From assembly GCA_015068725.1 (NCBI GenBank), contig SVKA01000001.1:62001-126000 (forward strand): a stretch of 64,000 nucleotides of DNA, in the 5' to 3' direction. Under the pieces are notes generated by a model that did not search any database, had not been told where the DNA came from, and saw only the letters and a list, made by a program, of their open reading frames with translations. Below are positions 1 through 64,000 of the stretch, piece by piece; the first letter of the stretch is position 1; each line of letters opens with the position of its first letter. The position numbers and the translations under genes were made by a program. The stretch is from Oscillospiraceae bacterium. Lineage in GTDB: Bacteria; Bacillota; Clostridia; UBA1381; UMGS1253.

Positions 1-200
1 TTTTAGGTTTACTTGCAGCGTTTTTGGCATTTACTGTTGGATTGCTTATAGGCGCAGCTTTTGCAGATGCTATTATGGGAGCTATGGCTGCTATAATAGT
101 TTTGGCAGTAGTGCTCGCAGTGCTTATTTTGGTTATTTTTATTTTCAAAATATGCTTGACGGCAAGAAGGTGTCGGTGCAGGCGAGACGATTGTTGCTGA
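1..200 (+). CDS. Small hydrophobic membrane protein, 3' end only
   Basis: The reading frame starting at base 3 is open from the left edge to a TGA at 198-200 and gives about 65 residues, so the gene begins outside the window. The visible part is rich in Ala, Gly, Leu, Ile and Val and holds two probable membrane helices (roughly residues 1-28 and 30-50). It ends in a basic, cysteine-rich tail (Cys-Arg alternation, finishing Asp-Asp-Cys-Cys). I do not recognise the family. A strong bidirectional terminator follows at 251-286. The frame is supported by its composition and the terminator position, but it is not possible to say what lies upstream. Confidence 0.55.
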   Translation, partial: LGLLAAFLAFTVGLLIGAAFADAIMGAMAAIIVLAVVLAVLILVIFIFKICLTARRCRCRRDDCC

Positions 201-250
201 TTATAAAAAACAATGTAACCTGAGAGCTTTTAGCCTGTAATTGATTATAA

Positions 251-286
251 AAAACGATGCTTCATATCATATGAGGCATCGTTTTT
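251..286. terminator. Bidirectional intrinsic terminator
   Basis: A near-perfect palindrome (AACGATGC ... GCATCGTT with inner arms TTCATAT/ATATGAG) is flanked by an A-run on the left and a T-run on the right. It sits between two convergent genes, the left-edge membrane protein and fprA, and can stop transcription from both sides. Confidence 0.85.
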
Positions 287-293
287 CTATATA

Positions 294-1487
294 TTATTTT
301 GAATTTTTTAAAAACTCTGTTACCATAGCCTCAAATGCCGCTATATCATCATCCGATGGCTTAAAGTTTGTCTTAAAGCCTTCACCGAACACATTAAAAC
401 GCAGTGTGGACAAGCGCTGGCATAAAGCGGGTACACCCTCGCCGCTCCAACCATATGAGCCAAATACAAAGGCGGGCTTTTTCACGCAGTTTACTGCATC
501 GATTGCGCTTATAGTATCCCAGACGGGCTTTAATGCATCACGATTTATAGTGGGTGAGCCGAAAAGCAAAACATCTGATTCGTTTGCAAGGGCATTCACT
601 TTGGATGGCTCAGTTTTTATAATATCGCAGATTTGTGCATCAAAGCCGTTTGCGGTGCAGATTTCATACGCTTTGTTTGCAAGCATTCTTGTATATCCAT
701 ACGCTGAAACATAGAGTATTGCCGCAGTGGGCTTGTCCCTTTTCTGCGGTTTTGACCATGTTTTGTACAAGTCAATCACACGTCCGATTGAGTGCTTTGT
801 AAGAATGGGGCCGTGGCTTGTGCACACAAAATCCTTTTCAAGCTTTTCCACCTTTGCAATGCCGTTTAGCACGTGAGGCTTAAATGGCGAGAAAATCGCT
901 GTATAGTAGAAATTGAGCGAATATTCGTACGCATCCATATTTGAAATTTTGTCGTCAAACATGCGTGGCTCACAATAGTGGCAGCCAAACATATCGCACG
1001 AAAACAATGTTTTATCCTCGGGGATATAAGTAAACATCGAATCGGGCCAGTGTAAAAACGGCGCGGTAGTAAATTCAAGCGTTTTTCCGCCGAGGTCTAT
1101 TTTGTCGCCATCTTTTACGACTCTTGAATTAAGATTTGAGTTTGAAATTGAGGTGGCATACTTGATGCCAGGAGCTGTCGCTATAACTTCAATATTCGGA
1201 TTTAGCTTTAAAAGCTTTTCAATGCTTCCCGTATGGTCAGGCTCGGTATGATTCAAAATGAGATAGTCTATCTTTGAAACATCTGTAAGAGAGTGAATAT
1301 TTTCAAGGTACTCATCAAAATATGTTGCGTGTACTGTTTCGATAAGTGCACATTTTTCGCTACCTTTTACAAAATACGCATTATACGAGGTGCCGTATTT
1401 TGTTTCCATTATAATATCAAAAACACGTAGCGCCGGATTGAGTACGCCTATTGAATATATGTTTTCGCAAACTTTAAAAACTGACAT
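294..1487 (-). CDS. fprA: Flavodiiron protein (A-type flavoprotein, O2/NO reductase)
   Basis: The 397-residue protein has the two-domain layout of flavodiiron proteins. Residues 1-250 form a metallo-beta-lactamase-like domain with the diiron ligand motif H80-x-E82-x-D84-H85, a further His near 146 (HWPDS), Asp near 165 (SCDMFG) and a TSHGP motif near 225. Residues 255-397 form a flavodoxin-like domain that binds FMN (YVSAYGYTRMLA near 260). Such enzymes reduce O2 to water or NO to N2O in the cytoplasm with electrons from rubredoxin. The ATG start follows GGAGGATTTTATT. A rubredoxin gene lies 82 nt upstream on the same strand and is the probable electron donor. No rubredoxin reductase is nearby. 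Confidence 0.95.
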   Translation of the reverse strand: MSVFKVCENIYSIGVLNPALRVFDIIMETKYGTSYNAYFVKGSEKCALIETVHATYFDEYLENIHSLTDVSKIDYLILNHTEPDHTGSIEKLLKLNPNIEVIATAPGIKYATSISNSNLNSRVVKDGDKIDLGGKTLEFTTAPFLHWPDSMFTYIPEDKTLFSCDMFGCHYCEPRMFDDKISNMDAYEYSLNFYYTAIFSPFKPHVLNGIAKVEKLEKDFVCTSHGPILTKHSIGRVIDLYKTWSKPQKRDKPTAAILYVSAYGYTRMLANKAYEICTANGFDAQICDIIKTEPSKVNALANESDVLLFGSPTINRDALKPVWDTISAIDAVNCVKKPAFVFGSYGWSGEGVPALCQRLSTLRFNVFGEGFKTNFKPSDDDIAAFEAMVTEFLKNSK

Positions 1488-1569
1488 AATAAAATCCTCC
1501 GTATGTTAATTTATGTTTTAACGGCAAAGGCCGATAGTATACGAGTTCGCGGCAAAACGCCGCGTGGGT

Positions 1570-1728
1570 TTAAATCTGCTCGAAAGCATCTTTTCCAAGA
1601 CCGCATACAGGGCAAACCCAATCCTCAGGTAGTGCTTCAAAAGAAGTTCCGGGTGCAATACCATTATCCGGATCACCAACTGCAGGGTCATATACATAAC
1701 CGCAAGCACTGCATTCGTATTTTTCCAT
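1570..1728 (-). CDS. Rubredoxin (52 aa)
   Basis: Reading the minus strand from ATG at 1728 gives 52 residues. The four iron-binding cysteines C6-x-x-C9 and C39-x-x-C42 are present, with the typical [24 protein letters not shown] and a C-terminal F near the end. The length is the usual one for the family. GAGGTG sits 6 nt before the ATG. It carries single electrons and precedes fprA, so the two probably act as an oxygen- or NO-detoxifying pair. It is too short for a 60-residue ORF cutoff, and the longer overlapping frames at 1503-1730 are shadows. Confidence 0.95.
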
Positions 1729-1890
1729 AGTTTTCACCTCCCAAAGATATAATTATGAAAAATTTGACACTTTTAGCATCTTATACAGTAGTATACCACA
1801 AACGTTGAAAAAAGAAACTATTTTTATGAAAAAATTAAAAATAAAATTTATTTTATATATCAAAGGCTATTTTGTATTAAAACAAACCCC

Positions 1891-1919
1891 TTTACAAAAT
1901 ATAAAATTTGTGATATTAT
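1891..1919 (+). promoter_or_regulatory. Sigma-A promoter for the OLE RNA-oapA-dxs unit
   Basis: TTTACA at 1891-1896 and TATTAT at 1914-1919 are separated by exactly 17 nt. Transcription would start near 1926-1931, which is where the conserved-looking, non-coding and GC-richer sequence begins after a very AT-rich stretch. Confidence 0.8.
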
Positions 1920-1930
1920 TTGTGTGTATG

Positions 1931-2602
1931 AAAGGCTGACAGATTGCCGGTAGGCATCATATAAATTACGGTGGCGCAGTATTCTAGTCAGATCTATCTA
2001 TTCCCAAGACGGGCCTAAAAATCCGTTTAAGGGCATATCGATGAAGTTTCTGGTGCTTGCTTTGAACGCCCAGTTCGGGGTTGGTGCTGGAAGTTAAGGT
2101 TTCGGGGCGGTCCGCAATGGCATGCGGGAGCCGAACCCCGTTACCGTGGAGACCTGTGATTGTGGTTGCCAATGAACGCACGCATAAGCTGCGTTTAAGT
2201 AGCTACGACACAGGATAAAACCTGCATATCGGTGCTTTTTGTGCTGGGTGCAGTGTAGCCTGCCTTGAGTGGGGCAAGTCGGGATAACGGACAGACAAAT
2301 GTGCGTTGGCCGATGCACGTTTGTTATCGCTGTTTGAAACTTTCGCTGCAAAAGAGGCTAAGAATAGATGTGACTGTTGAGGAAACCTCCTAGACTGTTG
2401 CTACGCTGGCCTATAAGGGATTGAAATACGGACTAAGTGGTAATCAGGTCATATATGTGGTAACGCATGTATAGAGCGCTTTAAAGGGAAACCGCCGATT
2501 TGGCGACATTTCGGCAGTGCTTTGGGAAAACCTACCTGACCTCAAGCCGTAAAATTTACTTTGTGGGCTGCCACCGTAGATTATATGCTGCTTACCACAT
2601 AT
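1931..2602 (+). ncRNA. ole: OLE RNA (ornate, large, extremophilic RNA)
   Basis: About 670 nt without a supported ORF lie between a consensus promoter and a gene for an OapA-like membrane protein, followed by dxs and tlyA. This length and neighbourhood match OLE RNAs, structured RNAs of about 600 nt in anaerobic and extremophilic Bacillota that form a membrane-associated ribonucleoprotein with OapA, OapB and OapC. Pairings read directly include 1936-1940 (CTGAC) with 1987-1991 (GTCAG), a GGTTTCGG/CCGAACC helix enclosing CCGC/GCGG near 2096-2143, and 2453-2463 with 2592-2602 (ATATGTGGTAA/TTACCACATAT, 11 perfect pairs). No terminator separates it from oapA, so it is probably processed from, or overlaps, the operon transcript. 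The function in this organism is unknown; in Halalkalibacterium halodurans its loss sensitises cells to cold, ethanol and Mg2+ stress. The exact ends are estimates. A covariance-model hit to the OLE Rfam family would settle it. Confidence 0.92.
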
Positions 2603-2621
2603 TTTTGGAGTTGATTTTGTT

Positions 2622-3227
2622 TTGGGAAAATGTCGTAAAATAAGGGTAAAGGCTGCCGGACAAAATGTCAAGGTAAGCCACAGATGGACAATCATAGTAA
2701 CCATTTTAGCGTTTGTATTGTCTGTTTTTATCAGTGCGCTTACGCTTGGGGCAGAGGAGCTTGGACTTTTTACTGCTATACTGGTGCTTTTTTTAATAGT
2801 GCTTTTAGGAATTGTGTTTGATATTGCAGGTATGGCTGTATCTACCGCAAGCGAGGAGCCTTTTCATGCAATGGCTGCAAAGAAAATTGCCGGAGCAAAG
2901 GAAAGCGTTAAAATTATCCGCAGTGCACAGCAGATTTCAAGCGTTTGCAACGATGTTATCGGTGATATTGCGGGAATTATAAGCGGTGCGATGACAACGG
3001 CAATCGTTGTTAGCATAAGCACCGGTAAGACGACGGATACAACATTATTAAACCTTGTTTTTGCCGGTATTGTAGCGGCGCTTATGATTGGCGGCAAAGC
3101 GGCTGGCAAGGGTATTGCGATGAAAAATAATAATACGATTGTTTTTATCATGGGTAAAATAGTTTACTTTTCAAAAAGGCTTGTTTGTTTCAAAAGAAAG
3201 AATAAAAAGAGCAAAAGACAGGTGTAA
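2622..3227 (+). CDS. oapA: OLE-associated membrane protein OapA
   Basis: The 201-residue protein has about four membrane helices (near 22-42, 48-68, 115-133 and 143-162) and a very basic C-terminal tail (184-201) suited to RNA contact. FDIAG (66-70), ASEEPFHAMAAKK (76-88) and CNDVIGDIAGIISG (109-122) resemble the DUF21/CNNM transmembrane domain, where small-residue and acidic positions line an ion site. Position directly behind the OLE RNA and in front of dxs identifies it as OapA, the integral membrane protein that binds OLE RNA. The start is TTG at 2622, 11 nt after GGAG at 2607-2610. That Shine-Dalgarno lies 5 nt beyond the last helix of the RNA. The stop is 2 nt from dxs, so the two are translationally close. 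Confidence 0.92.
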   Translation: MGKCRKIRVKAAGQNVKVSHRWTIIVTILAFVLSVFISALTLGAEELGLFTAILVLFLIVLLGIVFDIAGMAVSTASEEPFHAMAAKKIAGAKESVKIIRSAQQISSVCNDVIGDIAGIISGAMTTAIVVSISTGKTTDTTLLNLVFAGIVAALMIGGKAAGKGIAMKNNNTIVFIMGKIVYFSKRLVCFKRKNKKSKRQV

Positions 3228-3229
3228 GT

Positions 3230-5098
3230 ATGAATAATGTGCTTGACGAATACAAATTTCCTATAGATTTAAAATCAATGAGCATAAAACAGCTCGAATT
3301 TTTGTGCGCGCAAATACGCAGCTTTTTGATTGAAGCTGTTTCAAAAACAGGGGGGCATCTTGCCTCAAATCTCGGTGTGGTTGAGCTTACGGTAGCACTT
3401 CACCGAGTTTTTAATATGCCAAAAGACAAGATAGTATTTGATGTAGGGCATCAGTCGTATGTTCACAAAATTCTTACGGGACGCGCCGAACTTTTTGATA
3501 CTCTTCGTCAGGAGGGGGGACTTTCAGGCTTTCCCAAAACTGAGGAGAGCGAATACGACTCTTTTAATACGGGACACAGCTCAACGTCGGTTTCGGCAGC
3601 GCTTGGTCTTGCGCGTGCACGCGACTTAAAGGGTGAAAATCACAAGGTTATTGCTTTGCTTGGCGATGGTGCGCTCACTGGCGGTCTTGCGTATGAGGCT
3701 ATAAGTGATGCGGGAAATGCAAAAAATGATTTGATTGTTATATTAAATGATAATGAAATGAGCGTCAGCAAAAACGTCGGCGGAATAAGTGAGTATCTTT
3801 CAAAAATTCGCACACGTCAGTCTTATTTTAAAATAAAATCTGCAACTGCAGCCGCACTTGACAAGAGTGCCTTTGGCAGAGCGCTTACATCAGTTTTAAG
3901 AAAGTTTAAGAACGGCATAAAGCAAATGCTTATGCAGCAGAATATTTTCGAAGACCTTGGATTTACTTATTTAGGACCTGTGGACGGGCATGACATATAT
4001 AAAGTGTCGGAAATGCTTGAAAGAGCGAAAAACACAAGTGGCCCTGTGATAGTGCATGTGTGCACTAAAAAAGGACATGGATATATGCCTGCCGAAACAA
4101 AACCACAGGCATTTCATGGAATATCGCGTTTTGATGCGGCTTCAGGAAATTTGCTTAAAAAGAAGCTTACGGCAGATTATTCTGCTATTTTCGGACGCCA
4201 TCTCGTGCGAATTGCAAGAGAAAATGAGAAAGTGGTTGCAATCAGCCCCGCGATGACGCTCGGCAGTGGACTAAAATCTTTTGCACGTAATTTCCCCAAA
4301 AGGCTTTTTGATGTGGGAATATGCGAATCACACGCCGTTACAAGCGCGGCAGGACTTGCGATAAGTGGATTTGTGCCTGCTGTATGTATATATTCTTCGT
4401 TTTTGCAAAGAGCATATGACCAGATAATTCATGACGTTGCGCTTCAAAATTTGCACGTTGTATTTTGCATAGACCGCGCAGGTGTTGTCGGCGATGACGG
4501 AGAAACGCATCAGGGTATTTTTGATATTGCCTTTATGAATCAAATACCGAATATGGCGATTTTAGCACCTGCGTGCTTTTATGATCTTGAGTGCATGTTA
4601 AAGTATGCATTTTGTGTGCATCAAGGGCCAATAGCCCTGCGTTATCCGAGAGGAAACGAGCAGTACACAGGGCCAAGGTATGAGTTTCAGTTTGGGAAGA
4701 GTAATATCGTAAAAAGAGGAAATGATGTTACGATTATAAGTGTTGGCAATCTTTTGAAAGCAGCTGTGAATAGTGCCGAAAGACTTGAAAAAGAGGGCAT
4801 ATCGGCAGAGGTTATAAATCTTGGCACAGTAAAGCCGCTTGATGCAAAGACAATTATAGAATCGGTAACCAAAACGGGTGCGGTTTTGACGCTCGAAGAT
4901 GGCATAGTGTATGGCGGCGTTGGAGAAGCAATAGGAGCACTTTTGGAGAAAAATGGCATAAATGCTATAACCGAGTATCGTGGTTATGATAACTTTGTAA
5001 AACAGGCAAAGGTTTCGTCAATACACAAAAAATATGGTCTTGATGACGAGGGCATATATAACTGGGCAACCAGCGCAATAAAGAAAAAAAGGGGTTAA
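3230..5098 (+). CDS. dxs: 1-deoxy-D-xylulose-5-phosphate synthase
   Basis: This thiamine-diphosphate enzyme condenses pyruvate and glyceraldehyde 3-phosphate to form 1-deoxyxylulose 5-phosphate, the first step of the MEP route to isoprenoids. At 622 residues it has the normal family length. The ThDP/Mg signature runs from GDGALTGG (145-152) to NDNEMS (173-178). The catalytic-site histidines H43 (GGHLASNLG) and H74 (DVGHQS) are present, and the pyrimidine-domain segment YSSFLQRAYDQIIHDV is intact. The ATG is 2 nt after oapA. Placement in the OLE/OapA unit follows the known link between OLE loci and isoprenoid genes. Confidence 0.97.
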   Translation: MNNVLDEYKFPIDLKSMSIKQLEFLCAQIRSFLIEAVSKTGGHLASNLGVVELTVALHRVFNMPKDKIVFDVGHQSYVHKILTGRAELFDTLRQEGGLSGFPKTEESEYDSFNTGHSSTSVSAALGLARARDLKGENHKVIALLGDGALTGGLAYEAISDAGNAKNDLIVILNDNEMSVSKNVGGISEYLSKIRTRQSYFKIKSATAAALDKSAFGRALTSVLRKFKNGIKQMLMQQNIFEDLGFTYLGPVDGHDIYKVSEMLERAKNTSGPVIVHVCTKKGHGYMPAETKPQAFHGISRFDAASGNLLKKKLTADYSAIFGRHLVRIARENEKVVAISPAMTLGSGLKSFARNFPKRLFDVGICESHAVTSAAGLAISGFVPAVCIYSSFLQRAYDQIIHDVALQNLHVVFCIDRAGVVGDDGETHQGIFDIAFMNQIPNMAILAPACFYDLECMLKYAFCVHQGPIALRYPRGNEQYTGPRYEFQFGKSNIVKRGNDVTIISVGNLLKAAVNSAERLEKEGISAEVINLGTVKPLDAKTIIESVTKTGAVLTLEDGIVYGGVGEAIGALLEKNGINAITEYRGYDNFVKQAKVSSIHKKYGLDDEGIYNWATSAIKKKRG

Positions 5099-5102
5099 CA
5101 TT

Positions 5103-5918
5103 TTGGCAAAAAAGCTTAGAGCGGATGAGTTTTTGGTTTCAAGGGCACTTGCTGATGATACCACGCAGGCGCGTGCGCTTATAATGAGCGGCGTTGTGTA
5201 TATCGGCGAGCAAAGATGCGATACGCCGGGGCAAAAGCTTGATGATGAAGCGCACGTCGAGGTGCGTGATAAAAACAGAAAATATGTAAGCCGCGGCGGA
5301 CTTAAGCTTGAAAAAGCGATAGAGGAGTTTAAGCTCGACTTATCTGATGCGGTATGTATGGACATTGGCGCCTCTACGGGCGGCTTTACCGACTGTATGC
5401 TTATAAACGGTGCAAAAAAGGTTTATAGCGTTGACGTTGGATACGGCCAGCTTGCGTGGAAGCTTCGCAGTGATGAGCGCGTTGTAAATATGGAAAGGAC
5501 AAACATACGCTTTTTGACATTAGACGATTTGGAAAGTCCGATAGATTTTGTATCGGTTGATGTATCGTTTATTTCGCTTTCGCTTGTACTCCCTGTTATG
5601 CAATCTGTTATGGCATATAACGGACAGGCTGTGGTGCTTGTAAAGCCTCAGTTTGAGGCAAAGCGTGAGCAGGTCGGTGATAAAGGCGTTGTAAGTGATA
5701 GAGAGGTGCACAAAGAGGTTATACAAAACTGCATTGGATATGCAAAAGACAACGGTTTTGATGTGTGTGCGCTTACGTATTCGCCTATAAAAGGGCCTGA
5801 GGGCAATATCGAATATTTAATGCATTTAAAACGAGGCGATGGCAGCGTAATGATAGGTGAGGACGATATCGAAAAGACTGTCGAGCAGTCGCACAAGGCA
5901 TCTTTGACTCGCCATTAA
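5103..5918 (+). CDS. tlyA: TlyA family rRNA 2'-O-methyltransferase
   Basis: The 271-residue protein has an N-terminal S4-type RNA-binding domain (residues about 4-60, ending at YVSRGGLKLEKAI, 61-73) followed by an FtsJ-like SAM-binding fold with motif I DIGASTGGFT (87-96) and the VSFISL and KPQFEA motifs. The family methylates ribose 2'-OH groups of rRNA and was once annotated as hemolysin A. Translation starts at TTG 5103 behind AGGGG, 4 nt after dxs. dxs-tlyA is a standard Bacillota neighbourhood (often with xseA/B, ispA, argR and recN), here truncated to dxs-tlyA. Confidence 0.95.
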   Translation: MAKKLRADEFLVSRALADDTTQARALIMSGVVYIGEQRCDTPGQKLDDEAHVEVRDKNRKYVSRGGLKLEKAIEEFKLDLSDAVCMDIGASTGGFTDCMLINGAKKVYSVDVGYGQLAWKLRSDERVVNMERTNIRFLTLDDLESPIDFVSVDVSFISLSLVLPVMQSVMAYNGQAVVLVKPQFEAKREQVGDKGVVSDREVHKEVIQNCIGYAKDNGFDVCALTYSPIKGPEGNIEYLMHLKRGDGSVMIGEDDIEKTVEQSHKASLTRH

Positions 5919-5948
5919 AAAAATCTAATTTGAGCGGAGTTGATAAAT

Positions 5949-6158
5949 ATGTATGCAACCGATATTGAACCAAAGTGTGCACTGTGCCAAAAGGGTGAGG
6001 TGCTTCCGGGCACGCGTGAGGTTATATGTGAAAAATATGGCGTAGTGCCGTATGATTATGTGTGTAAAAAATATAAATATGATATATTTAAAAAGAAGGT
6101 AAGACGCAAAAACTCACTTGATTCTCAGTTTAGTGAGGATGATTTTTCGATAGAATGA
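5949..6158 (+). CDS. Small four-cysteine protein, unknown function
   Basis: The 69-residue protein carries C10-x2-C13-x13-C27-x11-C39 in its first half, probably a structural zinc site, then a basic stretch (KKKVRRK near 50-56) and an acidic C-terminus. I chose the ATG at 5949, which is 10 nt after GGAG; the in-frame TTG at 5940 lies too close to that Shine-Dalgarno. It is the last gene of the OLE-oapA-dxs-tlyA unit, before a strong terminator. Proteins of this size and Cys pattern occur as hypothetical proteins in Clostridia; I know of no assigned function. Participation in the OLE complex is only a guess from position. Confidence 0.85.
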   Translation: MYATDIEPKCALCQKGEVLPGTREVICEKYGVVPYDYVCKKYKYDIFKKKVRRKNSLDSQFSEDDFSIE

Positions 6159-6160
6159 CC

Positions 6161-6194
6161 AAAAAACACTGTATCATCTGATACAGTGTTTTTT
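6161..6194. terminator. Bidirectional intrinsic terminator
   Basis: AAACACTGTATCA and its perfect complement flank a 2-nt centre, with an A-run on one side and a T-run on the other. It ends the OLE-dxs-tlyA unit and, from the other side, the SLH gene. Confidence 0.92.
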
Positions 6195-6204
6195 GATGTG
6201 TTTC

Positions 6205-6858
6205 TCAATCGTTTATACCTAAGTAATTTCTTTTTATCGTTTCTTCAGGCATTATTTGATATTTAGGAGAATTTCCAAATGAGGTTTGTTTCATAAGTGG
6301 CACATCTATTGCCTTTATAAGAATTTTTGCAATATCATCTTTGGTTATCGGTTTATCCTCTGCTGCGGGATATACAACTAATCCAAGCTCGTTTCCAACC
6401 GTAAAATAGCCTTGATGATATCCACCCTTTTGTTGTGCAAGAGGTTCATAACCAAGCATTGTAACTATTGTTTTTACTACTTCATAGTAGGTTATATCTT
6501 CATCAGGCATAAAAAGGCCATTACCATAACCACACATTATTTTTAAATTCTGAACTATTCCTATTTCGTTGGCATAATCAGTTTCTTTTGACACATCCAA
6601 AAAGGTGTTTTCTATTTCAAATTCTGGTATATTTAAGGTTTGAACAACTATTTTTGCCATTTGAGCTCTTGTGATATTCTGATGTGGTCCTTCACCTACA
6701 TCTTTCATTATACCCATATCGTAAAGCTGTCCTAGTTGTGTTTTTTGAATAAGAACTCCGTTTTGTGAGGATTCGTTTTCTGGTATGTTTTCCGTAGCCG
6801 CACTAACGCTCGAAATCATCATAATGCCTATAAGAATTAATGTTAAAAATTTTTTCAT
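6205..6858 (-). CDS. Secreted SLH-domain protein
   Basis: The 217-residue protein starts with a Lys-Lys N-terminus and a hydrophobic core ending near residue 20 (SVSA), a typical signal peptide. Residues 42-105 and 105-165 resemble S-layer homology repeats (ITRAQMAKIVVQTLN, FLDVSK, IMCGYGNGLFMPDEDITYYEVVKTI), with a weaker third copy near 170-190 (ITKDDIAKILIKA). SLH domains bind pyruvylated secondary cell-wall polymer. No enzymatic domain follows, so it may be a wall-anchored spacer or a copper-amine-oxidase-like SLH relative. The ATG follows GAAAGGAG. It stands alone, transcribed from a region that also holds the 6S-like RNA candidate. Confidence 0.85.
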   Translation of the reverse strand: MKKFLTLILIGIMMISSVSAATENIPENESSQNGVLIQKTQLGQLYDMGIMKDVGEGPHQNITRAQMAKIVVQTLNIPEFEIENTFLDVSKETDYANEIGIVQNLKIMCGYGNGLFMPDEDITYYEVVKTIVTMLGYEPLAQQKGGYHQGYFTVGNELGLVVYPAAEDKPITKDDIAKILIKAIDVPLMKQTSFGNSPKYQIMPEETIKRNYLGIND

Positions 6859-6952
6859 ATATGTACTCCTTTCAATTTGTCAGATGCAAATTTTAATTTG
6901 AAAAAACGATAAAAATATTCGCCGCCTTTCCTCATTATTTTATTTACAAATT

Positions 6953-6980
6953 AAAAAATGCGCCTACCGAAGCAGACGCA
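6953..6980 (-). terminator. Intrinsic terminator of the 6S-like RNA candidate
   Basis: Read on the minus strand, TGCGTCTGC-TTCG-GTAGGCGCA forms a 9-bp stem with a UUCG tetraloop, followed by six T. It lies about 95 nt upstream of the SLH gene start and closes the short transcription unit that starts near 7159. Confidence 0.85.
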
Positions 6981-6999
6981 AAAAAACGCAAACCCCGAT

Positions 7000-7160
7000 A
7001 GTCGCCAAACCAATTTATACAGTATGAGATATACACGCACACTAATATATGGAATTTGCGTTTTTAACAAATTCAAACATTAGAGTACGCAAAAATAAGC
7101 ATATTATACGAAAGAAAATATACCTCAGCACTGTATAACATATTAAATTGGTTTGGCACT
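7000..7160 (-). ncRNA. ssrS: Candidate 6S RNA (rod-shaped RNA next to tcdA)
   Basis: On the minus strand a consensus promoter (7165-7193) starts an RNA whose ends pair: 7157-7144 with 7017-7004 (14 perfect bp). Pairing continues with 7135-7130/7023-7018, 7127-7124/7028-7025, 7090-7085/7040-7035, 7083-7079/7046-7042 and the apical 7074-7068/7058-7052. The result is one long rod with a large one-sided bubble of about 27 nt (7117-7091) on its 5' strand. That is the architecture of 6S RNA, which mimics an open promoter and sequesters RNA polymerase. As I recall, the B. subtilis 6S-1 gene lies beside yrvM, whose homologue tcdA ends 67 nt upstream here. The primary transcript would reach the terminator at 6953, about 207 nt. 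Alternatives are a regulatory leader of the SLH gene or a decayed inverted-repeat element. Confidence 0.62.
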
Positions 7161-7164
7161 AATT

Positions 7165-7193
7165 ATTTTATCACGTTTTTTTGATTTTATCAA
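7165..7193 (-). promoter_or_regulatory. Sigma-A promoter of the 6S-like RNA candidate
   Basis: On the minus strand, TTGATA (7193-7188) and TAAAAT (7170-7165) are 17 nt apart. The expected start near 7159 coincides with the first base of the terminal helix of the RNA candidate. Confidence 0.75.
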
Positions 7194-7227
7194 TAGTTTG
7201 TTATAACAAATTTTGGTTCTTTTTAAA

Positions 7228-7950
7228 TTAGATACCTGCTATATCTTTTATAACCTCGCCTGCTAAAATAAGACCTGCCGCTGATGGAACAAATGAAATA
7301 CTTCCCGGGATTTGACGCTTTCCTTCGGGCAAGGCTTCGCCAAGTGTTAAATCAGCAATAGGTGTAATAGGCTCTTCTTTTGAATATACGACCTTTAAAT
7401 CTTTTATACCACGCAGTTTTAACTCGCGGCGCATAACTCTTGCAAGCGGGCACACAGAGGTTTTGTAAATATCGCTCACCTCAAATGCGGAGGCGTCGAG
7501 CTTGTTTCCTGCGCCCATGCAGCTTATAATCGGTGTACCGATTGCTTTTGCACGTTCTATGAGTAAAAGCTTTGACGATACGGTATCTATTGCGTCTATG
7601 ATATATGAATATTTTGATAAATCGTACTCATCTGCGTTAGTGGCGTCATAAAATACGCAGTTTGCATTTATTTTTACGTCCAGATTTATTTCGAGGGCGC
7701 GCTCCCTCATTACATCGACCTTTGGCATACCGACTGTTTTGTGCGTCGCGATAAGCTGACGGTTTATGTTTGACAAAGACACATCGTCTGCATCAAAAAA
7801 ATCGAGTGCACCAACGCCTGCACGCACAAGTGCCTCTGCCGCATATGAGCCAACTCCGCCTATTCCAAATACGGCGACGTGAGCATTATTTAAGCGTTTT
7901 ATTCCATCTTCGCCCAGAAGCAACGCCGTTCTTATAAATTGTTCGTTCAA
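7228..7950 (-). CDS. tcdA: tRNA threonylcarbamoyladenosine dehydratase (TcdA/YrvM)
   Basis: This ThiF/E1-like enzyme uses ATP to cyclise t6A37 to ct6A in tRNAs that read ANN codons. The nucleotide-binding loop GIGGVGSYAAEALVRAG, the D..DVSLSNINRQ segment and the C-terminal [19 protein letters not shown] typical of the E. coli YgdL group are present. A GTG at 7959 is only 1 nt from GGAG, whereas TTG at 7950 has a 9-nt gap and gives a normal N-terminus, so I chose 7950 (240 residues). The gene directly precedes the 6S-like RNA candidate on the same strand. Confidence 0.92.
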   Translation of the reverse strand: MNEQFIRTALLLGEDGIKRLNNAHVAVFGIGGVGSYAAEALVRAGVGALDFFDADDVSLSNINRQLIATHKTVGMPKVDVMRERALEINLDVKINANCVFYDATNADEYDLSKYSYIIDAIDTVSSKLLLIERAKAIGTPIISCMGAGNKLDASAFEVSDIYKTSVCPLARVMRRELKLRGIKDLKVVYSKEEPITPIADLTLGEALPEGKRQIPGSISFVPSAAGLILAGEVIKDIAGI

Positions 7951-8000
7951 AATATTCACGCTCCAAAATTGTTTTGTGTTTTTATAAGTATATCATAAAA

Positions 8001-8046
8001 GGTGCGGGCGCACAAGAAGAAAAAATCCTCTGTATGCGCCCGCCAC
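8001..8046 (-). terminator. Probable terminator after hpf
   Basis: GCGGGCGCA (8004-8012) and TGCGCCCGC (8035-8043) form a perfect 9-bp GC-rich stem with a 22-nt loop. On the minus strand it is followed by ACCTTTTA, a short U-tract. It lies just downstream of hpf and upstream of tcdA. Confidence 0.6.
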
Positions 8047-8059
8047 AAGTAATTAATTT

Positions 8060-8605
8060 TTAATTTTCATCACGCTCAATCAAAGCGTAGTTACCATCTT
8101 TTCTTTTGTATACGATGCTGATAGCATCATTTTCTGCATTGTCAAATACGAAAAATTCGTGTCCGAGCAAATTCATCTGCAAAATTGCCTCTTCAACGCT
8201 CATTGGCTTGAAAGCAAATTTTTTAACCTTTACAACCTTGAATTCAGTTTCTTCATCGACTTCTGCCTCATCAGAAGAAGGGCTGATGTAGGGAACATCA
8301 AAAGCTTCTTTTTTAAGCTTCTTTTCAAGATGCGTTTTATGACGACGCATCTGGCGCTCGATAACATCTACAACCTGGTCAATTGCTGCGTACATATCGG
8401 CATCGGTTTCTTCTGCACGATATATAACGCCTTTGGAGAATATGGTAACCTCAATCGTGTGTCTGTCCTTTGAAACGCTGAGTGTTACACGGATTTCGGG
8501 GTCATCTTTGAAATATTTTTCAAGCTTGCCGAGGCGCTTGTGTATTCTCTCGCGAAGGCCCGGTGTAACATCCACTTTTCTTCCTGTAATGATAAAATTC
8601 ATCAT
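8060..8605 (-). CDS. hpf: Ribosome hibernation promoting factor, long form
   Basis: The protein has the N-terminal beta-alpha-beta-alpha domain (FIITGRKVDVTPGLRERI) that occupies the 30S decoding region, and a C-terminal dimerisation domain (about residues 125-178: FKVVKVKKFAFKPMSVEEAILQMNLLGHEFFVF). Long-form HPF therefore makes 100S ribosome dimers in resting cells of Gram-positives. The frame is open from TTG 8614, but GGAG lies 9 nt before the ATG at 8605, which I take as the start (181 residues); the ATG at 8602 is also possible. It is a single gene with its own terminator. Confidence 0.95.
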   Translation of the reverse strand: MMNFIITGRKVDVTPGLRERIHKRLGKLEKYFKDDPEIRVTLSVSKDRHTIEVTIFSKGVIYRAEETDADMYAAIDQVVDVIERQMRRHKTHLEKKLKKEAFDVPYISPSSDEAEVDEETEFKVVKVKKFAFKPMSVEEAILQMNLLGHEFFVFDNAENDAISIVYKRKDGNYALIERDEN

Positions 8606-8747
8606 AACCATCAACTCCTTTATTTAAACCCGCAGAATTTGCGGAAAGTTTTTTTGGTCGGTGCCGTAAAAGCTTTTGTCTTATGAAAATATTTACTTAT
8701 ATTATATATACCCCAAAAAATTTGTGTATAAACACCTTAAAGAAAAA

Positions 8748-9692
8748 TTATTTTTCCTCTTTTTCGTCAAAGCCGAGTTTTTCGGCTATAACGTAGAGCG
8801 GTCTGTTTTTACACTCGTCATATATTCTTCCGATATACTCGCCCATAATTCCGAGTACTATAAGCACAATTCCGTTAAAGAACAGGCTTATTGCAACAAT
8901 TGATGCCCAGCCCGAATCAAAATCTCCGACTGCAAGCTTTCTTATTATTACATATAAAAGGTACAAAAAGCTTATGCCCGAAATTGAATATCCCATATAA
9001 CCTGCAAGCTTTAGAGGCTTGTCAGAAAATGACGTGATTGCATCGGCGGCAAATTTCAACATCTTTTTAAGCGGATATTTTGTTTCGCCCGCAAAACGTT
9101 CTTTTCGCACATACGTTACGGCGGTTTGTTTAAAGCCGAGCCAGCTTATAAGACCGCGCACATAACGGTTTTTCTCTTTTATAGATTTCATAGCGTCGCA
9201 AACCTTGCGGTCAATAAGACGAAAATCGCCCGTGTCGGTAGGAATGTCAATGCTTGTAAGCGATGATAAAAAGCGGTAAAACACCTTTGCCGTTACCTTT
9301 TTAAAGGCGGTTTCGCCCTCGCGCACGCTGCGTTTTCCGTATACTACGTCATAACCTTCCTTCCATTTTGCAATCATATCTAATATAACCGCGGGTGGGT
9401 CCTGCAAATCTGCGTCAATTACGACTATTGCCTGACCGCGAGCGTTGTCCATGCCTGCCGTTATGGCCGTCTGATGGCCAAAGTTTCTTGCAAAGTTTAT
9501 AAGGCATACGTTAGGGTCATTTTTCATAATCTCTTTTGCAAGTATTTCGGTTTTATCGCGGCTTCCGTCATTTACAAATACAATTTCATATTCATCACCC
9601 GTGCTTTTCATAACCTCGGAAAGACGCTTGTGAGTTTCGGCTATAACAAGCTCCTCGTTATATAGTGGTACTACAATACTGTATTTTATCAT
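8748..9692 (-). CDS. GT2 glycosyltransferase, polyprenyl-phosphate glycosyl transferase type
   Basis: The 314-residue protein has a GT-A domain (residues 1-220) with VVPLYNEE near the start, NDGS (41-44), the metal-binding DADLQDPP (93-100) and TDTGDFRLI (about 151-159). Two membrane helices follow (about 228-255 and 263-290). This is the layout of GtrB/DPM1-like enzymes, which move a sugar from a nucleotide to undecaprenyl phosphate at the inner face of the membrane. GGAGG precedes the ATG. It lies 27 nt downstream of the large mannosyltransferase-type gene, which would use the lipid-linked sugar on the outer face. The sugar is not known. Confidence 0.92.
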   Translation of the reverse strand: MIKYSIVVPLYNEELVIAETHKRLSEVMKSTGDEYEIVFVNDGSRDKTEILAKEIMKNDPNVCLINFARNFGHQTAITAGMDNARGQAIVVIDADLQDPPAVILDMIAKWKEGYDVVYGKRSVREGETAFKKVTAKVFYRFLSSLTSIDIPTDTGDFRLIDRKVCDAMKSIKEKNRYVRGLISWLGFKQTAVTYVRKERFAGETKYPLKKMLKFAADAITSFSDKPLKLAGYMGYSISGISFLYLLYVIIRKLAVGDFDSGWASIVAISLFFNGIVLIVLGIMGEYIGRIYDECKNRPLYVIAEKLGFDEKEEK

Positions 9693-9719
9693 TTTTTTAT
9701 ACCTCCGTATCTTTTGTTA

Positions 9720-12700
9720 TCAGAATACCCAGCTTTGATACCATTTAAGACTGTTTAAATATGTGTTTGTAACCTCCATTCCCGACAAAACGGGGTAGAA
9801 GGATATAAACGCCAATGCACATACAAAAAGATATATACACAAAGCGATCAAAGCTTTGTTGTTCTTTAAAGTAATGCCGTTGTATGGATAGCGCTCAAAT
9901 GCATCGTTTATAACATAAGAGAGCATCAAAACAATAAATGGTACGCATGTAAAGTAGTGATAGATAAATACTACACGGTTTATGCCCATCCATGGCACAT
10001 ACTGCGAAAAATATCCTATAATAAGGAACAACGCATTGTAGTTTTTATTTTTAAACATTGTGTATACGCAATACAAAAGTGCGCCAAGACCGAGCCACCA
10101 TACAAAAGGATTACCAAATGATGCTATACTCATTCGCACCGTATCTGTTACATTTCCTGTGAAATACCAGATTGGACGTGCGATAATCGGCCACTGATAC
10201 CATTGTGATGAGAATGGGTGAGAATCCTTGAGGTATGAGTGGTAATTATACATTGAAATCTGATTATCAATTATGCTTTGTATGCCATTCATGCCCGGCG
10301 CACGAAGAAATGGTATATATGAAAGTGCGTATATAATCGCCGGAATGATTACAAAAAATACAAAGCAGTACAAAATAGTCTTTGTGCAGTATTTTTTGCA
10401 GTTTGCAACGGCGAGCCTTTGTGCTTTGGTTGACTGCTTGTTTGACATAACCTTTTTGTATTCCCATATTCGTCTTCCAAACGAGATAAAGAACATAATT
10501 GCAAGGCCTATACCCGCGTATACGCCCGTCCACTTTGACGCTATGCCAAGTCCCATACAAAGACCGCTAAGAGCGAGCGGGATAAGCGTTTTGTTAAACG
10601 GTGTATCATAAAAGCTCTTTGTAGTGTAATCATACATAAAGTAGTACATCAGTATGATAAAGAATGTAATGTATACGTCGATTGTCGCTATACGCGTTTG
10701 CGCAAAGTGCATAAAGTCGAGTGCAAAAAGCATAATTGCCGCAAATGCGACGGGAGTCTTTTTGAACAGCTTTTTTGCAAAAAGATATATGCATGGAAGC
10801 ATAAACACACCAAAAAGCGTTCCCACAACACGCCAGCCAAACGGATTCATTCCAAAGATAAGCACGCCTATTGCAATAAATATTTTTCCGAGCGGTGGAT
10901 GAGTGTTTTCATAAGGAGTAAGAGCATTTATAAACTCATACGCCGTTCTTGCGTGGTATATCTCATCAAAATATGTTCCGTTTTTATAAGAAATCAGCTC
11001 GGGTACAAGGTGCTGCTCGTCCATAAGATTGCTTATGCCGCAATCGTTACCTATGGGTGTGATTGAAACCGGTGTAATTAACGAACCATCTTTGCCGACA
11101 AAGGCAATTTCGTGCAGAACGGTGTTATTTACGCCTGCTTCGATTGTGATATCTGCCGCTACTGTACCGATTTCGTATTCGTGCCAGCAGAAAACCGAGC
11201 CGAGTGTATTGGCTTTTCTTATTTTCATTCCCGATGGCTCTGTAAGACGAAGTATCACGTCGCGCTCCTCATACGAGCCGGTGTAAAACTTTATTTTTTC
11301 GATATATGTGTTTTCGGCAAATTCCATACGAAAACCATTGCCCACGGTAGGACTGTCCCACTTTGTTACGGGAGCCTTCATATCGCCGAGATTTGTAAAG
11401 GCTACAATAGCATAAACAAGAGTAACAACGCTCATAATTATCGCATCTGTGCGTGTGATACGCATTTTTGGAGCCGATTTCATAAGCTCAAATTCTTTTT
11501 GAGGCTTATTTTGGACAGACGGTTTTTTTGCCGTTTTTTGTTTTAGTGTTACGATGGTTTCTTTTTCGTCCGACATTACATATACAAGATATATAAACGA
11601 TATTATGTTTATTATGCAAACAACCGGCACAAATGCTCCTGATGGAGCTGCTGTGGTGTTAAGCTCCAGATTCTGATAAAGCATCGAGCTTGTGTTTAAA
11701 AATTGTCCGATGCTTAAAAGTGCAAACGACACAACAACGCGAATGTCCTTTTTATATGCAAATGCCATCAAAAGAAGTATCATTGCGGGGAAAATATAAC
11801 GCTCGTGCATTTTTGCTGCAAAGGTAAACATACAGGTAATTATAAAAGCGGCAAGCATAAACAAATTTGTTTCTCCCTTGCGCTTTATATAGATAAACGC
11901 ACATACAAATACTATTGAAATTATTGCAATATTTGACCATACAGAATACGGGAGCAAAAGGAAGGTTTGATTCACATCGCGCCAGTTTGCCCCAAAGAGT
12001 GCAAATACGTTAAACGCATTTACAGTTGCATACGGATATGACGCAAGTGTCGATATATATTGCTTTATTACTGGCATAAAGTCGAAACCTTTTGCAAATG
12101 GAAGTATAAGCACAAACAAAAGTCCAAAGCTTGCGATTGCGCTTATGCCGATTTGCTTTAAAGCTTTTATGCGTGCACTTTTATCGTGCGCGTCGATAAA
12201 AAGCATGCGATACAAATACAAAAGAAGTATTGGAGTAAATATTACTGTCTGCGGTTTTATAAGCAGACCTGTTGCAAAGCATATACATGCCCATAAAAGC
12301 TTCTTTTCGGATATAAGCCAGACAAAAAGCACCACAAATAGAGTGAAAACACTGTCGACCTGTCCCCATGCACTGCTGTTTATTATAGTCGCAGGATTTA
12401 AAAGGTATAAAAGCGGCAGACAAAGTGATACAGTTTTGTTTGTACGCTTTGAAAGGAATTTGTACAAAACAAAGCCGCCTGCAAGGTCGCATATTATAGC
12501 GGGAAGCTTTATTATGACAGTATAAAGAGTCGAATCGTATGCGATGTTAAAAAGTGATTTTACCGCACCGATAAGGTATAGCACATACATATATCCGGGT
12601 GGATAATCTGTAAAAGCATCAGAAAAATAAAAATTTGAAAGTCCGCCTTTAAATGACATTTCTGCCCAGCTTTTAAAGCATACGATATCCGTAGCGTGTC

Positions 12701-12878
12701 CTGTAACCGACATCGCTACAATAAGGCGTATGATAAATGCACCACAAAGAAGCAGCGATATCGCTACAGTTGCATTACTCGCGCTTTGCTCCTTTGCAAG
12801 CGAAGGTCTTAGTGATGAATAATAGACGAGTACAAAAAGTAGTGCGTATACCGACGCACACAAATAAATAACAGACAT
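9720..12878 (-). CDS. Fused GT-C glycosyltransferase / protein O-mannosyltransferase-type protein
   Basis: This protein of about 1,052 residues combines two membrane glycosyltransferases. Residues 1-440 are a multi-spanning GT-C module (FTDYPPGY near 91, MHERYIFPA near 359). A linker is followed by a soluble insert at about 500-625 that looks like a beta-sandwich. From about 635 a PMT-type module begins with the catalytic-type acidic pair D640-E641 (DEIYHARTAYEF), HPPLGK (662-667), WRVVGTLFG and ASKWTGVYAGIGLA. Such enzymes transfer sugar from a polyprenyl-phosphate donor to an acceptor outside the membrane. GTG at 12884 is only 2 nt after the Shine-Dalgarno, so the ATG at 12878 (8-nt gap) is preferred. 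The GT2 gene downstream probably makes its donor. Confidence 0.88.
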   Translation of the reverse strand: MSVIYLCASVYALLFVLVYYSSLRPSLAKEQSASNATVAISLLLCGAFIIRLIVAMSVTGHATDIVCFKSWAEMSFKGGLSNFYFSDAFTDYPPGYMYVLYLIGAVKSLFNIAYDSTLYTVIIKLPAIICDLAGGFVLYKFLSKRTNKTVSLCLPLLYLLNPATIINSSAWGQVDSVFTLFVVLFVWLISEKKLLWACICFATGLLIKPQTVIFTPILLLYLYRMLFIDAHDKSARIKALKQIGISAIASFGLLFVLILPFAKGFDFMPVIKQYISTLASYPYATVNAFNVFALFGANWRDVNQTFLLLPYSVWSNIAIISIVFVCAFIYIKRKGETNLFMLAAFIITCMFTFAAKMHERYIFPAMILLLMAFAYKKDIRVVVSFALLSIGQFLNTSSMLYQNLELNTTAAPSGAFVPVVCIINIISFIYLVYVMSDEKETIVTLKQKTAKKPSVQNKPQKEFELMKSAPKMRITRTDAIIMSVVTLVYAIVAFTNLGDMKAPVTKWDSPTVGNGFRMEFAENTYIEKIKFYTGSYEERDVILRLTEPSGMKIRKANTLGSVFCWHEYEIGTVAADITIEAGVNNTVLHEIAFVGKDGSLITPVSITPIGNDCGISNLMDEQHLVPELISYKNGTYFDEIYHARTAYEFINALTPYENTHPPLGKIFIAIGVLIFGMNPFGWRVVGTLFGVFMLPCIYLFAKKLFKKTPVAFAAIMLFALDFMHFAQTRIATIDVYITFFIILMYYFMYDYTTKSFYDTPFNKTLIPLALSGLCMGLGIASKWTGVYAGIGLAIMFFISFGRRIWEYKKVMSNKQSTKAQRLAVANCKKYCTKTILYCFVFFVIIPAIIYALSYIPFLRAPGMNGIQSIIDNQISMYNYHSYLKDSHPFSSQWYQWPIIARPIWYFTGNVTDTVRMSIASFGNPFVWWLGLGALLYCVYTMFKNKNYNALFLIIGYFSQYVPWMGINRVVFIYHYFTCVPFIVLMLSYVINDAFERYPYNGITLKNNKALIALCIYLFVCALAFISFYPVLSGMEVTNTYLNSLKWYQSWVF

Positions 12879-12936
12879 AAACACAGCTCCTTAATAGTTT
12901 TGTCAAAACAAGTTCGTTTTTTATATGTAAACGGCT

Positions 12937-13815
12937 TTATAACAGCTCGTATTTTATGCGTTCGGGTGTTTTTGAAAGTGTGTGAAGCACTTTTTCCAAA
13001 ACTACGCCCTCACGAACAGGCGTATTGTAACCAAAGGTTGTGCGTATTGCTATTGAAACAAAATTAACCGCGCGGTCGATTGCAACGGGCAGAGAGTCGC
13101 CTTCAAGAAGTGCACCGGTAAGCACACTTGTAAAAATGTCGCCTGTTCCGGGATATTCTGCCGGAATATAGTCGCACATAACGCGCCAGAAACGCTCATC
13201 CTCTTTGTCGTACGCAACAACACAGTTTTTTGCATCCTCCATAACCATGCTTGTGATAACGGCGGTTTTTGGACCAAGCGAGCACAAATCTTTAAGCATT
13301 TTTTTTACGTCTTCACGGCTGTAGGAGTCTTTGAATGCACATCCGAGAAGAAAAGATGCTTCTGTAATGTTTGGCGTTATTATATGGGCGTGCGAAACAA
13401 GCCTCTTCATATGGCCTATAAAATCGGCGCTGAATGTATCATAGAGTCTTCCGCTGTCGGCAAATACAGGGTCCACTACAACGAGTGTATCTTCTTTTCC
13501 AAAGTCGTCTATAAAAGACATTATAATGTCGATTTGTTCGGCAGAGCCAAGAAAGCCCGAATATATACAGTCAAAGTCAATGCCAAGCTCTTTCCAGTGC
13601 TTGTAATAGTCTTTCATAGTATCGGTAAGGTCAACAAAGGTATAACCTTCAAAACCGCCTGTATGAGTTGAGAGTACAGCGGTAGGGAGCGGGCATACCT
13701 GCATTCCCATAGATGAGAGCGTAGGAATTATGACAGACAAAGAGCAACGCCCAAAGCCCGACATATCGTGTATTGCAGCTATGCGTGGAATTATACTTTT
13801 TTTTACAATGTTCAT
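12937..13815 (-). CDS. pdxY: Pyridoxal/pyridoxamine kinase
   Basis: This 292-residue ribokinase-superfamily protein phosphorylates vitamin B6 vitamers as a salvage route to pyridoxal 5'-phosphate. Visible features are HDMSGFGRCSL (16-26), which takes the substrate-binding position, ITPNITEA (146-153) and the anion-hole/catalytic GTGD (223-226). The N-terminus and VLSTHTGGF are typical of the PdxK/PdxY group in Bacillota. The Shine-Dalgarno before ATG 13815 is weak (GGAT). It could be co-transcribed with the mannosyltransferase 58 nt downstream, but no functional link is apparent. Confidence 0.9.
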   Translation of the reverse strand: MNIVKKSIIPRIAAIHDMSGFGRCSLSVIIPTLSSMGMQVCPLPTAVLSTHTGGFEGYTFVDLTDTMKDYYKHWKELGIDFDCIYSGFLGSAEQIDIIMSFIDDFGKEDTLVVVDPVFADSGRLYDTFSADFIGHMKRLVSHAHIITPNITEASFLLGCAFKDSYSREDVKKMLKDLCSLGPKTAVITSMVMEDAKNCVVAYDKEDERFWRVMCDYIPAEYPGTGDIFTSVLTGALLEGDSLPVAIDRAVNFVSIAIRTTFGYNTPVREGVVLEKVLHTLSKTPERIKYELL

Positions 13816-13957
13816 ATCAAAACATCCAATCTGAAGATATTACATAAATCAATATTATTTTACTACAAAAAAGCCGTTTGTGCAAGGTAATTTTGACAAT
13901 ATATTGCGTGTTCGGTATATAAATATAAAAAAATATTAAATAAATATAAAAAAAGGC

Positions 13958-13986
13958 TGGAAATGAAGAAAAAAACGTTGTATAAT
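13958..13986 (+). promoter_or_regulatory. Probable promoter of cdaA-cdaR
   Basis: TGGAAA (13958-13963) and a consensus TATAAT (13981-13986) are 17 nt apart, about 45 nt upstream of cdaA in an AT-rich divergent gap. Confidence 0.6.
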
Positions 13987-14032
13987 ATAATTAGTATATT
14001 TATGAAGAAATTTTTGGGGGAGTGTGAGAATA

Positions 14033-14884
14033 TTGGGCGGATTGTTTGAAGAATTTATGCAAAATTTTTTAAGATTTGTGTCAACAGTGCGCTTTGCGGA
14101 TATAGTTGATATCGCTATTGTGGCATTTATAGTGTATCAGGGTTTTCGTCTTATGCGTGAAACGCGCGCAGGGCAGCTTGTCAAGGGTATATTGATACTT
14201 GTAGTGCTTTTGCAGCTCAGCTCCTGGCTTGGGCTTAATACCATACAGTATATACTTAAAAATACTATGCAGCTCGGCTTTTTTGCTTTGCTTATAGTTT
14301 TTCAGCCCGAGCTTCGTCGCGGACTTGAGCGCTTGGGACGAGGAGCCGTAGGCAGAATATTCAGCTTTAATTCGAGAGAGGAAACGGTAGAGCATACTAT
14401 CGAAGAAATAGCAAAAGCAGTTGACCATCTTGCAAAAAACAGGGTTGGCGCACTGATATGTATGGAGCGTATAACAAGACTTGGTGATATTATCAAGACG
14501 GGTACGGCAGTTAATTCTACTGTAAGTGCTGAGCTTTTAGCAAACATTTTTGTGCCAAACACGCCGCTTCACGATGGTGCTGTTATAATAGGCTCAAACA
14601 GAATTCTGGCGGCGGCGTGCTTTTTGCCGCTTACACATAATAACGATTTGTCAAAGGAGCTTGGCACAAGGCATCGTGCAGCAATCGGTCTTTCGGAAAA
14701 TTCTGATGCGATTGTTATAGTTGTAAGCGAAGAAACAGGCAAAATTTCTCTTGCGCTAAATGGTGGTCTTACGAGAAATCTGACCGTTGATACGCTTAAA
14801 AAAGCATTGACAAAGAATATGAAATTTGATTCTAACATAATTGACAAGGAAAAGTTTACTTTTTGGAAGGGGGCGGCAAAATGA
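14033..14884 (+). CDS. cdaA: Diadenylate cyclase CdaA
   Basis: CdaA makes the second messenger c-di-AMP from two ATP. The protein has three membrane helices in the first 95 residues and then a DisA_N cyclase domain with the catalytic DGA motif (HDGAVIIG, near 182) and RHR (GTRHRAAIG, near 214). GTG at 14024 is only 1 nt behind GGGGGAG; TTG at 14033 has the usual 10-nt gap and is chosen (283 residues). The stop overlaps the cdaR start by four bases (ATGA), which indicates coupling. The usual third gene glmM is absent here. Confidence 0.95.
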   Translation: MGGLFEEFMQNFLRFVSTVRFADIVDIAIVAFIVYQGFRLMRETRAGQLVKGILILVVLLQLSSWLGLNTIQYILKNTMQLGFFALLIVFQPELRRGLERLGRGAVGRIFSFNSREETVEHTIEEIAKAVDHLAKNRVGALICMERITRLGDIIKTGTAVNSTVSAELLANIFVPNTPLHDGAVIIGSNRILAAACFLPLTHNNDLSKELGTRHRAAIGLSENSDAIVIVVSEETGKISLALNGGLTRNLTVDTLKKALTKNMKFDSNIIDKEKFTFWKGAAK

Positions 14885-16080
14885 AAAAAGCATTTGCAAG
14901 TGAAACCGCTTTCAAAATTTATTCGCTTCTCATAGCTATTCTTTTGTGGGTATTTGTTGTTTATAATCAAAATCCGCAAAGCACCAAAGTAGTTGACGAT
15001 ATCAAAATATCGTATACGAATGCCGCCGAGCTTGAAAGAGCGGGACTTATAATCAGACGCGAAGGGCGCGAGCCTACGGTTGCAATTACAGTTGAGGGAA
15101 GACGTCTGTCCATAGGCAAAATAGAGTCGGAAAATGTTTCAGCGTCCGTAACCGTTCCGAGAATACATGAAGGCGAGTATGATGTATCGGTTGAAACGCG
15201 TCTTCCGATAAGTGATGTTTCGATAATCGACAAAAAGCCGTATACCGTAAAAGTAGTAGTTGAAAAGCTTAAAAAAATAAGCGTTCCCGTTGAGATAAAG
15301 TACACAGGCAGTCCAAAGGATGAAAATTCATCCGTGCAGGCACAGGCAGTGCCCGAGCAGGTATCTGTATGGGGACCTGAATCTGTGATGAACAATGTTT
15401 CACATGCGTCTGCAACCTTTGATATATCGAATGCTGTTGAAGGACAAACGAGTGAGCTGAAATATAAAATTATATCCAAAGACGGAAAGGATATAACAAA
15501 TGATGCAAACGTTAATGTTGATTCGACCACTGTTTTGGTTGTCAGCTCGGTATACAAAATAAAGGATATTCCGATAGAGGTTAAGTATACGGGCAATTTG
15601 CCGGAAGGTTATGCGATAGCCTCCTCAGAGGTGCTTCCCGCAAAAATACGACTCGGAAGCAAGGACAATGCGATTGATATGATTGAAAAAATAGCGACAG
15701 AGCCGATTGACGTATCGGGTATGTCGCAGTCAAAAAAACTTTCCGTAAGGCTTGTTCTGCCTGATGGTATTGCAAATATTCTTTCTGTTACAGAGGCAGA
15801 GGTATCGGTAAATGTTGTTAAAAAAGTATCCAGAACAGTAAATGTGGAAAGCGTTGTATTCAAAAATGCAAAAGAGGATTTAAGCTATCAGGCAACCAAT
15901 CTGCCGATGCAGATTACGCTATATGGGGCAAAAAGTATTCTTGACGCATTTGAGATAGCGCCGTCGGTAGATGTGGGTGAGCTTTCAAAGGGGGAGCATT
16001 ATACCCTCCCGCTTGAGCTTAATTTGCCGGAGGGCATAATATGCAGCGAGCTTCATAATGTGGTTGTCAATGTGTTTTGA
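14881..16080 (+). CDS. cdaR: YbbR-domain regulator of CdaA
   Basis: The 399-residue protein has one N-terminal membrane helix (about residues 12-30, LLIAILLWVFVVY) followed by several extracellular YbbR repeats, recognisable by recurring VPV.IKYTG or IPIEVKYTG starts near 134 and 224. CdaR binds and modulates CdaA at the membrane. The ATG at 14881 is preceded by GGAAGGGGG and overlaps the cdaA stop; the longer open frame from TTG 14863 would include the Shine-Dalgarno. The function is inferred from its pairing with cdaA. Confidence 0.93.
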   Translation: MKKAFASETAFKIYSLLIAILLWVFVVYNQNPQSTKVVDDIKISYTNAAELERAGLIIRREGREPTVAITVEGRRLSIGKIESENVSASVTVPRIHEGEYDVSVETRLPISDVSIIDKKPYTVKVVVEKLKKISVPVEIKYTGSPKDENSSVQAQAVPEQVSVWGPESVMNNVSHASATFDISNAVEGQTSELKYKIISKDGKDITNDANVNVDSTTVLVVSSVYKIKDIPIEVKYTGNLPEGYAIASSEVLPAKIRLGSKDNAIDMIEKIATEPIDVSGMSQSKKLSVRLVLPDGIANILSVTEAEVSVNVVKKVSRTVNVESVVFKNAKEDLSYQATNLPMQITLYGAKSILDAFEIAPSVDVGELSKGEHYTLPLELNLPEGIICSELHNVVVNVF

Positions 16081-16119
16081 TATTTGAAAAATCGCAATTG
16101 TTATGTGCAATTAATGCGT

Positions 16120-16153
16120 GTGTAACAAACCTGTAACAAAGCTATGGTAAAAT
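16120..16153 (+). promoter_or_regulatory. Pho-box-like direct repeat with extended -10 promoter
   Basis: GTGTAAC (16120-16126) and CTGTAAC (16131-16137) are direct 7-mers with an 11-bp period. Ten bases later comes an extended -10, TGGTAAAAT (16145-16153), without a good -35. That is the geometry of PhoB/PhoP-activated promoters, in which the repeat replaces the -35. It would drive the secreted protein gene at 16237. This is inferred from pattern only. Confidence 0.45.
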
Positions 16154-16236
16154 ACTATTGTAGAATTGTATGAATTGTGTCCTGTGATATGGGCTCGTAT
16201 ATACAATATTGTGTGTTAAAAAAGGAGGTTTTTATC

Positions 16237-16704
16237 GTGAAGAAAAAGCTTTTGACGGCTATTTGTTTTGTTTTGGTAATGACGATGTTTGCGGGCATAT
16301 GTGCATACGCTGCACCGTATATGCTTTCGCCGTGGTATTACGGAAATTCAAATTCACTGATATACATTAAAAAACCGGCTTCTCTTTCGGCGACTACATC
16401 GGAGCGTACATATACTGTTACCGCTGCTGGAAAGAGTGGCGTTGATGTAACAATTTACAGAAAGAGTAACTATGACGGAAACTTTTATAAGGTTTATCAG
16501 GGAGGGTATCTGCTTTCCGGCACAATAGGTGCAAGTGGTGTTTACGTTGTATCCATAGAGCTTGTAGAGGGCGGAAACAAAATGAGAGTCTATGCTGAGA
16601 ACAACGATGAACGTCAGGTTATAAATATAGACATCACACGTCTTACGAAGAGTCAGATTGATAAAATTAACGGACTTTCGGTAGGCGATATGTTCAGTTT
16701 TTAA
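16237..16704 (+). CDS. Small secreted protein, unknown function
   Basis: The true start is GTG 16237, 8 nt after AAAGGAGG; the frame stays open further upstream without a usable ribosome site. The product has 155 residues: a clear signal peptide (basic start, hydrophobic core, cleavage after about residue 25 at AYA) and a mature part of about 130 residues predicted as mostly beta strand (repeated TYTVTAAGKSGVDVTIYRKS and GVYVVSIELVEGGNKMRVYAE). This resembles Ig-like or carbohydrate-binding folds, but I recognise no family. It has its own promoter with a Pho-box-like repeat. Confidence 0.85.
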   Translation: MKKKLLTAICFVLVMTMFAGICAYAAPYMLSPWYYGNSNSLIYIKKPASLSATTSERTYTVTAAGKSGVDVTIYRKSNYDGNFYKVYQGGYLLSGTIGASGVYVVSIELVEGGNKMRVYAENNDERQVINIDITRLTKSQIDKINGLSVGDMFSF

Positions 16705-16760
16705 TGCACCTGACAAACAAGAGTAACGAGAAATAAAAAGTGTATTTATAATAGAGCGTC

Positions 16761-16791
16761 AAATATCGCAAATTTTTAATTTGCGATATTT
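16761..16791. terminator. Perfect 14-bp hairpin, terminator-like
   Basis: AAATATCGCAAATT (16761-16774) is complementary to 16778-16791 with a 3-nt loop. The following bases (GTGTCTGTT) are only moderately U-rich, so it may be a weak terminator or an mRNA-stabilising hairpin between the secreted protein and the YycH-like gene. Confidence 0.6.
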
Positions 16792-16829
16792 GTGTCTGTT
16801 AAAGAATTTTAACAGAGGGAGGCGCACGC

Positions 16830-18275
16830 GTGAAAAAGGAAAGATTGAAAACTGTCGTGCTGATTGCTTTGGTCATAAGCAGCCTTGTTATGACAGGTCA
16901 AATATGGTTTAATGAGAAATTATGGCCCGAGGGCTATAATTTTTTTGTAAACATAAAAACGGGAGTAGCCCAGAAGATTTCGGATGTATTTGGTTTTGAA
17001 AAGACGAATGAAACAGTGTCGAGGACAAGCATTACGACGCCGGCATACCTTGCAGCATACATGGTAAAGGATTTTGACCACGCGATAACAGTTCTTGATT
17101 ATACCAATCAGGAGTATGCCCCGGTAAATGAATATGTTTCATCTGTTATCTGGAGGGCTATGACGACCGACTCTAAGAATGTAACAAATGTCAGCGAGGA
17201 GGATTGGCGCAAGGCACTTTTTACAAGAGGCTTCTATGTTGACTACGGCGTTGATTATAAAGCTAATACGTTTGCACAGATTTTTGGTGCAAATACGTTC
17301 GCTCTTTCAGAAAACATATCATCGCTAAGACGCTTCATAATTACCGCTCAGGATAGTCTGGTAAGTGATGTATCGGTATATATTACAGATGAGAGCGATG
17401 GTGAATTTTATAAAATTTCAACAGGGCTTGATAAAACGCAGTTTAATGACAGGCTTATGGCTCTGACCGAGCAGGCAACACCCAAAAAACGTTTTTCGTT
17501 TTTTATAAATGCTGACGTACCTACGGGTATGGCGGGTGAGGTTGTTTTTGCACCGTATCTTATACTCAATGAGGAAGCTGTACAGAGGAAAAAAATAAAT
17601 GCTTCAAATCCGCTCTTGCATGATGGCGAGCTTGATATGAGCGCATATACAACAGAACGGCTTTTGAGGACGTTTTCTATTAATCCCAAAACCGCCGTAA
17701 AGTATACAGATGCAGAAGGCAGCATCATCTTTGTGCAAAGTAAAAATACGCTCAAGATATCAAAAGACGGCGTATTGTCGTATACAACCGTTGCGGGAGG
17801 AAAGGGCCTTAAGCTTGGGCAAGAGGGCATACAGGAAAATGCCGCAACGCTTTCAGAGGCGATAAAGCTTGTTGCCCAGGTGTGCTCAACGCTTATTGAG
17901 GATGATTATACACAGCTTTATCTTAGCGGACTTAATGAAACGCAGACTGATGTAAAAGCATCATTCGATTATATATATGATGGTGTGCCGATTATTTTTG
18001 GCGGCCATTATGAAGGTAAAAGCGCAGCAGAGATTGAATTTGAACAGGGTTATCTTAAAAGCTATACCCAGGTGCTTCGCAGATACAGGCAAAGCGGCAA
18101 CATAAGCACAACAGAGTCGACATACGATGCGAAAATATTTGATGATTTGTCCGAAGAGGAAAAGAAAAACGGAATTGAAAAGCTGTTTGAGGCATATGAC
18201 GATGACGGAACAGAGGGTGAAAAGAGAGCATCGTGGTTTGTAAAAATAAACGGTATTGACTCATACAGAAGATAG
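16830..18275 (+). CDS. YycH-like membrane-anchored extracellular protein
   Basis: The 481-residue protein has a short basic N-terminus, one membrane helix (about residues 8-26) and a large extracellular part. The start resembles YycH, the extracytoplasmic protein that restrains the WalK sensor kinase (short K-rich N-terminus, a single helix, then W.NEKLWPEGYNFF). The rest shows mixed alpha/beta composition without catalytic motifs. GTG 16830 lies behind GAGGGAGG. No walRK or yycI gene is in the window, so the assignment rests on layout and weak similarity. It precedes ftsK by 40 nt and may be co-transcribed with it. Confidence 0.6.
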   Translation: MKKERLKTVVLIALVISSLVMTGQIWFNEKLWPEGYNFFVNIKTGVAQKISDVFGFEKTNETVSRTSITTPAYLAAYMVKDFDHAITVLDYTNQEYAPVNEYVSSVIWRAMTTDSKNVTNVSEEDWRKALFTRGFYVDYGVDYKANTFAQIFGANTFALSENISSLRRFIITAQDSLVSDVSVYITDESDGEFYKISTGLDKTQFNDRLMALTEQATPKKRFSFFINADVPTGMAGEVVFAPYLILNEEAVQRKKINASNPLLHDGELDMSAYTTERLLRTFSINPKTAVKYTDAEGSIIFVQSKNTLKISKDGVLSYTTVAGGKGLKLGQEGIQENAATLSEAIKLVAQVCSTLIEDDYTQLYLSGLNETQTDVKASFDYIYDGVPIIFGGHYEGKSAAEIEFEQGYLKSYTQVLRRYRQSGNISTTESTYDAKIFDDLSEEEKKNGIEKLFEAYDDDGTEGEKRASWFVKINGIDSYRR

Positions 18276-18315
18276 ATTTTTTAGTCATTGTTATACTTTA
18301 TCAGGGGGGATAATA

Positions 18316-20871
18316 TTGCCACGCAAAGCTGCAAAATCAAAAAGTGTAAACAGACGCGCAGGAGCGACAAGTAAAAGCGCTGATGTAAAGAAGCTTAAAA
18401 CAAAAAAGAGTACTTCCGAAAAGCAGACGCCTGATGCGCCACGTTATTTTGAAATGTCGGGCATCATCACTATTGCGATAGGTCTTTTGTTCGGGGTATG
18501 TCTTTATACGGTATATGCAGGCTCAATCGGCGAAGCGGTAAAGTATTTACTGCTTGGCTTGTTTGGCGCTCCGGTGATGAGCCTTCCGGTGTTTATAGCC
18601 GGATGTGGACTTTATCTTATGATAAAGCGCGATTATAACAGAATGTACATAAAGCTTTCGCTTTCATTAATAATTATATTGTGTTTTAGCGTATTATGGC
18701 AAAGCTTTGGCATGAAGGGTGAAAACGCGAGTCTTTTTGAAGCGTTTGAGCTTGCAAACCGTACATTAAGTGGTGGCGGAATTTTTGGTGCGCTTATTGC
18801 AAATCCGCTCATAGAGTGGTTTGGTGTATGGATTTGCGCTATTGTATTTATAACTATAACATTTATACTTTTGATGTTTCTTTTCAAAATTTCACCTATA
18901 CGCGTTATTGCAGGCTTCTTAAACGGCGCAAAGCGTGAGGCACGTGAAATACAAAATGAGCGTTCGTATGAAATTGGTCAACGCGCAGGCGGAGCAATAA
19001 CGCACGCCGCAAAAACTGTTGATGACAGATTAAGACCGCTAAGACAGCGCTCGATTGATATAGATGTTGACACGGATACAGGAGAAATCACCCAAAAGAA
19101 AAAGAGAAAAACAAGACGAGCTGATATTGAAGAGGCTATTGGCACAGATGAAGCTATTGTGCATAATCAGGCTGATGATGCAGAGCTTGATGTGCCGGTA
19201 TTTGATGCGATTACAAAGAAAATGAATACGCCCGAGCCGGAGGAAATCATATCTGCCAGCGAGCTTTTGGGAGCAGATGATGGTGAAACGGTTTTGGACA
19301 ATACTGATGGAACCGAAAATATAGCTGAGCAGCCTGATGCACCGCATGGGGCAGATGCATCGGGACAAAAGCCTAAACGCGTTGAAAGGTTAACTGCCGC
19401 ACAGGAGGCAAACCTTCGTGAGCAGCTTGATGACAATATGAAGGCGATACCGATACCGTATAAGTATCCGCCGACCAGTCTTTTGGCGCCCGGCAAGGCA
19501 AAGCGTGGAATTGATTCGCGTGAGGAGCTTCGTGAAACGGCTGTAAGGCTTGTTGATACGCTCAAAAGCTTTGGCGTAGATGTAAAGCTTTTGCAGGTGA
19601 GCCGAGGTCCCACGGTAACGCGCTATGAGCTTCAGCCAAGCGTCGGTGTAAAGGTCAGCAAAATAACGAATTTGTCCGACGATATAGCGCTCAATCTTGC
19701 GGCGTCGGCAGTAAGAATTGAAGCGCCAATTCCGGGCAAGGCGGCGATAGGAATTGAGGTGCCGAACAAAGAGGTTGCAAGCGTTGCGCTTCGTGATGTT
19801 ATAGAATCTGACGAATTTAAGATGGCAAAGTCAAAGCTGTCTATTGCGTTTGGTATGGATATTGCAGGCAAGGCGATAATTGGTGATATAGGCAAAATGC
19901 CTCACGTGCTTATTGCAGGTGCTACGGGTTCGGGTAAATCGGTATGTATTAACTCGATTATAACAAGCATTTTGTACAAGGCAGACCCGAATGAAGTAAA
20001 GCTTATTATGGTTGACCCGAAGGTTGTTGAGCTTGGTGTATATAATGGCATACCGCATCTTCTGGTGCCCGTTGTAACAGACCCGAAAAAAGCGTCGGGT
20101 GCGCTTGGGTGGGCAGTAAGCGAAATGACACGCCGATATAATCTTTTTGCAGAAAGTGGCGTAAGGGATTTAAGTGGCTATAACGAGGTTTTGGAGCTTG
20201 ACGGCGAGCCAAAGCTTCCGCAGATTGTGATTATCATAGATGAGCTTTCGGATTTGATGATGGTTGCGCCGAAGGAAATCGAGGACTCGATATGCCGTCT
20301 TGCGCAGATGGCGCGTGCGGCGGGAATGCATCTTATTATTGCAACCCAGCGTCCGTCGGTAAACGTAATTACGGGTGTTATAAAGGCGAATATCCCTTCA
20401 CGTATTGCGTTTGCAGTATCGAGTCATATAGATAGCCGTACAATACTTGACTCGGCAGGTGCGGAAAAGCTTTTGGGCAAGGGTGATATGCTCTTTATGC
20501 CAATGGGTGCGTCAAAGCCGACAAGAATACAGGGTGCGTTTATATCTGACAAAGAGGTTGAGCGCATTGTAGAGTTTATAAAAGATACCTCGCAGGTAAG
20601 ATATGACGAGGATATAAGCGAAAAAATCAATTCATCTGTCGGTGGCGGAGTAGAGGCTGAGGATACTGACTGCGACGAGCTTTTGCCAAAAGCGATTGAA
20701 ATAGCACTTGCAGCAGGCTCGATATCTACATCAATGGTACAAAGAAGACTCGGCGTAGGATATGCAAGAGCGGGTCGCATAATAGACCAGATGGAAGCGC
20801 GCGGCATTATAAGCGGTGCCGACGGAAGCAAGCCGAGAAATGTCTTGGTAAGCGCCGAGGATTTGATGTAA
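18316..20871 (+). CDS. ftsK: DNA translocase FtsK/SpoIIIE
   Basis: This septal ATPase pumps chromosomal DNA into daughter cells or the forespore. The 851-residue product has a basic N-terminus, four membrane helices (about 45-190), an acidic Pro/Ala-poor linker, and the RecA-like motor with Walker A GATGSGKS (535-542) and Walker B IVIIIDELSDLM (near 635-646). A C-terminal winged-helix gamma domain (about 785-851, SISTSMVQRRLGVGYARAGRIIDQME) reads orienting sequences. The frame is open from 18256, but the only good ribosome site (AGGGGGGATAATA) serves TTG 18316. Whether it acts at division, in sporulation or both cannot be told from the sequence. Confidence 0.95.
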   Translation: MPRKAAKSKSVNRRAGATSKSADVKKLKTKKSTSEKQTPDAPRYFEMSGIITIAIGLLFGVCLYTVYAGSIGEAVKYLLLGLFGAPVMSLPVFIAGCGLYLMIKRDYNRMYIKLSLSLIIILCFSVLWQSFGMKGENASLFEAFELANRTLSGGGIFGALIANPLIEWFGVWICAIVFITITFILLMFLFKISPIRVIAGFLNGAKREAREIQNERSYEIGQRAGGAITHAAKTVDDRLRPLRQRSIDIDVDTDTGEITQKKKRKTRRADIEEAIGTDEAIVHNQADDAELDVPVFDAITKKMNTPEPEEIISASELLGADDGETVLDNTDGTENIAEQPDAPHGADASGQKPKRVERLTAAQEANLREQLDDNMKAIPIPYKYPPTSLLAPGKAKRGIDSREELRETAVRLVDTLKSFGVDVKLLQVSRGPTVTRYELQPSVGVKVSKITNLSDDIALNLAASAVRIEAPIPGKAAIGIEVPNKEVASVALRDVIESDEFKMAKSKLSIAFGMDIAGKAIIGDIGKMPHVLIAGATGSGKSVCINSIITSILYKADPNEVKLIMVDPKVVELGVYNGIPHLLVPVVTDPKKASGALGWAVSEMTRRYNLFAESGVRDLSGYNEVLELDGEPKLPQIVIIIDELSDLMMVAPKEIEDSICRLAQMARAAGMHLIIATQRPSVNVITGVIKANIPSRIAFAVSSHIDSRTILDSAGAEKLLGKGDMLFMPMGASKPTRIQGAFISDKEVERIVEFIKDTSQVRYDEDISEKINSSVGGGVEAEDTDCDELLPKAIEIALAAGSISTSMVQRRLGVGYARAGRIIDQMEARGIISGADGSKPRNVLVSAEDLM

Positions 20872-20893
20872 TATAAGCTTTATAAAAATTTTA

Positions 20894-20935
20894 TTGCCGC
20901 ATAAAAGTATGTGTAAAAAGTCTTTTGTGCGGCAA
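20894..20935 (+). terminator. Terminator-like hairpin after ftsK
   Basis: TTGCCGCA (20894-20901) pairs with TGCGGCAA (20928-20935), with an extra AAAAG/CTTTT helix inside. No T-run follows, so termination may be inefficient or Rho-independent only in part. Confidence 0.45.
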
Positions 20936-20974
20936 ATCTATGAGTAAAAAATAAAATTAAAGGGGAATGTTTGT

Positions 20975-22357
20975 ATGAAAAAAGTTGAAGACGGTGTGCG
21001 CGAATCCTTTTCTTCAAGACTTGGTTTTATACTTATATCGGCGGGCTGCGCGATAGGTCTTGGAAATGTGTGGCGTTTTCCGTATATTACAGGACAGTAT
21101 GGCGGAGCGATTTTTGTTCTTATTTATCTTATTTTTCTTGTAATGCTCGCACTTCCGATTATGACAATGGAATTTAGTGTGGGACGTGCAAGCCGAAAAA
21201 GTATTACAGAAAGCTTTAAGACGCTCGAACCCAAAAAGAGCAAATGGCATATTTTTGGCTATTTTGCATTGGCGGGCAACTATCTTCTTATGATGTTTTA
21301 TACGACGATTGCGGGCTGGATGCTTGCATATTGTGTAAAGATGATAAAAGGTGAGCTTACGGGAGTTTCGCCTGAGCAGATAACATGGGCATTTTCAAGC
21401 ATGACTGCAAATCCTCTTGAAATGATATTCTGGACAGCAGTGGTTATTTTACTTTGCTTTGGTGTGTGCTCGCTCGGTTTAAAAAACGGCGTTGAACGCA
21501 TAACAAAGGTTTTAATGCTTGGGCTTTTAGCTATAATGCTTGTGCTTTGTGTGCGCACATGGACACTTCCGGGTGCATCTGAGGGTATAGCGTTTTATTT
21601 AAAGCCTGATTTTGAAAAGTTCATGCAGGCAGGCATTGGCGAGGTTGTATTTGCGGCGATGGGGCAGGCGTTTTTCACACTCAGTGTCGGAATTGGCTCT
21701 ATGGCAATTTTCGGAAGCTATCAGACGCGCGAGCGCACACTTATGGGTGAGGCGTTTTATATAACTGTGCTTGATACGTCTGTTGCAGTTGTGTCGGGAC
21801 TTATTATATTTCCTGCATGCTTTGCATACAATGTTTCTCCTGACCAGGGACCGAGTCTTATATTTATGACGCTTCCGCACGTTTTTAATTCAATGCCGTA
21901 CGGTAATATATGGGGATCGTTATTCTTCGTGTTCATGTCATTTGCGGCGCTCTCGACTGTTATTGCAATTTTTCAAAACATTATTGCGTATGCAGGTGAT
22001 AGCTTTAAGTGGAGCGTGAAAAAATCAATAATCATAAATATTGTGCTCGTAACAGTTTTGTCGCTTCCGTGTGTGCTTGGCTTTAATGTGTGGAGTCATA
22101 TAATGCCACTTGGAGAGGGAAGCACAATTCTCGATTTGGAGGATTTTATTGTGAGCAACAATCTTTTGCCGCTCGGTGCGCTTGTATACTGTCTGTTCTG
22201 CACAAGCAGATACGGATGGGGCTTTGATAATTTTATAGAAGAATGTAATACGGGCAAAGGCATAAAATTTCCCAAGGCTATGAGAATATATGCAGCGTAT
22301 ATTTTGCCGCTTGTTATACTGTATATCTTTATACAAGGATATATTGTAAAGTTTTAG
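20975..22357 (+). CDS. Neurotransmitter:sodium symporter (NSS) family transporter
   Basis: The 460-residue protein has about eleven membrane helices and the LeuT-fold signature near the start: FSSRLGFILISAGCAIGLGNVWRFPY, with the unwound helix-1 region (CAIGLGNVWRFP) that binds Na+ and substrate. YGGAIFVLIYLIF and the later GQAFFTLSVGIGSM (helix 6) also match the family. Bacterial members take up amino acids such as tryptophan, leucine or alanine with sodium; the substrate here cannot be assigned. The ATG at 20975 lies behind AAAGGGG. It appears to be a single-gene unit. Confidence 0.93.
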   Translation: MKKVEDGVRESFSSRLGFILISAGCAIGLGNVWRFPYITGQYGGAIFVLIYLIFLVMLALPIMTMEFSVGRASRKSITESFKTLEPKKSKWHIFGYFALAGNYLLMMFYTTIAGWMLAYCVKMIKGELTGVSPEQITWAFSSMTANPLEMIFWTAVVILLCFGVCSLGLKNGVERITKVLMLGLLAIMLVLCVRTWTLPGASEGIAFYLKPDFEKFMQAGIGEVVFAAMGQAFFTLSVGIGSMAIFGSYQTRERTLMGEAFYITVLDTSVAVVSGLIIFPACFAYNVSPDQGPSLIFMTLPHVFNSMPYGNIWGSLFFVFMSFAALSTVIAIFQNIIAYAGDSFKWSVKKSIIINIVLVTVLSLPCVLGFNVWSHIMPLGEGSTILDLEDFIVSNNLLPLGALVYCLFCTSRYGWGFDNFIEECNTGKGIKFPKAMRIYAAYILPLVILYIFIQGYIVKF

Positions 22358-22381
22358 TAAACACAAAAACACTTGCAGTTA

Positions 22382-22410
22382 TTGACAAATAAGGAGTTTT
22401 TTACTATAAT
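22382..22410 (+). promoter_or_regulatory. Consensus sigma-A promoter of nagB
   Basis: TTGACA (22382-22387) and TATAAT (22405-22410) with a 17-nt spacer form a perfect consensus pair, 54 nt before the nagB start. Confidence 0.9.
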
Positions 22411-22464
22411 TGTATTGTTATTATTTGTAAAACAAATTAATTGATGAAGGGATGAAAAATAACA

Positions 22465-23226
22465 ATGAGAGAGTTTAAAACAGACGCATTACAGGTTGAA
22501 ATTTTTGAAACCCGTGATGAAATGGGAAAAAAGGCAGCAGACGATGTAGCTGCTTGTATCAAAAAAGAGCTTGAAACAAAGGATGAGCTTAATATGATTT
22601 TTGCTGCGGCTCCGTCGCAAAATGATGTGCTTTTCCATTTGTGCGAAAAGACAGATATTGAATGGGAGAAGATAAATGCGTTCCATATGGACGAATACAT
22701 AGGCCTTCCTGCTGATGCACCTCAGGGCTTTGCAAACTTTTTAAAGGACCGTCTTTTTGACAAAAAGCCTTTCAAATCAGTTAACCTTATAAATTGCAGT
22801 GCACAGGACCCGAATGAAGAAAGCGCTCGTTATTCAAAGCTTCTTATGGACAATCCTACAAATATCGTAGTTTTGGGTATAGGCGAGAATGGTCATATTG
22901 CATTTAATGACCCGCCGGTAGCTGATTTTGATGACAAATTCCTTGTTAAGCCGGTTGAGCTTGACCAGATTTGCCGTCAGCAGCAGGTAAACGATGGCTG
23001 CTTTGCAAAAATTGATGATGTACCGAAGTATGCTTTGACATTGACAATTCCTGCACTTACACGCGCTGCTCATATGTTCTGCATCGTTCCTTGTTCGACA
23101 AAAGCGGAGGCTGTAAAGAACACTGTTTCTGCTGAAATCAGCACAAAGTGTCCTGCAACAATTTTGCGTAAGCATCCGGATGCAACACTTTATTGTGATA
23201 AAGATGCTGCTGCGCTTATTGACTAA
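22465..23226 (+). CDS. nagB: Glucosamine-6-phosphate deaminase
   Basis: NagB converts glucosamine 6-phosphate to fructose 6-phosphate and ammonia, linking amino-sugar use to glycolysis. The 253-residue length is normal. The catalytic acid/base region HMDEY (D76) and GIGENGHIAFNDPP with the catalytic His (H144) are clear. The N-terminus is slightly unusual: AAAPSQNDV replaces the common G.T......Y loop, so substrate preference could be shifted toward another hexosamine phosphate. A perfect promoter and a strong terminator bracket it as a single gene. Confidence 0.88.
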   Translation: MREFKTDALQVEIFETRDEMGKKAADDVAACIKKELETKDELNMIFAAAPSQNDVLFHLCEKTDIEWEKINAFHMDEYIGLPADAPQGFANFLKDRLFDKKPFKSVNLINCSAQDPNEESARYSKLLMDNPTNIVVLGIGENGHIAFNDPPVADFDDKFLVKPVELDQICRQQQVNDGCFAKIDDVPKYALTLTIPALTRAAHMFCIVPCSTKAEAVKNTVSAEISTKCPATILRKHPDATLYCDKDAAALID

Positions 23227-23249
23227 TTATTTTTGATATAAAAGATGAA

Positions 23250-23285
23250 AAGAGCTGACATATTGGTCAGCTCTTAATTTTTTTA
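23250..23285 (+). terminator. Intrinsic terminator after nagB
   Basis: AAGAGCTGAC (23250-23259) pairs with GTCAGCTCTT (23266-23275), followed by AATTTTTTT. Confidence 0.9.
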
Positions 23286-23291
23286 TATGAT

Positions 23292-23966
23292 TTAAATTAT
23301 TATATAAAACAGTATGAATAAAAAGTGGAGTATGCTGCCGATTATGCAAAACAAGTGAAATACAGAGTGCATCCATTTTTTCTTTATGATACCGTAAAAT
23401 ACTGCACCTATTGTATATGCAATACCGCCTGAAAGTAAAAGCCAAAATGCACTCATTCCTACTGCATTTATAAGAACGCCGATTCTTATAATGATACACC
23501 AGCCCATTACAAGATAGCATACCATTGAAAATTTTTTGTATTTTTTAAGGTCAATAGAATTTAGCGTAATGCCGAGTGCCGCAATGCCCCATATAATTCC
23601 AAACAATGCCCAACCTTCAAACGCATTGAGTTGTCTCATTGTACACAGGGCAATCGGTGTATAAGTTCCGGCTATTAAGATAAATATGGAACAATGGTCT
23701 ATTACCTGAAATACTTTTTTTGCCATTGTATCGGGTCTGAGTCCGTGGTAAATGCTTGACATTGTATATAATATAAGCATTGTTGAACCGAATATTACGC
23801 CTGACACAACGCCGTAAACATCTTTTTTTAATCCTGCAAAAACACTGCACAAAACAATCGCTAATATTCCTAATGCACCGCCCACGATATGCGATGTCAT
23901 ATTAAAAATTTCTTCGCCCTTTGTATAGGCAGGCATCTTTCTGTCTGCAAGCCTCGTTCTTTTCAC
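23292..23966 (-). CDS. Hemolysin III family (PAQR-like) membrane protein
   Basis: The 224-residue protein has seven predicted membrane helices. It shows the YqfA/HlyIII signature residues: E18 region (KGEEIFNMTSHIVGG), S.IYHG (SSIYHGLRP), D90-H91 (QVIDHCSIFILIAGTYTPI) and a C-terminal HSVFHLFCIIGS. These Ser, Asp and three His positions bind a metal in the CREST/PAQR superfamily. The function in bacteria is unsettled (membrane energy or lipid homeostasis). GTG 23966 follows GGAGG by 8 nt, and a consensus promoter lies just upstream. Confidence 0.92.
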   Translation of the reverse strand: MKRTRLADRKMPAYTKGEEIFNMTSHIVGGALGILAIVLCSVFAGLKKDVYGVVSGVIFGSTMLILYTMSSIYHGLRPDTMAKKVFQVIDHCSIFILIAGTYTPIALCTMRQLNAFEGWALFGIIWGIAALGITLNSIDLKKYKKFSMVCYLVMGWCIIIRIGVLINAVGMSAFWLLLSGGIAYTIGAVFYGIIKKKWMHSVFHLFCIIGSILHFLFILFYIII

Positions 23967-23997
23967 GCTTAAACCTCCTTTATTGTTGTATGATTAT

Positions 23998-24026
23998 ATT
24001 TTAGCTTATGCATAAAGTGTTGTCAA
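23998..24026 (-). promoter_or_regulatory. Sigma-A promoter of the hemolysin III gene
   Basis: On the minus strand, TTGACA (24026-24021) and TAAAAT (24003-23998) have a 17-nt spacer. Confidence 0.82.
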
Positions 24027-24046
24027 ATCACTTTTTCTAAGTGCGG

Positions 24047-24073
24047 AAAAAGCCCTTAAAATAAGGGCTTTTT
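24047..24073 (-). terminator. Intrinsic terminator after guaA
   Basis: The perfect palindrome AAAAAGCCCTT...AAGGGCTTTTT has a 5-nt loop and lies 10 nt past the guaA stop. It is symmetrical and would work in both directions. Confidence 0.9.
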
Positions 24074-24083
24074 GAATATGGTC

Positions 24084-25064
24084 TTATTCCCACTCTATCG
24101 TTCCAATCGGCTTTGGCGTAAGGTCTAAAAGTACGCGGTTAATGCCTTCGACTTCGTTTGTAATTCTGTTTGTAATTTTATGAAGAATCTCATAAGGGAT
24201 TTCTTCGATAGTTGCACTCATTGCATCAACAGTATTTACGGCGCGGATAATTGCGGGCCAGCCTTCGTATCTTTTGTCATTTTTTACGCCGACGCTTTTC
24301 ATATCAGGAACGGCAATAAAATACTGCCAAACCTTTTTGGAAAGACCACAAATTTTAAACTCTTCTCTCAAAATTGCGTCTGCTTCGCGAAGAGCGTGGA
24401 GTCTGTCTCTTGTGATAGCACCAAGACAACGAACACCAAGTCCGGGACCGGGGAATGGCTGACGGTCAACCATTTCTTCGGGAAGACCGAGCGCTTTGCC
24501 GACAACACGAACCTCATCTTTATATAAAAGCTTTATTGGCTCAACAAGCTCAAGCTTCATATCTTCGGGAAGACCGCCTACATTGTGATGAGCTTTTACA
24601 CCATCGCTTTCAAGTATATCGGGATAAATTGTACCCTGAGCAAGAAAATCAACGCTTTCGAGCTTTTTAGCCTCTTCGTTAAATACCTCGATAAATTCTG
24701 CGCCGATAATTTTTCTTTTCCTCTCAGGCTCAGAAACATCCTTTAAAAGATTTAAAAATCTGTCTGTTGCGTCTATATAGATTAAATTGGCGTCAAGTCC
24801 CTTTTTAAAGATTTCGATAACCTGTTCGCTTTCGCCTTTACGCATCAGGCCGTGATTTACGTGCACGCATACGAGCTGCTTGCCGATTGCTTTAATAAGA
24901 AGTGCAGCAACAACCGACGAGTCAACGCCACCCGAAAGTGCCAAGAGCACCTTTTTGTCGCCAACCTGCTCTTTGATAAGCTTGATTTGTTCAGCGATAA
25001 AAGTGTCTGCGAGCGCCTTTGTTGTTATGCGCTGCATAGATTCTGGACGTACATTTGTGTTCAT
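24084..25064 (-). CDS. guaA: GMP synthase, ATP pyrophosphatase subunit only
   Basis: GMP synthase aminates XMP to GMP. The 326-residue product has the PP-loop SGGVDSS (44-50), the PFPGPGLGVRCLG motif and the dimerisation domain ending in IGTIEWE. It lacks the roughly 190-residue N-terminal class I glutaminase found in the usual bacterial enzyme of about 510 residues. The N-terminus (MNTNVRPESMQ...) begins normally behind AAGGAT, so truncation within the window is unlikely. A separate glutaminase (as in the archaeal two-subunit enzyme), or direct use of ammonia, would be needed. The gene lies 31 nt downstream of ddh and is probably co-transcribed with it. Confidence 0.9.
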   Translation of the reverse strand: MNTNVRPESMQRITTKALADTFIAEQIKLIKEQVGDKKVLLALSGGVDSSVVAALLIKAIGKQLVCVHVNHGLMRKGESEQVIEIFKKGLDANLIYIDATDRFLNLLKDVSEPERKRKIIGAEFIEVFNEEAKKLESVDFLAQGTIYPDILESDGVKAHHNVGGLPEDMKLELVEPIKLLYKDEVRVVGKALGLPEEMVDRQPFPGPGLGVRCLGAITRDRLHALREADAILREEFKICGLSKKVWQYFIAVPDMKSVGVKNDKRYEGWPAIIRAVNTVDAMSATIEEIPYEILHKITNRITNEVEGINRVLLDLTPKPIGTIEWE

Positions 25065-25095
25065 TTTATATCATCCTTTCTTATAGTAAAAATTC

Positions 25096-26073
25096 TTATA
25101 AAAGTTTTTCGCGAAGGGTCTCGGGGCTTTCCGGATGTAAATATGCAGGCGGGATATCAAAGATTGTCTTGCAACCGAAATCACCTTTCTGATATAAACG
25201 GTATGCAGCTCTTGCATAAGCTACAAGCACGCTTGAGGTAAATTCAGGATTTGAATCAAGTTTTAAGCTAAACTCGATTATGTGCTTGTTTTCGCCCGTA
25301 TTTCCGCTTCTTATCACGCTGCCACCGTGAGGCATGCTTGCATGGTTTTTTAAAAGCTCTTCTTCGCTGATAAAGTTAACGGTGGTATCATAATCTGCAA
25401 AGTAGTTTGGCATTTCTTTGATAGTTTTTTCAATGAGCGCTTTGTCTGCACCATCCTCGGCAACGACAAAACATTCTCTAATGTGCTTTTGTCTTACGCT
25501 TAAGGTTGGGTTTTCACCATTTCTTACGCTATTAAGCGCCTCTTCAACGGGGACGGTGTATTGTCTTGCGTCTTTTACTCCGTCAATACGTCTTATCGCA
25601 TCGGAGTGTCCCTGACTGATGCCTTTTCCCCAAAAGGTGTAGGCATTACCATTTGGCAAAACCGCCTCGCCGATAAGTCTGTTTAATGAAAACAACCCCG
25701 GGTCCCAGCCGATAGATATAACGCTGACCTTTTTTGCGTCCTTGCTTGCCTTATCTGTGTTTTCAAAATGCTCGGGAATTTTAGCGTGAGTGTCAAAGCT
25801 GTCAACAACATTAAAATATTTTGCCATTTCGGGTGTTTGTTTTGGAAGGTCTGTTGCGCTTCCGCCGCATAAAACAATAACGTCGATTTTATCACGCATA
25901 CCCATCATATCGTCTATAGAATATACAGGTACACCTGTAACTGTTTTAATGCTTTCGGGCTTGCGCCTTGTGAATACACACACAAGCTCCATATCACTTG
26001 CCTGACTAAGAGCTGCTTCTGTACCTTTTCCAAGGTTTCCGTATCCTACAATAGCAACTTTTATATTGCTCAT
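25096..26073 (-). CDS. ddh: meso-Diaminopimelate dehydrogenase
   Basis: Ddh makes meso-diaminopimelate directly from tetrahydrodipicolinate, ammonia and NADPH, for peptidoglycan and lysine. The Rossmann motif VGYGNLGKG lies near the N-terminus. SIGWDPGLFSLNR, FWGKGISQGHSDAIRRI and the C-terminal DIPPAYLHP are diagnostic. The frame is open from TTG 26091, but that stretch contains the ribosome site GGAGAGGAG, so ATG 26073 is the start (325 residues). It indicates a DAP-type cell wall. Confidence 0.96.
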   Translation of the reverse strand: MSNIKVAIVGYGNLGKGTEAALSQASDMELVCVFTRRKPESIKTVTGVPVYSIDDMMGMRDKIDVIVLCGGSATDLPKQTPEMAKYFNVVDSFDTHAKIPEHFENTDKASKDAKKVSVISIGWDPGLFSLNRLIGEAVLPNGNAYTFWGKGISQGHSDAIRRIDGVKDARQYTVPVEEALNSVRNGENPTLSVRQKHIRECFVVAEDGADKALIEKTIKEMPNYFADYDTTVNFISEEELLKNHASMPHGGSVIRSGNTGENKHIIEFSLKLDSNPEFTSSVLVAYARAAYRLYQKGDFGCKTIFDIPPAYLHPESPETLREKLL

Positions 26074-26145
26074 AAGTTTTCTCCTCTCCAATTTATAGTG
26101 TATAAATAAGCAATAATTAATTAAACAAAAATTTTTACACTTTAC

Positions 26146-26174
26146 AGTATAACATTTTAAGCCTTTCTATGCAA
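26146..26174 (-). promoter_or_regulatory. Sigma-A promoter of ddh-guaA
   Basis: On the minus strand, TTGCAT (26174-26169) and TATACT (26151-26146) have a 17-nt spacer. It lies back to back with the nitroreductase promoter. Confidence 0.75.
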
Positions 26175-26235
26175 TAAAAAAATTACAAATTTACCCTGAT
26201 TTATATAAAAAATAGTGCTTCTTTTATCATTTTTA

Positions 26236-26264
26236 TTGTAATTATATCAAATATGTGTTAAAAT
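26236..26264 (+). promoter_or_regulatory. Sigma-A promoter of the nitroreductase gene
   Basis: TTGTAA (26236-26241) and TAAAAT (26259-26264) have a 17-nt spacer, 45 nt before the start codon. Confidence 0.7.
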
Positions 26265-26309
26265 ATATTAGTTGTTTTATAAAAAGTATTTAAAGAGGTG
26301 TAAATTGCG

Positions 26310-26879
26310 ATGGAATTATTGGAGGCCATTTTGCAAAGAAGGACAAAAAGAAAATTTACCGATAAAAAAGTCCCGCACGAATTTTTAGAAAAGCTTGTAG
26401 ATTGTGCAAGATATGCCCCTGCGGGCGCTAACCGTCAGCCTCTTAAATATATTTTTCTCGAAGAAGAATCACTTGTAAAAAAGATTTTCCCCTATACAAA
26501 ATGGTCGGGCTATCACCCCGAGGATGCACCAAATGAGAATGAGCAACCCACAGCGTACATAGCAATTTTGGGCGATAAAAATATAAAGCCGAACGAAAAT
26601 TTTGAAATAGATGCAGGTGCGGCAGGAACGATTATCTCGCTTGTGGCCGAGGATTTGGGACTTTCGTCGTGTTGGCTTGGTTCGATTGATAAAAAAGAGC
26701 TTGCAAAAATGTTTAACCTTGATGATAATCTTGTTTTACTTTATCTGATAGCACTTGGATATTCAGACCAAAAGGCAAGAGCACATGACGCTAAGGGTGA
26801 TATAAAATATTATACCGATGCAGAAGGTGTATTAAACGTGCCCAAAAGACCGATGGATGAAATTTTGATTAAGCTTTGA
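26310..26879 (+). CDS. Nitroreductase family FMN oxidoreductase
   Basis: The 189-residue protein shows the nitroreductase fold: a phosphate-contacting RRTKRKFTDKKV near the N-terminus, ARYAPAGANRQPLKYIF for FMN binding, and the C-terminal LGLSSCWLGSIDKKEL followed by ALGYSDQ. These enzymes reduce nitro groups, quinones or related acceptors with NAD(P)H. The length is at the short end of the family and the substrate is unknown. The start follows GAGGTG. It is 38 nt before murT and could lead that operon, although a functional link is not evident. Confidence 0.92.
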   Translation: MELLEAILQRRTKRKFTDKKVPHEFLEKLVDCARYAPAGANRQPLKYIFLEEESLVKKIFPYTKWSGYHPEDAPNENEQPTAYIAILGDKNIKPNENFEIDAGAAGTIISLVAEDLGLSSCWLGSIDKKELAKMFNLDDNLVLLYLIALGYSDQKARAHDAKGDIKYYTDAEGVLNVPKRPMDEILIKL

Positions 26880-26917
26880 TAATGTTTTACTATATCTGTG
26901 ATGGGAGGGAGTTATAA

Positions 26918-28285
26918 ATGAAGTATATACGACTTGTTTTAGCTGTTATCGTTTCAAAAATACTTTATATGGCATGCCGGCTTTTGGGCTCAAGGGCATC
27001 GACTGCTCCCGGAAAGTATGCCCGTATGATTTGTCCCGATATAATAAAGCTTCTCTCCAAAAAGGTAAGAAAACAGATAATTGTTGTATGTGGCACAAAC
27101 GGCAAGACCACGACAAATAACCTTATAAATACCGCGCTTACAAGGGCAGGATATAAAACTGTTTGCAACAATGTGGGCGCAAATATGCTAAATGGTATTG
27201 CGGCTGCTTTTTGCAAAGACGCGGGATTTTTTGGTGCATTTAACGTTGATTACGCATGCCTTGAAGTAGACGAGGCAAATATGCCGCTTTTGTTTAAGGA
27301 GCTTGAGCCATCACTCATAGTGGTAACAAATCTGTTTCGCGACCAGCTTGACCGCTATGGCGAGGCAGACAGCACTGCAAAAATTTTGCAAACTGCGATT
27401 GATATGGCGCCAAAGGCAAAGCTTATATTAAATGCTGACGATTCGGTTACGTCCGTTTTTGGCGAGGGAAGAGATGCTGTTTATTATGGAGCAGCTTCGG
27501 ATGTTGATTTAGTCAAATGCGAGGAAATACGCGACGGAAACGTATGTCCAAAATGTGGGTACGCGCTCGAATATGAGTATTATTTATACAGCCAGATAGG
27601 AAAATACAACTGCGCGCAGTGTGGGTATAAAAATCCCAAAGCAACACATATGGCAAGCGATATAAAGCTTATAGACGGGGTGCTTAATTTTGATATTTTA
27701 TCAGATGGGCTTATATCTCATGCCGAGTCGGAAATTGCAGGCCTTTACAATGTTTACAATCTTATGATGGCATACTCGGCACTTGACACGCTTGGGATTG
27801 ATAAAAAGTTTATTTTAAGTGTATTGTGCTCACAAAAGCCCGAGCCGGGACGTATGAGCAGGTTTAATATAGGCGGCAAAATTATGTATCTTATTTTGTC
27901 GAAAAATCCCGCGGGCTTTAATCAGTCGGTTGCGGTAAGTGTAAATGATACAAGAAAAAAAGCGGTTTTGCTTGCACTAAACGATGCGCCCTCCGATGGC
28001 GAGGACATATCATGGATATGGGATGTCGATTTTGAAACGCTTTTAAAGAGTGATAACACGCAGTATATTGTTACGGGCAAAAGACGCTATGATATGTATT
28101 TACGGTTAAAATATGCGTCTTGTGATGAGAAACATCTTTGTTTGTATGACACAATAGAAGAGGCGATAGATAAGCTTATTAAATGCGACGTCGAGGTCGG
28201 ATATCTGCTTGTAAATTATACGGCGATGTATCCGGCATACCTTGCGTTAAAAGCTCTTGAAGAGGGGGATAGTGCTGATGAATAA
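26918..28285 (+). CDS. murT: Lipid II isoglutaminyl synthase, MurT subunit
   Basis: MurT with GatD amidates the D-glutamate of lipid II to D-isoglutamine. The 455-residue protein is a Mur-ligase relative with the P-loop GTNGKTTT (59-66) and the central VTNLFRDQLDRYGE motif. It carries the MurT-specific zinc ribbon CPKCG (from residue 210) and CAQCG (from 232), and a C-terminal DUF1727 region ending near VGYLLVNYTAMYP. An N-terminal hydrophobic stretch (3-20) may associate with the membrane. Its last codons overlap the gatD start by 8 nt. Confidence 0.95.
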   Translation: MKYIRLVLAVIVSKILYMACRLLGSRASTAPGKYARMICPDIIKLLSKKVRKQIIVVCGTNGKTTTNNLINTALTRAGYKTVCNNVGANMLNGIAAAFCKDAGFFGAFNVDYACLEVDEANMPLLFKELEPSLIVVTNLFRDQLDRYGEADSTAKILQTAIDMAPKAKLILNADDSVTSVFGEGRDAVYYGAASDVDLVKCEEIRDGNVCPKCGYALEYEYYLYSQIGKYNCAQCGYKNPKATHMASDIKLIDGVLNFDILSDGLISHAESEIAGLYNVYNLMMAYSALDTLGIDKKFILSVLCSQKPEPGRMSRFNIGGKIMYLILSKNPAGFNQSVAVSVNDTRKKAVLLALNDAPSDGEDISWIWDVDFETLLKSDNTQYIVTGKRRYDMYLRLKYASCDEKHLCLYDTIEEAIDKLIKCDVEVGYLLVNYTAMYPAYLALKALEEGDSADE

Positions 28286-29015
28286 CAAAAGTATTACCCT
28301 GTGCCACCTTTATGGCGAGCTTCTTAATCTGTATGGCGACAGTGGAAATGTGTCGGTTATAAAAATGCGCGCCGAAAAGCGCGGTATAGAATTTAAGCTT
28401 AAAACAATTTGCTATGATGATGAGATTGATTTTTCGGGCGTAGATATAATTATGCTTGGCGGAGGAACAATGCAGGCATTAAAAAAAGTGAGTCAAAAGG
28501 CAGATACGCTTGTGTCTGCGCTCAAGGAGTATGTAGAGCGTGGCGGCGTTATGCTTGCGCTTTGCGAAGGGTATCACATTATGGGAAGTTTTTATGAGTG
28601 CGGCGAAGAGCGTATTGACGGTTTGAAAATTCTTGATATTGATGTAAAAGATGCAGGACAAAGATTGATTGGAAACGCGGCAATAAAAGCAACACTTGAA
28701 AATAAAGAGGTTATCCTGACAGGCTTTGAAAATCATATATGCAGTGTTGATATAAAGGGTTATACACCATTTGGCAAGGTTATATACGGAAAAGGAAATG
28801 ACGGCAAGGGCGAATATGAGGGTGTGATTTATAAAAACCTTATTGGCACGCATTTGTACGGGCAAATACTTTCGCAAAACCCCGAATTTGCCGACTATTT
28901 GATAAAGACTGCCCTTGACAGAAAATATGGCGGCGATAATACGCTGTGCGAGCTTGATGATACAATGGAAAAGCGCGCAAAGGAATTTATGATAGAGCGT
29001 GAAATGAAAAAATAA
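28278..29015 (+). CDS. gatD: Lipid II isoglutaminyl synthase, glutaminase subunit GatD
   Basis: GatD is a class I glutamine amidotransferase that supplies ammonia to MurT. The nucleophile lies in LALCEGYHIMG (Cys near 96). The N-terminal CHLYGELLNLYGDSGNVSVI is typical of GatD/CobB-like proteins, and the catalytic His lies in LIGTHLYGQILSQNPEF. The ATG at 28278 has AGAGGGGG upstream and overlaps the end of murT; the longer frame from TTG 28257 includes that ribosome site. The protein has 245 residues. Confidence 0.95.
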   Translation: MNNKSITLCHLYGELLNLYGDSGNVSVIKMRAEKRGIEFKLKTICYDDEIDFSGVDIIMLGGGTMQALKKVSQKADTLVSALKEYVERGGVMLALCEGYHIMGSFYECGEERIDGLKILDIDVKDAGQRLIGNAAIKATLENKEVILTGFENHICSVDIKGYTPFGKVIYGKGNDGKGEYEGVIYKNLIGTHLYGQILSQNPEFADYLIKTALDRKYGGDNTLCELDDTMEKRAKEFMIEREMKK

Positions 29016-29048
29016 TATATAGTTGTAATACGGAAAGGATGACAAGAT

Positions 29049-29651
29049 ATGATTGGCATAATCGATTATAAAGCAGGAAATGGTCCGAGCGTAAAAAGTG
29101 CGCTTTCGCACCTTGGTATTGATGCGGTTTTGAGCGCGGATAAAAAAATTCTTAGTGAGTGCAGCCACATTATACTTCCGGGAGTTGGCTCTGCGGGTGC
29201 TACGATGGACTCTCTTCGTGAGCTTGACCTTATAGATACTATTTCGGAGCATGCGCTCGTAAATAAAAAACCCTTTATGGGAATTTGCGTCGGACTTCAG
29301 GTGCTTTTTGAAAAAAGCGAAGAAGACGATGCAACGTGTCTTGGATGGTTTAAGGGTGATGTTGTACGCTTTGATGAAAAAGATGTGCGTGTGCCGCAAA
29401 TTGGATGGAATAGTGCAAAATTCACAAGGGATAATGCGATACTTGATGGTATTGGTGAAGAAGAATATTTTTATTTTGTAAATTCTTACTATATTCGTCC
29501 AAAAGACAGTGAGATTGCGCTTGCGTACACAAACTATGGTAAACAGTTTTGCTCGATGATAAACAAAGACAACATATACGCATCACAATTTCACGTTGAA
29601 AAGAGCGGTGAAATCGGGCTAAAGCTTCTTAAAAACTTTGCGTCGCTTTAA
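29049..29651 (+). CDS. hisH: HisH-type glutaminase (imidazole glycerol phosphate synthase glutaminase)
   Basis: The 200-residue class I glutaminase has the nucleophile in GICVGLQ (C80) and the His/Glu pair in FHVEKSG near the C-terminus, where the usual sequence is FHPEKSG. In histidine synthesis HisH feeds ammonia to HisF. Here the pair stands outside any his operon, 33 nt downstream of gatD, and its HisF partner is atypical. It may therefore serve histidine synthesis or an amidine-forming pathway like those using HisH2/HisF2. The start follows AAAGGATGAC. Confidence 0.85.
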   Translation: MIGIIDYKAGNGPSVKSALSHLGIDAVLSADKKILSECSHIILPGVGSAGATMDSLRELDLIDTISEHALVNKKPFMGICVGLQVLFEKSEEDDATCLGWFKGDVVRFDEKDVRVPQIGWNSAKFTRDNAILDGIGEEEYFYFVNSYYIRPKDSEIALAYTNYGKQFCSMINKDNIYASQFHVEKSGEIGLKLLKNFASL

Positions 29652-29666
29652 TAAGGGGGGATAACA

Positions 29667-30461
29667 ATGCTTACAAAAAGATTGATAGCGTGCTTTGACA
29701 TAAGAGATAAAATGGTTACAAAGGCGCACAAATTCCAAAACAATATAGACATTGACAGGGCAGAAACGGTTGCTAAAAAAATATATGCAGACCAAATAGA
29801 TGAAATCATATTTTTTGATATACTTGCAAGTGCTGAGAAAAGAAAAATCGATATTGACACAGTAAAAATGGTTGCTGAAAATGTATTTGTGCCGTTTACT
29901 GTGGGCGGAGGAATAAGAAATCTTGACGATATGTACGAGGTGCTTAAAGCTGGCGCGGAAAAAATCAGCATTGACTCTATGGCGGTGCGTAATCCGCAGA
30001 TTATAAATGATGGAGCTCGTGCGTTTGGCAGACAGTGTATAGTGCTCAGTATGCAGGTTAAAAAGGTTGATAAGAGTGAGAAAATACCAAGTGGATATGA
30101 AATAGCGATTGATGGTGCAAGAGTATTTACAGGGATGGACGCAGTCGAGTGGGCAAAGAGGGGAGAGGCTCTTGGAGCGGGAGAAATATGCGTAAATTCT
30201 ATTGACAACGACGGCACACATCAAGGGTATGATATTGAAATTACAAAAATGATTTCAGATGCGGTTAATATTCCGGTAATTGCATCGGGCGGCGCAGGTA
30301 AACCTGAGCATCTTTTGGAGGTGTTTTCCAAGACCGGTGCATCGGCAGGAATAATATCATCAATGCTTTATTCACCAAAAATGCCAAGAAACTATCATGT
30401 AAAAGAGATTAAGGATTATCTTATAGCGAATGGTCAGCCGATAAGACCGTATATATTATAA
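29667..30461 (+). CDS. hisF: Divergent HisF-type cyclase subunit
   Basis: The 264-residue TIM barrel keeps many HisF landmarks: D11 (ACFDIRDKMV), FFDILAS (49-55), PFTVGGGIRN (76-85), SIDNDGT (about 168-174) and IPVIASGGAG. The second catalytic aspartate of HisF, D130 in the Thermotoga enzyme within VVAIDA, is replaced here by SMQ, with Gln at position 130 in an alignment that needs no gaps up to that point. The 131-145 segment is also unusual. It may therefore be an ammonia-channelling partner for another transferase or a modified cyclase. GGGGGG lies before the ATG, 15 nt after hisH. Confidence 0.82.
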   Translation: MLTKRLIACFDIRDKMVTKAHKFQNNIDIDRAETVAKKIYADQIDEIIFFDILASAEKRKIDIDTVKMVAENVFVPFTVGGGIRNLDDMYEVLKAGAEKISIDSMAVRNPQIINDGARAFGRQCIVLSMQVKKVDKSEKIPSGYEIAIDGARVFTGMDAVEWAKRGEALGAGEICVNSIDNDGTHQGYDIEITKMISDAVNIPVIASGGAGKPEHLLEVFSKTGASAGIISSMLYSPKMPRNYHVKEIKDYLIANGQPIRPYIL

Positions 30462-30471
30462 TATTTATAGT

Positions 30472-30507
30472 AAAAATCTCCGATATCAAAGGATGTCGGA
30501 GATTTTT
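30472..30507 (+). terminator. Intrinsic terminator after hisF
   Basis: AAAAATCTCCGA (30472-30483) pairs with TCGGAGATTTTT (30496-30507), ending in five T. Confidence 0.9.
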
Positions 30508-30513
30508 AATTAT

Positions 30514-30546
30514 AAAAAAAACGACGGATGAAATCATCCGTCGTTT
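30514..30546 (-). terminator. Intrinsic terminator after nifJ
   Basis: On the minus strand AAACGACGGATG (30546-30535) pairs with CATCCGTCGTTT (30530-30519) around a 4-nt loop and is followed by a T-run. It lies 20 nt past the nifJ stop. Confidence 0.9.
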
Positions 30547-30566
30547 AATTTTATTAAGCTTTAAAA

Positions 30567-33500
30567 TTACTCAAAAAGCTTGCTGTACTTTGTCCAATGT
30601 TCATAACGTTCTCTAGCTTGCTTTTCTGCTTCTGTAAAGAGCTCCTCTGCTTTTTCGGGGAACTTGCGAGCGAGCGAACTATAACGAACTTCGTTCATGA
30701 TAAAGTCTCTGTACGAAGCTGTCGGATCTTTTGAATCCATTGTGAACGGTACTTTGCCCTCAGCTGAGAGTCTTGGATCAAATCTGAATGTCTGCCAGTA
30801 ACCAGCCATAACAGCGTTCTTGATAATCTTCTGAGTATCTGTCATACCGCCCTTGATACCATGGTTAATACATGGAGCATAACCAATGATAAGTGAAGGA
30901 CCGTTGTAGCTTACAGCCTCTTTGATTGCTTTAACTGTCTGAGCCATGTCATAACCGAGTGCAACCTGTGCAACGTATACATAGCCATATGACATCGCGA
31001 TTTCAGCAAGATTCTTCTTCTTGATCGGCTTACCACCTGCAGCGAACTGTGCAACAGCACCAGTAGGTGTAGACTTGGAAGCCTGACCGCCTGTATTTGA
31101 GTAAACCTCTGTATCGAATACCATTACGTTGATGTCCTCACCTGAAGCAAGTACGTGGTCAAGACCGCCGAAACCGATATCGTAAGCCCAACCGTCGCCA
31201 CCGAAGATCCATACTGCTTTCTTTGAAAGGAAGTCCTTAAAGTCGAGGACCGACTTTGCAGCAGCGCTGCCGTCTTTTTCGAGTGCAGCAATAAGGTTAG
31301 CAGTATCAGCAGCATTTGCTTCGCCATCATCATAAGTTGCTTTCCATGCATCGTAAGCAGCTTTTACATCAGCGTTGTCAATAGCAGCGATTTCGTTTGA
31401 AAGTCTCTCACGAAGCTGCTTTGCAGCGATTTCCATACCAAGACCGTGCTCAGCGTTATCCTCGAACAATGAGTTTGCCCAAGCAGGACCAAAGCCCTTG
31501 TGGTTTGTTGTGTATGGAGTTGAAGGAGCACTACCACCCCAGATTGAAGAGCATCCTGTTGCATTCGAGATGTATGAACGCTCGCCGCAAATCTGTGTGA
31601 TAAGCTTTGCATAAGGTGTCTCACCGCAGCCTGCGCATGCGCCCGAGAACTCGAGGAGCGGCTGACGGAACTGAGAATTCTTAGCATTAAGCGGAAGTGC
31701 AAGCAAATCCTCTTTTACAGAAAGTGTGCGACCGTAGTCAAAGCCTTTCTGTGCATCAAGCTGTGTATCGATAGGCTTCATAACGAGAGCCTTTTCCTTT
31801 GCAGGACAAACCTTAGCACAGTTACCGCAACCTGTACAGTCAAGTGTACTTACTGTCATTGAGAATTTGTAGCCGTCCATGCCCTTACCGTTCATCTTTA
31901 TTGACTTCATTTCAGCGGGAGCATTTGCAGCTTCCTCTTCATTCATAACAGCGGGACGGATAACAGCGTGCGGGCAAACGAGCGAGCACTGATTACACTG
32001 GATACAGTTTTCCGGAATCCATTCAGGAACGTCAACTGCGATACCGCGTTTTTCATATGCTGCCATACCCTGCGGAAGATGACCGTCAACCATGTTCATA
32101 AATGTTGATACAGGAAGCTTGTCACCACGCTGTGAATTACATGGCTCAAGAATGCTCTGAACAAATTCAGGAGCGTTAGAATCAGCTTTTGCTTTTGCAT
32201 CTGTTGCATTTTTCCAGTCAGCAGGAACGTCAATCTTCTTAATATTCTTTTCGCCTTCTGCGATTGCTGCATGGTTCATGCTTACAATCTTCTCACCCTT
32301 AGCGCCAAACGACTTAACAACTGCTGCCTTCATGTATTCAACAGCATCTGCAAACGGGATAACGTCTGCAATCTTGAAGAATGCTGACTGAAGAACGATT
32401 GAAGTTTTGTTGCCAAGACCAAGCTCTTTTGCGATACCGATAGCATCGATTGTGTAGAGCGAGATGTTGTTATCAGCGATGTATTTCTTCATCTTAGCAG
32501 GCAATCTCTCTGAAAGCTCTTTTTCGTCCCAAGCACAGTTAAGAAGGAAACTGCCACCCGGAACAAGGTCTTCTACCATATCATACTTAGTAACGTATGA
32601 TGGGTTGTGACAAGCTACAAAGTTTGCCTTATTGATGAGGTAAGTTGACTTAATAGGAGTTTTACCAAAACGAAGGTGCGAAACAGTAATACCACCTGAT
32701 TTTTTCGAGTCATATGCAAAGTAAGCCTGTGCATAAAGGTCTGTGTGGTCACCGATGATTTTGATAGAGTTTTTGTTAGCACCAACAGTACCGTCAGAAC
32801 CAAGACCCCAGAACTTACATGCTGTGTTACCTTCTGCACTTGTGTCAGAGAAATCTTCTCTTGGAAGTGAAAGGTTTGTAACGTCATCTTCGATAGCAAG
32901 TGTGAAGCCCTTGATTGGCTCTTTTGCATCGAGGTTTTTGTATGTTGCGATAATATCAGCAGGAACAGTATCCTTTGAACCAAGACCATAACGTCCGCCG
33001 ATGATTGCAGGAGCGTTGTTTTTACCTGCATAGCAAGCACATACATCAAGGTAAAGCGGCTCACCGATTGAACCGGGTTCTTTTGTTCTGTCAAGAACAG
33101 CGATGCTCTTACATGTTGCAGGAACTGCCTTTAAGAATGCATCAACCGGGAAAGGTCTGTAAAGACGAATCTTGATAAGACCAACCTTTTCGCCCTTTGC
33201 GTTCATATAATCGATTGTTTCTTCGATTGTTTCACAGATGCTGCCCATTGCAACGATAACCTTTGTTGCATCAGGTGCACCATAATAATCAACAAGGTGA
33301 TAGTTTGTGCCGATTTTAGCGTTAACTTTGTCCATATATTCTTCAACTACTGCAGGGATGTTGTTGTAATATGTGTTACAAGCTTCTCTGTTCTGGAAGA
33401 ATATATCAGGGTTCTGTGCGCTACCGCGAAGAACCGGATGCTCAGGATTTAATGAGCCGTTGCGGAATGCCTTAACAGCATCCATATCAACCATCTCTTT

Positions 33501-34073
33501 GAGGTCTTCATAATCCCAAACTTCAATCTTATCGATTTCATGTGATGTTCTGAAGCCATCGAAGAAGTGAAGGAACGGAACGCGGCCCTTGATTGTTGAA
33601 AGGTGAGCGATTGCACCAAGGTCCATAACTTCCTGCGGGCTGTTTGAACAAAGCATAGCATAACCTGTCTGACGGCATGCCATAACGTCCGAATGATCAC
33701 CAAAAATGTTAAGTGCGTGCGAAGCTACGCAACGTGCACTTACGTGAATAACTGACGGCAAAAGCTCACCAGCCATTTTGTACATGTTCGGAATCATCAA
33801 AAGAAGACCCTGTGAAGCTGTGTAAGTGGTCGTGAGAGCACCTGCTGCGAGTGAACCGTGAACGGCACCTGCTGCACCTGCTTCGGACTGCATTTCAACA
33901 ACCTTTACAGGCTGACCGAAAATGTTTTCCTTTTTTTCAACTGCCCATTCATCTGTTACTTCAGCCATAACAGACGAAGGAGTGATTGGGTATATCGCTG
34001 CTACATCAGTAAAAGCGTATGAAGCCCAAGCGGCGGCGTTGTTGCCGTCCATTGTTTTCATTTTTCTTGCCAT
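30567..34073 (-). CDS. nifJ: Pyruvate:ferredoxin (flavodoxin) oxidoreductase
   Basis: This single-chain enzyme of 1,168 residues decarboxylates pyruvate to acetyl-CoA and passes electrons to ferredoxin or flavodoxin; it is the central anaerobic route. The N-terminal YPITPSSVMAE pyruvate-binding region, the 2-ferredoxin-type insert with CIQCNQCSLVCP and CTGCGNCAKVCP (two 4Fe-4S clusters), the further cluster cysteines (CAGCGETPY) and the ThDP motif GGDGWAYDIGFGGLDH are present in the usual order. GGAGG lies before the ATG and a perfect consensus promoter lies upstream, consistent with high expression. Codon use is more uniform than in the neighbours, as in highly expressed genes. Confidence 0.98.
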   Translation of the reverse strand: MARKMKTMDGNNAAAWASYAFTDVAAIYPITPSSVMAEVTDEWAVEKKENIFGQPVKVVEMQSEAGAAGAVHGSLAAGALTTTYTASQGLLLMIPNMYKMAGELLPSVIHVSARCVASHALNIFGDHSDVMACRQTGYAMLCSNSPQEVMDLGAIAHLSTIKGRVPFLHFFDGFRTSHEIDKIEVWDYEDLKEMVDMDAVKAFRNGSLNPEHPVLRGSAQNPDIFFQNREACNTYYNNIPAVVEEYMDKVNAKIGTNYHLVDYYGAPDATKVIVAMGSICETIEETIDYMNAKGEKVGLIKIRLYRPFPVDAFLKAVPATCKSIAVLDRTKEPGSIGEPLYLDVCACYAGKNNAPAIIGGRYGLGSKDTVPADIIATYKNLDAKEPIKGFTLAIEDDVTNLSLPREDFSDTSAEGNTACKFWGLGSDGTVGANKNSIKIIGDHTDLYAQAYFAYDSKKSGGITVSHLRFGKTPIKSTYLINKANFVACHNPSYVTKYDMVEDLVPGGSFLLNCAWDEKELSERLPAKMKKYIADNNISLYTIDAIGIAKELGLGNKTSIVLQSAFFKIADVIPFADAVEYMKAAVVKSFGAKGEKIVSMNHAAIAEGEKNIKKIDVPADWKNATDAKAKADSNAPEFVQSILEPCNSQRGDKLPVSTFMNMVDGHLPQGMAAYEKRGIAVDVPEWIPENCIQCNQCSLVCPHAVIRPAVMNEEEAANAPAEMKSIKMNGKGMDGYKFSMTVSTLDCTGCGNCAKVCPAKEKALVMKPIDTQLDAQKGFDYGRTLSVKEDLLALPLNAKNSQFRQPLLEFSGACAGCGETPYAKLITQICGERSYISNATGCSSIWGGSAPSTPYTTNHKGFGPAWANSLFEDNAEHGLGMEIAAKQLRERLSNEIAAIDNADVKAAYDAWKATYDDGEANAADTANLIAALEKDGSAAAKSVLDFKDFLSKKAVWIFGGDGWAYDIGFGGLDHVLASGEDINVMVFDTEVYSNTGGQASKSTPTGAVAQFAAGGKPIKKKNLAEIAMSYGYVYVAQVALGYDMAQTVKAIKEAVSYNGPSLIIGYAPCINHGIKGGMTDTQKIIKNAVMAGYWQTFRFDPRLSAEGKVPFTMDSKDPTASYRDFIMNEVRYSSLARKFPEKAEELFTEAEKQARERYEHWTKYSKLFE

Positions 34074-34137
34074 GAAAAATCCTCCTCTATTGTAAATTTA
34101 TACTAAATAAAAAGCGTGTAAAATTGCGCCACAAGAT

Positions 34138-34166
34138 ATTATATCAATAAAAATAAAGTATGTCAA
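34138..34166 (-). promoter_or_regulatory. Consensus sigma-A promoter of nifJ
   Basis: On the minus strand TTGACA (34166-34161) and TATAAT (34143-34138) with a 17-nt spacer form a perfect consensus pair, 64 nt before the start codon. Confidence 0.92.
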
Positions 34167-34264
34167 GCGAATACCAACGGCTTTTTTACTGTTTGGAACT
34201 ATTTTAAAAAATTTTATAACACAGACTTTTTTATGTGTATAATTTAAACAAAAACATCCGAATC

Positions 34265-35524
34265 TTATACAATTTCAGGTGTGGGCAGCATAGCTGAGCC
34301 CCATACGGAAGAATGCCACTTTGTCTGTGCTTTTAAGATGCTTTCTGTTTTATAAAACGAAAGTCCCATATAGCTTTCGATGTCGTCTGTTATGCCCGAG
34401 CGTCTAAATAGGGTATAGCGCGTTTCGTACCTGCCTGGTGCAAGTGTGCTCATATCAAAGCTCAGAGTAACACTTTCATTTTGACCTGCTTTGCCCGAGT
34501 AGAAATCATACAGCATTGAGGTTGCAACGCTTTTTAATGTGGAGTCATATACTGTCAACCTGAAACACAAGTCGGTTATGTCGTCTTTATTTGTCCAGTT
34601 AATATTTATATTCAACATTCCGTTTTCGTCTGTTGTGTTTGCATTTGATGGGTAGGACGCACCCAAAAGGTTAACCGCTCTTTGTTTGTTTTTAAGCTTT
34701 TTTGAAAGATTGTTTTCATCAAAAGTCATATGCGTTTCGCTGTGTGTACCTGACGAGAGATAATGCTTTATTGCTTCGTCTGTATCGCCGTCATATATAA
34801 TTTTACCTTTATCAAGCACAATTGTCCTTGTGCACAGATTTTTTACTGTGTCCATATTATGACTTACATATAATATGGTACGATTTTCTTCTTCGGCAAT
34901 ACTGCGCATTTTTTCTATACATTTTCTTACAAAAGCGGCATCGCCGACAGCGAGAACCTCATCCATAATAAGTATCTCCGAATTAAGATGCGCCGCAACT
35001 GCAAATGCAAGCTTTACATACATACCTGAAGAATAACGCTTTATTGGCGTATCAATGAACTGTTCACACTCAGAAAATTCAATTATGTCATCGAGTTTTT
35101 CATCCACTTCACGTCTGCTCATGCCCAGTATTGCACCGTTTAAATATATGTTTTCTCTGCCTGTAAGCTCTGCGTGAAAGCCTGTGCCGATTTCAAGCAT
35201 ACTTGAAACTCTTCCGTCAAGATAAACGCATCCGTCTGTGGGAGCGGTAATGCGTGAAAGTATTTTAAGAAGCGTCGATTTGCCCGCGCCGTTTCGTCCG
35301 ATGATGCCGACGGTTTCACCTTTATTTATTGAAAAAGATACATCGTCAAGTGCGGTAAAGGTTTCATTTTTGTCATAATTTTTTGAGCCTATTTTTGTGT
35401 TTGGGTCGTCTTTTCCAAAAAGACGCGCAAAAAAGCTTTGTGAACTGCCAAGAAGGGTGCGACCGCCTATTTCACCAAGCTTGTAGCATTTTTTTATATT
35501 TTCTGCTCTTATGATTTCACTCAC
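34265..35524 (-). CDS. ABC transporter ATPase of a polysaccharide exporter (Wzt/TagH type)
   Basis: The 419-residue protein has an ABC domain with Walker A GRNGAGKST, signature YSSGMYVKLAF and Walker B ILIMDEVLAVGD, with the ..YSSGM and N-terminal TFTALDDVSFSI features of the ABC-5 polysaccharide group. A C-terminal beta-rich domain of about 150 residues follows and resembles the carbohydrate-binding domain of Wzt, which recognises the capped glycan. The frame is open to 35566, but GGAGG stands 8 nt before GTG 35524, the start I chose. It lies 13 nt after the permease and would power export of a cell-wall glycan across the membrane. Confidence 0.93.
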   Translation of the reverse strand: MSEIIRAENIKKCYKLGEIGGRTLLGSSQSFFARLFGKDDPNTKIGSKNYDKNETFTALDDVSFSINKGETVGIIGRNGAGKSTLLKILSRITAPTDGCVYLDGRVSSMLEIGTGFHAELTGRENIYLNGAILGMSRREVDEKLDDIIEFSECEQFIDTPIKRYSSGMYVKLAFAVAAHLNSEILIMDEVLAVGDAAFVRKCIEKMRSIAEEENRTILYVSHNMDTVKNLCTRTIVLDKGKIIYDGDTDEAIKHYLSSGTHSETHMTFDENNLSKKLKNKQRAVNLLGASYPSNANTTDENGMLNININWTNKDDITDLCFRLTVYDSTLKSVATSMLYDFYSGKAGQNESVTLSFDMSTLAPGRYETRYTLFRRSGITDDIESYMGLSFYKTESILKAQTKWHSSVWGSAMLPTPEIV

Positions 35525-35537
35525 CTGTATCGCCTCC

Positions 35538-36377
35538 TTATATAGTATCCATAAAGGTTCTTTCAACTTTGCCGAAAAGAACGATTCCTACTGTAAGTAC
35601 AACAAGTGTTGTCAAGAAAGATATTCCAAGATACCCCCACGAGAACATGCCTGCACCCAAAAAAGCATAACGAAATGCCTCTATTATGGGCGCCATTGGG
35701 TTTAACATAAATAGTGGCAGAAGAGATGCGTCTATTTGTGATGCGGGATATACTACGGGTGTAAGATACATCCACAAGGTTATCCCAAAGCCTACAAGAA
35801 CTGACAAATCACGATATTTGGTAGTAAGTGAAGATACTATTATGCCAAGGCCTATACTTAAAAGTGCGCATGTTATAATAAGAACGGGTGTAATAAGTAT
35901 GTACGCATTTGGCGATATAGCGCCGACGCAGGTATAATATATAACGAAGCATAAGTACATTATAAATTGCACGCCAAAATTAATCATTGCTGAGATTGTT
36001 GTCGATATTGGTGTAATAAGACGTGGAAAATACACCTTGCCAAAAAGTCGTGCATTTGAAACAAAGGTGTTTGAATTTTTTGAAAGACACGTCGCAAAAT
36101 ATGTCCAGACAATATTTGATGACATATAGAATAGGAAGTCGGGCGCCTCGTCTGTCGGAAGATTTGCAATGTTTCCAAATACTATTGTAAATATAAGAGT
36201 AGTAATCAGAGGGTTTATTATAAACCATAATGGCCCGAGAATTGTCTGTTTGTACATTGCCAGAAAATCTCTTTTGACAAAAAGCCAGATAAGCTCGCGC
36301 GAGGAAAAAAGCTCGCCAAGCTTTAGATTGAAAAGTTTATCTTTGGGACGTATTATGGTTTGAAAATTTTTTGACAC
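35538..36377 (-). CDS. ABC-2 type polysaccharide export permease (Wzm/TagG type)
   Basis: The protein of about 279 residues has six membrane helices preceded by the amphipathic ELIWLFVKRDFLAMYKQTILGPLWFIINPL segment that marks ABC-2 exporters of O-antigen and teichoic acid. VVYPASQI and LNPMAPIIEAFRYAFLG near the C-terminus also match. GTG 36386 abuts the AAAGGG ribosome site; GTG 36377 has the normal 8-nt gap and is chosen. Together with the ATPase it forms a complete exporter, but no biosynthetic glycan genes accompany it here. Confidence 0.93.
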   Translation of the reverse strand: MSKNFQTIIRPKDKLFNLKLGELFSSRELIWLFVKRDFLAMYKQTILGPLWFIINPLITTLIFTIVFGNIANLPTDEAPDFLFYMSSNIVWTYFATCLSKNSNTFVSNARLFGKVYFPRLITPISTTISAMINFGVQFIMYLCFVIYYTCVGAISPNAYILITPVLIITCALLSIGLGIIVSSLTTKYRDLSVLVGFGITLWMYLTPVVYPASQIDASLLPLFMLNPMAPIIEAFRYAFLGAGMFSWGYLGISFLTTLVVLTVGIVLFGKVERTFMDTI

Positions 36378-36460
36378 GTTTTTCACCCTTTATTAAATAT
36401 TGAAAAAATAATATATCATAATTATATCATAAAAGAATTCGAAATCAATAAAAATATGGT

Positions 36461-36489
36461 TTGACAAAGCAAAAAAAATAATGTATACT
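36461..36489 (+). promoter_or_regulatory. Sigma-A promoter of rpsT
   Basis: TTGACA (36461-36466) and TATACT (36484-36489) have a 17-nt spacer. The leader to the start codon is about 150 nt, contains a small GGC..GCC hairpin near 36503-36518 and could take part in S20 autoregulation. Confidence 0.85.
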
Positions 36490-36643
36490 GTCTTTGCTGT
36501 ATAGGCATGAACGCCTGTAAGAGTATGCGTTTTATCGAAAAACGGATAAATTTTAAAAAAAATTAAAATTTTGCTTGCAATTTCGTTTTTTGTGTGGTAA
36601 ACTATATCAAGTAATTTTATGTTTCAGGTTGGAGGTGAATGGA

Positions 36644-36910
36644 TTGCCTAATATTAAATCAGCAAAAAAGAGAGTAAAGGTTATTAAAACTAAGACGCTT
36701 AAAAATCAGATGGTTAAATCAGCGCTTAAGACTCAGATAAAGAAGTTTGAGGCTGCTGCAGCTGCAGGTGATAAGGCTGTTGCTACAGAGGCTTTCAACA
36801 TTACGGTTAAAAAGATTGACCAGGCAGCTTCGAAGGGTATATTGAAGAAGAACACTGCTGCAAGAAGAAAGTCTAAGCTTGCGACTACTCTTAATAAGGT
36901 AGGAGCGTAA
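36644..36910 (+). CDS. rpsT: Ribosomal protein S20
   Basis: The 88-residue, Lys/Ala-rich three-helix protein (PNIKSAKKRVK at the start, KNTAARRKSKLATTLNK at the end) binds the 5' domain of 16S rRNA. Translation begins at TTG 36644, 8 nt after GGAGG; the frame upstream is open but unused. A UUG start is also used for S20 in E. coli, where it matters for autogenous control, so the weak start may be functional here. It is a monocistronic gene with its own promoter and terminator. Confidence 0.96.
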   Translation: MPNIKSAKKRVKVIKTKTLKNQMVKSALKTQIKKFEAAAAAGDKAVATEAFNITVKKIDQAASKGILKKNTAARRKSKLATTLNKVGA

Positions 36911-36928
36911 TTTTAATTGCATCGTGAC

Positions 36929-36959
36929 AAAAGATATGTCAAAAGGACATATCTTTTTT
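36929..36959 (+). terminator. Intrinsic terminator after rpsT
   Basis: AAAAGATATGTC (36929-36940) pairs with GACATATCTTTT (36946-36957), followed by more T. Confidence 0.92.
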
Positions 36960-37091
36960 GCTTTCTCGCATTTTGAAATTTAATTTTTGGTTGAAAAGAG
37001 ATAAAAAATATTTGTGAATATTGCATAAAAAATACCAAAAAATTTCGTAAAAATTTTTTGCAAAATTTTTTGAGAAAAATGCTAAAAAAGC

Positions 37092-37120
37092 TTGCATTTT
37101 TTCCTTATATAAGGTAAAAT
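37092..37120 (+). promoter_or_regulatory. Promoter of the S10-spc-alpha ribosomal operon
   Basis: TTGCAT (37092-37097) and TAAAAT (37115-37120) have a 17-nt spacer, after an AT-rich UP-element-like tract (36985-37085). The predicted start near 37127 leaves a leader of about 330 nt before rpsJ. Confidence 0.75.
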
Positions 37121-37126
37121 ATTATC

Positions 37127-37455
37127 TGTTGTGACATGGCATACGATGAAACGGGAGGTTGCGAACGAGAAAAGTTCGGTTTTTCCGTGGAGAATGTCCG
37201 ATTCCTGAAACCGGGCGACAAGTCACGCTGCACTTATGCATATCTTGCAGCTTGCTTATCCTGCAAAGCAGGGGGCTTTTGCGCGTTTGCGCAAGGGCTG
37301 ATTGTTTTTGCGTTATTACCCGGCGTACTCGAGATGGGAATGTCCGGGTTTTATTAGGGAAAAGGCGGGAACACCCGGCAGGGTGTAAGCATGCAAAGGT
37401 GCGTGCTGTCGTATGTGTAACAACCGAAAAAACAAAAATCAAAGGAGGTAAAACT
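37127..37455 (+). promoter_or_regulatory. Long structured leader of the S10 operon
   Basis: This non-coding stretch is much more GC-rich than its surroundings and holds several hairpins: GAAC/GTTC and CGGTTT/AAACCG (37163-37215 region), CCTGC-AAA-GCAGG (37260-37272), GCGC-GTTT-GCGC (37286 region), ACCCGG/CCGGGT (37319-37353) and ACACCC-GGCA-GGGTGT (37371-37386). No known riboswitch is recognised. The likely role is autogenous control of the operon by one of its own proteins (L4 does this in Gammaproteobacteria) or processing. No T-tract terminator was found in it. Confidence 0.55.
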
Positions 37456-37767
37456 ATGGCAGCAACTCAGAAAATCAGAATCAGACTCAAGGGCTATGAC
37501 CACGTTTTAGTTGATCAGTCAGCTGAAAAGATTGTGGAAACAGCCAAGAGAACAGGCGCAAAGGTATCGGGTCCTATTCCGCTACCGACAAAGAAGGAGG
37601 TTGTTACAATCCTTCGCGCAGTTCACAAGTACAAGGATTCTAGAGAGCAGTTTGAGATGCGTACACACAAAAGATTAATCGATGTGCTTGTACCCACTCA
37701 AAAAACAATAGAGGCTCTTACAAAGCTCGATTTGCCGGCAGGCGTTGATATCGAGATCAAGCTATAA
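37456..37767 (+). CDS. rpsJ: Ribosomal protein S10 (NusE)
   Basis: The 103-residue protein ([12 protein letters not shown] at the start, KSREQ-like loop, [10 protein letters not shown] at the end) sits in the 30S head and also acts as NusE in antitermination. The start is ATG 37456 behind AAAGGAGG; the open frame extending to 37159 is leader sequence. It is the first gene of a 29-gene run of translation genes ending at rplQ. Confidence 0.98.
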
Positions 37768-37870
37768 TAAAATTTATGGCTTGGGAGTTGTAGCGGCAAT
37801 AAAATTGCTGCTGCGGGTCAAGTTTGCCGCTAAAGCGGTAAACCAATAACCTATAAGGAGGAGAAAGGAA

Positions 37871-38500
37871 ATGAAAAAAGCAATTTTGGGAACAAAACTC
37901 GGCATGTCGCAAATCTTCATGGAAGACGGCAAGCTAATTCCCGTAACTGTTGTTCACGCTGAGCCAAACGTAGTTGTTCAGAAGAAGACAGTTGAAACAG
38001 ACGGCTATGATGCAGTTCAGGTCGGCTATCTCAATAAGAGAGAAAAACTTGCAAACAAGCCTGAAAAAGGACACTTTGCAAAGGCAAACGTTCCGGTTAA
38101 GCGCGTGTTAAAGGAGCTTAAGCTTGATAACGCAGCTGAGCTAAACGTTGGCGATGAAATCGTTGTAACTTCATTCGAGGTTGGCGAGAGAATCGACGTA
38201 ACAGGTATTTCAAAGGGTAAAGGATTTGCAGGTTCAATCAAAAGACATGGACAGCACATCGGTCCTAAGAGCCATGGTTCCGGTTACCACAGAGGTTCAG
38301 GTTCAATGGGCGCTTGCTCAGACCCCTCAAAGGTAAGAAAGGGCAAGAAGCTTCCGGGACATATGGGTGTTGAGAAGGTTACAATTCAAAATCTTGATAT
38401 AGTAAAGATTGATGCTGAAAATAACCTTATCTGTGTTAAAGGTGCTATCCCCGGTGCAAAGGGAAGCGTTGTAGTATTGAAGAACACAGTTAAGGCGTAA
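37871..38500 (+). CDS. rplC: Ribosomal protein L3
   Basis: The 209-residue protein binds 23S rRNA near the peptidyl transferase centre. [10 protein letters not shown] at the N-terminus and the long basic loop [20 protein letters not shown] are diagnostic. The 103-nt gap from rpsJ contains a TTTGCCGCT/AGCGGTAAA hairpin. Confidence 0.98.
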
Positions 38501-38532
38501 TCGATTTTTATTGGAAAGGAGGAAAAACAGTA

Positions 38533-39159
38533 ATGGCTAAATTGGATTTATACAATATGAGCGGTGAGAAAACCGGCACAATTGATGTAAAGGACGAAAT
38601 CTTCGGCGTTGAAGTTAAAAAGAGCGTTCTTCACGATGTTGTTGTAAATTATCTTGCTAATCAGAGACAAGGCACACAGAGCGCACTTACCCGTACAGAA
38701 GTTCGCGGCGGCGGTATTAAGCCGTGGAGACAGAAGGGTACAGGCCGTGCAAGACAGGGTAGCATCCGTGCTCCTCAATGGACAGGCGGTGGCGTTGTGT
38801 TTGCTCCAAAGCCGAGAGATTATTCTTACAGATTAAATAAGAAGGTAAAAGCTCTTGCTCTTAAGATGGCTCTTTCGTCAAAAGTTGCAAGCGAGGACAT
38901 TATCGTAGTTGATGGTCTTAAGTTTGATGAAATCAAGACATCAGCAGCAGCAAAGATGCTCAGTGCACTCGGCGTAAGCGATAAAGCACTTGTTGTATCA
39001 GCTGCAAACGATATAAACATGTACAAGTCGGTAAGAAACATTGAAGGCGTATGTGCAAGCAATGTTGACACACTTAACGTATATGAGATATTAAATCATA
39101 AGAAATTTATCATAGCTAAGGATGCTGTGGAGAAAATTGAGGAGGTGTGCGCACAATGA
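38533..39159 (+). CDS. rplD: Ribosomal protein L4
   Basis: The 208-residue protein lines the exit tunnel. The extended tunnel loop ([19 protein letters not shown], about 60-78) is intact. In Gammaproteobacteria L4 represses its own operon and binds RNase E; this makes it a candidate ligand of the structured rpsJ leader. The stop overlaps the rplW start (ATGA). Confidence 0.98.
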
Positions 39160-39452
39160 CATTCGCTCACGATATCATAATCCGTCCTGTTATATCAGAA
39201 CATTCTATGGAACAGATGGAGAACAGAACGTACACCTTTGAAGTAAAGATTGACGCTAACAAAATCCAGATTGCAAACGCAATCGAAGAGATTTTCGGCG
39301 TTAAGGTTGAAAAGGTTACAACAATTCGCATGCAGGGTAAGATGAAGAGAATGGGTGCTCATCAGGGCAGACGTGCTTCCTATAAGAAAGCTATGATTAA
39401 GCTTACAGAGGACAGCAAAACAATCGAATTCTTCGAAGGCATGGCACAATAA
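39156..39452 (+). CDS. rplW: Ribosomal protein L23
   Basis: The 98-residue protein at the tunnel exit docks trigger factor and SRP. The typical [11 protein letters not shown] and [14 protein letters not shown] segments are present. GTG 39147 is directly behind the ribosome site, so ATG 39156 (10-nt gap) is the start, overlapping rplD. Confidence 0.97.
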
Positions 39453-39497
39453 GAAAACAGTTAGAAAATATTAATTAGGTAAGGAGTGACAATTAGG

Positions 39498-40331
39498 ATG
39501 GCGATTAAAAAGTATAATCCTACTTCTCCTGCAAGAAGACATATGACAGTGTCCGCTTTTGAGGAAATAACAACAAATACTCCTGAGCGTTCGTTGTTAG
39601 AGCCTATTAAAAAGAATGCAGGTAGAAACTCATATGGTAGAATCACCGTTCGTCATCGCGGCGGCGGTAATCGCAGAAAATACAGAATAATCGACTTTAA
39701 GAGAAATAAAGACGGTATAAAAGCAAACATTGTATCAATCGAGTACGATCCGAACAGAAGCGCAAACATTGCACTTTTGCAGTATGAAGACGGCGAGAAG
39801 AGATACATCATTGCACCTTATGGAATTAAAGTTGGCGATACACTTATAAGTGGTAGCGGCGCTGACATTAAGCCAGGTAACGCAATGAAAATCGAGGATA
39901 TCCCCGTTGGTACACTTATCCACAACATCGAGCTTTCACCCGGTCGTGGTGGTCAGCTTGTTCGTGGTGCAGGTACAAGTGCACAGCTTATGGCTAAAGA
40001 TGGTGGTTATGCACAGGTACGTCTTCCTTCGGGCGAGGTTCGTATGATAAGACTTGATTGCAAAGCTACAATAGGCCAGGTTGGTAACATTGATTATGAA
40101 AACATCAAAATCGGTAAAGCAGGTAGAAAACGCCACATGGGCTTTAGACCTACTGTTCGTGGTAGCGTAATGAACCCGTGCGATCACCCTCATGGTGGTG
40201 GTGAAGGTAAGTCGCCTATTGGTAGACCGTCGCCTGTTACACCGTGGGGTAAACCGGCACTTGGTCTTAAGACACGTTCTAAGAAGAACAAGTCAGACAA
40301 GTTTATCGTTAAGAGAAGAAACCAAAAGTAA
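39498..40331 (+). CDS. rplB: Ribosomal protein L2
   Basis: The 277-residue protein supports subunit joining and peptide-bond formation. The universally conserved [19 protein letters not shown] loop with its essential His is present near residues 222-240. ATG 39498 is preferred over GTG 39486, which overlaps the GGAG site. Confidence 0.98.
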
Positions 40332-40375
40332 TATAAATTAAGAAGATTTATATTTACCGGAAGGAGGAAGCAAAT

Positions 40376-40648
40376 ATGGGTAGATCTATTAAAAAAGGGC
40401 CATACGTTGAAGAAAGGCTCATGAAAAGAATTGTTGCCATGAACGAGTCTAACACAAAAGCTGTTGTTAAGACTTGGTCAAGAGCATCGACAATATTCCC
40501 CGAGATGGTTGGACACACAATTGCCGTGCACGACGGAAGAAAGCATGTTCCGGTGTTTATCAGCGAGGACATGGTTGGCAATAAGCTTGGCGAATTTGCT
40601 CCGACAAGGACATATAAGGGCCACGCAGGTGCAAAATCATCGAAATAA
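40376..40648 (+). CDS. rpsS: Ribosomal protein S19
   Basis: The 90-residue head protein has [14 protein letters not shown] at the start and [16 protein letters not shown] near the end, as in all bacterial S19. GGAGG precedes the ATG. Confidence 0.98.
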
Positions 40649-40687
40649 TTAGAAATGTTCGTCGAATGATGAAAGGAGGATACCAAG

Positions 40688-41023
40688 GTGGAAGCTAAGG
40701 CAGTTTTAAACTATGCGCGTATTTCAAATCGTAAGGTTGGCATCGTGCTTGATTTAATAAGAAATAAGCCTGTTGATGAAGCAAGAGCAATACTCAGACA
40801 TACTCCAAAGGCTGCTTCGATATTAGTTGAGAAGCTTTTGGCGTCAGCTGTAGCAAATGCTGAAAACAACTTCAACATGGATACAAGTAAATTGTACGTT
40901 TCTGAAACGTTTGCAAACCAGGGTCCTACGCTTAAGAGAGTAAGACCGAGAGCACAGGGAAGAGCATTCCGTATCAGAAAGAGAACAAGTCATATTACAG
41001 TAGTAGTTAAAGAAAAGGAATAA
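40688..41023 (+). CDS. rplV: Ribosomal protein L22
   Basis: The 111-residue protein has the tunnel-constriction hairpin in [22 protein letters not shown]. It starts at GTG 40688 behind AAAGGAGG. Confidence 0.98.
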
Positions 41024-41039
41024 AGAGAGGAGGTTTCTC

Positions 41040-41714
41040 ATGGGACAGAAAGTTAATCCGCATGGACTTAGAGTCGGTGTAATTAAGGACTGGGATTCAA
41101 AGTGGTTCGCAAATGACAGTGTTTTTGGCGACACACTTGTTGAAGACTACAAAATAAGAAAGTTTTTGAAAAAAGCATTGTATGAGGCAGGCGTTTCCAA
41201 GTTTGAGATTGAAAGAAAGGGCGCAAAGCTCGTTGTTAATATCTATGCTGCAAAACCCGGTATTATTATCGGTCGCGGCGGCGAGGAAATCGGCAAGCTT
41301 AAAGTAAAGCTTGCAAAGCTTACAAACAAGGCTGAAAATGATGTAAATATTAACATTGTTGAGGTTAAGGTTCCCGATATGTGCGCACAGCTTGTTGCTG
41401 AGAATATTGCCGCACAGCTCGAGAGAAGAATTTCCTTCAGACGTGCAATGAAGCAGTGCATGGGACGTTCAATGAAGATGGGCGCGAAGGGTATTAAAAC
41501 CTGCGTATCAGGACGTTTAGGCGGTGCTGAAATTGCAAGAAGCGAGCATTATCATGAAGGTACAATTCCGCTTCAGACATTGAGAGCAGATATTGACTAT
41601 GGTTTTGCAGAAGCAGATACATCCTATGGTAAAATCGGTGTTAAGGTTTGGATTTACAAGGGTGAAATTCTTCCGGAGAGCAAAGCTTCAAAGAAAGCGG
41701 AAGGAGGCAAATAA
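41040..41714 (+). CDS. rpsC: Ribosomal protein S3
   Basis: The 224-residue protein forms part of the mRNA entry channel. [15 protein letters not shown], the KH loop [11 protein letters not shown] and the C-terminal [21 protein letters not shown] are clear. Confidence 0.98.
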
Positions 41715-41716
41715 GA

Positions 41717-42151
41717 ATGTTATTACCGAAAAGAGTAAAACACAGAAAGGTAATGCGTGGCAGAATGAAAGGTAAGGCAACACGCGGCAACGTTGTTACC
41801 TATGGTGAATACGGCTTGCAGGCTCTTGAGCCGGCATGGATCACCTCAAATCAGATTGAGGCTGCCCGTATTGCTATGACAAGATATATCAAGAGAGGCG
41901 GTCAGGTTTGGATTAAGATATTCCCTGACAAGCCTGTAACAGAAAAACCTGCTGAAACTCGTATGGGTAGCGGTAAGGGCTCACCTGAGTACTGGGTAGC
42001 CGTTGTAAAACCGGGCAGAGTTATGTTTGAAATCGGCGGCGTATCAGAAGAGGCTGCTCGCGAGGCTATGCGTCTTGCGATGCACAAATTGCCAATAAAG
42101 TGCAAGTTTGTGGTACGTGAGGATAAGGAGGCGTCTGCAGATGAAAGTTAA
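41717..42151 (+). CDS. rplP: Ribosomal protein L16
   Basis: The 144-residue protein lies near the A-site tRNA. It has [10 protein letters not shown] at the start and [22 protein letters not shown], which carries the arginine hydroxylated in some bacteria. It begins 2 nt after rpsC and overlaps rpmC by 11 nt. Confidence 0.98.
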
Positions 42152-42332
42152 TGAAATCAGAGATTTAACCACCGAAGAATTGGATGTTAAATTAAGCGAG
42201 CTTAAAGCAGAGCTTTTCAACTTGAGATTTCAGAATGCTACAAACCAGCTTGACAATCCTATAAAAATTGCAGATGTGAAAAAGAGCATTGCAAGAGTTA
42301 AAACAATAATCCGCGAACGCGAATTGGTTTAA
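42141..42332 (+). CDS. rpmC: Ribosomal protein L29
   Basis: This 63-residue two-helix protein ([29 protein letters not shown]) lies at the tunnel exit. ATG 42141 has AAGGAGG upstream within rplP; the longer frame from 42108 is not used. Confidence 0.97.
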
Positions 42333-42371
42333 TGGATATGGTTTGTGTATTTATGAAAGGAGGAAAAGACT

Positions 42372-42632
42372 GTGTCTGAAGCAAGAAATCAGAGAAAAGT
42401 AAGAATCGGCAAGGTTGTAAGTAACAAGATGGATAAAACTATAACCGTTGCGATTGAATACAACGTTAAACATCCTCTTTACGGTAAAATCGTAAAGAAA
42501 ACCTACAAATTGAAGGCGCATGATGAAAATAACACATGCGGTATCGGCGATAGAGTAAAGGTAATGGAAACAAGACCGCTTTCCAAGCAGAAGCGTTGGA
42601 GATTGGTTGAAATCGTTGAGAAGGCTCAGTAA
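42372..42632 (+). CDS. rpsQ: Ribosomal protein S17
   Basis: The 86-residue OB-fold protein has [19 protein letters not shown] and the YKAHDENN-type loop. It starts at GTG 42372 behind AAAGGAGG. Confidence 0.97.
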
Positions 42633-42662
42633 TAAATCGGACTGAGGAAGGAGGAGATTTTC

Positions 42663-43031
42663 GTGATCCAACCACAAACAAGAATGAAGGTTGCTGACAA
42701 CACTGGTGCAAAAGAGATTATGTGCATTCGTGTAATGGGCGGCTCGAAAAGAAAGTTTGCGAATATAGGCGACGTAGTTGTTGCCAGCGTTAAAAAGGCA
42801 ACGCCCGGCGGTGTTGTAAAAAAGGGTGATGTTGTTAAGGCTGTTATCGTTCGCTCTGTTAAGGGCGTAAGAAGAAACGATGGTACACACATTCGTTTTG
42901 ACGAGAACGCAGCTGTTATAATCAGAGATGATAAGAACCCGAGAGGTACACGTATCTTTGGACCTGTTGCAAGAGAGCTCAGAGATAAAGAGTACATGAA
43001 GATTTTATCATTGGCACCCGAAGTACTATAA
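42663..43031 (+). CDS. rplN: Ribosomal protein L14
   Basis: The 122-residue protein at the subunit interface has [18 protein letters not shown] and the conserved [28 protein letters not shown]. It starts at GTG 42663. It is the binding site of the RsfS silencing factor in other bacteria. Confidence 0.98.
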
Positions 43032-43046
43032 GGAGGTGGCGAGAGG

Positions 43047-43373
43047 ATGACAAATAAGCTTCATATAAAGTCAGGTGATACTGTAGTAGTATTGTCTGGT
43101 AAAGATAAAGGCAAAAAGGGCAAGGTTTTGAGCGTAAACCCCGAAGACCGTAAGGTAATTGTTGAGGGCGTTTCGGTAGCATCAAGACACACAAAGCCGA
43201 GAAAAGCAGGTGAAACGGGCGGTATTCTTAAGAAGGAAACTCCCATCTATGCTTCAAAGGTAATGCTCGTATGCAACAAATGTGGCTCCGCCGCAAGAAC
43301 GGGCCGTAAAATTTTAGAAGATGGAACAAAAGTTAGATATTGCAAAAAGTGCAACGAAACGTTGGACGACTAA
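43047..43373 (+). CDS. rplX: Ribosomal protein L24
   Basis: The 108-residue assembly protein has a KOW motif (GDTVVVLSGKDKGKKGKVL). Its C-terminus carries two CxxC pairs (VCNKCG and YCKKCN), a probable zinc ribbon seen in some Clostridia. Confidence 0.97.
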   Translation: MTNKLHIKSGDTVVVLSGKDKGKKGKVLSVNPEDRKVIVEGVSVASRHTKPRKAGETGGILKKETPIYASKVMLVCNKCGSAARTGRKILEDGTKVRYCKKCNETLDD

Positions 43374-43397
43374 TCTAATGTAAAAGGAGGTTAGAAA

Positions 43398-43943
43398 ATG
43401 GCAAGACTTAAAGAGTTTTATAAAGACCAGGTGGCTCCTGCACTTATGCAGAAGTTTGGATATAAGAGCGTAATGCAGATTCCGAAGCTTGATAAGATTG
43501 TTATCAACATCGGTATGGGCGATGCTCGTGATAACCCGAAGGCAATTGAGAGCGCTGTAAACGATCTTGCACAGATAACAGGTCAAAAGCCGGTTATTAC
43601 CAAGGCAAGAAAGTCAGTTGCTAACTTTAAACTAAGAGAAGGTATGAACATTGGCTGCAAGGTAACGCTTCGTGATGAGAAAATGTACGAGTTTCTTGAC
43701 AGATTCTTTAACGTAGCACTTCCGAGAGTTCGTGACTTCCGTGGAATCAGTGCAAACTCATTCGACGGCCGTGGCAACTACTCGGTAGGTATCAAAGAGC
43801 AGTTGATATTCCCTGAAATCGATTATGATAAGATTGATAAAATCAGAGGTATGGATATCATAATGGTTACCACCGCAAAGACAGACGAAGAGGCTCGCGA
43901 GTTATTAACACTTATGGGTGCTCCGTTCGCGTCGGCTAATTAA
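43398..43943 (+). CDS. rplE: Ribosomal protein L5
   Basis: The 181-residue protein of the 5S RNA complex contacts the P-site t[39 protein letters not shown] and [18 protein letters not shown] are typical. Confidence 0.98.
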
Positions 43944-43959
43944 GGAGGTACACAAAAAA

Positions 43960-44145
43960 ATGGCTAAAAAAGCGATGATTTTAAAACAGCAGAAGGCTCC
44001 CAAATACAGCACACAGGCTTATAACCGTTGCAAAATTTGCGGAAGACCGCATGCTTATTTAAGAAAGTACGGCATTTGCCGTATCTGCTTTAGAGAATTA
44101 GCTTACAAGGGTCAGATCCCGGGTGTTAAAAAGGCAAGCTGGTAA
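43960..44145 (+). CDS. rpsZ: Ribosomal protein S14, zinc-binding type
   Basis: This 61-residue form has the zinc ligands C24, C27, C40 and C43 ([19 protein letters not shown]). ATG 43960 follows AAGGAGG; the frame to 43918 is the end of rplE in another frame. A zinc-free S14 paralogue may exist elsewhere but is not in the window. Confidence 0.98.
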
Positions 44146-44250
44146 GAATAAGCAGATGCAGGCTAAAAAAGCCGCGTAGGTAAAAATAATTGTCATGGCA
44201 GTAGTGCATAAGCTGCCACGGCATCCAAGTTTTTGGAAGGAGGTAAAAAA

Positions 44251-44649
44251 ATGCAAATTACAGATCCTATTGCAGACTTGCTTACACGTATAAGAAACGC
44301 AAGTAATGCAAAACACGAAACGGTTGACATCCCCGCTTCCAATATGAAAAAAGCGATTGCGAAGATTTTGTTGGATGAAGGATATATAAAGAATTTTCAG
44401 CTTATTGAGGATTCAAAGCAGGGTATTATCAGAGTAACATTGAAGTACGGTGAGAACAAATCCAAGGTTATAACAGGCCTTAAGAGAGTTTCACGTCCCG
44501 GACTTCGTATATATGCAGGTGCGGACGAGCTTCCGAAGGTGCTTCGTGGACTCGGTATAGCAATTATTTCCACATCAAAGGGCATAATGACTGATAAAGA
44601 GGCCCGTGCAAATCACATCGGTGGCGAAGTGCTGGCATTCATTTGGTAG
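44251..44649 (+). CDS. rpsH: Ribosomal protein S8
   Basis: The 132-residue protein binds 16S rRNA helix 21. It has [13 protein letters not shown] at the start and [19 protein letters not shown] near the end. ATG 44251 lies behind GGAAGGAGG. In E. coli S8 represses the spc genes by binding the rplE mRNA. Confidence 0.98.
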
Positions 44650-44688
44650 TATATCGCTTTGAGTATTAATTAGGAGGTGTAACACAAA

Positions 44689-45234
44689 ATGTCCAGAATT
44701 GGTAACAGCCCTATTACGATTCCCGCTGGCGTGGATATCAAAATCGAGGCTGAAAATACAGTGACAGTTAAGGGTCCTAAGGGAACTCTTACAAAAAAGC
44801 TGCACAAAGATATGATAATTGAAAAACAGGATAATACAATAATCGTAAAAAGACCTTCTGAGAACAAGGAGCACAAATCCTTGCACGGACTTACAAGAAC
44901 ACTTATTAATAACATGGTTATCGGTGTTACAGAAGGATTCACAAAGACTCTTGAAGTAAACGGTGTTGGTTACAGAGCAGCAAAGCAGGGCAACAAACTT
45001 GCTCTTACTCTCGGTTATTCACATCCGGTTGAGATGGAGCCTACAGAGGGTATTACGATTGATGTGCCTGCTCCGAACCAGATTATAATCGGCGGAGCTG
45101 ACAAGCAAAGCGTTGGTCAGTTTGCTGCAAAGGTTCGTGAGAAGCGCCCGCCTGAGCCGTATAAGGGCAAGGGTATTAAGTACGTTGATGAAATCATCAA
45201 GCGTAAAGAGGGTAAAGCAGGCGGCAAGAAATAA
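44689..45234 (+). CDS. rplF: Ribosomal protein L6
   Basis: The 181-residue protein has [14 protein letters not shown] at the start and [14 protein letters not shown] at the C-terminus, near the sarcin-ricin loop site. Confidence 0.98.
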
Positions 45235-45252
45235 GAAAGGAGTGGATTTTAA

Positions 45253-45606
45253 ATGGTAAACAAAAAGTCAAGCAATAAAGCAAGATTAAAGCGCCATTTG
45301 CGTATCAGAAAAAAGATTAACGGCACCGCAGAAATGCCGCGTCTTAGCGTATTTCGCAGTTTGAAAAACATGTATGCGCAGCTTATAGATGACGAAAACG
45401 GTGTAACAATTGTATCCGCTTCAAGCCTTAAGGACAGCTCATACGGCGGTAACGTCGAGGCTGCAAGAGAGATTGGTAAAAAGCTTGCCGAGGCAGCTCT
45501 TGAGAAAGGTATTAAGAAAGTTGTTTTCGACAGAAGCGGCTACATTTATCACGGTAGAGTTGCAGCTCTTGCCGAGGGCGCAAGAGAAGGCGGATTAGAG
45601 TTTTAA
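45253..45606 (+). CDS. rplR: Ribosomal protein L18
   Basis: The 117-residue 5S rRNA-binding protein has an Arg/Lys-rich N-terminus ([23 protein letters not shown]) and ends [24 protein letters not shown]. Confidence 0.98.
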
Positions 45607-45623
45607 TAAGAAGGAGGGATACC

Positions 45624-46127
45624 ATGCAGGAAAGAATAGACGCAGAAACACTTGATATAAAAGAAAAAGTTGTTAATATAAGCCGTGTTGCAAAGGTTGT
45701 AAAGGGCGGTAGAACATTTCGTTTCAGCGCACTTGTTGTAGTAGGCGACGAGAATGGTCATGTTGGCTATGGTACAGGTAAGTCTGCTGAAATTCCGGAT
45801 GCCATCAGAAAGGGTATCGAGGATGCTAAAAAGAATATGATTACTGTTCCCATGGTTGATGGAACTATTCCGCACGAGGTTGTCGGCGTATTTGGCGCAG
45901 GCAAAGTGCTTATTAAACCGGCTGCAGAAGGTACAGGCGTTATCGCTGGCGGTCCCGCCAGAGCGGTACTTGAGCTTGTTGGTATAAGAGATATAAGAAC
46001 AAAATCTCTTCGTTCCAATAACCCCAGGAACGTGGTAAGAGCCACAATCGATGGTCTTGCATCACTTACTTCAGCTGAAGAGGTAGCAAAGAAACGTGGC
46101 AAGAGCGTTGAAGAATTGTTGGGTTAA
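45624..46127 (+). CDS. rpsE: Ribosomal protein S5
   Basis: The 167-residue protein has a double-stranded-RNA-binding-like N-domain with [16 protein letters not shown] and a C-domain with [22 protein letters not shown]. It has roles in decoding accuracy and at the mRNA entry site. Confidence 0.98.
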
Positions 46128-46140
46128 GGAGGAAAAGTAA

Positions 46141-46326
46141 ATGGCAGCAAAAACACTCAAAATTACGCTTGTGAAAAGCACAATCGGTCGCAAACAGGAC
46201 CAGATTGCAACAGTTAAGGCTCTTGGCCTTCACAAGATTCGTAGCGTAGTTGAAAAGCAGGATACTCCTCAGATAAGAGGTATGATTACTAAGGTTTCTC
46301 ATTTGGTCGAAGTAGAGGAAGCTTAA
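46141..46326 (+). CDS. rpmD: Ribosomal protein L30
   Basis: The 61-residue protein has [24 protein letters not shown], matching bacterial L30. GGAGG lies upstream. Confidence 0.97.
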
Positions 46327-46358
46327 TTACAAGTTAAAACAAAAGGAGGTGCAGCAAA

Positions 46359-46799
46359 ATGAGACTTGATGAACTACAACCTGCAGAAGGTTCAAAGTTT
46401 GTGGCAAAGAGAAAAGGCCGCGGCCCCGGAACAGGTAACGGCAAAACAGCCGGCAAGGGTCATAAGGGTCAGAATGCACGTAGCGGTGGCGGTGTAAGAC
46501 CGGGCTTCGAAGGTGGTCAGATGCCTATTTACAGACGTCTTCCGAAGAGAGGTTTTACAAACATTTTTGCCAAGCAGTATGTTACTGTTAACGTTGAAGT
46601 GTTAGATAAATTTGAAAAGGGTACTGAGGTTACAGCAGAGCTTTTGAAGGAAATGGGAATTATCAGCAAGGTAAAGGACGGAATCAAAATTCTCGGCAGA
46701 GGTGAAATAACAAAGCCTTTGACAGTAAAAGCCGCTAAATTTACCGAATCGGCTGCCAGCAAGATTGAAGCGGCAGGCGGAAAGGCTGAGGTGATTTAA
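46359..46799 (+). CDS. rplO: Ribosomal protein L15
   Basis: The 146-residue protein has a Gly/Lys-rich N-terminal extension ([19 protein letters not shown], then [20 protein letters not shown]). Its stop is immediately followed by the secY start. Confidence 0.98.
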
Positions 46800-48086
46800 T
46801 TGTTTAAAACAATACGTAACGCCTGGGCGATACCCGATTTGAGAAGTAAGATGATTTTTACTATCCTTATGTTGATAGTATACAGACTTGGTAGCGTTAT
46901 CCCGGTACCGGGACTTAGCGCTGACGCTATGGCGGCATTTATGTCACAGGACGGCGGTATGGGTTTGTTCACACTTCTTGACACATTTACAGGTGGTGCA
47001 TTCTCAAATGCAACAATATTTGCAATGGGTATCACACCATATATTAACTCGTCAATTATAATGCAGCTTTTGGCAGTTGCAATCCCTGCGCTCGAAAGAT
47101 TGCAGAAGGAAGGCGAGGAAGGCAGAAAGAAAATCAACAGTATTACAAGATATGTAACTGTTGTACTTGCTCTTATACAGGCAATAGGTCTTTACTTTAC
47201 ATTGAAGGCTTATGGCGTTGTTGAAAACCCCGGCTTTATGTCATTTGTTGTAATTGCACTTACATTTACAGCAGGTACGGCGTTTATTATGTGGGTTGGA
47301 GAGCAGATTACAGAAAAAGGTATTGGCAACGGTATTTCACTTATAATCTTTGCCGGTATTGTATCAAGATTGCCCCAGGCAGCTGTAACACTTTATAATG
47401 AGTTTCTTGGTGTAAACTTGACTGTTGTAAGTGCTGTTTTGCTTATTGTAGTATTGGCACTAAGCGTAGCGGTTGTTGGCTTTGTTGTATTTATGAATGA
47501 AGCTGAAAGACGCATACCCGTTCAGTACGCAAAAAGAGTTGTTGGCAGAAAGATGTATGGTGGCCAGAGCACAAACATTCCGATCAAGGTTGCTATGGCA
47601 GGTGTTATTCCGATCATTTTCGCATCGAGCATCGTGTCATTCCCTGCAACTATCGCACAGTTTGCAGGCGGAATTCCGCAGACTGGTTTCTGGCATGGTT
47701 TCTTCGAGCTTATGTCGCCGGGCGGCTGGCTTTATGGAGTACTTTATTTTGTGCTTATCATATTCTTCACATATTTTTATACTGCAATGCAGTTTAATCC
47801 TATTGAGATGGCTAACAACATCAAGAGAAACGGCGGTTTTGTACCGGGTATAAGACCTGGTAAGCCTACAAGCGATTATATTGCAAAGGTTCTTAACAGA
47901 GTTGTGTTGGTGGGCGCACTTTTCCTTGCACTCATCGCAGTATTCCCGATGGCATTCAGCGGCGTTATCCCGAGCATGATGCTTGGCGGTACATCATTGT
48001 TGATTGTTGAGGGTGTTGCACTTGAAACTGTTAAGCAGATTGAATCGCAGATGCTTATGCGTCATTACAAGGGATTCCTTGATTAA
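46800..48086 (+). CDS. secY: Protein translocase subunit SecY
   Basis: The 428-residue protein has ten membrane helices and forms the protein-conducting channel. The plug region GGAFSNATIFAMGITPYINSSI, the cytosolic loop with RRIPVQYAKR, and QFNPIEMANNIKRNGGFVPGIRPG are typical. TTG 46800 directly follows the rplO stop and lies behind GAGGTG. SecY is the target of export for the signal-peptide proteins seen in this window. Confidence 0.98.
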   Translation: MFKTIRNAWAIPDLRSKMIFTILMLIVYRLGSVIPVPGLSADAMAAFMSQDGGMGLFTLLDTFTGGAFSNATIFAMGITPYINSSIIMQLLAVAIPALERLQKEGEEGRKKINSITRYVTVVLALIQAIGLYFTLKAYGVVENPGFMSFVVIALTFTAGTAFIMWVGEQITEKGIGNGISLIIFAGIVSRLPQAAVTLYNEFLGVNLTVVSAVLLIVVLALSVAVVGFVVFMNEAERRIPVQYAKRVVGRKMYGGQSTNIPIKVAMAGVIPIIFASSIVSFPATIAQFAGGIPQTGFWHGFFELMSPGGWLYGVLYFVLIIFFTYFYTAMQFNPIEMANNIKRNGGFVPGIRPGKPTSDYIAKVLNRVVLVGALFLALIAVFPMAFSGVIPSMMLGGTSLLIVEGVALETVKQIESQMLMRHYKGFLD

Positions 48087-48155
48087 TAAGTTTATAAGCA
48101 TTAATAAAAGGCAATAATGACAGTTGATATTGCTATAAAAGAGGTGGAATACAAC

Positions 48156-48791
48156 TTGAAGCTTGTATTTTTAGGTCCTCCGGGAGCAGGCAAGGGAACG
48201 CAGGCAGCGTATATTGCCGAAGCCGGAGCTATTCCAACCATTTCCACAGGTGCAATGCTTCGCGAAGCTATCGCGAACAAAACAGAGCTTGGAAAGCTTG
48301 CTGATTCGTTAATCAGCAAGGGAGAGCTTGTACCTGATGAGGTTATTATTGGCGTTGTAAAGGACAGACTCAAGCTTGATGACTGCAAAAACGGATATAT
48401 CCTCGATGGATTTCCGAGAACAGTCAAGCAGGCAGAAGCACTCGACGAGATGCTTCCCGATGCTATTGATATTGCTCTTTCGCTTGAAGTACCTGATGAG
48501 GATATCATCGAAAGACTTACAGGCAGACGTGAGTGCGAAAAGTGTAAAGCTACTTTTCACATAAAGAACAATCCGTCGACAAAGGGTGATATTTGTGACA
48601 AGTGTGGTGGAAAGCTTATACAAAGAGCTGATGACAGCGCCGAAACAATAAAAAATCGCATGAGTGTGTATCATGCACAGACAGAGCCGATTAAGGACTA
48701 TTATAAAAAGCTCGGCAAGCTTGTATGCGTTGATGGCGTGGGCAGTGTTGAGCAGGTTCGGACGGCACTATTTAAGGCTCTTGGCCTTTAG
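48156..48791 (+). CDS. adk: Adenylate kinase, zinc-binding LID type
   Basis: Adk interconverts AMP, ADP and ATP. The P-loop GPPGAGKGTQA is at residues 7-17, DGFPRTVKQAEAL lies near 85, and the LID domain has two CxxC pairs (CEKCKATFH, CDKCGGKL) for zinc, common in Gram-positives. The frame is open to 48117, but GAGGTGG is 8 nt before TTG 48156, so the product has 211 residues. Confidence 0.97.
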   Translation: MKLVFLGPPGAGKGTQAAYIAEAGAIPTISTGAMLREAIANKTELGKLADSLISKGELVPDEVIIGVVKDRLKLDDCKNGYILDGFPRTVKQAEALDEMLPDAIDIALSLEVPDEDIIERLTGRRECEKCKATFHIKNNPSTKGDICDKCGGKLIQRADDSAETIKNRMSVYHAQTEPIKDYYKKLGKLVCVDGVGSVEQVRTALFKALGL

Positions 48792-48800
48792 GAGGCATTT

Positions 48801-49544
48801 ATGATTACAATAAAGTCCCATAGCGAGCTTGATTTGATGCGAAAGGCAGGCAAAATTGTATCCGGCACATTTGAAGCGTTAAAGCGCTCGATAAAGCCCG
48901 GAATTACTACAAAAGAGCTTGACCGTATTGCGTATGATTTTATCAAAAGCAGCGGTGCAACACCTTCGTTTTTGAATTATGGTGGCTTTCCGGCAAGTAT
49001 ATGCACATCGATTAACGATTGTGTCATTCACGGAATACCGGATAAGACAAAGCTGTGTGATGGAGACATTATAAGTATAGACATCGGCGCGTGCTATAAA
49101 GGATATCACGCTGACAGTGCAAAAACTTTCGCTGTTGGAGATATAAGCGCCGATGCTAAGCGCCTCATTGACGTTACACGTCAGAGCTTTTACGAAGGTA
49201 TAAAGCTTGCAAAAAGAAAAAATCGTATCGGCGACGTAAGTGCGGCGATAGGAGAGTATATTGAGTCAAACGGATTTGGAGTTGTGAGAGATTACACAGG
49301 TCATGGTATTGGAGAAAAGCTCCACGAGGACCCCAGCGTTTTCAATTTTGGTGCGCCCGGGCATGGTCCTCGTCTGATGGCGGGGATGACTATTGCGATT
49401 GAGCCTATGGTAACCGCAGGTGATTATGAGGTTTATACCGAAGATGATGACTGGACAGTAAGAACATTTGATGGTTCGCTTGCAGCGCATTACGAACACA
49501 CAATTCTTATTACTGATGGTGAGTGTGAGATACTTACGCTTTAA
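48801..49544 (+). CDS. map: Methionine aminopeptidase type I
   Basis: The 247-residue metalloprotease removes initiator Met from nascent chains. Dimetal ligands lie in DIGACYKGYHADSAKTF, GHGIGEKLHEDP and IEPMVTAG, with the catalytic His in the CVIHGIP segment. AGGAGG lies before the ATG, 9 nt after adk. Confidence 0.97.
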   Translation: MITIKSHSELDLMRKAGKIVSGTFEALKRSIKPGITTKELDRIAYDFIKSSGATPSFLNYGGFPASICTSINDCVIHGIPDKTKLCDGDIISIDIGACYKGYHADSAKTFAVGDISADAKRLIDVTRQSFYEGIKLAKRKNRIGDVSAAIGEYIESNGFGVVRDYTGHGIGEKLHEDPSVFNFGAPGHGPRLMAGMTIAIEPMVTAGDYEVYTEDDDWTVRTFDGSLAAHYEHTILITDGECEILTL

Positions 49545-49571
49545 ATCTGAGACTGAATATGAGGTGATTTT

Positions 49572-49847
49572 TTGGATATCTGTATTGGAAGCGTTGTGAT
49601 TTCCAAGGCGGGACGCGACAAAGGACGCAGCTTTATCGTTGTGGCGCAGGAGGGCGAATTTGTTTATCTGTGCGATGGCGATTTGCGAAAGAGCGACTGC
49701 CCGAAGAAGAAAAAACGCAAACACCTTGCATCTACAAACATAGTTTGTGATTATATAGGTGATAAGATAAAGGATAAAAAAAAGGTTACAAACACAGAAA
49801 TACGCAGAGCTTTGTCAGAGCTTTGCATGGATGTTAAGGAAAACTGA
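49572..49847 (+). CDS. oapB: KOW-domain RNA-binding protein OapB (YbzG)
   Basis: The 91-residue protein has a KOW/L14e-like fold at 6-24 (GSVVISKAGRDKGRSFIVV), a basic segment KKKKRKH (45-51) and a short C-terminal helix with NTEIRRAL. It lies between map and infA, the conserved position of ybzG in Bacillota. In H. halodurans this protein is OapB, the second protein of the OLE ribonucleoprotein, which binds OLE RNA directly. With an OLE RNA and oapA present 47 kb upstream, the assignment is well supported. OapB homologues also occur in genomes without OLE RNA, so a ribosome-related role is possible too. TTG 49572 follows GAGGTG. Confidence 0.88.
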   Translation: MDICIGSVVISKAGRDKGRSFIVVAQEGEFVYLCDGDLRKSDCPKKKKRKHLASTNIVCDYIGDKIKDKKKVTNTEIRRALSELCMDVKEN

Positions 49848-49862
49848 AAGGGGGCTTTATCC

Positions 49863-50081
49863 GTGGCAAAGGACGATATGATTGAAATTGAAGGTACTGT
49901 AGTCGAGGCACTGCCGAACGCAATGTTTCAGGTAGAGCTTGAAAATGGGCACAGGATACTTGCTCATATTTCAGGCAAACTTAGAATGAATTTCATAAGA
50001 ATTTTGCCGGGGGATAAGGTAACGGTTGAGCTTTCGCCGTATGACCTTACTCGCGGAAGAATTACATGGAGAGCAAAATAA
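49863..50081 (+). CDS. infA: Translation initiation factor IF-1
   Basis: The 72-residue OB-fold protein binds the 30S A site. [30 protein letters not shown] and [14 protein letters not shown] are nearly invariant. It starts at GTG 49863 behind GGGGGC. Confidence 0.98.
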
Positions 50082-50112
50082 GACACAGAGTCTTGTTTTG
50101 TGGCGGCGATGA

Positions 50113-50283
<171 letters not shown>

Positions 50284-50547
50284 TGAGTTTAATTTAAACC
50301 AATGGCGCGGAGGCGTCAAAAAACTCACACTAAATTTGTAAATAACTCGTTTTTGTCGCGGCTGGACGCGAAAGCGCGTCTGACAAAAGCAGAGTTTTGA
50401 GCCTGGTGAGATTAAAATGCAGTGGCTTCGTATTTTAGTGTAAGGCTATATTAAGACTCGAATGAGTCTTGCGGGCGCTTATGGTGCGTCCGGGCGGATT
50501 TATTTTCGCGAACGTATAAAGAGCTTAATTTGGAGGTGTAAAAAGTT
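50284..50547 (+). promoter_or_regulatory. Structured intergenic region before rpsM
   Basis: This 264-nt non-coding gap inside a tightly packed operon holds a nested hairpin: AACTC/GAGTT (50344-50348/50392-50396), TTTTGTC/GACAAAA (50351-50357/50382-50388) and GACGCG/CGCGTC (50365-50370/50375-50380). Two more stems follow, AAGACTC-GAAT-GAGTCTT (50453-50470) and GGGCGC/GCGTCC (about 50473-50491). It looks like an RNA regulatory leader or processing site for rpsM-rpsK-rpsD-rpoA-rplQ. I recognise no known motif. Confidence 0.55.
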
Positions 50548-50916
50548 ATGGCAAGAATAGCCGGAGTTGACTTACCGAGAGAGAAGAGAGTTGAAATAGG
50601 ACTTACTTACATCTACGGTATAGGCAGAAGTGCGGCGAGCAAAATCCTCGCAGCAACAGGTGTAAACCCTGACACAAGAGTTAAGGATTTGACTGATGAA
50701 GAGGTCGGCAAATTGCGTGATGCAATCGACGCCGAGTATACTGTTGAAGGTGATCTTCGCAGACAGGTAGCACTCGACATCAAGAGACTCATGGAAATTG
50801 GTTGTTATCGTGGTATAAGACACAGAAAAGGACTTCCTGTTCGTGGTCAGAGAACAAAGACAAACGCAAGAACAAGAAAAGGTCCTGCAAGAACAATCGC
50901 TAATAAGAAGAAGTAA
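50548..50916 (+). CDS. rpsM: Ribosomal protein S13
   Basis: The 122-residue head protein contacts P-site t[28 protein letters not shown] at the start and the basic C-terminal tail ([19 protein letters not shown]) are typical. Confidence 0.98.
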
Positions 50917-50936
50917 TAAAGGAGGGAATAAGCTAA

Positions 50937-51338
50937 ATGGCTAAAGCAACTACTAAAAAAACCACACGTACAAAGCGCAGAGATAGAAAAAATATAGAAA
51001 AAGGCGCAGCTCATATTCGCTCCACGTTTAACAATACTATCGTAACAATTACAGACGTTGCAGGAAACGCTATTTCGTGGGCAAGCGCAGGCGGACTCGG
51101 TTTCAGGGGTTCGCGTAAGAGCACACCTTATGCAGCACAGATGGCTGCAGAAACAGCTGCAAAGGCAGCTATGGAGCATGGCTTAAAGAGCATTGAAGTA
51201 TACGTTAAAGGTCCGGGTGCGGGCAGAGAGGCTGCAATCCGTGCGTTGCAGGCAGCAGGTCTTGATATCAATATGATTAAAGACGTTACGCCTATTCCGC
51301 ATAACGGTTGCCGTCCTCCAAAGAGAAGACGTGTATGA
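50937..51338 (+). CDS. rpsK: Ribosomal protein S11
   Basis: The 133-residue platform protein has [37 protein letters not shown] and the C-terminal [15 protein letters not shown], including the Asn-Gly site of isoaspartate formation. Confidence 0.98.
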
Positions 51339-51450
51339 TTTTTGTTATGCACATGGTGCATAAAATTATTTGAACGAAAAGGTGTCCGGCGTATATGCGC
51401 TGTTTAGCGCACAAAAGTCGGCGAGATTATTAACGGAGGTGTAAAAATAC

Positions 51451-52071
51451 ATGGCTAGATATACTGGCGCAGTTTGTCGTCTTTGCCGCAGAGAAGGTCA
51501 GAAGCTTTTCTTGAAGGGTCAAAGATGCTATACTGATAAATGTTCTGTAAAGAGAGGAACACCCGGTCAGCACGGTCAGAGCAGACGCAAGCTTTCCGAG
51601 TACGGTGTTCAGCTTCGTGAGAAGCAAAAGACAAAGAGATATTATGGTGTATTGGAGAGTCAGTTCAGAAAGTATTTTGAAATGGCTAACAAGATGAAGG
51701 GCGTAACAGGTGAAAACCTGCTTTCAGTTCTTGAGAGCAGACTCGACAACGTAATATATCGTTTGGGATTTGGTACATCAAGAGCAGAAGCAAGACAGCT
51801 TGTTTTGCACGGCCACTTTAATGTAAACGGTAAGAGAGTAGATATTCCTTCATATCTCGTATCACCCGGAGAAGTTATTTCTATCAGAGAAGCTTCAAAG
51901 AAATCTGCAAAGATTAAGGAAGTTCTTGAGATAACAGAATCAAAACTTGTTCCGGATTGGCTCGAGCTTAACCGTGATTCACTTGAGGCAAAGGTTGTAT
52001 CACTCGCATCGAGAGAGCACATTGATTTGCCAATCGAGGAGCACTTAATCGTCGAGTTGTACTCCAAATAA
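51451..52071 (+). CDS. rpsD: Ribosomal protein S4, zinc-binding type
   Basis: This 206-residue primary binder of 16S rRNA has four N-terminal cysteines at 9, 12, 26 and 31 (CRLC...C....C), the zinc-containing form. The S4 domain (about 95-155) has [23 protein letters not shown]. The 112-nt gap before it holds a TTATGCAC/GTGCATAA hairpin (51346-51364 region) that might be an S4-type autoregulatory site, though I see no clear pseudoknot. Confidence 0.97.
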
Positions 52072-52146
52072 TAGGTTTCAGATATTTTTTGAGATTGTTT
52101 ATTGGAGTAAGGTATTATGGCCCAATAGGGCAAGGAGGGATATTGC

Positions 52147-53100
52147 ATGATAGAGATTGAAAAACCAAGAGTGGAATGTATAGAGATGCGTGAAGAGGAT
52201 CATTACGGCAAATTTGTTGTAGAACCCTTGGAGCGTGGATATGGAACAACCCTCGGCAATTCTCTTAGAAGAATATTGTTATCTTCTCTTCCGGGCGCAG
52301 CCGTAAATTCAATAAAGATTGACGGCGTGCTCCACGAGTTTTCTGTAATTCCAGGAGCTAAAGAGGATGTTACAGAGCTTGTGTTGAATATAAAGGGTAT
52401 CGCAGCAAAAATTCACACAGATGAGCCCAAGACAGTATATATTGATGCACAGGGTCCGTGTGTGGTTACTGCGGGAGATATCAAAACAGACGCGGATATC
52501 GAAATATTAAACCCCGATTTATATATTGCGACGCTCGGCGAGGATGCAAAGCTTTATGTTGAGCTTTCGATGTCAAAGGGCAGAGGCTATATTTCGGCAG
52601 AAAAGAACCGCGAAAGTGCACCCCAGCAGATTATAGGAGTTATACCGGTAGACTCGATTTATACACCGGTTAAGAAGGTTAATTATAAGGTTGAGCCGGC
52701 TCGTGTTGGTGCAGCTTATGATTTTGACAAACTCACTATTGAGGTGTGGACAAATGGTACACTCAAGCCGAACGAGGCAATCAGCCTTGCGGCAAAGATT
52801 ATGAGCGAGCATTTGTCGCTCTTTATCGACCTTTCTGACAATGCAAGAAATGTTGAGATTATGGTTGAAAAGGAAGAGAGCAAAAAAGAAAAAGTGCTTG
52901 AAATGACGATTGAGGAGCTTGATTTGTCAGTTCGTTCTTATAACTGCTTAAAGCGTGCAGGTATCAACACAGTTGAAGACCTTGCAAATAAGACCGAAGA
53001 AGACATGATGAAGGTTCGCAACCTCGGAAGAAAGTCACTTGAAGAGGTAATTCACAAATTAGAGTCTTTAAATCTTGCGCTTCGCAGAGAAGAAGACTGA
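52147..53100 (+). CDS. rpoA: RNA polymerase alpha subunit
   Basis: The 317-residue protein has an N-terminal dimerisation domain ([27 protein letters not shown]) and a C-terminal domain (about 245-317, [39 protein letters not shown]) that contacts UP elements and activators. Confidence 0.98.
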
Positions 53101-53142
53101 TTAAAGACAAGATAAATACGGTATTTTGAGTCAAAGGAGGTT

Positions 53143-53490
53143 TTGGTTATGCCGGGAACAAGAAAATTAGGTCGTCCTACCGACCAAAGAATGGCAATGC
53201 TTCGCAACCTTGTTACAAGCTTTTTAGATACAGGCAGAATTGAAACAACAGTTGCACGTGCAAAAGAAACAAGAAGCATGGCAGAAAAGATGATTACACT
53301 TGCTAAGGAGAACACACTTCACTCAAGACGTCAGGCGCTTGCCTTTGTTATGAGAGAGGACGTTGTAGCAAAGCTTTTTAGCGAGATAGGACCGAAATAT
53401 GCCGACAGAAACGGCGGATATACAAGAATTACAAGAATAGGACCAAGACGCGGCGATGCTGCTGAGATGGCTGTTTTAGAGCTTGTATAA
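53143..53490 (+). CDS. rplQ: Ribosomal protein L17
   Basis: The 115-residue protein has [22 protein letters not shown] at the start and ends [12 protein letters not shown]. It is the last gene of the operon, followed by a strong terminator. Confidence 0.98.
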
Positions 53491-53525
53491 TCGGTAAACA
53501 AAATATAAATCCTTTTGGATAATAT

Positions 53526-53557
53526 AAAAGCCGGTGCGAAAAATCGCATCGGCTTTT
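53526..53557 (+). terminator. Intrinsic terminator after rplQ
   Basis: AAAAGCCGGTGCGA (53526-53539) pairs with TCGCATCGGCTTTT (53544-53557) with one G-T wobble and a 4-nt loop. T-rich sequence follows, and the A-run on the left may also serve the convergent penicillin-binding protein gene. Confidence 0.9.
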
Positions 53558-53574
53558 GTGTATTTATAAGTGTT

Positions 53575-55806
53575 TTAATCAAGAACAATTATATCGTCAT
53601 CCGGCACAGATGGTTGGCTGGGCACAGACGGAATCTCGGACGGGATAGCTACCGGATCGGATGGGTTTGTAATATCATCCGGTATAACTGCGTCTTCGGG
53701 TATTTGTTCTTCTTCTGTTTCGGGCGTTAAATCTATTATGTTTTCATCTACTGTTGTGTCCACATCGGCATGCCCTGAGCAATATGATGTAGGACGTTTT
53801 CCTGTCTTGAAGTACTCTGTAATTTTAGTGCATCCGTCTGTTGCAAGCTTTCCGGTAAGTGAACATACTTGCGCGCTGTCAACAGTTGATGGCATATTAA
53901 AGCTTCTTACAGGAAGGTTTTTATGGATTTCGTTCATAACCTTTTTCCAAACGGGCATACAAGGATGATACGATAAAAATTCAAGTGATTTTGGCTGGTC
54001 ATAGCCATACCATACAACAGCTGAATAATAGGGGGTAAAGCCTGCGAACCATCTGTCGTTCTGGTCATCTGTTGTACCTGTCTTGCCGCCTGCAGGCATA
54101 GAGCCCGAAAGTCTTGCGGCAGTACCCGTTCCGTTTGTTATTACGCTTTGAAGCATTGAATTTGTCATAAAGGCGGTTGCCTCGCTCATTGCCACTGTGG
54201 GCTGAGCTTTGTTTTCAAGCAGTATATCGCCCTCGCTGTTTACAACCTTTGTATAAAGGTGGGGCTTGTTATATAAACCGTTGTTTGCAAATGTTGCATA
54301 CGCCGCTGCAAGCTCTGTTACGTTTACGCCATCTGTAAGACCGCCGAGTGCAAGCGAGCTTAAATTTTTGTCTGTATACTTTTTACCGTTTCTTGTTTCG
54401 TTATCTACAAGCGATGTAAAACCAAGCTTCTTTGTCATAAAATCATACGAATAATCTACGCCGACCTGCTGCAAAACTCTTATAGCGGGCGTGTTCATTG
54501 ATTCTTTGAGTGCGTTTCGAACAGTAACGTTTCCTTTGTATCCCGAATAGTAGTTTGTAGGCTTCCAGCCGTTTATATCTATCGGTGCGTCTTCAACTAT
54601 GCTTGACGGAGATATTTTGCCCTGCTCAATAGCGGGCGCATATACTGCGATAGGTTTTATTGTAGAGCCGGGCTGACGATATGACTGAGATGCGCGGTTT
54701 AAAATACGGTCACCACTCTTTTTGCCTATACCACCAACGCTGCCTTTTACAGCGCCTGTGTGTACGTCTAATACAACCATCGCTGATTGTGGCGTTACTG
54801 AGCCGTATACTCTTGGGAAATTTGCATTGTTTTCGTACACATCTTCCATTGCTTCTTGCACTGCAGGGTCAATTGTAGCATAAATTTTTAGACCGCCGTT
54901 ATATACAGTTTTTTCAGCGAATTCTGCCGAGTAGCCTTTGTCTTTTTGCAAATCTGCTATAAGCTCATTTATAAGCTGGTCTATAAAGTAGGACTGAACA
55001 TTTTCTCCACTTTTGAGTGAGTGATTTTCAAAATCGAGCTTTTCGGCGATTGCCGCATCGTACTCCTCCTGAGTGATTTTTCCAAGCTCGAGCATTTTTG
55101 CAAGAACAATTCGTTGCTTTTCTATATTGTTTTCAGGGTTTTGAAGCGGGTCATATTTTGACGGATACTGAGTAATACCTGCGATCGATGCACACTGTGC
55201 CAGCGAAAGCTCGCTGATATCTTTGCCAAAGTATTTATTCGCTGCTGATTGCACGCCATTACAGTTGTTTGCAAGATATATTGTATTTAAGTAAATTTCA
55301 AGAATCTGCTCTTTTGAGTACTTTCTTTCAAGAGCCATAGCACGCCACATTTCGCGTACCTTACGGGTTGGTCTTGCAGATTTGTCCCCGGTTATGTTTT
55401 TAACGAGCTGCTGCGTAATAGTCGAGCCACCAAACGAGCTTGAGCCTTTGAAAACATAAGTAACAGTAGCTTTTAAAGTACGAGCAACATCGACGCCGTT
55501 ATGCTTGTAAAAGCGTTCATCCTCGATTGCAACGAATGCGTCTTGCATATATTTTGGAATTTCGCTTATATCTGCCCAGACACGATTTTGCGATTTATAA
55601 AGTCTTTCAAGCTCATGGGCATTTCCGTTTTCATCGGTATAATAAACGATTGAAGTGAAATTCAAATCGAGCGCATTTACGTCAAAGCCTTTATCAAGAC
55701 CGAAAAAGCCGAAGCATCCGCCTACGATAACGGTACTGGCAATTAAAGCGCCAATAAGAAACGTAGTTAAAAACACCTTTAAAAATAATCTAAGTCCTCT
55801 GCTCAC
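53575..55806 (-). CDS. Class A penicillin-binding protein (PBP1A type)
   Basis: This bifunctional peptidoglycan synthase has 743 residues. A cytoplasmic start and one membrane helix (about 10-33) precede a GT51 transglycosylase domain with catalytic EDERF (95-99), GGSTITQQLVKN (127-138) and RKVREMWRA. The transpeptidase domain has the nucleophile motif STIK (381-384), SMN (436-438) and KTGTT near 570. The C-terminus (about 680-743) is a Pro/Asp/Glu-rich low-complexity tail. GTG 55806 follows GGGGAGG by 9 nt. It polymerises glycan and cross-links DAP-type stems, which fits the ddh and murT-gatD genes of the window. Confidence 0.96.
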   Translation of the reverse strand: MSRGLRLFLKVFLTTFLIGALIASTVIVGGCFGFFGLDKGFDVNALDLNFTSIVYYTDENGNAHELERLYKSQNRVWADISEIPKYMQDAFVAIEDERFYKHNGVDVARTLKATVTYVFKGSSSFGGSTITQQLVKNITGDKSARPTRKVREMWRAMALERKYSKEQILEIYLNTIYLANNCNGVQSAANKYFGKDISELSLAQCASIAGITQYPSKYDPLQNPENNIEKQRIVLAKMLELGKITQEEYDAAIAEKLDFENHSLKSGENVQSYFIDQLINELIADLQKDKGYSAEFAEKTVYNGGLKIYATIDPAVQEAMEDVYENNANFPRVYGSVTPQSAMVVLDVHTGAVKGSVGGIGKKSGDRILNRASQSYRQPGSTIKPIAVYAPAIEQGKISPSSIVEDAPIDINGWKPTNYYSGYKGNVTVRNALKESMNTPAIRVLQQVGVDYSYDFMTKKLGFTSLVDNETRNGKKYTDKNLSSLALGGLTDGVNVTELAAAYATFANNGLYNKPHLYTKVVNSEGDILLENKAQPTVAMSEATAFMTNSMLQSVITNGTGTAARLSGSMPAGGKTGTTDDQNDRWFAGFTPYYSAVVWYGYDQPKSLEFLSYHPCMPVWKKVMNEIHKNLPVRSFNMPSTVDSAQVCSLTGKLATDGCTKITEYFKTGKRPTSYCSGHADVDTTVDENIIDLTPETEEEQIPEDAVIPDDITNPSDPVAIPSEIPSVPSQPSVPDDDIIVLD

Positions 55807-55922
55807 GAAGTGTAACCTCCCCTTATCAAAGCGTAACCTTGTATTAAAAAGCTTTCTACACCTGCAAGTATATCATATAACGCTTGTAAATACAATTACG
55901 TTTGTGTTACATACATTCTTCT

Positions 55923-56843
55923 TTAACTGTGCTTTAAAACATAATCTATTGCCGAGGTTGCCGCAACGGCTCCATCAGCTGCGGCGGTGATAATCTGTCT
56001 TAATGGTTTTTTTCGTATATCACCTGCTGCAAATACGCCGTCAATGCTTGTTTTCATTGTTTCGTCGGTTATAATATAACCGCTCTCATCACATTTGATT
56101 TTATCTTTAAATAAGCCGTTTTCCGCTTTTGTACCTATTGCAACGAAAAGCCCGTTTACATTAATGGTTGTAGTTTCATCTGTTTTAATATTTTTTAACG
56201 ACAAAGACTTCACAACGCCGCCATCATCTGTGTTTATGCTCTCAATTATGCTGTCATAAACAGGTACGATTTTTTCGTTTGAAAGCACTTTATCGGCAAG
56301 GATTTTTGCACCTCGAAATGAGTCGCGTCTGTGTATAAGATATACCTGATTTGTAAAATTGGCTAAAAAGAGAGCATCTTCAAGCGCCGTATCGCCGCCG
56401 CCAACAACGGCAACGATTTTTTGACGATAAAAAGCACCGTCGCATGTAGCACAGTACGAAACGCCGTTTCCGCGAAGAGAATCTTCATTTTCAAGACCGA
56501 GCGTTCTTGGTGTTGCACCGGTGCAAAGGATAACGGTTTTTGCGCTGTATTTTTCTTTTGAGCAAACAACTGTTTTTATATCGCCTTCAAGCTCAAGCGA
56601 TATAACCTCATCATCTACAATCTGTGCGCCAAAGCGCTTTACATGCTCTTCCATATTCATTACAAGCTCGGGACCCGAAATAGGCTCGGGAAAGCCAATG
56701 TAATTTTCTACCTCGTATGTTGTAGCTGCCTGACCACCGCAGAAAAGCTTTTCAATAAGAAGTGTTTTCATTCCGCCACGAAGTGCGTATAGCGCAGCAT
56801 TTAATCCGGCAGGACCGCCACCGATTATTATAGTATCGTACAA
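55923..56843 (-). CDS. trxB: Thioredoxin reductase
   Basis: This NADPH-dependent flavoenzyme reduces thioredoxin. FAD motif GGGPAGLNAALYA lies at residues 8-20, the redox-active CATCDG motif near 131-136, the NADPH motif VGGGDTALEDALFL follows, and a C-terminal FAAGDIRKKPLRQIITAAADGA closes the FAD site. The frame is open to 56885, but AAGGAAG lies just upstream of TTG 56843, giving a normal 306-residue protein. It is 116 nt upstream of the PBP gene, with no obvious operon partner. Confidence 0.95.
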   Translation of the reverse strand: MYDTIIIGGGPAGLNAALYALRGGMKTLLIEKLFCGGQAATTYEVENYIGFPEPISGPELVMNMEEHVKRFGAQIVDDEVISLELEGDIKTVVCSKEKYSAKTVILCTGATPRTLGLENEDSLRGNGVSYCATCDGAFYRQKIVAVVGGGDTALEDALFLANFTNQVYLIHRRDSFRGAKILADKVLSNEKIVPVYDSIIESINTDDGGVVKSLSLKNIKTDETTTINVNGLFVAIGTKAENGLFKDKIKCDESGYIITDETMKTSIDGVFAAGDIRKKPLRQIITAAADGAVAATSAIDYVLKHS

Positions 56844-56963
56844 TTTAATCTTCCTTTCTTGCCCGGATACAATATAAATACCCATATTATAATGTTATTT
56901 TATCATAAAAAATGTAAAAATGCACTATAATTTGAAAAAAAGATAATAAAAACAAAAAATCTA

Positions 56964-56992
56964 TTGCATTATGTGTTTTAGTGTGCTATAAT
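56964..56992 (+). promoter_or_regulatory. Sigma-A promoter of the rimP-nusA-infB operon
   Basis: TTGCAT (56964-56969) and TATAAT (56987-56992) have a 17-nt spacer. The start near 56999 leaves a 94-nt leader before rimP. Confidence 0.88.
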
Positions 56993-57021
56993 ATGGATAG
57001 ATTGTAAATGATAGACTTTGC

Positions 57022-57050
57022 GAAAGAGTGGGACATACGCCCACTCTTTC
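57022..57050 (+). promoter_or_regulatory. Leader hairpin of the rimP operon
   Basis: GAAAGAGTGGG (57022-57032) pairs perfectly with CCCACTCTTTC (57040-57050) around a 7-nt loop, about 23 nt after the predicted transcription start. From memory, a hairpin with an AGTGGG/CCCACT stem before rimP is common in Bacillota; its role (attenuation, stability or NusA feedback) is not settled. No T-run follows immediately. Confidence 0.6.
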
Positions 57051-57092
57051 ACGTTTGTATAATGCTTTTTATAAAGAAAGGAAGAATAGCTT

Positions 57093-57554
57093 ATGTCAAA
57101 GATAGAACAAATTGTGTATGAGCTTGCGGTGCCGATTGCAGTGCAGTTTGGATGTGAGGTTATCGAGGTTGAATACAAAAAGGAAGGCAGCGATTACTAC
57201 CTTAGAGTATATATCGACAAGGATGAAGAAAGCGTCGGTATCGACGATTGTGAAAAGGTGTCGCGCGCACTTGATAGCGAGCTTGACAGAGTTGATCCTA
57301 TAAAAGAGGCGTATATGCTTGAGGTGTGCTCACCGGGTATAGACAGAGAATTAAAGCGTGACAAGGATTTTATGCGTTTTATGGGGCGCGACGTCGATGT
57401 AAAGTTTTTTGCCCCGCGTGATGGAAAAAAGGAATTTTGCGGTGTGCTAAAAGATTATGATGGCAAGAACATCAGCGTTGAAACAGATGACGGTCAAACG
57501 ATTGTTTATGATAAAAATGATGCGGTTTATACAAGGCTTGCAGTCAAATTTTAA
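57093..57554 (+). CDS. rimP: Ribosome maturation factor RimP
   Basis: The 153-residue 30S assembly factor has an N-terminal alpha/beta domain with LRVYIDKDEESVGIDDCEKVSRALDSELD and a CSPGIDRELKRDKDFMRFMGRDV segment, then a C-terminal SH3-like domain. It is the first gene of the operon. Confidence 0.97.
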   Translation: MSKIEQIVYELAVPIAVQFGCEVIEVEYKKEGSDYYLRVYIDKDEESVGIDDCEKVSRALDSELDRVDPIKEAYMLEVCSPGIDRELKRDKDFMRFMGRDVDVKFFAPRDGKKEFCGVLKDYDGKNISVETDDGQTIVYDKNDAVYTRLAVKF

Positions 57555-57603
57555 AATAAAAAATAAAATATATGCATTTAACAGAAAGGGATGGTTATAA
57601 AAA

Positions 57604-58683
57604 ATGGCAAAAAAGGTTAACAAAACAAATAACAATGAGGAGCTTATTTTGGCACTTGAGGCGCTTTGCACAGAAAAGCAAATCAGCAAGGATGTACTTT
57701 TAGACGCACTTACAGCTGCGCTTGTATCGGCGTATAAAAGAAACTTTAACTCAGCACAAAACGTTGTGGTAAACATCAATGACACAACGGGAGAAATCAA
57801 CGTATATGCTCAAAAAGAGGTTGTAGAGCTTGTTGAAAATGAGCATGAGCAAATCAGCCTTGATGATGCGCGCAAGATAAACGCTTCGCACAATATAGGT
57901 GATATCGTAAACATTGAGGTAACACCTGCAAACTTTGGAAGAATTGCAGCACAGAACGCAAAGCAGGTTGTTATGCAACGTATACGCGAGGCAGAGCGCG
58001 GTATAATTTTAACTGAGTATTCAGACAAGGAAAGTGAAATTATCACAGGTGTAATACAGCGCATAGAAAAAGGTAAGGTATTTTTAGAGGTTTCAAACAC
58101 AGAGGCACTTTTGATGCCCACAGAGCAGATACCGACTGAAAGCTATAACTTCCACGACAGACTAAAAGTGTTTGTTATGAAGGTTGAAAGCGGTTCAAAG
58201 GGAGTGCAGATTTTGGTGTCGCGTGCACATCCCGGTCTTGTAAAGAAGCTTTTTGAAAGCGAAGTTCCCGAAATCGCGCAGGGCATTGTTGAGATAAAAG
58301 GCATTTGCCGTGAAGCAGGTTCAAGAACAAAGATTGCCGTTCATTCAAACGACGAAAATGTTGATGCACAGGGCGCTTGCATAGGTGCACAGGGACGCAG
58401 AGTTCAGATTATAAGCGATGAAATCGGCGGAGAAAAGATTGACATTATAAAGTGGAGCGAAAATCCGGCAGAATACATTGCAGCAAGCCTTAGCCCATCA
58501 AGCGTTGTAAGCGTAGATGTTGATGAGCAAGCTAAGTCGGCGCGTGTTATAGTGCCCGATTCACAGCTTTCGCTTGCAATTGGTAAAGCGGGACAGAATG
58601 CACGTCTTGCGGCAAAGCTTACCGGCTGGAAGATAGATATTAAAAGCGAGAGCGGAGCACAAAGCGCTTCGGAGCTTTTGTAA
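57604..58683 (+). CDS. nusA: Transcription termination/antitermination protein NusA
   Basis: The 359-residue protein has an N-terminal RNA-polymerase-binding domain, an S1 domain (about 135-200), and two KH domains (SRTKIAVHSNDENVDAQGACIGAQGRRVQII and LSLAIGKAGQNARLAAKLTGWKIDI). It lacks the C-terminal acidic repeats of the E. coli protein, as is usual in Gram-positives. Confidence 0.97.
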   Translation: MAKKVNKTNNNEELILALEALCTEKQISKDVLLDALTAALVSAYKRNFNSAQNVVVNINDTTGEINVYAQKEVVELVENEHEQISLDDARKINASHNIGDIVNIEVTPANFGRIAAQNAKQVVMQRIREAERGIILTEYSDKESEIITGVIQRIEKGKVFLEVSNTEALLMPTEQIPTESYNFHDRLKVFVMKVESGSKGVQILVSRAHPGLVKKLFESEVPEIAQGIVEIKGICREAGSRTKIAVHSNDENVDAQGACIGAQGRRVQIISDEIGGEKIDIIKWSENPAEYIAASLSPSSVVSVDVDEQAKSARVIVPDSQLSLAIGKAGQNARLAAKLTGWKIDIKSESGAQSASELL

Positions 58684-58703
58684 TACAAAGCTGGGAGATT
58701 TTT

Positions 58704-58976
58704 ATGATTACTGATGCAAATGGCAAAAAAGTTCCCGAAAGAATGTGCATTGTGTGCAGAAATCACGCGTCAAAGGATGGTTTTCTGCGTGTTGTAAAAA
58801 CAAAGGACGGACGAATGGTCCTTGATACAGACAAAAAATGTGAAGGGCGCGGTGCGTATATATGCGCAAACGAAAAATGCATAGCCGAGGCAAAAAAGAA
58901 AAACAGCCTTGCGCGAGCATTTAAAATGAATGTTGATATGAATATATACACACAGCTCGAAGAGTGCATAAAGTAA
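58704..58976 (+). CDS. rnpM: RNase P modulator RnpM (YlxR)
   Basis: The 90-residue protein has the YlxR signature PERMCIVCRNHASKDGFLRVVK and GRGAYICANEKC.....KKNSLARAFK. The family binds RNA and modulates RNase P in B. subtilis. It always sits between nusA and the L7Ae-type gene in this operon. Confidence 0.95.
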   Translation: MITDANGKKVPERMCIVCRNHASKDGFLRVVKTKDGRMVLDTDKKCEGRGAYICANEKCIAEAKKKNSLARAFKMNVDMNIYTQLEECIK

Positions 58977-59005
58977 AGATTATTAAATAGATAGAAGGTA
59001 GTTGT

Positions 59006-59347
59006 ATGGCAGATAAGGTTTTATCCATGATAGGAATGGCAAGGCGAGCAGGCGAGGCGCAAACGGGTGCGTTTTTAACGGAGCGATCAATTCGTGAGGG
59101 CACGTGCGAGCTTATAATTCTTGCGACCGATACGGCACAAAATAACGCAAAAAAGTTTATAAATGCAAGTGAGTATTATGATATTCCGCTTATAAAATAT
59201 TCAACAAAGGCAGAGCTTTCACACGCACTTGGCAAGGAAAATGTTGTCGTAGTGGGTATATCGGATAAAAATTTTGCAAAAGGTATAATGGGCAAATACA
59301 ACGAATGGTGCACTCTGCAAGAGCAAATGGAAAAAATGAAAAAATAA
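59006..59347 (+). CDS. L7Ae-family kink-turn RNA-binding protein (YlxQ)
   Basis: The 113-residue protein has the L7Ae/L30e core: GMARRAGEAQTGAFLTERSIREGTCELIILATDTAQNNAKKF, then IKYSTKAELSHALGKENVVVVGISDKNFA. In B. subtilis YlxQ and its paralogue YbxF bind kink-turns. YbxF is the family of OapC, the third OLE partner. This gene is the YlxQ member by operon position; the YbxF member usually lies near rpsL and is outside the window. Binding to the local OLE RNA is a testable idea, not a conclusion. Confidence 0.9.
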   Translation: MADKVLSMIGMARRAGEAQTGAFLTERSIREGTCELIILATDTAQNNAKKFINASEYYDIPLIKYSTKAELSHALGKENVVVVGISDKNFAKGIMGKYNEWCTLQEQMEKMKK

Positions 59348-59437
59348 ATGCATAAACGGATATGCAGTGGTACTTAAAACAGATAAATATACTGACAAAT
59401 TTGTTTATAGCCAAAGCGGCAGAAATGGAGGTCATAT

Positions 59438-61789
59438 ATGTTACAGAAAATAAGAGTACATGAAGTGGCAAAGGACTTGAAATTAAAAAGCACAGATCTT
59501 TTAGAGATGTTTGAAGCGCATGGAATAACGCTTAAAAATCATATGGCAACGCTTGATGAAAAGCAGCTTAGCTTGATTTTTGAGGTATATACACAGAAAT
59601 ATCAGTTCCCTGAGGGCGAGGTTGATATGTCTGTTTTTGGCGACCTTATAAAGAAGGACGAAGAGCCTTTGGTAGAAGAAGTAAAAACAGAGGTTAAAGC
59701 CGAAAAAGCAGAGGGCAAGAAAAAGGATGACGGCAAAGCAGATGCTAAGGCGCAGCCAAAAGCAGAAGCTAAGGCTGAAGAAAAGGCTGATGATAAGCCG
59801 ATAGAGCAAATCAGCACACGCAAGATGCGCCACGTTGACACACGTCAAACGGTTGTTGACCTTGAAAAAATGGATACAGAGCGTATCGAGGCAGAGCTTG
59901 TGCCCGAGCATATTAAAACAGAGGGACCAAAGAAGCAAAAGATTAAAAAGCAGTCGCAGCGCCAGCAGGATAGACGTACCACATTTAACAAAAAGCAACA
60001 GGAGCAAATGGTTCGTGAAAAACCAAAGCCACAGCAAATTACAGTCAGCATTCCTGACGAGATTTCTGTCGGAGAGCTTGCAAATCGTATGAAAAAGGCG
60101 GCTCCGGAAATAATAAAGAAACTGATGCTTCTTGGTGTAATGGCATCAGTAAGCCAGATGATAGATTTTGATACCGCAGCACTTGTAGCAGATGAGCTTG
60201 GCGCAAAGGTTGAGCACGAAATCGTGCTTTCGGATGAGGATATCCTTCTAAAAGAGTTTGAAGAGGCCGATAAAGAGGAAGACCTTGAGCCACGCTCACC
60301 GGTAGTTGTCGTAATGGGACACGTTGACCATGGTAAGACATCACTTCTTGACGCTATTCGTGAAACACATGTTGCAAGCGGCGAGGCAGGCGGCATTACG
60401 CAGCACATAGGTGCGTATCGCGTGCGCATAAATGACCGCGATATTACCTTCCTTGATACACCGGGACACGAGGCTTTTACTGCAATGCGTGCGCGTGGTG
60501 CACAGGTAACGGATATTGCAATTTTGGTTGTTGCAGCCGATGACGGAATTATGCCCCAGACTATTGAGGCTATTAACCACGCAAAAGCTGCGGAGGTAAG
60601 TATTATTGTTGCAATAAATAAAATTGATAAAGATGGTGCAGACCCCGACAGAATCAAGCAGGAAATGACCGAGTACGGCATTGTTCCTGAAGAGTGGGGC
60701 GGCGACACAATATTTGTCGAGGTTTCGGCAAAACAGAGAACAAACATTGACGGACTTTTGGAAATGGTACTTTTGACAGCGGATATTCAAGAGCTTCGTG
60801 CAAATCCGAATCGTCATGCGCAGGGTACAGTAATCGAGGCGCGTCTTGACCGTGCTCGCGGACCTATTGCAACAGTGCTTGTTCAAAATGGTACGCTTAA
60901 AACGGGCGATATCATTGTTGCCGGTACTACTACCGGTAAGGTTCGTGCAATGATGGACGACAGAGGAAAAACTTTGAAGGCGGCAGGCCCGTCTGTTCCG
61001 GTTGAGATTTTGGGACTTTCAGAAACTCCCGATGGCGGCGATGTATTCTATGCAGTCGAGGATGAAAGACGTGCAAAGGCCGTTGTAGAGGCAAGAAAGT
61101 TTGCGCAAAAAGAGGAAACCTTCAATGCCCGCAAGGTTATATCGCTTGACAACCTCTTTGACCAGATTCACGAAGGCGAGGTTAAGGAGCTTAAGATTAT
61201 AGTAAAAGCAGACGTACAAGGATCTGTTGAGGCTGTTCGTCAGTCGCTTGAAAAGCTTTCAAACGAGGAAGTAAGAGTAAGAACAATTCACGGCGGTGTA
61301 GGTGCCGTGAACGAAACAGATATTATGCTTGCATCGGCATCAAATGCAATTATTGTCGGCTTTAACGTAAGACCTGATACTGTTGCGCGTGGTGCATACG
61401 AGCGTGGCGACGTTGATATAAGACTTTATCGTGTAATTTACGATGCGATAGAGGAAATTGAAGCGGCTATGAAGGGTATGCTTGAGCCTAAGTTTAAGGA
61501 AAGCATCTTAGGTCATGCAGAGGTAAGACAGACATTCAAGGTTTCGGGTGTAGGTACTATCGCAGGCGGATATGTTGTTGACGGTAAAATTGCGCGTAAT
61601 GCACAGGTTCGTGTTGTACGTGATGGCATCGTATTCCATGAGGGCGTGCTAAACAGCTTGAAGCGCTTTAAGGATGACGCAAAAGAGGTTATGAGCGGAT
61701 ACGAATGTGGTATCGGTATTGAGAAGTTTAACGACATCAAGGACGGCGATATTATCGAGTGCTTTATCATGGAGGAAATCAAGCAGTAA
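59438..61789 (+). CDS. infB: Translation initiation factor IF-2
   Basis: The 783-residue GTPase recruits fMet-tRNA to the 30S subunit. An N-terminal IF2_N helix region ([21 protein letters not shown]) and a charged Lys/Glu/Ala-rich linker (about 75-200) precede a second IF2_N domain. The G domain has [12 protein letters not shown] (about 294-305), DTPGHEAF and NKIDK, followed by beta-barrel and C2 domains. GGAGG lies before the ATG. Confidence 0.98.
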
Positions 61790-61815
61790 GTGGTCCGCAG
61801 AATGGAGAGTTTTAT

Positions 61816-62166
61816 ATGGCGCAAAACAGAATTAATAAAATAAATGAACAGCTTATGCGCACAATAAGCGAGATTGTGCGTGAATTGAAGGATTCACGCA
61901 TACCGCTTATGACAAGCGTGGTGCACGTATCAGCTACAAGCGATTTAAGATATGCAAAGGTGCGCGTGAGCGTTATGGGAAACGATGATGTAAAGAAAAA
62001 GGCACTTGAGGGACTTCGCTCTTCGGCAGGATATGTTCGCCGCGAGGTTGGAAGGCGCATAGATATTCGTTACACACCCGAGCTTATATTTGAGCTTGAT
62101 ACGTCGATAGAATACGGCGCAACAATAAACAAAATATTGCACGAGGTTATAAAAGATGACGAATGA
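61816..62166 (+). CDS. rbfA: Ribosome-binding factor A
   Basis: The 116-residue KH-like 30S maturation factor has NRINKINEQLMRTISEIVRELKDSRI, SVVHVSATSDLRYAKVRVS and GRRIDIRYTPELIFELDTSIEYG. ATG 61816 lies behind GGAG; the open frame back to 61759 overlaps infB and is not used. Its end overlaps nrnA by 11 nt. Confidence 0.97.
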   Translation: MAQNRINKINEQLMRTISEIVRELKDSRIPLMTSVVHVSATSDLRYAKVRVSVMGNDDVKKKALEGLRSSAGYVRREVGRRIDIRYTPELIFELDTSIEYGATINKILHEVIKDDE

Positions 62167-63124
62167 TAATTTGCTCTTGATTGCTGATGCTATAAAAAAA
62201 TATGATACATTTTCTATATTGCCGCATATCAATCCCGATTCGGATGCAATGGGTTCGTGTTATGCGATAAAATATGCGCTTGAAAGCATGGGCAAGTGTG
62301 CAGTAGTTTATACGGGCGAGAGTCTTCCGAAGCATTTGGAGTTTTTGGGCGCTGAGTACAGTGTTTTTGATAAGGCACAAGAGTATGATGCTTGCCTTTG
62401 TATAGACTGTGGCGATATAGGTCGCATTGGCGATAGAAAAGCATTTATGGATTTATCAAAGCTTAGCATAAATGTTGACCACCACTATGCAAATTCATGC
62501 TTTGCTGATATGAATTATGTGGATGCGTCGGCTTGCTCGGCGGGCGAGATTTGTTATGAGCTTATAAATTTGCTCGGTGTAGAAATCACAAAAGAATGTG
62601 CGTTTTATCTTTACAGCGCAATATGTGCCGACACAGGTGGATTTCGCTTTTCAAACACGACGCCAAAGGCGCTTCGTATAGCTGCTGACTTGCTTGAGTG
62701 CGGTATAGATGTAGCAAAGATAAACAAAGCTTTATTTGATACGCAAAGCTTTGATCAGATGCGTCTTAAAGGTGAGATTGCAAAAGAGGTTGCGCTTTAC
62801 GCAGATGGATTTGTAGGTGTTGCATGCGTTACAAAGGATATGCTTTCTCGCTATGGTATATCGGAAAAGGATATAGACAATATTGTTGATATAGCACGCA
62901 GCGTCGAAGGAGTAGAGGTTGCCGTTTCGATAAAAGAGGGCAGCGAGCTTGTAAAGGTAAGTCTTCGCTCGAATGAGTATATAGATGTTTCAAAAATTGC
63001 CGCAAAATTTGGCGGCGGCGGTCATGTAAGAGCGTCTGGCTTTGTTATGAGCGAGGACTTTGAAACGGCTAAGCAAAAAATTATTGATGAGGTTATAAAA
63101 ACGGTAAAGGAATATAAAAAATGA
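62156..63124 (+). CDS. nrnA: DHH-family nanoRNase/pAp phosphatase NrnA
   Basis: The 322-residue phosphoesterase degrades short oligoribonucleotides and 3'-phosphoadenosine 5'-phosphate. DHH-domain motifs are INPDSDAMGS, CIDCGDIGRIG and NVDHHYANS. The DHHA1 domain ends with GGGGHVRASGF. It overlaps rbfA and, by ATGA, truB. Confidence 0.96.
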   Translation: MTNDNLLLIADAIKKYDTFSILPHINPDSDAMGSCYAIKYALESMGKCAVVYTGESLPKHLEFLGAEYSVFDKAQEYDACLCIDCGDIGRIGDRKAFMDLSKLSINVDHHYANSCFADMNYVDASACSAGEICYELINLLGVEITKECAFYLYSAICADTGGFRFSNTTPKALRIAADLLECGIDVAKINKALFDTQSFDQMRLKGEIAKEVALYADGFVGVACVTKDMLSRYGISEKDIDNIVDIARSVEGVEVAVSIKEGSELVKVSLRSNEYIDVSKIAAKFGGGGHVRASGFVMSEDFETAKQKIIDEVIKTVKEYKK

Positions 63125-63999
63125 ATGGTGTAATTGCACTTAATAAGCCACAGGGCAAAACATCACACGATATGGTATATGCGATAAGAAGGCTTTTTAA
63201 CATACGCCGCGTAGGTCATACGGGTACACTTGACCCGAATGCAACGGGCGTTTTGCCAATATGCATAGGAAATGCGACAAAGGCGGCAAGCTATATCACC
63301 GATTCCCCAAAACGATACAGAGCACAGATTATATTCGGACAAAGAACGGATACGCTCGACTGTACGGGGAGTGTGCTTGAAAGTGCACCTGTGAATGTTA
63401 CAAGCGAGCAGCTTTATCGTGCGTGTGAGCATTTTACAGGTGATATAGAGCAGATACCGCCCATGTATTCAGCGGTCAAGGTTGATGGCAAAAAGCTTTA
63501 TGAGCTTGCAAGAGAGGGTAAAAGCGTCGAGCGAAAGAGCAGAAGCGTAACAATTTATTCTATCAAAATTGACGACAGTATGTTAAAGGAAGGCTATGCG
63601 ATGCTTGACATAGAATGTTCAAAGGGTACATATATACGTACACTTTGCGACGATATCGGAAGCTATCTTGGATGCTTTGCGCATATGGGCTCACTTATTC
63701 GTACATACAGCGGTGGTTTTGATATCAAAAACAGTTACACCATAGAGGAGCTTGAAGCTTTGCGCGATGAGGGAAGGCTTTCTGAAGCACTTATAAAGAC
63801 TGACGAAATCTTTTTTGAATATGAAAAAATTTATCTTGATAAAAAAGAGTCTGGCAAGGTTAAAAATGGTGTGCCGATTTTAAAAGAGGGACTTATACCT
63901 AACAAGTGTTATCGCCTTTATGATGAAAACGGCAGTTTTTTGTGCGTTTCAAAAGTTATTAATGGAAAGCTTAAAATGCAGACTTCGTTCTGGGTGTAA
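63121..63999 (+). CDS. truB: tRNA pseudouridine(55) synthase
   Basis: TruB makes pseudouridine 55 in the T-loop of tRNAs. GVIALNKPQGKTSHDMVYAIRRL and the catalytic loop GHTGTLDPNATG (nucleophile D38) are clear, as is the C-terminal CSKGTYIRTLCDDIG motif. The 292-residue gene is complete, with TAA at 63997-63999, one base before the window edge; ribF usually follows in this operon. Confidence 0.97.
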   Translation: MNGVIALNKPQGKTSHDMVYAIRRLFNIRRVGHTGTLDPNATGVLPICIGNATKAASYITDSPKRYRAQIIFGQRTDTLDCTGSVLESAPVNVTSEQLYRACEHFTGDIEQIPPMYSAVKVDGKKLYELAREGKSVERKSRSVTIYSIKIDDSMLKEGYAMLDIECSKGTYIRTLCDDIGSYLGCFAHMGSLIRTYSGGFDIKNSYTIEELEALRDEGRLSEALIKTDEIFFEYEKIYLDKKESGKVKNGVPILKEGLIPNKCYRLYDENGSFLCVSKVINGKLKMQTSFWV

Positions 64000-64000
64000 A

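Follow-up and report, generated by a model that had tools for sequence, protein, structure and literature searches.

Genomic context and identity of oapB

The window described here is a whole stretch of 64,000 nucleotides from an Oscillospiraceae bacterium of the class Clostridia, in which oapB, a small gene of the ybzG family, is located within a run of ribosomal-protein genes. Its immediate neighbours are map and infA, which encode methionine aminopeptidase and IF-1, respectively.

48801..49544, + strand: map (methionine aminopeptidase), ending 27 nt upstream of oapB (ORF, gene order)
49572..49847, + strand: oapB (ybzG family), 91 aa, TTG start (ORF, PDB match, fold match, synteny, conservation)
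49863..50081, + strand: infA (IF-1), 15 nt after the oapB stop (Pfam PF01176, E=1.2e-29)

The TTG start codon of oapB is found just 3' of GAGGTGA, which represents the ribosome-binding sequence, and the encoded protein is composed of a KOW/eL14-like core (residues 1-58) followed by a C-terminal two-helix element (60-67 and 74-90) that carries K65, K71-V72-T73-N74 and R78. The only strong sequence match of the protein in the PDB is to 7k9b_A, the OLE-associated protein B, which extends over residues 5-84 with an E-value of 1.1e-8. No match is obtained against Pfam, and within NCBIfam the protein is recognised only by the L14e model NF003320, where its 15 bits (E=0.022) lie below the cut-off of 87 for membership of the eL14 family; a usable OapB model is present in neither collection. 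An AlphaFold model, for which the input was three sequences (the window protein and two relatives), has a mean pLDDT of 89.8. The five best fold matches of this model are all OapB chains, with two of these structures including OLE RNA, and the query TM-scores against 7k9b, 7k9d and 7k9e are 0.82-0.90 with an rmsd of 1.4-1.6 Å. After the OapB chains the next fold matches are the eL14 (L14e) proteins of archaea and eukaryotes, which give Foldseek TM-scores of about 0.64-0.75 to the model; the sequence similarity between eL14 and OapB is at noise level, and eL14 is no standard component of bacterial ribosomes.

No second close relative of OapB was found in a search of the window's genome. Among related loci oapB is retained beside map/infA in 76 out of 76 cases (infA in 76, map in 75), where the sole locus without map, L085, is one in which a contig end cuts off the map side. 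This retention means that oapB is not a chance ORF. The match to 7k9b, the fold and the synteny bear out the preliminary description of the sequence, which had assigned the KOW gene between map and infA to the YbzG/OapB family, and the gene at 49572-49847 is thus confirmed as encoding an OapB/YbzG orthologue. Both OapB itself and its operon location are already published: OapB is the same protein as YbzG, and in Halalkalibacterium halodurans its gene shares an operon with translation genes (PMC9723947).

OLE RNA and the OapB-binding element

To our knowledge OLE is among the largest structured bacterial RNAs that have no known biochemical activity. The OLE-oapA pair has been described as nearly always in tandem, and this is also the arrangement found in the window, where the following features are present.

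1955..2590, + strand: OLE RNA, full length (RF01071, 498.9 bits, E=2.3e-143)
2474..2524, + strand: P12.2 helix, AAAGGGAAACC bulge and P13 hairpin with a GGCGAC (GNRA) loop (Rfam alignment, relatives' alignment, folding)
2622..3227, + strand: oapA, membrane partner with a DxxxD motif (ORF; weak, sub-threshold CNNM similarity)

The oapA ORF, in which the DxxxD motif takes the form D-V-I-G-D, comes directly after the OLE RNA and is followed by dxs and tlyA. The RF01071 match, the oapA ORF and the OapB match together uphold the earlier observation that OLE, oapA and oapB occur within one 64-kb segment. The proximity of OLE and oapB within a single window is not in itself meaningful, because the two are 47 kb apart and belong to different operons. 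On contig C67 of genome G020 (L064, L027) OLE (247-895) and oapB (10324-10575) are about 9 kb apart. In genome G087 (L042) OLE is at C6:36543-37199 and the only oapA match is at C21:82590-83096, on a different contig; as OLE is well inside an 81-kb contig, and a tandem would be the usual arrangement, the two look to have become separated in this organism.

According to published work OapB binds OLE at the P13 hairpin together with P12.2 (PMC9723947, PMC12265935). The corresponding stem was sought in the local OLE RNA, in line with the check proposed in the preliminary description, and is intact at 2474-2524, its GGCGAC loop included. The P12.2/P13 element is likewise seen in every aligned OLE RNA of the window's order; the alignment, from which the misaligned row L051 was left out, was used because a pattern search for P13 matched the window only. 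What form does the loop take in genomes where OapB is undetected? In two such class-level OLE RNAs, L339 and L340 (of G281 and G436, respectively), the P13 loop is AGUAAU and AGCAAU, with an A-U loop-closing pair instead of the G-C pair of GGNGAC, whereas the GGUGAC loop is retained in two short OLE RNAs of a family whose genomes keep OapB, a comparison that comprises two cases on each side only. The A-U closure in L339 and L340 fits a published description of variant OLE RNAs, in which the nucleotides of the OapB site are often missing (PMC11332333).

Operon position and the proposed link to growth rate

The gene run that contains oapB begins with a regulatory leader:

37138..37221, + strand: S10-Clostridia ribosomal-protein leader (RF03136, 50.4 bits), heading the S10-spc-alpha run that contains oapB

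On the 3' side of the leader, at 37274-37299, a pattern scan detects a terminator-like hairpin whose tail is T-rich, and leader and hairpin together (37138-37299) could plausibly form an attenuator that precedes the gene run with oapB. From the leader at 37138 to rplQ the genes form an unbroken same-strand run in which the gaps around oapB are short, and, judged from this layout, oapB is likely to be co-transcribed with the ribosomal genes. Both the continuous run and the terminator-like hairpin could be taken to favour the proposal, made in the preliminary description, that oapB is in the ribosomal operon so that assembly of the OLE particle follows growth rate. However, 34 OLE-negative genomes have exactly the same order of map, oapB and infA, which implies that the position of oapB either predates OLE or is independent of it, and that this position gives no evidence of OLE-specific control. 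The proposal moreover presumes that the level of OapB limits the OLE particle. The operon position therefore leaves the link between the OLE particle and growth rate unsupported, and we regard such a link as improbable.

OapC, YlxQ and the core set

The published OLE core set is made up of OLE, OapA, OapB and OapC (PMC9723947, PMC11332333). A genome search reveals two L7Ae-family genes in the window's genome, one of which lies within the window.

59006..59347, + strand: ylxQ, L7Ae-family paralogue of OapC, between a ylxR-like ORF and infB (control in the rate analysis)

The gene at 59006-59347 is a YlxQ-like gene and no OLE partner, and the second L7Ae-family gene, which is of the YbxF/OapC type, is located on contig C2 upstream of rpsL-rpsG. 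OLE, OapA, OapB and OapC are all encoded in the genome, which makes the published core set complete. The idea that a complete core complex is plausible here was originally put forward for OLE, OapA and OapB, in an account from which OapC, here found beside rpsL, was absent. The window represents an ordinary but complete OLE system, and its OapB is constrained in the same way as OapB proteins elsewhere that bind OLE. OapC (YbxF), the third core OLE partner, differs from OapB in having another fold and another binding site, a k-turn near P5. OapC is reported not to be replaceable by YlxQ (PMC11332333).

Distribution of OLE and its partners

How closely does the presence of OapB follow that of OLE? 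Of 95 genomes belonging to the window's order, 48 have OLE, 46 have OapA (all within those 48) and 74 have OapB. The oapA homologues are thus confined to OLE-bearing genomes, and the OapB-bearing genomes comprise 40 with OLE and 34 without, where OLE absence is judged on MAGs and may be an assembly gap, although the absence of OapA agrees with it. Real loss of OapB from the remaining 21 genomes was considered and rejected: infA is missing too in all 21, and the same query recovers infA in 6 of 6 control genomes, so that these absences are assembly gaps. OapB is found in every genome of the order where the locus is assembled. At the level of the class, 164 of 393 genomes have OLE and 304 match the OapB profile.

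It has been reported that the presence of OapA, OapB and OapC correlates with that of OLE and that about 60% of OLE-bearing genomes have OapB (PMC11332333), and OapB is also known to occur in species without OLE (PMC9723947, PMC11332333). As many MAGs miss the ribosomal operon, the published frequencies may understate how often OapB accompanies OLE, and some reports of OapB missing from OLE genomes may reflect incomplete assembly.

Evolutionary rates with and without OLE

Given that OapB is found both with and without OLE, what is it that constrains the protein? Map, IF-1, L36 and S13 were used to construct a tree of the order, and on this fixed topology branch lengths were estimated for OapB and for the core proteins. 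On OLE-bearing branches the OapB/core rate ratio is 1.79, and on OLE-negative ones it is 4.60, such that OapB, measured against its operon neighbours, evolves about 2.6-fold faster without OLE. The genus medians, for which the individual values are not fully independent, are 1.68 (OLE-bearing, n=17) and 4.65 (OLE-negative, n=11; p=4.3e-5). The shift is observed in the first 54 columns, at the N-terminus (p=3.5e-4), as well as in the C-terminal part (p=5.2e-5), and no OLE-linked shift is detected for the controls on the same tree, Map/core (p=0.89) and IF-1/core (p=0.48). When independent OLE-negative lineages are compared with their OLE-bearing sisters, the OapB ratio is the higher in 8 out of 8 (sign test p=0.008).

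OapC behaves like OapB in evolving faster without OLE. In a set of 57 genomes, in all of which rpsL lies downstream of the gene, the OapC ratio is 2.78 with OLE and 5.30 without (p=0.004), and for the same tips the OapB comparison gives p=2.2e-4 and that of Map p=0.40. In contrast, YlxQ, an OapC paralogue that is comparable in size and rate and serves as a control, undergoes no shift (3.22 with OLE against 3.39 without, p=0.97), on tips where OapB does so (p=1.1e-4). These ratios show that OapB and OapC are under much stronger purifying selection in the presence of OLE. Could the faster evolution of both proteins in OLE-negative genomes instead be a lineage effect, associated with population size, composition or reduced genomes? 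A few genera do hold most of the OLE-negative genomes, and the tree yields only about 8 independent contrasts, but the rates are normalised to neighbours, Map, IF-1 and the fast-evolving YlxQ are unshifted on the same trees, and the direction is the same in all 8 sister contrasts, all of which makes an effect of lineage unlikely.

The comparison thus provides a quantitative, sequence-only sign of functional dependence on OLE, and the rate test tells the true partners OapB and OapC from the close paralogue YlxQ and from the operon neighbours. Since it separates partners from controls in this way, the test could be run proteome-wide to nominate missing OLE partners.

OLE-linked residues and the C-terminal spacing of OapB

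The residues of OapB were compared between 71 proteins from OLE-bearing and 85 from OLE-negative genomes, with conserved residues standing in for the RNA-contact residues of 7k9d/7k9e. Within the KOW core G14, G36, K45, K47 and H51 are invariant, or nearly so, in both sets. Several other positions, most of them in the C-terminal element, differ with the presence of OLE. For instance, N74, which caps the last helix of the AlphaFold model, is found in 70/71 (99%) of the OLE-bearing set against 44/85 (52%) of the OLE-negative set, where the replacement is mostly D, and K71 is found in 57/71 (80%) against 11/85 (13%); the equivalent proportions are 82% and 24% for V72, 89% and 35% for K65, and 66% and 18% for D42. 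The window OapB has all five of these residues, and also has all of those that are near-invariant with OLE (K65, K71, V72, T73, N74, R78, R15, K48 and K50). K71, V72, T73, N74, R78 and D42 are present in the H. halodurans sequence as well.

Within the order, H51 and R78 are 27 residues apart in 40/40 OLE-bearing against 5/33 OLE-negative genomes (Fisher p=2e-15, uncorrected for relatedness). This spacing is retained in the window OapB, and a hand count gives the same value of 27 for H. halodurans. At class level a spacing of 27 is found in 31/31 OLE-bearing genomes, a figure that includes L147 as counted by hand, against 26/52 OLE-negative genomes; as this sample was partly drawn from best-scoring matches, it is the figures for the order that are free of bias. 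Some OLE-negative genomes keep the VTN motif and the spacing of 27, notably at class level, and the presence or absence of the VTN motif alone differs in 2 of 8 independent pairs (p=0.5). The coupling of rate to OLE, the invariant 27-residue spacing and the contrast with YlxQ were not found among the OLE papers, the only literature consulted, and their novelty is provisional.

Two individual cases may be noted. G254, a single-contig, 100% complete genome of genus g124, has no detectable OLE, and the other sampled g124 genomes carry OLE; it is a clean candidate for recent OLE loss, and its OapB still has the spacing of 27. In L036, from Lachnospiraceae UBA7188, an OapB homologue has the decayed C-terminal motif KIYGEEIRYAL, and oapB is some 40-110 nt away from its neighbours.

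Proposed role of OapB

One of the questions raised by these data is whether OapB acts mainly as a translation factor or in association with the ribosome, as a KOW protein of the eL14 type in bacteria for which OLE binding is secondary or absent here. The strongly relaxed selection on OapB and the altered C-terminal spacing that accompany OLE loss would be unexpected if a ribosomal role were the main constraint, and the local OLE RNA keeps its OapB-binding element intact. Thus, even with oapB inside the ribosomal run in all genomes, OLE-bearing or not, with archaeal and eukaryal eL14 as the next-best folds and with OapB published from species without OLE (PMC9723947, PMC11332333), a protein of this kind is very improbable. 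The observations as a whole are most probably, and with considerable confidence, explained by a genuine OLE-binding OapB that clamps P13/P12.2 and helps to fold domain 2 of OLE in a membrane particle.

In such a scheme OapB would be made along with the ribosomal proteins through the co-transcription suggested by the gene layout. The KOW/eL14-like core and the C-terminal two-helix element would provide the surfaces that clamp the P13 hairpin and the P12.2 helix of the OLE RNA (1955-2590). By this means OapB may assist in the folding of OLE domain 2, a chaperone role that is drawn from the published work on H. halodurans, within a membrane particle that would also contain OapA and OapC. A second, OLE-independent role of OapB would keep oapB in the ribosomal operon after OLE has been lost.

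Read most economically, the data point to the binding of OLE as the principal constraint on both OapB and OapC, each of which would also keep a weaker OLE-independent role, and the eL14-like fold and ribosomal operon suggest that this role concerns the ribosome. It is fairly likely that these elements belong together, such that OLE binding dominates the constraint on both proteins, repeated OLE losses expose an older eL14-like or L7Ae-like role, and after loss both stay in their operons, drift and lose their C-terminal geometry. If this is correct, a rate shift on OLE loss would represent a general way to find unknown proteins of the OLE particle.

The system most directly comparable with that of the window is from H. 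halodurans, where OapB (PDB 7k9b-7k9e, 7kkv) shares with the window protein its fold, the KOW core, a C-terminal two-helix element with K-V-T-N and the 27-residue H-to-R spacing. The two genomes also have in common an oapB operon with translation genes and an OLE RNA with P12.2/P13. The organisms themselves belong to different classes of Bacillota, and their OapB proteins are about 28-31% identical in fold alignments. The divergence extends to the basic run, which is PKKKKRKHL in the window OapB and AKRKNMNHL in that of H. halodurans.
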